The notes beneath the pieces were generated by a model that saw nothing but the letters and a program-made list of their open reading frames with translations, was not told the DNA's origin and searched no databases. 20,276 bases of DNA from a virus, in the IMG/VR virus record IMGVR_UViG_3300035698_029157, positions 1 to 20,276 of that record; one strand, written 5' to 3'. This document shows positions 1 to 20,276 of this stretch, in pieces (positions within the stretch are counted from its first letter, which is position 1; each line of letters starts with the position of its first letter). A program made the translations under genes and the position numbers.

Positions 1-545
1 ATGTTATATATGATATTTTTTCGTGGTTACAGTCCCAAGGAATTAGATCCCACGTTAACGTAAAGCATACAAAAAGAAAAAATGAAAGTCGATTATATAG
101 ATTACATATAACAGATAGAGATTTTATATTGTTTTTATCAACCTTTATGAAACACAATAAGAAAATTGATAGAATAAACTACTCATATGATAATTATAGA
201 GATTTTTCTTCTAAATATAGTATTACAGATAATGAACTGGAAAACATATTGTCAAAATATAATGAACAAAAATATGATCGTTCTATTACAAAAAATTCTA
301 GTCATACTAATATGATGGCTATAATAGGACTTGTTAAAAAACACAAAGCATTAGGTCTAGGAGGGCTTAATAGTTTTGTGGATCACAATTTAATTACAGA
401 AGAAGAGAAGAAAAACATAATGCAAAGAAGTGTTGTTGTTGATATAGATAAATATATTAATAAACAATATAAATATATTGATATATCAGTTGATGGTAAT
501 AACAATTATTATGCTGGTAATTGTGGATTAATTAATATTCATAAT
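1..545 (+). mobile_element. Intein 1 in nrdJ, C-terminal part with LAGLIDADG-type endonuclease remnant/domain
   Basis: The C-terminal splice motif is clear: a block F-like stretch (ISVDGNNNYYAGNCGLI) followed by NIHN and then Cys as +1 extein residue, i.e. the canonical penultimate His, terminal Asn and nucleophilic Cys. Upstream, the pattern WLQSQGIRSHV...RLYRLHITDRDFILFLSTF is the beta-strand/helix pattern of the second half of a LAGLIDADG homing endonuclease; the LAGLIDADG helices and the intein N-half lie beyond the left edge. The intein would excise itself and join the RNR sequence to CGLDISNLRP. Whether the endonuclease is active cannot be judged from this piece. Confidence 0.85.
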
Positions 546-1325
546 TGTGGGCTAGACATATCTAATCTCAGACCAGATGGGACAGCTACGTCAAATGCTG
601 CAAAAACTAGTACTGGCATTATTTCATTTATGGAGAGATATTCAAGATCTATAAGGGAAGTAGGCCAGCACGGACGCAGGGGAGCCTTACTCGTTTCAAT
701 AAGCGTTCACCATCCAGAAGTGTTAAAATTCGCAAAAGTAAAACGAGATCTCAAGAAAGTTACTGGTGCGAATATCTCGATTAGACTAACTGATGAATTC
801 TTGAATGCTGTTGAAAATGATGAAGAATACGAACTACGCTGGCCAGTAGACTCTAAAACGACTGAAATATCTAGGAAAGTAAATGCAAGAAGTGTTTGGA
901 GGCAAATAGTAGAAGGGGCAAGAAACGTTGGTGAACCTGGACTTCTTTTTTGGGACAATATTATACGAGAGAGTCCCTCTGATTGCTATGGCAAATTCGG
1001 ATTCACAACATGTAGTACAAATCCTTGCGTTGCAGGAAATACAAAAATATCAACAGATAAGGGTGACGTGCCAATATCTGAAATACTAGATAATGGAATA
1101 GATCAATATCTAGTAAAAACTTACAACAATGATTCGGGTAAAATAGAATACGAAAATATAATTTATGGTGACAAAACTAGAGAAAATACAGATGTCATAG
1201 AAATAGAATTAGATGATGGAGAAAAGCTGGTATTAACACCAGACCATAAGGTATATACTAAAAATAGAGGATATGTAGAGGCTTTTGATTTGGACGAAAA
1301 TGACATTATTATAAAAATAAAATAA
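1..1325 (+). CDS. nrdJ: Class II ribonucleotide reductase, N-terminal gene fragment (intein 1 C-part + extein + IntN of split intein 2); 5' partial
   Basis: The reading frame is open from the left edge (codons in phase with base 3), so the real start lies outside; the ATG at 129 is only an internal Met of intein 1. Order: C-terminal part of an intein (to 545), 160 residues of RNR extein (546-1025), then the N-half of a second intein (1026-1322) and a TAA. The extein begins CGLDISNLRPDG, the RNR segment after the glycine-rich loop, and contains RRGALLVSISVHHPEVL and GEPGLLFWDN, both typical of RNR catalytic subunits. It ends TTCSTNP, just before the catalytic cysteine. Class II is inferred from the matching C-terminal fragment (2127-3827). 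The product should be inactive until intein 1 is cis-spliced and intein 2 trans-spliced. The enzyme reduces ribonucleotides to deoxyribonucleotides with adenosylcobalamin and would supply dNTPs for phage replication. Confidence 0.9.
   Translation, partial: VIYDIFSWLQSQGIRSHVNVKHTKRKNESRLYRLHITDRDFILFLSTFMKHNKKIDRINYSYDNYRDFSSKYSITDNELENILSKYNEQKYDRSITKNSSHTNMMAIIGLVKKHKALGLGGLNSFVDHNLITEEEKKNIMQRSVVVDIDKYINKQYKYIDISVDGNNNYYAGNCGLINIHNCGLDISNLRPDGTATSNAAKTSTGIISFMERYSRSIREVGQHGRRGALLVSISVHHPEVLKFAKVKRDLKKVTGANISIRLTDEFLNAVENDEEYELRWPVDSKTTEISRKVNARSVWRQIVEGARNVGEPGLLFWDNIIRESPSDCYGKFGFTTCSTNPCVAGNTKISTDKGDVPISEILDNGIDQYLVKTYNNDSGKIEYENIIYGDKTRENTDVIEIELDDGEKLVLTPDHKVYTKNRGYVEAFDLDENDIIIKIK
1026..1322 (+). 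other. Split intein 2, N-terminal half (IntN, 99 residues)
   Basis: It begins with Cys1 directly after extein STNP and shows block A (CVAGNTKISTDKGDVPISEIL: nucleophile Cys, G, I-T-DKG, I..IL). Block B follows (LTPDHKVYTKNRGYVEAFDL, with the TxxH motif that activates the N-terminal scissile bond), ending LDENDIIIKIK and a stop. A cis-intein would carry an endonuclease or linker here; instead the ORF closes at 1325. The TPDHxVYTKNRGYV stretch strongly resembles, from memory, the IntN of the split NrdJ-1 intein described from marine metagenomes. The partner is IntC at 2127-2252. Confidence 0.92.
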
Positions 1326-1404
1326 AATAAAAAGGCACAAGGATTTATTCAATATAATCTGTAATGTAAGTTAGAGAAATTCTAATTTATATAAGGAGAT
1401 TATA

Positions 1405-2175
1405 ATGGAAAATCCTTGGAACACAACAATGAAAGTTAATTTTGACAACAATATTAAAAATGGAATCTTGGTGTGGCACAATAGCATCAGTAGATATAAA
1501 AAACACTTAAGACCCAAAAAAGTACAAGAAACTCCACTTAATAAAAATTATGTTAAATATCTAGAATCTATTTATAATGAAGGATATGGTCTTAAGGTTA
1601 TTGCTAGATGGTTGGGTATATCGTATACACAAATCAGAACACTTTTTATAAAATATTTAGAAATAAAAATAAGAAGAGGAAATGACATATCTACAGATAT
1701 AACACGAAAATTTAGAAGTGAAAGAGTAAAGGGAGATAAAAGTCCTTGGTATTGTTGGCCAGAAAAAATGCCATTTTTACTAAAAAATACAACAACTGGT
1801 GTTCAAGGCTATTATCTTAGGAAATCTGGAGAATATATTTGGTTAAGAAGTACATGGGAATATATATACGCAAAATGGCTAGATAACAAAAATATATCTT
1901 GGGAATATGAGTCCAAAACATACAAACTATCTAATGGTGAAACATATCGTCCTGACTTTAAGATATTAGGCGATAATACTTTTTTGGTAGAAATCAAAGG
2001 AAGCAGGTTTAAAGATAGATTATACAAGGTAGATTTATTTAAAAAACAGTATAGTCACATAAATATTATAGTTATTACAGATATAAGTAAATATTCTAAA
2101 ATAGGATATAAAAAGGAATTAAAAGAATGGAAAAAGATAAGATTGTCGAAAGAAGAATTAAAAAAATTACAGTGA
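1405..2175 (+). CDS. Free-standing homing endonuclease-like protein, HTH + PD-(D/E)XK-like nuclease
   Basis: 256 residues. The N-terminal half includes a helix-turn-helix-like stretch at about 52-85 (YNEGYGLKVIARWLGISYTQIRTL), suited to DNA recognition. The C-terminal half carries a nuclease-like core: E152 (STWEYIYAKWL), P183-D184 (YRPDF) and E196-x-K198 (FLVEIKG), the order and spacing of a PD-(D/E)XK/restriction-like fold, with a hydrophobic strand at about 218-225 (HINIIVIT). I see no LAGLIDADG, GIY-YIG or HNH motif and no obvious EDxHD signature. The start is supported by AAGGAG at 1393-1398, six bases upstream. The gene lies between the two halves of a split intein and its last 49 nt overlap the IntC gene, so a homing role is the natural inference. 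Exact subfamily unknown. Confidence 0.8.
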   Translation: MENPWNTTMKVNFDNNIKNGILVWHNSISRYKKHLRPKKVQETPLNKNYVKYLESIYNEGYGLKVIARWLGISYTQIRTLFIKYLEIKIRRGNDISTDITRKFRSERVKGDKSPWYCWPEKMPFLLKNTTTGVQGYYLRKSGEYIWLRSTWEYIYAKWLDNKNISWEYESKTYKLSNGETYRPDFKILGDNTFLVEIKGSRFKDRLYKVDLFKKQYSHINIIVITDISKYSKIGYKKELKEWKKIRLSKEELKKLQ

Positions 2176-2252
2176 AAAAAAATCAAGATGTTTATGATAT
2201 AACAACATCTAAAAACCATAATTTTTTTGCCAACGGTATATTGGTTCATAAT
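2127..2252 (+). other. Split intein 2, C-terminal half (IntC, 42 residues)
   Basis: A basic N-terminal segment (MEKDKIVERRIKKITVKK) is followed by block F (DVYDITTSKNHNFFANGILV) and block G (HN) before Cys+1. Penultimate His and terminal Asn, needed for Asn cyclisation, are present. Layout and the NHNFFANGILVHN stretch closely match known split NrdJ inteins as recalled. The charge of IntN (many D/E) and IntC (many K/R at its start) is complementary, as expected for halves that associate electrostatically. Confidence 0.92.
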
Positions 2253-3827
2253 TGCGCCGAATTACCGCTTCCTCCAAAAGATAGCTGTAGATTGCTTTTG
2301 GTGAATGTTTACAATTATGTAAAAAATCCGTTTACCAATAAAGCAACATTTGATTATGACACATTCTATCATGATTCCAAAATAGCACAGCGATTTATGG
2401 ACGACGTTATAGATCTTGAATTAGAATGCGTTGAACGAATAATTAAGAAAGTTAAATCCGACCCAGAACCTGATCATATAAAATCGAGAGAAGTTGGATT
2501 GTGGACTGAAATATACGATATTTGTTCCAAAGGAAGAAGAACTGGTACTGGAATTACAGGAGTTGGTGACGCTATCGCTGCACTTGGTGTTGCATATGCA
2601 TCTAACAAAAGCCTTAAGATAGTAGATAAAATTTATAAAACACTTAAACTCGGTTGCTATAGAAGTTCTGTAGATATGGCGAAAGAGTTAGGACCATTTG
2701 ATGTTTGGGACTATAAACTAGAAAAAGATAACCCCTTCTTAAATAGAATCAAAGACGAAGATCCCGATCTGTACAAAGATATGAAAAAATATGGTAGGCG
2801 AAATATTGCTCTCTTAACACAATCTCCTGCCGGTTCTGTCAGCCTACTTACTCAGACAACATCTGGCATCGAACCTCTTTTCAAACTAAGTTACATGCGT
2901 AGGAAGAAAGTAAACCCAACAGATAAAAACGTTCGCATAGATTTTGTAGATCCTACTGGTGACTCGTGGCAAAACTTTACAGTATTTCATCCCAAACTTA
3001 AAACATGGATGGAGACTACCGGCAAAACAAATGTAGAAGAATCACCATGGTTCAAATGTTGTGCTGAAGAAATAGATTGGCAAAATAGAGTACTCCTACA
3101 AGCAAAAGCAACAAGACATATTGACCATTCTATTTCTTCAACTATCAATTTGCCAGAGGACGTATCGGTAGAAACCGTAGCACAAATTTATGAAAAAGCA
3201 TGGAAAGCAGGACTAAAAGGAATCACTGTTTATAGAAAAAATAGTAGAACAGGTGTACTCGTTGATACAGAAGACTGCCCTGAATGCCACAGGAATTCAG
3301 ACAAAATTACTAAGAGAGACGCTCCTAAGAGACCTAAATCTTTGCCATGCGATATACACCATGTCAGTGTAAAGGGCGAAGCATATCTAGTCCTCGTTGG
3401 ACTTATGAATGGTGACCCTTATGAAGTTTTCGCAATGAAGAATGGTCAGATACCTAAGTCTGCAAATGTTGGTATGCTTAAGAAAGTAAAGCGTGGACAT
3501 TATAGATTGACTACAGAAAAAGATAATGTTAAAATAGAGAATATAATGGATCAGAGCGGAGAGTTGGAGGAAGCAATCACAAGATTGGTGTCTGCTAGCT
3601 TAAGACATGGTGCAGATATAGAATTTATTGTGCATCAACTAGAGAAAACAAAAACATCAGATGTTTTTGGTTCGTTTGAGAAAGCTATCGCGCGAAGTAT
3701 CAAAAAGTATATCCCAGATGGAACAAAAGTATCTGGCGAAACATGCACTTCATGCGGGTCTGACGAGATACAAAGAAGAGACGGATGTTTGTATTGTATG
3801 AGTTGCGGGTTTTCACTCTGTTCTTAG
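2127..3827 (+). CDS. nrdJ: Class II ribonucleotide reductase, C-terminal gene fragment (IntC of split intein 2 + C-extein)
   Basis: 566 residues: 42 of IntC, then C-extein from Cys43. The C-extein opens CAELPLPPKDSC; joined to STNP it gives NPCAE, the RNR N-C-E active-site triad. Later it has QSPAGSVSLLTQTTSGIEPLF and LKGITVYRKNSRTGVL, typical of adenosylcobalamin-dependent NrdJ. The C-terminus has cysteine clusters CPEC (near 388) and CTSC...CLYCMSCGFSLC (540-565), the zinc-ribbon/redox-cysteine tail usual in class II enzymes. No NrdB-type small subunit gene is in the window, as expected for class II. The start ATG at 2127 lies inside the endonuclease gene and has AGGA at 2114-2117, so translation is probably coupled to that ORF. 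dut follows 16 nt downstream. Confidence 0.93.
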   Translation: MEKDKIVERRIKKITVKKNQDVYDITTSKNHNFFANGILVHNCAELPLPPKDSCRLLLVNVYNYVKNPFTNKATFDYDTFYHDSKIAQRFMDDVIDLELECVERIIKKVKSDPEPDHIKSREVGLWTEIYDICSKGRRTGTGITGVGDAIAALGVAYASNKSLKIVDKIYKTLKLGCYRSSVDMAKELGPFDVWDYKLEKDNPFLNRIKDEDPDLYKDMKKYGRRNIALLTQSPAGSVSLLTQTTSGIEPLFKLSYMRRKKVNPTDKNVRIDFVDPTGDSWQNFTVFHPKLKTWMETTGKTNVEESPWFKCCAEEIDWQNRVLLQAKATRHIDHSISSTINLPEDVSVETVAQIYEKAWKAGLKGITVYRKNSRTGVLVDTEDCPECHRNSDKITKRDAPKRPKSLPCDIHHVSVKGEAYLVLVGLMNGDPYEVFAMKNGQIPKSANVGMLKKVKRGHYRLTTEKDNVKIENIMDQSGELEEAITRLVSASLRHGADIEFIVHQLEKTKTSDVFGSFEKAIARSIKKYIPDGTKVSGETCTSCGSDEIQRRDGCLYCMSCGFSLCS

Positions 3828-3843
3828 GAAGAAAGACAATATT

Positions 3844-4413
3844 ATGACGAATAGAAATAAGAAAATAAAAGGATATAAAGGCAGGAAGTTAAAGATCAAG
3901 AAATTACACAAAGATGCTGTATTGCCCTCACGTTCGCATCCAAATGATGCAGGATATGATATTGTCGCTATTGACAATGGAACTTTCAAACTTATAAAGA
4001 TAGAAGATAGCGACGATTTTTGGAGACTATTGTATATTCAATATAAAACAGGATTAGCTATAGAACCATCAGAAGGTTATCATATTGAATTTGTAGCTCG
4101 TTCATCCATATCTAAAACAGATCTCATACTGTCTAATTGTATAGCTATAGGAGATCAAGGATATAGGGGAGAATATATGCTAAGATTTAAAGTTCCTTCT
4201 TTTTCTCACACAACAGTACAAGCCGAGAACGAAAGAGAAGCAGAATTGCTATTCCAATCTAATTCAAGAGAAATTGGAATAATAAAATTTGACGCTGGTG
4301 ACAGAATAGCACAATTACTTATCAGAAAAACAAAATCATTAGATATATGTGAAGTCGATGAACTTAATGACACAGAAAGAGGCAAAGGCAGATTCGGATC
4401 AACAGGAAAATAA
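3844..4413 (+). CDS. dut: dUTP diphosphatase (trimeric dUTPase family)
   Basis: Hydrolyses dUTP to dUMP and pyrophosphate, keeping uracil out of DNA and feeding dTMP synthesis. All five family motifs are visible in order: I DAGYDI (35-40), II RSSIS (86-90, replacing the usual PRSG), III IGDQGYRGE (102-110, with the catalytic Asp three residues before Tyr), IV AGDRIAQLLI (151-160) and V RGKGRFGSTG (179-188, the C-terminal lid). At 189 residues it is longer than typical 145-155-residue bacterial enzymes; the extra length lies at about 44-66 and 117-145 plus a basic N-terminal extension. The start follows AGGAAGA by about 10 nt. It lies 16 nt after nrdJ, so the two are likely cotranscribed, and ends ahead of an intrinsic terminator. 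Confidence 0.95.
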   Translation: MTNRNKKIKGYKGRKLKIKKLHKDAVLPSRSHPNDAGYDIVAIDNGTFKLIKIEDSDDFWRLLYIQYKTGLAIEPSEGYHIEFVARSSISKTDLILSNCIAIGDQGYRGEYMLRFKVPSFSHTTVQAENEREAELLFQSNSREIGIIKFDAGDRIAQLLIRKTKSLDICEVDELNDTERGKGRFGSTGK

Positions 4414-4438
4414 TATATAACATATTCCGTGACGAACT

Positions 4439-4467
4439 AAGCCCAGCAGTTGCTGGGCTTTCTTTTT
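4439..4467 (+). terminator. Rho-independent terminator after dut
   Basis: Perfect inverted repeat AAGCCCAGC (4439-4447) / GCTGGGCTT (4452-4460) around AGTT, followed by TTCTTTTT. It is a GC-rich stem with a U-tract, 25 nt past the dut stop, and separates the nucleotide-metabolism genes from the packaging series. A new promoter should therefore lie in 4468-4504, but I could not identify one with confidence. Confidence 0.93.
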
Positions 4468-4504
4468 ACAAGGATATTATTCATTTAAGACGAAATATAT
4501 ATGT

Positions 4505-6214
4505 ATGTCAAGAGAAATATTAGTTACATACAGACAAGGAGATGCAGACAGTGAATTACTTGCAGATCACTATTTGTCTAAGTATGACTTGGACGGATCG
4601 TACAAAATAGCACTACCATGCAGTACAGACGAAATCTTGTCAACTTATGCCGATTTTCAATCGCAAGTAGAAACCACAATTTTAGAAGAACTAGATTCTT
4701 CAACACAATATATAGTATTAGGGTTGAATGTACCTGGCGGATTTATTGATGCTGGAGATATTATAGCGTCTACGTCAAGAATATCCAGAGTAAAACATCC
4801 ATACTCAAAACAAGTTGCAAATCCTATCTATGACAAGAAAGATAAATCATCATACGATAGCGATTGTCTATACATCGCATTAGTTGTAGGCAGAATAGAT
4901 GGACCTAGTTTAGCATATGCCAAAGCAATAATAGATAGTAACATTAATCTTGAAAACCAGATTTATATGAATGGTACTTTTGTATTTGATCCCTATTCAG
5001 ACATTATTAGCACAGACGCTGACAGATATAAAGACGAGTTGTTGTATTTTTATGATAACGTATTGCAAGAAGCCAATGTACCATTTATATCTACTTCTGT
5101 AACAGAACCTTATTTTGATCCTGTAATACCATATCTCCAACATGAATCAATGTATTGGGGATGGTTTACAGATAGATCAACATCTACATTCTTTAGAGAT
5201 ACAGATGCCCAGAGAATATTCTTTTACAATGCAGATTATGACGGAGCTTTTGGTATAAGAAACACTTCTACTGAAAGATGGTGTGGATTAGCATTAGGTG
5301 CTAATTATGCTTCTTGTGCCGGTGCCTTGTCTGATCCAACAATTGATGGATTTCTGCGTCCTACTCCGTTTATGAGATCTTTGATAAATGGGTTTACATT
5401 AGCAGAAGCATTCATAATGGCGAGTCCGTTTCTTAACTGGACAATAGAATTTTTTGGAGATCCTCTAGTTGGAGTCGAATTTAGATATGAAGATCCACAA
5501 CAAACAAATGTAGATTGGAATGAAAATTGGAGAGCAGCAGTAACTGATTTATCAAAATCTGTAGCTAATCATTATGCTAAACAATCGTTAACTGAAGATA
5601 TATTTCTTAGTATAGTTTCTAGTTCTGATATAGATTTAGAGGTTGCGACTTTGTATCAAGCAAGAGATTTATACAATGCTAGTACTCTATCTGCTATAAA
5701 AAGTAGATTTGTATCTACTACTGGTGACTTGTTAATGATACCAATTACTGCATATGGGTACTCTGATTTAGATACATATCTATCTGACAAGGGATATAAG
5801 CTAAGTAGTCTACTTACTAATGTAATTGGTAGTAATGTCTCTGTTGTAACAGAGAATATATATCAAACAGGATATTGGGAATATGAATATACGATACAGG
5901 ATGAACATCAAGAATTATCTTCAAATTATCATTTTGAAATTGAAGTGGCATCTAATTCTGATTTTTCGGATATTGTCGCAAGTGCGAAAAGTAATGAAAA
6001 TATTGCTGGATGGTATTATGAATTTGAACCAAATGAGTACGAAAGTATTCCAAGTGACGGAGTTCCATCTGGATACGCTGGCAGGATAGTACGATATAAG
6101 AGTCTGTCTCCTCAATATTTAACAAGGAGCAATATGTATTATTTTAGAATGGTACAAAAAGATGAATTTGCTTACTACAGTTACAAAACAACACAGGAAA
6201 TAATTTGGACGTAA
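4505..6214 (+). CDS. TIGR03790-like protein with C-terminal beta-sandwich-like extension
   Basis: 569 residues. The first ~330 resemble the TIGR03790 family (uncharacterised, possibly peptidase C25/caspase-like fold): a Rossmann-like start (REILVTYRQGDADSELLADHYLSKYDL), STQYIVLGLNVPGG (66-79), ALVVGRIDGPS (125-135), FYNADYDGAFGIR (240-252), a conserved W at 259 with GLALGANYASCAGAL, then GFTLAEAFIMASPFLNW (296-312) and FFGDPL (316-321), the usual end of the family domain. Residues ~330-445 look helical. Residues ~450-569 are rich in Tyr and beta-forming residues (WEYEYTIQD, FEIEVASNSDFSD, YYFRMVQ) and suggest a fibronectin-type module. No signal peptide or membrane segment was seen. Catalytic Cys/His residues of a protease are not assured. 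The ribosome binding site is weak. Role in a phage unknown; a structural or adhesion role is possible. Confidence 0.72.
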   Translation: MSREILVTYRQGDADSELLADHYLSKYDLDGSYKIALPCSTDEILSTYADFQSQVETTILEELDSSTQYIVLGLNVPGGFIDAGDIIASTSRISRVKHPYSKQVANPIYDKKDKSSYDSDCLYIALVVGRIDGPSLAYAKAIIDSNINLENQIYMNGTFVFDPYSDIISTDADRYKDELLYFYDNVLQEANVPFISTSVTEPYFDPVIPYLQHESMYWGWFTDRSTSTFFRDTDAQRIFFYNADYDGAFGIRNTSTERWCGLALGANYASCAGALSDPTIDGFLRPTPFMRSLINGFTLAEAFIMASPFLNWTIEFFGDPLVGVEFRYEDPQQTNVDWNENWRAAVTDLSKSVANHYAKQSLTEDIFLSIVSSSDIDLEVATLYQARDLYNASTLSAIKSRFVSTTGDLLMIPITAYGYSDLDTYLSDKGYKLSSLLTNVIGSNVSVVTENIYQTGYWEYEYTIQDEHQELSSNYHFEIEVASNSDFSDIVASAKSNENIAGWYYEFEPNEYESIPSDGVPSGYAGRIVRYKSLSPQYLTRSNMYYFRMVQKDEFAYYSYKTTQEIIWT

Positions 6215-6252
6215 TCTACCGCGAGTTCCAATAAGGTTACCAGAAATAGAAA

Positions 6253-6636
6253 TTGGATTATATTAAGGACATGATAACAAGTAGTAGATATAAAACTATA
6301 ACAGATGATATTGACAACACTCTACTATCTGACAATAGATCGCTAGTAAGTGCAACGAATTTTAGCTCAAGACTTGAGATCATTGATGATAATTTTAATA
6401 TAGATCTTTCAGATGGGATATACGATTCTGTCACTCTTATTAATAATTTGACATCTCAGGATGGATCTCCGTCTATAACAGACAGTCTTATAACCGCACT
6501 ACAACAACACATTCTCAATAGCGGTTATAACAGTATAGATGATTATCTTGATGAAAATAGTTTACAAGTAAAATCTAGTTTTGCCAATAGATCAATAATT
6601 TTAGGATATGTTATCAGTAATGAGTTCATAGAATAA
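6253..6636 (+). CDS. Small hypothetical protein upstream of terL
   Basis: 127 residues from TTG at 6253, or 121 from the ATG at 6271; an in-frame TAG at 6247 rules out a longer start. The ATG has AAGGA only one base away, too close to serve it, so the TTG may be real, but neither start has an ideal ribosome binding site. The sequence is acidic, Ser/Asp/Asn-rich and predicted helical with hydrophobic repeats (LVSATNFSSRLEIIDDNF, LITALQQHILNS, IILGYVISNEFIE). I recognise no domain. The stop overlaps the terL start (TAATG, 6634-6638), implying translational coupling; position suggests a packaging role such as a small terminase partner, but no HTH supports that. Confidence 0.65.
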   Translation: MDYIKDMITSSRYKTITDDIDNTLLSDNRSLVSATNFSSRLEIIDDNFNIDLSDGIYDSVTLINNLTSQDGSPSITDSLITALQQHILNSGYNSIDDYLDENSLQVKSSFANRSIILGYVISNEFIE

Positions 6637-8537
6637 TGCCAAGAAAATATCCATTAAAGAAAAAGTCTAGCATATCTGACCTAGTAAAACAGGCTCAGAT
6701 AGATTTGGCAGAAAACTCTGGTTCAACCATTCCAGATATAATTACATTTTGTGAAAATGATTCATATCTTGGGTTGCCGAGACAGAATCTCTGTCTTTTC
6801 CCGATACAGAAAATAATACTCAAGATTTTTTATCGTGGTTCACTAGGAAATGAGAATATAATACTTACAGAAGAAGATATACAAGCATGTAAAGATTGTG
6901 GAATTGATACACAAGCAAAGGGTGGAGTTATAGAAAAATTCAACAACGAATCTTTATTTAGAGAACTAGTTCTTGTGTGGGGAAGAAGAAGTGGAAAAGA
7001 CTTTTGTTCTTCTATCATAAGTACATATGAAGCTATGAGACTTCTTGAATGTCAAGGTGGGAATCCATATACGATATACGGATGTGCCCCTGATCAACCG
7101 ATATCTCTGCTAACAATAGCTACGGCATCTAAACAAGCAGAGATTGCATTTAATGCTATTAAAGCAAGAATAATAAACAGTAAATATTTTTCTGACAAGA
7201 TAGGTCAAGACGGGATCGGAACAAGTCAGATCAATTTGTTGACTCCTCATGACAAAAAATTTAACAAAGAACTTGCTGGAAAGTCGCTGCCAAAACAAAA
7301 AGGATCTATAGTTATAGAGGTTGGACATAGCAACTCTGATACTCTTCTTGGTAAACAGTGTTTCGTTCTACTTTTTGACGAAGTTGCGAGTTACAAACAA
7401 ACTGGCGGGTCTTCTGGTGGAGAAAGAATATATGCAGCACTTACCCCTTCTTTACAAACTTTTGGTAGAACTGTAAAGAAAATAAACGAAGACGGGAACA
7501 AAGTAGATGAAAGAGAGTTAGATAGCAAATTTATTTGCATATCATCTCCGCGAGGCGAAGAGGGACTATTTTATCGTCTTTACAAAGAGGCTCATTTGGT
7601 TGATAGTAGATTAATGTGTCAGTTACCTACTTGGAAAGTTAATATTCCAATTACAGAGAAATCTTTGAGGGAAACTAATACGTCTATGGCAGACCAAGAC
7701 TTTATGATGGAATATGGTGCAGAGTTTTCTGGTAGTGCTGGTGAAAATTTCTTTATTAGAGAAAAGGTTATTAGTTGTTTCAAGCCAGAGCTTACTATAC
7801 AAAAAATGGGAGATATAGGTAATGTTTATTTTGCCCATCTTGATCCAGCCCATACAAGCCACAACTATGCATTAGCTATAGTTCACAGAGAAAACTTTCT
7901 TGATAGAGTAACTAAAAATGTTGACTTTAGGATAATAGTTGATCATATACATTATTGGCATCCAACAATTGATTCTCCTGTTAATATAGAGGCGGTGGAT
8001 GAATATGTTCTTGCGTTGAAGAGAAGATTCTTTCTTGGTATGGTTACTTATGATAGTTGGAATTCAATACAAAGTATAGAAAAATTAAAAAAGAACGGAA
8101 TACCATCTAAATGTACTCCTTATAACGCGAAATATAAAGTAGCGATATATAATCAATTAGAAGTACTTGTGAACAGCGGTAAGATATGGTCTCCAAGACA
8201 TAGACTACTAAAAGATGAGATGTTTCATTTACAAAGAAAGTATACTGCACTTGGTTTCAGGGTTGCTCCTCCGAAAGAAGGAGAGATTAGGACAGATGAT
8301 GTTGTAGACGCACTTGCTGGTGCCGTATATACTGCAATGAATGCCAGAGCGCATTGTTTGCCTCAGAGCAGACTGGTTAGCACAGGAGTTGTCCCGTCTA
8401 GTAATTCTACAACATGGAGATCTATGCAAGGATCTTCTTATGGAACTGGGACTGGACCTCAAGTTGCTAGTGCTATGGAAAATAGAAGACCTAATCAATC
8501 GCAGCAGATACCTCCATCCTATTTTAGACCACAATGA
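6636..8537 (+). CDS. terL: Phage terminase, large subunit (ATPase + nuclease)
   Basis: The DNA-packaging motor. Of its 633 residues, the N-terminal ATPase has Walker A GRRSGKD (116-122, preceded by LVLVW), an adenine/Q-like approach at about 50-66, Walker B FVLLFDEV (243-250) with catalytic Glu, and motif III ISSPRGEEG (303-310). The C-terminal RNase H-like nuclease shows the expected acidic residues: HLDPAHTSHNYALAIVH (D403), MVTYDSWNS (D473) and RTDDVVDALAGAV (D554-D558). The tail from about 575 is Ser/Gln/Pro-rich. The length and the GRRSGKD form fit terminases of large phages. The start ATG overlaps the previous stop by one base. It would work with a portal ring; a portal-like gene lies at 19120. 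It may be followed by a separate transcript, as a 70-nt gap comes next. Confidence 0.95.
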   Translation: MPRKYPLKKKSSISDLVKQAQIDLAENSGSTIPDIITFCENDSYLGLPRQNLCLFPIQKIILKIFYRGSLGNENIILTEEDIQACKDCGIDTQAKGGVIEKFNNESLFRELVLVWGRRSGKDFCSSIISTYEAMRLLECQGGNPYTIYGCAPDQPISLLTIATASKQAEIAFNAIKARIINSKYFSDKIGQDGIGTSQINLLTPHDKKFNKELAGKSLPKQKGSIVIEVGHSNSDTLLGKQCFVLLFDEVASYKQTGGSSGGERIYAALTPSLQTFGRTVKKINEDGNKVDERELDSKFICISSPRGEEGLFYRLYKEAHLVDSRLMCQLPTWKVNIPITEKSLRETNTSMADQDFMMEYGAEFSGSAGENFFIREKVISCFKPELTIQKMGDIGNVYFAHLDPAHTSHNYALAIVHRENFLDRVTKNVDFRIIVDHIHYWHPTIDSPVNIEAVDEYVLALKRRFFLGMVTYDSWNSIQSIEKLKKNGIPSKCTPYNAKYKVAIYNQLEVLVNSGKIWSPRHRLLKDEMFHLQRKYTALGFRVAPPKEGEIRTDDVVDALAGAVYTAMNARAHCLPQSRLVSTGVVPSSNSTTWRSMQGSSYGTGTGPQVASAMENRRPNQSQQIPPSYFRPQ

Positions 8538-8607
8538 ATAAAGGAAAGGTTATCTTTAAGTAACAATATATAGAATAGTGTATTAATACCGAAATGGAGA
8601 ATATAGA

Positions 8608-9234
8608 ATGTTTAATCTAAAAAAAGCAAGAGTTAAACCAACAGAAAAGATGTTGATAGATCAGAACGATGGCTATTCTGCACATCTTGACGAGCCTGCC
8701 GTAATAACAGACAAGCTACTTGAAGGAGAAAAAAAATCACCAGACGGAGATAAAGTTACGGAAAAACAACTATCAAGTTCAAGGAATCCAGTTGATAACG
8801 TAATTGCAGAGAAACAACTTAATGCATACAATGGCATGATACCTACTCGTAGAGATGATGCTATTCCTCTAATGGATATGTATAAAGAGTATGGAGAAGA
8901 TACTAAAAAGAAATTCTCTAAAGAGGATAAGGGCAGTTTGAATGCTACTGATACTGCTTTTTGGGATTACTATCTTGATACTGGCAAGCCTAAGATTATC
9001 AATAATGTTCAGCCAAGTCAACTGTTATCTAATTATGATACAAGGGAAGAAATGCGTAAAGAGAATCCGTCTTTCAAGAAAGCTACGGCTGACCTAGATA
9101 GCCTAAAAGACGCTGATGCTATGTTATATCATATTTATAGACAGGCTGCTTCTAATGATAGAGAACTATCTGATACAGAGAAGCAAATGGTTAGAGACAT
9201 AAATGCTACCAAGATAAAAGTTATTGTTCAATAA
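8608..9234 (+). CDS. Hypothetical phage protein
   Basis: 208 residues, hydrophilic and strongly charged, with no Cys or membrane segment. Start ATG at 8608 follows GGAGA about eight bases upstream. Visible features are a conserved-looking central block (GMIPTRRDDAIPLMDMYKEYG, 73-93) and a helical C-terminal third (EEMRKENPSFKKATADLDSLKDADAMLYHIYRQAAS). No family recognised. The position directly after terL and two bases before the next gene suggests a virion or assembly role. The upstream gap (8538-8607) holds only short weak inverted repeats and no convincing terminator. Confidence 0.75.
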   Translation: MFNLKKARVKPTEKMLIDQNDGYSAHLDEPAVITDKLLEGEKKSPDGDKVTEKQLSSSRNPVDNVIAEKQLNAYNGMIPTRRDDAIPLMDMYKEYGEDTKKKFSKEDKGSLNATDTAFWDYYLDTGKPKIINNVQPSQLLSNYDTREEMRKENPSFKKATADLDSLKDADAMLYHIYRQAASNDRELSDTEKQMVRDINATKIKVIVQ

Positions 9235-9236
9235 AT

Positions 9237-9728
9237 ATGAATTTTTACAAGCTCCAAAAATTAGCTTACAGAGGCAACATCCCCAAAATGGAGGATCCAG
9301 ATACTATAGGTCTAGATCCGTATAAAAAGAGAAGACCTGGTGATGGTCGTGGACAGTCTTTAGTACAAATGGGTGATGAGGAGACTGAAGGAAGCGTTGG
9401 AGGTACAAGAGCAAGAGGCACAACGTTTCCAGAAGTTGGTAGAAGAGACGTTGAGGGTGGAGAATATAACCCAGAAAGAAAAAGAGATATTCCAGGTTCA
9501 GATCTTATGTTCATACCTGATGATCACGACAAAGGGAAAGCTCCTATAGGAGAAGGTGCAAATGATAATAGATTTGTGTCCGATGAAGACATTATTCGAG
9601 ATGATTTTGCCGATAATAATAACAGTAATGATCCTGTTGGGATTCATAATATGCAAACATACGAAAGTAAGATGAAAAGAGACCCATACAAGGACGTTAC
9701 CAAAAGAACACGAAATAGAATACGCTGA
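9237..9728 (+). CDS. Hypothetical phage protein, Gly/Arg/Asp-rich
   Basis: 163 residues, probably largely disordered: rich in G, R, D and E with few hydrophobics (DPYKKRRPGDGRGQS, GGTRARGTTFPEVGRRD, RFVSDEDIIRDDFADNNNSND). Only the first ~15 residues (MNFYKLQKLAYRGNI) look like a hydrophobic or helical segment. The ATG lies two bases after the preceding stop and has no good Shine-Dalgarno, so translation is probably coupled to the gene before it. No family recognised; scaffold-like or linker protein is one guess from composition, without proof. Confidence 0.7.
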   Translation: MNFYKLQKLAYRGNIPKMEDPDTIGLDPYKKRRPGDGRGQSLVQMGDEETEGSVGGTRARGTTFPEVGRRDVEGGEYNPERKRDIPGSDLMFIPDDHDKGKAPIGEGANDNRFVSDEDIIRDDFADNNNSNDPVGIHNMQTYESKMKRDPYKDVTKRTRNRIR

Positions 9729-9744
9729 AAGGAGCTTAGTAGAA

Positions 9745-10443
9745 ATGGCACAATTTAAGGTATCAGGAGATTTTAGAGGTGAATTAGTATTATCTTGTCT
9801 TGCTTACACACTTAAAGCTGGACAAGTAGTATCGTTAACAGAAGATCAGTCAATTCTTGCTGAAGTTAAAGGAGCTATAAAAAGAGAAATCATATCTCCT
9901 TTTACTCCAAAAAAAGTTAAGAAAACTCCAGTACCAGCAAAGATCCAATTAGAAGAAATAGAGACAGAAACAGAAGCAGAAGCTAAAGCAAAAGAGAAGC
10001 TATCTGATCTTGCATCTAATATGGTTACTTTTGATATGGAAAATCAGGTGCTTCTTGACAAGTCAGGCAGTCAAAAAGCAGTATTTGATAAGCAAGGAAT
10101 AAAAGAACAAATCCCTGTACAATCTGGAGATGACATAGATCTAGACGTAGAAGAAGAAATTAAACCCAAAAAAACCAGAAAAAAGGTTACTAAAAAAACT
10201 AAGAAAAAAACTTCAAAGAAATCTAAATCAAAGACCACCAAGAAAACGGTAAATAAGTTGAAGGCGGCTGTTGACGAACTTGGAAAGATTGGAAAGAAAT
10301 CGATTAAAGCTGTCGGAAAAAAAAGAGAAGAGACAGACTCAGACGAAATAGGATTACTCTTTGATGGACCAGATGACATTTCGTTTGTTGATCAAGAACA
10401 AGAAAAAGAGAGAATCGTTAGCCGAAGAAAACAAAATGAATGA
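9745..10443 (+). CDS. Hypothetical protein with histone H1-like lysine-rich region
   Basis: 232 residues. Residues 1-55 form a small ordered domain (FKVSGDFRGELVLSCLAYTLKAGQVVSLTED...VKGAIKREIISPF), a pattern seen in small beta-rich phage domains but not assigned here. An acidic stretch follows (EEIETETEAEAKAKE), then from about 135 to 195 a very basic run of K/T/S repeats (KPKKTRKK, TKKTKKKTSKKSKSKTTKK) like eukaryotic or bacterial H1-type tails. The C-terminus is acidic again. The basic region could bind nucleic acid or polyanions; function unknown. GGAG lies ten bases upstream of the ATG, and the stop overlaps the next start (ATGA). Confidence 0.75.
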   Translation: MAQFKVSGDFRGELVLSCLAYTLKAGQVVSLTEDQSILAEVKGAIKREIISPFTPKKVKKTPVPAKIQLEEIETETEAEAKAKEKLSDLASNMVTFDMENQVLLDKSGSQKAVFDKQGIKEQIPVQSGDDIDLDVEEEIKPKKTRKKVTKKTKKKTSKKSKSKTTKKTVNKLKAAVDELGKIGKKSIKAVGKKREETDSDEIGLLFDGPDDISFVDQEQEKERIVSRRKQNE

Positions 10444-10982
10444 AACGTGCATCTAAAAAAAGAAAAAAAAATATGAAACGATATTGGGCACTAATAGAAC
10501 CTAAAAAATTTGTTGATTCTCTACTGTCCAAAAGATACGAATACCATCTTACTAAGCTCGCAATAAAGAAAGTTAAGAAAGAAGAACTATTTGGAGTACT
10601 GAAACAAGACGATAGTGGATTCGTTTACATATCCGTAAGCAATAACATCATTCATGGATTATTCCCACTTATAGACGACGAAGATGTAGAAAAACCTCCG
10701 TATTTTGGGAAAGGAGAGATAGGCGCTCATATATCTGCCATATCAGATGAAGAGATTGACGAAGATATGGATATAAAAGAGGTAGGCGATAAAATACCTT
10801 TTAATATAATAGGTGTATATTCTACTAATCCCGAGGGATGGGACGAAATGTCAAAAGTGTGGTTTTTAACTGTAGATTGTCCTGAGATGAAAAAAATTAG
10901 AAGGAAATACGATCTTCCAGATACATATAAGGGTAAAGGACACGACTTTCACGTGACTTTTTGTGTGTTAAAAAAGAAATAA
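10440..10982 (+). CDS. 2H phosphoesterase-superfamily-like protein (SAK-type)
   Basis: 180 residues with two H-x-S/T motifs about 74 residues apart: H97-I-S99 (GAHISAIS) and H171-V-T173 (GHDFHVTF), the hallmark of 2H phosphoesterases, which act on 2',3'-cyclic phosphate or similar ends of RNA and nucleotides. The segment between them (GVYSTNPEGWDEMSKVWFLTVDCPEMKKIRRKYDLP) matches the pattern I associate with the 'Swiss army knife RNA repair-like' branch, which occurs in phages. The N-terminus is basic (MKRASKKRKKNMKR); an alternative start is Met12. The start overlaps the previous stop by three bases. A role in RNA end processing or in countering nucleotide-based or tRNA-damage defence is inference. 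Substrate unknown. Confidence 0.65.
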   Translation: MKRASKKRKKNMKRYWALIEPKKFVDSLLSKRYEYHLTKLAIKKVKKEELFGVLKQDDSGFVYISVSNNIIHGLFPLIDDEDVEKPPYFGKGEIGAHISAISDEEIDEDMDIKEVGDKIPFNIIGVYSTNPEGWDEMSKVWFLTVDCPEMKKIRRKYDLPDTYKGKGHDFHVTFCVLKKK

Positions 10983-11789
10983 ATGGAAAGTACATGGAAT
11001 ATACTGAAAAAAGAATTAGCATTTCATGGTATCAGAATGCTAGACGATGGCAGATGCCAATTCGTCCATGAAGAAAAAACTTATACATGTACTATAGAAA
11101 AAAAGATTAACATTATTACAAAGAAATTGATCTCTAATAACAATTTTTTTGACGAATTGTGGCAAGAACTTTCAGAAGTACTTTCCCAAGAACAATACTC
11201 AAAAGACGTAGTAGATATAAGACTAATAAACATTTTTGTTGAATCCATTAAGGATCTATATACACTAGCATGGACCATATCAGACTGTTCTCCTAAATTC
11301 AGATCTCATATAATTGGTAATAAGATTTTTCAATCACTTAGACATGCACTTGCGAGAGACTACTTATCCTTTTCACGAGAACAGATAGATACAATTTCTG
11401 ACTATAAAATTTGTATTGACTGGGTAGTAAGAAAAAACTGTGTTTTATCGTACATAGTAAACTTACTTCTATTCGCATCTATGGGACGACAATTTGTATG
11501 TGGAAAAGTAGTCAAGACAGCTAGAGGTATTTCTGGACCATGGGCTAACTTAGATCTTCCGAGCAAAGAAAGACGATTCCCATGGTCTGATATATCTGAA
11601 GAAGTTAGGGGAAGATCTAGAGACAAACAAAAACAAAGAAGGTACAGAAAAGGCTTCGAAAATTATAACAATGACGGTCGTGCAGGTGACGGATATTATT
11701 GGCGTGAGATCAAAAATGAACCCTTCAGTTGGTATGATCGTGGTTCTGAAGATCCGTACCCATCCAGACATACTTTATCTAAATGGTAG
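10983..11789 (+). CDS. Hypothetical phage protein
   Basis: 268 residues. The ATG immediately follows the preceding stop (TAAATG), so translation is coupled. Residues 1-175 look like a helical domain (FFDELWQELSEVLSQEQYSKD, LINIFVESIKDLYTLAW, VLSYIVNLLLFASMGRQF). Residues 178-268 are a basic, aromatic, disordered-looking tail (GPWANLDLPSKERRFPWSDI, RSRDKQKQRRYRKGFENYNN, DGYYWREI, EPFSWYDRGSEDPYPSRHTLSKW) that may be a conserved interaction peptide. No known domain recognised, and no catalytic motif seen. Stop codon is eight bases before the next ATG. Confidence 0.75.
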   Translation: MESTWNILKKELAFHGIRMLDDGRCQFVHEEKTYTCTIEKKINIITKKLISNNNFFDELWQELSEVLSQEQYSKDVVDIRLINIFVESIKDLYTLAWTISDCSPKFRSHIIGNKIFQSLRHALARDYLSFSREQIDTISDYKICIDWVVRKNCVLSYIVNLLLFASMGRQFVCGKVVKTARGISGPWANLDLPSKERRFPWSDISEEVRGRSRDKQKQRRYRKGFENYNNDGRAGDGYYWREIKNEPFSWYDRGSEDPYPSRHTLSKW

Positions 11790-11796
11790 GAAAAAT

Positions 11797-12240
11797 ATGA
11801 GAAAAGAACAGCAATCATACATTTTGGATTTATTGATAGAGAAAATACCTGGTCTAGATATTAGGATGATAAGTGATGCTCCAAATTCTATCACAAGCTC
11901 TGCTGCCAATGCGTTATATAAGATATGGAAAGATCCTGGCAATAAAGTATCTGGTAGTATGTATAAGAAACCTATGACCATATCAAGTACAGAACTTGAA
12001 TACATGCAGAAGGAAGGACTCATAAGAACAATTGGAGATAGAGTCCAAATAACAAATAAGGGATCAGAGATAATTAAAGTAATGGTTTTGGGTAATAACA
12101 AATCCTCATTTGATAAAGATGGAGATATGATAGATTATTCTTCTGCAAAGAAAAATGCAACCGCAACAAAAACTTCATTAAAAGCCGAAAAGAAAAAAAA
12201 TGAAGACCAGTGGTGGAGTAGGTTCTTTGAAAAATTATGA
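11797..12240 (+). CDS. Putative winged-helix protein
   Basis: 147 residues from ATG 11797, chosen over an upstream in-frame ATG (11671) because it has AGGA five bases away and avoids a long overlap with the preceding gene. Residues ~34-60 are helical (SSAANALYKIWKDPGN), and ~62-98 read as helix plus beta-wing: ISSTELEYMQKEGLIRTIGDRVQITNKGSEIIKVMVL, the form seen at the end of MarR-like winged-helix domains. The tail is Lys-rich and ends QWWSRFFEKL. It could be a DNA-binding regulator or simply a winged-helix structural module; there is no direct evidence for the target. The stop overlaps the next ATG (ATGA). Confidence 0.65.
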   Translation: MRKEQQSYILDLLIEKIPGLDIRMISDAPNSITSSAANALYKIWKDPGNKVSGSMYKKPMTISSTELEYMQKEGLIRTIGDRVQITNKGSEIIKVMVLGNNKSSFDKDGDMIDYSSAKKNATATKTSLKAEKKKNEDQWWSRFFEKL

Positions 12241-12623
12241 TACAAATTTTAGTACAAAAAGAGATATTAACTGTAAAGAAGAGACAAAAAGTAGAGAGAG
12301 AGTTACTCTACTACGATCATACTCTTAAAAAAATGCACAAATTTAATGGTGGGATACTAGCTTTCGAATACGGCAAGGACGAAGAGTTAGGATCGTATCG
12401 CTTAATGCCAAAAGTAGAAGACCTATATGAAACAAAATCTGTAACCGAAATGAATGATGAATCTGTAGATACATGGTTCGATATATATTCTAACTACAAC
12501 AACACAACAGCAACTGTTGATGAGAAACTCGCAAAAGCCACAGTATTTAATGTAGAAGACAATGAGGTTGATACATTCACTTATAGTCTAGAGAGACAGA
12601 ATATGAGGTTTAAAATTTTATGA
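12237..12623 (+). CDS. Hypothetical phage protein
   Basis: 128 residues, coupled by four-base overlaps (ATGA) to the genes on both sides. Basic N-terminus (EILTVKKRQKVERELLYYDHTLKKMHKF), then an acidic, mixed alpha/beta body (GGILAFEYGKDEELGSYRLMPKVEDLYE, WFDIYSNYNNTTATVDEKLAKATVFNVED). No signal peptide or known motif. No function assigned. Confidence 0.72.
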   Translation: MIQILVQKEILTVKKRQKVERELLYYDHTLKKMHKFNGGILAFEYGKDEELGSYRLMPKVEDLYETKSVTEMNDESVDTWFDIYSNYNNTTATVDEKLAKATVFNVEDNEVDTFTYSLERQNMRFKIL

Positions 12624-12994
12624 ACACATTAAAAGTAGAAATAGCGGATACACCAGATAAACAACGTAATGGTTTAATGTTTAGAGAGACGCTCGATAAT
12701 AACACTGGAATGGTGTTTAAGTTTGGAGATCCACAGACATTAAGCTTTTGGGGATTAAACACATATCTACCATTAGATATAGCTTTTGTTTCACCCGATA
12801 ATAAGATAATCAAAATTGATTATATAAAACCTATGACCATGGACACAGTTTTTAGTGATGGGAATTGTTTATATGCGATAGAAGCTAATGCAGGATATTT
12901 CTCAGATAATGATGTTGTTATTGGTGATGAGATATCTTTTGATGAAGATGATCTTGGTTTCCCTGTTGTAGTATTCAAAAAAATAGAAAAGTAA
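12620..12994 (+). CDS. DUF192 family protein
   Basis: 124 residues, nearly all one DUF192 domain: VEIADTPDKQRNGLMFRETL (6-25), GMVFKFGDPQTLSFWGLNTYLPLDIAFV (30-57), KIIKIDYIKPM, YAIEANAGYF and VVIGDEISF. The central LSFWxxNTxxPLDIAF signature is unmistakable. Function is not established for the family; cellular members are usually exported with a signal peptide, which this copy lacks, so it probably stays in the cytoplasm or virion. The start overlaps the previous stop. An 83-nt gap with a hairpin follows, so this may end an operon. Confidence 0.88.
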   Translation: MNTLKVEIADTPDKQRNGLMFRETLDNNTGMVFKFGDPQTLSFWGLNTYLPLDIAFVSPDNKIIKIDYIKPMTMDTVFSDGNCLYAIEANAGYFSDNDVVIGDEISFDEDDLGFPVVVFKKIEK

Positions 12995-12999
12995 AAGTT

Positions 13000-13030
13000 G
13001 TATCATGTGATACTAGCATGTAGATTGAAA
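13000..13030 (+). promoter_or_regulatory. Intergenic hairpin + GTAGATTGAAA motif, copy 1
   Basis: Inverted repeat GTATCA-TG-TGATAC (13000-13013), a 6-nt spacer, then GTAGATTGAAA (13020-13030), 48 nt before the ATG at 13078. A similar hairpin-plus-motif occurs at 15317-15341. Could be a phage promoter/operator or an RNA processing site; type not established. Confidence 0.45.
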
Positions 13031-13077
13031 TAGATAAATTAGAAGGAAATCAGGAAAAAATTATAAAAATATAAAGA

Positions 13078-13656
13078 ATGAGGTTCATTGTTACTGATAT
13101 ATATAAAGCCACAAAGGAATCACAGAATATCTATGATCCTGACTTTAGAGATGAGCCACTCGATCTACAAACTGATGTAGAAACTATTGATATTGAAAAA
13201 CCAGAAGTAGGAGATTTGCCTACTGTAACGCCAGAAGATCTTGGCGAATACATGGAAGAAGGCTTAGAAGAAGAACCTGTAGAAGAATTAGAAGAGATAG
13301 AAGAACCAGAAGGATACCCTGAATTTGTCTCTGCTTTTCAAGCGACAAGATGGGCGAAGCACAATAATGAAGTAATACAAATTACTTATAGATGTGAAAA
13401 GGGCGGAAGAATAATAATAAGAAACGTAGAGCCACACGGAGATTTCCATGCTAAGACAACACACAGAACCATATCGGTTACTTTTGATGAGACTATTGGC
13501 GATATAAGAGCTTTTATCATAAAGAATATATTAGATTATAAATTTACTGGTGAAAAATTTGAACCTAAATTCAACTTTTCTCTTGTTCAAAAAAATTATA
13601 GACAAAGGATAAGGCGTAGAAAAGAGAGAAATAAAATAAGAAATATTTTCCAATAA
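13078..13656 (+). CDS. WYL-like domain phage protein
   Basis: 192 residues. The N-terminal ~78 are acidic and low complexity (EEGLEEEPVEELEEIEEPE). Residues ~82-165 match the WYL-fold pattern: helix with AFQATRWAKHNN, strand EVIQITYRCEKGGRIIIRNVEPHGDF, then HRTISVTFDETIGDIRAFIIKNILDYKFTGEKF (ITY, R-x-VEP, IRAF, FEPKF positions). Known WYL domains bind ligands or nucleic acids and often regulate defence or transcription. The C-terminus is a basic tail (RQRIRRRKERNKIR), and no HTH is visible, so this is not a standard WYL repressor. The Shine-Dalgarno is weak (AGGA far upstream). Assignment is by pattern only. Confidence 0.62.
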   Translation: MRFIVTDIYKATKESQNIYDPDFRDEPLDLQTDVETIDIEKPEVGDLPTVTPEDLGEYMEEGLEEEPVEELEEIEEPEGYPEFVSAFQATRWAKHNNEVIQITYRCEKGGRIIIRNVEPHGDFHAKTTHRTISVTFDETIGDIRAFIIKNILDYKFTGEKFEPKFNFSLVQKNYRQRIRRRKERNKIRNIFQ

Positions 13657-13665
13657 GGAATTACT

Positions 13666-15264
13666 ATGAAACAAAGAATTGAAAATTTATCAAAAATAGC
13701 ATCCAGTCTTGATAAAAGGAATATGTCTAAGTCAGCAGCGAATATAGATAATCTATCTAAAAAATACCTCAATATTAAAACTGCACAGTATGTTGGGATA
13801 CAAGGATACTGGATTAGAAACGAAAGATGCTGGTCTAATTGTTATCGTCAAAAAAGAGCAACGTCTCCAAAGCTATCTGCACAACAGGTTTGGTCTGAAT
13901 GCCAAAATGAATATGTAGAATCGATCAACAATCCAGATAGTGATTGGACCAAGTATGCAATGGAGAGTGATCCTATTAATAAGTTTGCATCAGGATCTAC
14001 TGCTGAGAAAGTTGCAAACAAAGTTATAATATCAGAGACAGACCATTTCAAAAGATCTGTAGCTAAGAAAGTAAAAGCTGGGGCAGAGTTCCCTGTAGCC
14101 GTTTTTGATACTATTTTTGAAAGAAAAGAACAGTATATCGAAGCTCATATCAATCTTGCTAGTGACTTGCTTAAAGTAGCAGAAGAATTAGAAGAAAAAG
14201 GCTTACATAAGACTGCTAAAGCACTTGCGGTTGAGGCTAATGAGATAGTCAAGGAGTCCCAATTGGGAGGTATGTTTCAAAGAGCTAAAGACCGGGCAGG
14301 ACAAAAATGGCAAGGAGTAAAGGACCAGTTTGGAGGCAATAACCAGGTATGGGTAGATACTTTAAAAACACACATATCTCAGGTTATAGATGCTAGAAAC
14401 CGTACAATGATAGAAAAATTCAAACAAGCATATGGCAAAGATCTTCCTCTGTTGGAAAAAAATGTACAGAAAGACCAAGGACTACAACCGATATTAAACT
14501 CATTAAAAAATATTATTAATAATCAAGATGCTCGAACAGTATACAAATCTATACAGACTCTGGCTGGGATAGCCGATTCGTACCAACCTCAGCCTCCGCA
14601 AGCAGCACAAGAACAAGCGACTCAACAAGAACAGCAACCAGCAGCAACTTTAGAAGGACTCAATCAAGCGTTGAAAGCAAATGATGGGGGTGCTTCGGCT
14701 AAATCTGCCTTTATGCAGTTAACTAAGGAAGTACAACAAAGTTTTCTAGCTACATTACAGAGAGTTAAAAACCAAAAATCTCAAGGAGCAATAGCAAAAT
14801 CATATTTTTCTTTGATAAAAGTAGCTACTCCAGAACAAGACGATATGCTAGCTCGTACACTAATTGGGAAGTTCCCTGCTTTGGCAAATGACCTTTTAAC
14901 AGAGAAAAATCCTTGGTTACAGGCACCAGACCAGGACGGAGATGAACAACCTGATATAGTTCAACCTGAATCTGCTGCTGCAAAAGATATAGGACAAGCG
15001 GCAGAAGCAATGGGGCAGGGACCGGTATTAGCACCAGTACCAGAACCAGGATCTAATATAGCAACATCACCAGTCGCTCCTGATGTAACAGAAACTGTTT
15101 ATAAACAGATACAAAACAAGATAAGAGAAGGAATGAGCGATAGTCGAATAAATGAATTGGGTACTAATGACAAAGCAAGAGTCTTCAATGCATTGATAAG
15201 GGAAATGACTCAATTAGGCGAACAGTACAAAGCAGAGCATGCGGCAACTAAAACCCAGAAATAA
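13666..15264 (+). CDS. Hypothetical large phage protein with duplicated helical motif and Pro/Gln-rich linker
   Basis: 532 residues; AAGGA lies seven bases before the ATG. Layout: helical motif at 8-33 (LSKIASSLDKRNMSKSAANI), a Cys/Trp-rich block at 46-84 (GYWIRNERCWSNCYRQ...VWSECQNEYV), a second copy of the helical motif at 169-194 (LLKVAEELEEKGLHKTAKAL), a long helical region 200-303, a Pro/Gln linker (307-328), more helix (330-410), a Pro/Asp-rich spacer (415-475) and a final helix (476-525). Mostly soluble and coiled-coil-like, with no membrane segment. A prohead core or virion-internal role would fit the neighbourhood but is unproven. No family name recognised. Confidence 0.78.
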   Translation: MKQRIENLSKIASSLDKRNMSKSAANIDNLSKKYLNIKTAQYVGIQGYWIRNERCWSNCYRQKRATSPKLSAQQVWSECQNEYVESINNPDSDWTKYAMESDPINKFASGSTAEKVANKVIISETDHFKRSVAKKVKAGAEFPVAVFDTIFERKEQYIEAHINLASDLLKVAEELEEKGLHKTAKALAVEANEIVKESQLGGMFQRAKDRAGQKWQGVKDQFGGNNQVWVDTLKTHISQVIDARNRTMIEKFKQAYGKDLPLLEKNVQKDQGLQPILNSLKNIINNQDARTVYKSIQTLAGIADSYQPQPPQAAQEQATQQEQQPAATLEGLNQALKANDGGASAKSAFMQLTKEVQQSFLATLQRVKNQKSQGAIAKSYFSLIKVATPEQDDMLARTLIGKFPALANDLLTEKNPWLQAPDQDGDEQPDIVQPESAAAKDIGQAAEAMGQGPVLAPVPEPGSNIATSPVAPDVTETVYKQIQNKIREGMSDSRINELGTNDKARVFNALIREMTQLGEQYKAEHAATKTQK

Positions 15265-15278
15265 AATTAAATAAAGGA

Positions 15279-15294
15279 AAAAGGAAAACCTTTT
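15279..15294 (+). terminator. Weak terminator-like hairpin after 13666-15264
   Basis: AAAAGG (15279-15284), loop AAAA, CCTTTT (15289-15294). It lies 15 nt past the stop; the stem is A/T-rich with a T-run forming its own 3' arm, so termination efficiency is uncertain. It is the first of four consecutive stem-loops in this 150-nt gap. Confidence 0.45.
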
Positions 15295-15297
15295 AAA

Positions 15298-15341
15298 ATA
15301 CTTAAGATATAAGTATCGTCTAGTATAGACGTAGATTGAAA
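15298..15341 (+). promoter_or_regulatory. Tandem hairpins + GTAGATTGAAA motif, copy 2
   Basis: ATACTTA/TAAGTAT (15298-15316, loop AGATA) is immediately followed by CGTCTA-GTA-TAGACG (15317-15331), whose last G begins GTAGATTGAAA (15331-15341). The second hairpin plus motif parallels copy 1 at 13000-13030. Candidate promoter/operator, structured leader or processing site ahead of the gene at 15415. Confidence 0.5.
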
Positions 15342-15382
15342 AATATAGAAAGTAACGTAAGACTCAATAGAATTTTAACAAT

Positions 15383-15400
15383 GTGCCAAACGGCACTTTT
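15383..15400 (+). promoter_or_regulatory. Leader hairpin with T-run just before the 15415 ribosome binding site
   Basis: GTGCC (15383-15387), AAAC, GGCAC (15392-15396), TTTT. It ends three bases before AGGAG (15404-15408). It could be a small terminator or a 5'-UTR stem protecting the mRNA and shaping ribosome access; the T-tract is short. Confidence 0.5.
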
Positions 15401-15414
15401 ATTAGGAGAAAAAG

Positions 15415-16104
15415 ATGATTAAGTTTATGTCCAATAAAATTGGCTTAAGTAACAGTAAACAGACTTTCGACGATTATGTTCAAAAAATCGCTGGAGCCAA
15501 CGAAGCAATGACGAAGCAAGCATCTAAAAAAGAAAAAGACGAAGCAGAATCCAGTGGACAGCCTGAAGCAGAAGGCAAACTTGTTAACGATCCTAAAGTC
15601 GAAGACGACCAGGATAAAGTTTCCAAGTCTGAGACAGACGAGAACAACACCAAGGAAGCTGGCAAAAAAGGTAATTGCCCTGATTGTGGTAAACCTCTTT
15701 TCTTGCCTATACATGACAATTGTAACACTGGCGATAAAAAAGACGACGAAGATAACAGAGACGACAAAGACGACAAAGACGACAAGAAGGATGACAAGAA
15801 GGACAAAGACGATGACGACAAAGATCTCAAGGCAGAAGCCGGCGCTGATGTAAAAGAAGCTTCTGGTAAGAATGAAGATGAGAAAGCAGATTCTTCTGGA
15901 CAGCTAGACGTTGAGCCTCTTCATCAGAAGGGCGAGTCAGAGAAGCCAAGTGCTATCGACGCCAAGAACAAAAAGACTGAAGCAAAGGCAACGAAGCATG
16001 TTAAAGTTGCAAAGCTCAACTCAGAAACGAGAAAATTCCTTCAGACTTACTGGAGTACACTTTACCCACCTGAGTACGTAGAAGCAATGCTAGCCGAAAA
16101 GTAA
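15415..16104 (+). CDS. Highly charged low-complexity phage protein with CxxC motif
   Basis: 229 residues; AGGAG lies seven bases before the ATG (Met5 is an alternative start). Residues 1-40 are helical (QTFDDYVQKIAGANEAMTKQA). Then comes a long E/D/K/S-rich disordered body with one small Cys cluster (CPDCGKPLFLPIHDNC, ~87-102) and a striking DDK/KDD repeat (~106-138; DNA 15730-15825). A structured C-terminal segment (LNSETRKFLQTYWSTLYPPEYVEAMLAEK) may be the functional interaction peptide. The strong ribosome binding site and structured leader suggest high expression. Composition recalls scaffold or internal head proteins, but no homologue is recognised. Confidence 0.75.
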   Translation: MIKFMSNKIGLSNSKQTFDDYVQKIAGANEAMTKQASKKEKDEAESSGQPEAEGKLVNDPKVEDDQDKVSKSETDENNTKEAGKKGNCPDCGKPLFLPIHDNCNTGDKKDDEDNRDDKDDKDDKKDDKKDKDDDDKDLKAEAGADVKEASGKNEDEKADSSGQLDVEPLHQKGESEKPSAIDAKNKKTEAKATKHVKVAKLNSETRKFLQTYWSTLYPPEYVEAMLAEK

Positions 16105-16124
16105 CATTAGAATAGGAGCGAGAC

Positions 16125-16784
16125 ATGAAAATTGTTCCCAGTGGGACAAGAAGAACAATGGTCGCGCAAGGTCTAATGCGCGATCAAGGTCTAGAGTCTT
16201 TTGATCCAGAAGTAGGATTACAAGAGGGTCAAGACATACAGAGCCAAGACATGGAAGATCCATCCATACAGGATCAAAACATGCAATCAGCGGCGGAAGA
16301 ACAGTCTACCCCTGACATTACTGAATATGTTTCTAGTGCTTTAGAGTCATTTGGATATCCTCCAAGGCGTCTTGAAGAATTCGAGAAAGAGTTTGTCAAT
16401 GAAAAGATATTCGCTGGTGGGATGAAGGACGTTACCATTACTTTACCTGATCTTTATTATGGCACACGAAAGAGATTGTCAGATAAAGATGTAGCAAAGA
16501 TATCTACAGAGATACAAGAAAAATTCGGTCTTACGTTTCTTGAAGCCGAGAGAAAAAATAAACAACTAATTATTGAATTTTCTTCACAGCAACAAGAGGA
16601 AGAAGAGGATGAATTCGCTGGAGATATTCTTGATGAAGTATATGGACAACCAGACAAGAAGGGTAAGAAAAAGGGGAAAAGAGCAGAATCTATCGATGAA
16701 TTGGTAAAGGAAGGCAGAACAAATCTGTTTGACTATTTTATAGAACGACAACAGGAGTTTAGAGATGGCGCTTCAGCGGAATAG
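16125..16784 (+). CDS. Hypothetical phage protein
   Basis: 219 residues, start supported by AGGAG 12 bases upstream. An acidic, Gln-rich N-terminal third (residues 25-66: EGQDIQSQDMEDPSIQDQN) is followed by a folded-looking alpha/beta domain (70-155: YVSSALESFGYPPRRLEEFEKEF, KDVTITLPDLYYGTRKRLSDKDV, FLEAERKNKQLIIEFSS). An acidic run (EEEEDE), a basic run (KKGKKKGKR) and a helical end (SIDELVKEGRTNLFDYFIERQQEF) come last. Its 3' end overlaps the next gene by 20 nt. No family recognised. Confidence 0.75.
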   Translation: MKIVPSGTRRTMVAQGLMRDQGLESFDPEVGLQEGQDIQSQDMEDPSIQDQNMQSAAEEQSTPDITEYVSSALESFGYPPRRLEEFEKEFVNEKIFAGGMKDVTITLPDLYYGTRKRLSDKDVAKISTEIQEKFGLTFLEAERKNKQLIIEFSSQQQEEEEDEFAGDILDEVYGQPDKKGKKKGKRAESIDELVKEGRTNLFDYFIERQQEFRDGASAE

Positions 16785-17430
16785 TGATTATAATAGAATA
16801 AAGTTTACCGAACCACCCAAAACTGCTAAAGAACAAGTAGAAAGTGTGGTTGAAGATACTCAAAAACCTTTGGAATCAACTGTACAAAGAAGTGACAATA
16901 GTAGAGGAATGGACAGCATCAGTGGAGGGAAGAGTATTCTATCTGCTGGCGGCGGGTCCATTACAGATAAAGGTGGACCAAGAAAATATGAAGGGTCTGC
17001 CACAAATAACAGCATTTGGGATAGCAATGTTTTGCAGAGACTTTCAGAAACAGTAGATAGTGGCGAAGCTATCAGAGCAGAAAAAACCAAGGCTGAAGAT
17101 CATAGACAGTCTATGAGAGATGAAAGAGTAAACGAAATGGTTGACTCTCTAAGATCTACAGATTCTAGAAAAGCTAATACCGTAGCCGATGTAACATCCG
17201 TAGAACATGCTGGAAGTGGTTACAAGTTGCCTAAAAACAATATTAGCGTTTTCGACGATGTACAAGATTTTTCAATAGTCCCTGAAAAAACCGCTGGAGA
17301 AAAAGAGTCTGATAAAGTAAACAAAGTAAAAGAGAAAGACGAATCTTGGAAATCCCCAAAGAAGGCTAGTAGTACGAAATCATTATTTGAAGATTTCTTT
17401 GATAGGATAACTAAGAATGAAACAGATTAA
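16765..17430 (+). CDS. Hypothetical phage protein, hydrophilic
   Basis: 221 residues, beginning inside the preceding gene (20-nt overlap) with AGGAG eight bases before the ATG. Ser/Lys/Asp/Glu-rich and probably disordered; a Gly-rich segment (SGGKSILSAGGGSITDKGGPRKYEG, 53-77), a charged helix (EKTKAEDHRQSMRDERVNEMVDSLRS, 105-130) and a C-terminal hydrophobic peptide (SLFEDFFDRITKN) are the visible features. The last resembles capsid- or scaffold-binding tails in form only. The stop overlaps the next gene by 14 nt. No family recognised. Confidence 0.73.
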   Translation: MALQRNSDYNRIKFTEPPKTAKEQVESVVEDTQKPLESTVQRSDNSRGMDSISGGKSILSAGGGSITDKGGPRKYEGSATNNSIWDSNVLQRLSETVDSGEAIRAEKTKAEDHRQSMRDERVNEMVDSLRSTDSRKANTVADVTSVEHAGSGYKLPKNNISVFDDVQDFSIVPEKTAGEKESDKVNKVKEKDESWKSPKKASSTKSLFEDFFDRITKNETD

Positions 17431-18670
17431 AGCAGAACATGAGCAGATAGAACTGTTAGAAGATTCAATAGAAGATTCTCAACAGATAGGAATGACAATG
17501 CCTGAGGATATGTCTCCAATAGAGCTTCAGGTTTATCTTGAAGCATTAAATGTGCAGGCAGACGAAGGTATAGATGTTTTTGATCAGATTAAGGAAGTTG
17601 CTAGATTACAAGAACAAACATCAATACAAACACAACAAGGATTACAAATGGCAGCGAAAACAGAATCTTTTAACTATAAAAAAGCGCAGTTTGAATCTAT
17701 GGCTCCAGCAGCCCCAGCACCAGCCGCAGACCCAATGGCTGGATTTAGTGCTCCTCCTGCTATGCCAGGAGAAGGATTCACTGACGAGACTAACATGGAA
17801 TCAGAAGATCAAACTCAAGAAGTCCCAAAATGGACAACTCATGAAGATCTGAAAGAATGGTTAGATCAGCAACAAGATAGAAGCATAGCGAGCAATACAT
17901 TGAGATCTATGCTATCAGAATCTTTCCATCAAGCCATAGAAGACAATCTTCAAACATATTATGAGGAAGCTGTAACAGACGAAGATAAACTAGTTATATC
18001 TCAACAGATTTTTGCTGAGTTGCCTGATATAGTCAAAAACATCCAGGCTGATCCTAATGAGGGAATTCTAGAAGCGAATCCTGCCATGGAAGCACCTCCT
18101 GCTAGAGAAGCGGTTGCTTTTGTAAACCAAATGAATGAAGAGATAAAGAAACTCGCATCATCTCATGTTCCTAACAAACCTTTCAATATAAGTAAAACTG
18201 CACAGCAAAAGACTATGACTGACAATGTAATTATGTACAATTCTGATCAAACAAGAATAGACCCATTCCTAAGACAGCCTATCAGTGATTGGCATATAAT
18301 GGAAAGAAACAAGGGTTTCGGTCTTGTAGTCGATGACATTTGGAACATTGATTGGGAAACACTATGGCGCGGAAATATCATGGATAAGTACTCTCGTCCA
18401 TACCGCGACACAGATGGGAACTGGACTGGCGGATACATACAAAAGAGATTCGAAGTTGACAAGTGGATCCCAGAAGAGAATAACTATCAACTCAAACCTG
18501 GACAACTGCGTAGACCTTATATTGCCGAGTCTAAAGGTACAGAAGCTAGGTTGCAAGCTATGAGAGCTAAAAACGATAGAGGCTATGAGCCTGCAACTAA
18601 TACTAGCGAACCTTATAATTGGACTAAAGAAGCTTCAACTAAAAAAAAAAAGTTAAGCAAGCATTTCTAG
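17417..18670 (+). CDS. Hypothetical phage protein, zero-frame product of a probable -1 frameshift gene
   Basis: 417 residues in the zero frame. Helical N-terminus with D/E/Q-rich stretches (1-90), an Ala/Pro linker (95-120: MAPAAPAPAADPM), a helical domain (137-240), and from ~270 an aromatic-rich conserved-looking domain (MYNSDQTRIDPFLRQPISDWHIMERNKGF, IWNIDWETLWRGNIMDKYSRPYRDTDGNWTGGYIQKRFEVDKWIPEENNY). In the zero frame it ends abruptly after the A-tract (STKKKKLSKHF, stop). A -1 slip at 18646-18652 would give a 562-residue product ending in the zinc-ribbon ORF at 18643-19104. Function unknown; the position just before the portal-like gene suggests a virion or head protein. The start overlaps the previous gene. 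Confidence 0.78.
   Translation: MKQIKAEHEQIELLEDSIEDSQQIGMTMPEDMSPIELQVYLEALNVQADEGIDVFDQIKEVARLQEQTSIQTQQGLQMAAKTESFNYKKAQFESMAPAAPAPAADPMAGFSAPPAMPGEGFTDETNMESEDQTQEVPKWTTHEDLKEWLDQQQDRSIASNTLRSMLSESFHQAIEDNLQTYYEEAVTDEDKLVISQQIFAELPDIVKNIQADPNEGILEANPAMEAPPAREAVAFVNQMNEEIKKLASSHVPNKPFNISKTAQQKTMTDNVIMYNSDQTRIDPFLRQPISDWHIMERNKGFGLVVDDIWNIDWETLWRGNIMDKYSRPYRDTDGNWTGGYIQKRFEVDKWIPEENNYQLKPGQLRRPYIAESKGTEARLQAMRAKNDRGYEPATNTSEPYNWTKEASTKKKKLSKHF
18641..18652 (+). promoter_or_regulatory. Probable -1 ribosomal frameshift (slippery) site, A-AAA-AAG within an 11-A run
   Basis: Eleven A then G (18641-18652). In the frame of the 17417 gene the last seven bases read A-AAA-AAG with codons AAA (18647) and AAG (18650), the most efficient bacterial -1 slippery heptamer. 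After a -1 slip the next codon is GTT at 18652, in frame with the downstream ORF. A hairpin (18692-18713) lies 39 nt downstream, farther than the usual 5-9 nt. Transcriptional slippage on the A-run, or a sequence error, would give the same result. Confidence 0.6.
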
Positions 18671-19104
18671 CTGAGCCTCGCAAACCAAAGGGGTCCGAGT
18701 TTATAAACGGACCAGAACCAACTAAGCCAAAAACTACATGTTCTATTTGTGGTTCTAATTTGGGATACCCTCTACCAGCAGTTTGTCCAAATTGTAATGC
18801 CAGTACAGAGCATATGAATATAGGTGGCATTCGTCCACATCAAAGAGATCCAAAAGGAAAACAAAAAAATCCTTATGGGAACAATCCAATATATGTACAA
18901 CCAAATATGCAGATCGCTGCGTCCAAAAAAAAGAAAAAGAAAAAATTGGATGAAAGAAAAAAAATAATAGAAGAATTACACGACTACGAACATAAGTCTG
19001 ATGAACTAAAGATGTTTAAGAATCCAATTATGTATAGTGACGGACCTAATAATGACGATAAAGATGTGGAAAAGGCGTGCTTAGATCTCGCCATAGAAGA
19101 TTAA
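18643..19104 (+). CDS. Zinc-ribbon C-terminal extension, read by -1 frameshift from the 17417 gene
   Basis: The frame is open from just after TAA at 18640 to the stop at 19104, and contains a four-Cys zinc ribbon: CSIC (18739-18750) and CPNC (18784-18795), 11 residues apart. The first possible start is TTG at 18760, which would cut the ribbon in half; no ATG or GTG lies before the first CxxC. The ribbon therefore needs translation arriving from the upstream frame. After the ribbon come HMNIGGIRPHQRDPKGKQ, a lysine run (KKKKKKKLDERKK) and an acidic end (DNDDKDVEKACLDLAIED-type composition). Translation of the C-terminal part alone from TTG 18760 or the ATG at 18814 is possible but no good ribosome binding site was seen. 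Confidence 0.65.
   Translation, partial: KKKVKQAFLAEPRKPKGSEFINGPEPTKPKTTCSICGSNLGYPLPAVCPNCNASTEHMNIGGIRPHQRDPKGKQKNPYGNNPIYVQPNMQIAASKKKKKKKLDERKKIIEELHDYEHKSDELKMFKNPIMYSDGPNNDDKDVEKACLDLAIED
18692..18713 (+). other. Stable hairpin inside the frameshift extension
   Basis: GGTCCG (18692-18697) pairs with CGGACC (18708-18713); the loop itself contains GTTT-AT-AAAC (18699-18708), allowing an alternative longer stem. It starts 39 nt after the slippery heptamer. It may stimulate frameshifting at long range or be incidental. Confidence 0.4.
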
Positions 19105-19119
19105 TTGGAGAATAACATT

Positions 19120-20276
19120 ATGCCTATAAAATTTAATTTACCCGCGAAGCCCTTTAAAGATGTGGACGGACACGTGGTATCAACTGGGGGATACAATAAA
19201 ACAGGTTCACAACAACAGCAACAAACATATACAGCTAGCAGCCTTTCAACAACACCACTTACTAAAGCTTCACAGTTTGCTGGGTCAGGAGCAAATGTTA
19301 TTTGGACCCAACCTATGTTCTTTAGCCCACTTCACACGCCACAGAACTGGCAGATCGCGAGCAAGAGAAGAGAGCAATATCAGTGGTCGTTCATTGATAT
19401 TGATTCCAGAACTCCTTGTTATATAACAACTTATGATGGTTCATTAAAACTTATTAGTGAGTTTTTTGATGAAGCAACTAAGCCTACTTCTTCGTGTATC
19501 AGGTTAATAGAACAAGAAAAAGCTACCCTTGTTCAAGACGGACATGGCAATATAGCTATACCTGACAAGACATCAAAACGCAAAGTTAATAAGAAAGCAA
19601 ATAAAATCAAGGTTCTTGGTCTACCAGATCCGCTACATCTTACCAACGATCACAATTGTATTGTTATTAAATCCGACGACATTAAATGTAGAAAAAGTAA
19701 ATGGAATAAGAAAAAGTGCGTATATAATCATTTTGCCCCGACTTGCAAAAGACATAAATGTAAAGAATGTTATGACAAAGAATATAAAATATCTACTGTA
19801 AAAGCTAGAGAAATAAATAAGGGCGATCACGTTCTTATACCTTTCAATACAGATGTAGAATCAAGTATTATTACTAGTGATGACAAGGCAAGATATGCTG
19901 GACATTTGGCAGCAGACGGTTGGGTATGTGATGGGGACAATAAGACAAAATATAAAGCTGTTGGAATCTGCATGAATACAGATGAAGTTGATTATGTAAA
20001 ACCATGCGTTGATCAAGTATATAATTCATTAAAGCCAGATCCATCATGCGCTCTAAAATTAAGAATCCAGAAACATAGCTCTAAAGTAGTAGCACTAGTT
20101 ACTTCATACAGTAAAATATATGAATTCGGTTTTAATTTAGTAAAAGGAAAAGGATCTAACAAAAAATTCACAGATCAGGTAACTTTACTTGATCCCAAAG
20201 TGCAGCTTCATGTTATAGGGGCTTATATTCAATCAGATGGTTGTTATAACAAAGCAAACTCATGTGTCGAAATTAC
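19120..20276 (+). CDS. Probable phage portal protein, N-terminal part, interrupted by an intein; 3' partial
   Basis: ATG at 19120 has GGAG (19107-19110) nine bases upstream; the frame stays open to the right edge. Extein residues 1-99: a Gly/Gln/Thr-rich start (PAKPFKDVDGHVVSTGGYNKTGSQ, a run of five Q) and the block MFFSPLHTPQNWQIASKRREQYQW, which resembles the N-terminal helix region of portal proteins of large phages (P-L-x-T-P-x-N-W-Q-I..RR). From Cys100 the sequence is intein. The C-extein lies outside the window, so the portal call rests on ~40 residues plus the context of terL and head-type genes and is moderate. A portal forms the dodecameric DNA entry ring that docks the terminase. 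The intein must be spliced out for function. Confidence 0.6.
   Translation, partial: MPIKFNLPAKPFKDVDGHVVSTGGYNKTGSQQQQQTYTASSLSTTPLTKASQFAGSGANVIWTQPMFFSPLHTPQNWQIASKRREQYQWSFIDIDSRTPCYITTYDGSLKLISEFFDEATKPTSSCIRLIEQEKATLVQDGHGNIAIPDKTSKRKVNKKANKIKVLGLPDPLHLTNDHNCIVIKSDDIKCRKSKWNKKKCVYNHFAPTCKRHKCKECYDKEYKISTVKAREINKGDHVLIPFNTDVESSIITSDDKARYAGHLAADGWVCDGDNKTKYKAVGICMNTDEVDYVKPCVDQVYNSLKPDPSCALKLRIQKHSSKVVALVTSYSKIYEFGFNLVKGKGSNKKFTDQVTLLDPKVQLHVIGAYIQSDGCYNKANSCVEI
19417..20276 (+). mobile_element. Intein 3 with LAGLIDADG homing endonuclease, 3' partial
   Basis: It begins at Cys100 after DSRTP. Block A is CYITTYDGSLKLISEFFDE and block B-like is LHLTNDHNCIVIKSDD (T-x-x-H). A Cys/His-rich insert follows (19687-19770). 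LAGLIDADG helix 1 is AGHLAADGWV (19897-19926) and helix 2 is IGAYIQSDG (20215-20241), about 110 residues apart, a normal spacing for a two-motif enzyme. The Asp of each motif is present (AADG, QSDG), so the nuclease may be active. Block F/G and the C-extein are beyond the edge. Confidence 0.9.

What the first reader, a model, noticed from the sequence alone, without database searches (positions are those of the whole stretch)
1026..2252. Fractured nrdJ: split intein flanking a nested nuclease gene
The catalytic subunit is encoded by two ORFs that cannot make an active enzyme without protein trans-splicing. IntN (99 aa) and IntC (42 aa) both keep all splice residues (Cys1, TxxH, HN, Cys+1), and a complete endonuclease-like ORF lies between them. 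The arrangement is known from a few marine metagenomic genes, including NrdJ; each intact natural example is valuable, and fast split inteins of this family have been found this way.
Basis: partly seen in the sequence, partly recalled or inferred. Interest (0 to 1): 0.85.

Follow-up and report, generated by a model that had tools for sequence, protein, structure and literature searches.

The report
Split intein breaking phage ribonucleotide reductase
A phage's ribonucleotide reductase gene is broken in two, just before its catalytic cysteine, by a self-joining protein element with a DNA-cutting enzyme gene nested inside; the arrangement is real and of a known kind, but the nuclease gene also appears to carry the translation start of the second half of the enzyme.

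Summary
IntN (1026-1322, 99 aa) and IntC (2127-2252, 42 aa) score as intein halves, keep Cys1, TPDH, HN and Cys+1, and are most like the solved split intein NrdJ-1. Between them lies a complete 256-aa nuclease: HTH-like helices plus a T7-endonuclease-I-like PD-(D/E)XK domain. Dozens of stop codons separate the halves, and five relatives have uninterrupted nrdJ, so this is a "fractured gene".

It is not rare. One capped IMG/VR scan plus the nuclease searches gave 51 distinct loci at this class II reductase site: 36 split with nuclease, 5 split with remnants, 2 split with no or a more distant nuclease, 8 contiguous mini-inteins. Nuclease and reductase trees conflict strongly, as homing predicts.

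Beyond the finding: (i) in 32 of 42 split loci, the window included, the IntC start codon lies out of frame in the nuclease's C-terminal KELxEW-like motif, whose codons carry a Shine-Dalgarno-like AAGGA(G) (AAG at 17 of 20 lysines, 4.9 expected); four nuclease-deleted loci keep it. (ii) Most junctions are Pro|Cys, although -1 Pro impairs NrdJ-1. (iii) The junction has slid by one codon several times.

Splicing, cleavage and use of the nested start are inferred, not shown.

The parts
546..1025 (+). N-extein: part of the class II ribonucleotide reductase NrdJ barrel, ending ...TTCSTNP (-1 residue Pro)
   Evidence: TIGR02504 and PF02867 matches; intact homologues read on through NPC[SG]E
1026..1322 (+). 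IntN, 99 aa, Cys1 ... TPDH
   Evidence: TIGR01445 above cut-off; NrdJ-1 1.3e-11; alignment A2, Cys1 invariant in 23
1323..1325 (+). TAA stop of the N-half ORF
1393..1398 (+). AAGGAG, Shine-Dalgarno-like site of the nuclease gene
   Evidence: scored
1405..2175 (+). Nested nuclease gene, 256 aa: HTH-like N-terminal helices and a PD-(D/E)XK domain (E152, D184, E196, K198)
   Evidence: PF05367 7.7e-5, below Pfam cut-off; T7 endonuclease I 1.4e-4 with the family profile; AF2 pLDDT 87, TnsA Z 8.1; catalytic residues 17 of 17
2113..2117 (+). AAGGA inside the nuclease gene (around codons K237-E238): Shine-Dalgarno-like site for IntC
   Evidence: AAG preference 17 of 20 vs 4.85 expected across relatives
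2127..2129 (+). ATG start of IntC, out of frame within nuclease codons E241-W242 (GAA TGG)
   Evidence: same position in 32 of 42 split loci
2127..2252 (+). IntC, 42 aa, ending VHN
   Evidence: TIGR01443 above cut-off; PF14890; alignment A3
2253..2255 (+). Cys+1 (TGC): splicing nucleophile and, by the NPCxE motif, the reductase's catalytic cysteine
   Evidence: position relative to intact homologues; catalytic role from general knowledge of the family
2253..3824 (+). C-extein: NrdJ C-half with TSCPD domain
   Evidence: TIGR02504 1.7e-77, PF12637

Best explanation
This is a mobile, naturally split intein of the NrdJ-1 type in the fractured-gene arrangement. The two nrdJ ORFs are translated separately; IntN and IntC associate, splice in trans and join STNP to CAELP, restoring the NPCAE active site, so the reductase should become active only after splicing. 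The nuclease between them recognises the uninterrupted NPCxE-coding stretch of class II reductase genes and, by double-strand-break repair (homing), copies IntN, nuclease and IntC into it. The nuclease's last codons also form the ribosome-binding site and start codon of the IntC half, which ties expression of the second half of the enzyme to that stretch of nuclease DNA. Shown here: anatomy, conservation, empty sites, tree conflict, position of the nested start and its codon signature. Inferred: splicing, cleavage, homing, use of the nested start.
For: Both halves above curated intein cut-offs. The profile of contiguous relatives matches NrdJ-1 at 1.6e-39, and the model of one of them fits NrdJ-1 at TM 0.86. 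All splice residues present. Same IntN-nuclease-IntC order at the same reductase site in the close nuclease relatives, as far as the contigs reach. Uninterrupted homologues. Catalytic residues invariant in 17 nucleases, and dN/dS 0.12-0.38 between close nuclease relatives. Nuclease data reject the reductase clade that holds the window (p-AU 5e-7); reductase data reject the nuclease clade (p-AU 5e-47). That nuclease clade sits in both TIGR02504-type and TIGR02505-type class II reductases. Nested start in 32 of 42 loci with biased AAG codon (p 2e-8, not corrected for shared descent). Nuclease-deleted loci L072, L079, L115, L138 keep that tail.
Against: No activity was measured. The window has no close relative, so its own nuclease cannot be tested for selection. 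-1 Pro significantly compromised NrdJ-1 (PMC13123727), and the window's junction is Pro|Cys, so splicing could be slower or less clean than in NrdJ-1. Ten of 42 loci do not use the nested start. One metagenome contig, no reads examined.
Confidence: 0.88

Rival explanations
1. The two halves work without splicing: N-half and C-half associate non-covalently into an active reductase, and the intein pieces are just tails.
For: Precedent: the split NrdA of phage Aeh1 is active as two polypeptides (PMC2988022).
Against: All splice residues are kept in the window and nearly all through 23 aligned family members, with one penultimate-His exception; contiguous forms of the same intein at the same site make sense only if it splices; the catalytic Cys would stay behind a 42-aa IntC.
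Confidence: 0.05
2. Assembly or sequencing artefact of a contiguous intein with an embedded nuclease domain.
For: Single metagenome contig, no reads seen.
Against: Dozens of stops in frame; nuclease in another frame with its own start and Shine-Dalgarno-like site; same order in dozens of contigs.
Confidence: 0.01
3. A self-splicing RNA intron lies in the intein gene and the nuclease is its homing enzyme.
For: Introns and inteins do co-occur in phage reductase genes (PMC3653736).
Against: No group I or II match in Rfam; only 79 nt lie between the IntN stop and the nuclease start, and the nuclease ORF overlaps IntC, so there is little room for a ribozyme core.
Confidence: 0.01
4. A decaying element: the split intein is fixed and splices, but the nuclease is no longer active in this phage.
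For: Nuclease loss has happened in several relatives; the window's nuclease cannot be tested for selection.
Against: Full length, with E152, E169, D184, E196 and K198 all present and a good start site.
Confidence: 0.1

Closest known systems
Fractured genes with split inteins (Dassa et al. 2009, NAR 37:2560; not held in the library, known here from citations in PMC3653736 and PMC7090010)
   Same: Enzyme gene broken by a split intein with a free-standing endonuclease between; nrdA and nrdJ were among the reported hosts (7 nrdA, 2 nrdJ per PMC3653736).
   Different: Nested start codon, remnant series and one-codon slide were not found in the sources I could read; whether the 2009 paper saw them is unchecked. 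Its new nuclease family is Vsr-like as I recall it; this nuclease is closest to T7 endonuclease I.
NrdJ-1 split intein (PDB 8ubs, 9omb)
   Same: Closest solved relative by sequence and fold; split at the same place in the intein.
   Different: NrdJ-1 junction NPC|..|SEI with obligate Ser+1 (PMC13123727); here NP|..|CAE with Cys+1 and Pro at -1.
Inteins of the B12-dependent reductase model PRK08332 (NCBIfam NF006207; archaeal by recollection)
   Same: The model runs colinearly through the left intein, the extein and the start of IntN, and again through IntC and the C-extein, so both sites appear shared.
   Different: The model is one 1684-position protein, that is, contiguous inteins; no split.
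T7 endonuclease I / TnsA-type PD-(D/E)XK nucleases
   Same: Catalytic domain by profile (1.4e-4) and fold (TnsA Z 8.1).
   Different: Added N-terminal HTH-like region and a C-terminal motif that overlaps the IntC start.

Membership tests
Intein (Hint splicing domain, class 1) | Cys/Ser1, TxxH, terminal His-Asn, Cys/Ser/Thr+1 | tested here: met
   C1, TPDH, HN, C+1; TIGR01445 and TIGR01443 above cut-off
Intein (Hint splicing domain, class 1) | Hint fold | tested here: met
   By proxy: model of contiguous relative L086, pLDDT 91.5, NrdJ-1 TM 0.86
Naturally split intein | Two halves on separate reading frames at the canonical site | tested here: met
   99 + 42 aa, dozens of stops between
Naturally split intein | Trans-splicing activity | not testable with these tools
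   needs co-expression
Fractured gene | Conserved enzyme gene broken by a split intein with a free-standing endonuclease gene between | tested here: met
NrdJ-1 as such | Junction after the catalytic Cys, Ser+1 | tested here: not met
   junction before the Cys, Cys+1 (NrdJ-1 flanks)
PD-(D/E)XK nuclease, T7 endonuclease I-like | E...PD...ExK active site and fold | tested here: met
   E152, D184, E196, K198 in 17 of 17
PD-(D/E)XK nuclease, T7 endonuclease I-like | DNA cleavage | not testable with these tools
   needs the enzyme
EDxHD (I-Bth0305I / Vsr-like) homing endonuclease | EDxHD active site | tested here: inconclusive
   active site reads ExK, but the I-Bth0305I catalytic domain is listed at Z 5.1
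Group I intron | Conserved ribozyme core around the nuclease gene | tested here: not met
   no Rfam intron match at E up to 1

The most novel reading that the evidence does not exclude
The nuclease gene is not merely inserted: its conserved C-terminal coding stretch is the ribosome-binding site and start codon of the second half of an essential enzyme, so the phage cannot lose that stretch without losing reductase. This would explain why several nuclease-deleted loci keep exactly that tail, and would be a way for a selfish gene to entrench itself and to keep an intein split. Split and contiguous forms then interconvert repeatedly at one site.
Probability: 0.65. Interest if true: 0.65.

Novelty: new member of a known kind. 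Interest (0 to 1): 0.5.

Why it matters
The window itself is one more fractured nrdJ. The set it opens is more useful: at one position of one enzyme there are empty sites, split inteins with a full nuclease, split inteins with nuclease remnants, and contiguous mini-inteins, so the open question of how split inteins arise and whether they fuse again can be tested directly. The Pro|Cys junctions supply natural candidates for splicing after proline, which NrdJ-1 does poorly, and Cys+1 counterparts to a widely used Ser+1 tool.

Tried and rejected
Group I/II intron in the gap: no Rfam match. Cellular relatives of the nuclease: one genome contigs pattern scan gave none; the pattern is narrow, so absence is weak. 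Promoter and terminator scan over 900-2400: promoter-like sites only about one standard deviation above shuffles, and no terminator on the coding strand. Phage records: only weak matches to the nuclease and diverged inteins at 27-47% identity to IntN. Dassa et al. 2009 could not be read. The intein-only trees are too short to place the window firmly. Whether contiguous forms come from split ones or the reverse: trees show six to seven switches but give no root; the alignment of L086 with L104 fits fusion by deletion but does not prove it. No known fold for the N-terminal helices was established (one weak repressor match, Z 4.3).

Full report
1. Check. The ORFs are as described. The N-half ORF (open at the left end, to TAA 1323-1325) ends with IntN 1026-1322; the nuclease ORF is 1405-2175; the C-half ORF 2127-3827 starts with IntC 2127-2252. 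TIGR01445 and TIGR01443 hit the two halves above their curated cut-offs, and TIGR02504 (B12-dependent class II ribonucleotide reductase, NrdJ) hits both exteins. The IntN/IntC frame is full of stops between 1325 and 2127. The record is a 20,276-base virus fragment.

2. Site. Five NrdJ relatives read straight through (for example L003 ...YRTISTNPCSELPLSAYDSCRL). The window reads ...FTTCSTNP | intein | CAELPLPPKDSCRL. The element therefore sits directly before the Cys of NPCxE, which from general knowledge of reductases is the thiyl-radical cysteine; it would serve as splicing nucleophile +1 and then as catalytic residue. The NCBIfam model PRK08332, a reductase with inteins, runs colinearly through both window inteins, so both sites are probably shared with contiguous inteins of cellular (as I recall, archaeal) reductases.

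3. The nuclease. Pfam gives Phage_endo_I below cut-off (7.7e-5). The family profile finds T7 endonuclease I in the PDB (1.4e-4). The AF2 model (pLDDT 87) has N-terminal helices and then a restriction-endonuclease-like domain; best structural match TnsA, Z 8.1, 132 residues, 3.6 A. The N-terminal helices are called HTH-like from weak profile matches. E152, E169, D184, E196 and K198 are invariant in 17. Close pairs of relatives show dN/dS 0.12-0.38, so the gene is under purifying selection in those lineages.

4. Relatives. Nuclease searches of IMG/VR gave 16 and then 48 loci. The close relatives all lie between IntN and IntC, where these are on the contig, at the same reductase site; the distant ones (L050-L068) matched mostly the catalytic core and showed no intein halves nearby by the patterns used. 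A scan with the IntN alignment found 369 candidates, of which the best 80 were kept. After pooling with the nuclease loci and merging near-copies (IntN over 93% identical and same state) there are 51 loci: 36 split with a nuclease match over 100 residues, 5 split with a remnant, 2 split without a nuclease match at the threshold used (L116 has a different nuclease, L115 only a short tail), and 8 contiguous mini-inteins. These counts come from capped, similarity-ranked scans and are not frequencies.

5. Mobility. Reductase hosts fall in two class II subfamilies, TIGR02504 and TIGR02505. Nuclease and reductase trees disagree: the window's reductase groups with L020, L021, L041 and L048, its nuclease with ten others spread over both subfamilies. 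AU tests reject each grouping on the other data (p 5e-7 and 5e-47). The intein itself is short; its data reject both groupings only marginally (p 0.046 and 0.033). The groups were chosen after seeing the trees, so p values are optimistic, but the likelihood gaps (90 and 704 units) are large.

6. Nested start. In the window, IntC's ATG (2127) is made from nuclease codons GAA TGG (E241-W242), preceded by AAGGA from the codons around AAG GAA. Of 42 distinct split loci examined, 32 place the IntC start codon at this same Trp. Among 28 loci of this type with a full nuclease, 23 carry AGGA, GGAG or GAGG in the preceding seven codons; where position -5 is Lys it is AAG in 17 of 20, against 4.85 expected from the same genes (background 187 AAG, 712 AAA; p 2e-8, treating loci as independent). 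Nuclease-deleted loci L072, L079, L115 and L138 keep the tail with this start; L138 differs from the near-identical L127 by a 564-nt in-frame deletion of the nuclease core. L071 keeps the tail but its IntC start is not in frame, and L114 keeps a different segment.

7. Junction. 37 of 51 loci are NP|..|C and 14 are NPC|..|S or NPC|..|C. L127 (NP|..|CCEIALRP) and L134 (NPC|..|CEIALRP) would give the same spliced sequence from junctions one codon apart; the intein tree needs at least four such changes. NrdJ-1 belongs to the second type (native flanks NPC and SEI). In NrdJ-1 a -1 Pro significantly compromised reaction fidelity. The window type has Pro there naturally, so its behaviour is worth measuring.

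8. Split and contiguous. The intein tree needs six to seven switches between split and contiguous states, with close sister pairs such as L086/L104, L118/L013 and L100/L048. Direction is not settled.

9. Verdict. A genuine natural split intein in a fractured nrdJ: a new member of a known kind.

Noticed in passing
window 3-545: Tail of a second, contiguous intein in the same nrdJ gene, ending ...INIHN before CGLDISNLRP; the contig begins inside it. The PRK08332 model covers part of it.
   Followed up: partly
window 19105-20274: ORF running off the right end looks like an intein with LAGLIDADG-type motifs (DIDSRTP|CYITTYDG..., AGHLAADGW, GAYIQSDGC) in what may be a structural gene; no NCBIfam model confirmed it.
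   Followed up: no
L042-L044: IntC ends VKNC: penultimate His replaced by Lys.
   Followed up: no
L014, L018, L115, L138: The same reductase genes carry the start of a further intein-like insert downstream (after KPSG or KPAG, or APTG in L115).
   Followed up: no
L127 vs L134: Inteins one codon apart in related reductases would yield the same spliced NPCCEIALRP.
   Followed up: partly
L116, L125: Different PD-(D/E)XK-like nucleases, with other added modules, occupy the same split.
   Followed up: no
L148 (Listeria phage LIS04, OQ999172.1 27889-35449): Cultured phage annotated with intein region, endonuclease, Hint domain, then terminase: possible fractured terminase gene, apparently rearranged.
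   Followed up: partly
L071: Nuclease remnant keeps the C-terminal tail, but IntC lacks an in-frame start at the Trp: frameshift or sequence error.
   Followed up: no
window 3844-4413 and 6636-8537: dUTPase-like ORF (PF00692) downstream of nrdJ; 633-aa ORF that reads like a large terminase but had no NCBIfam match.
   Followed up: no
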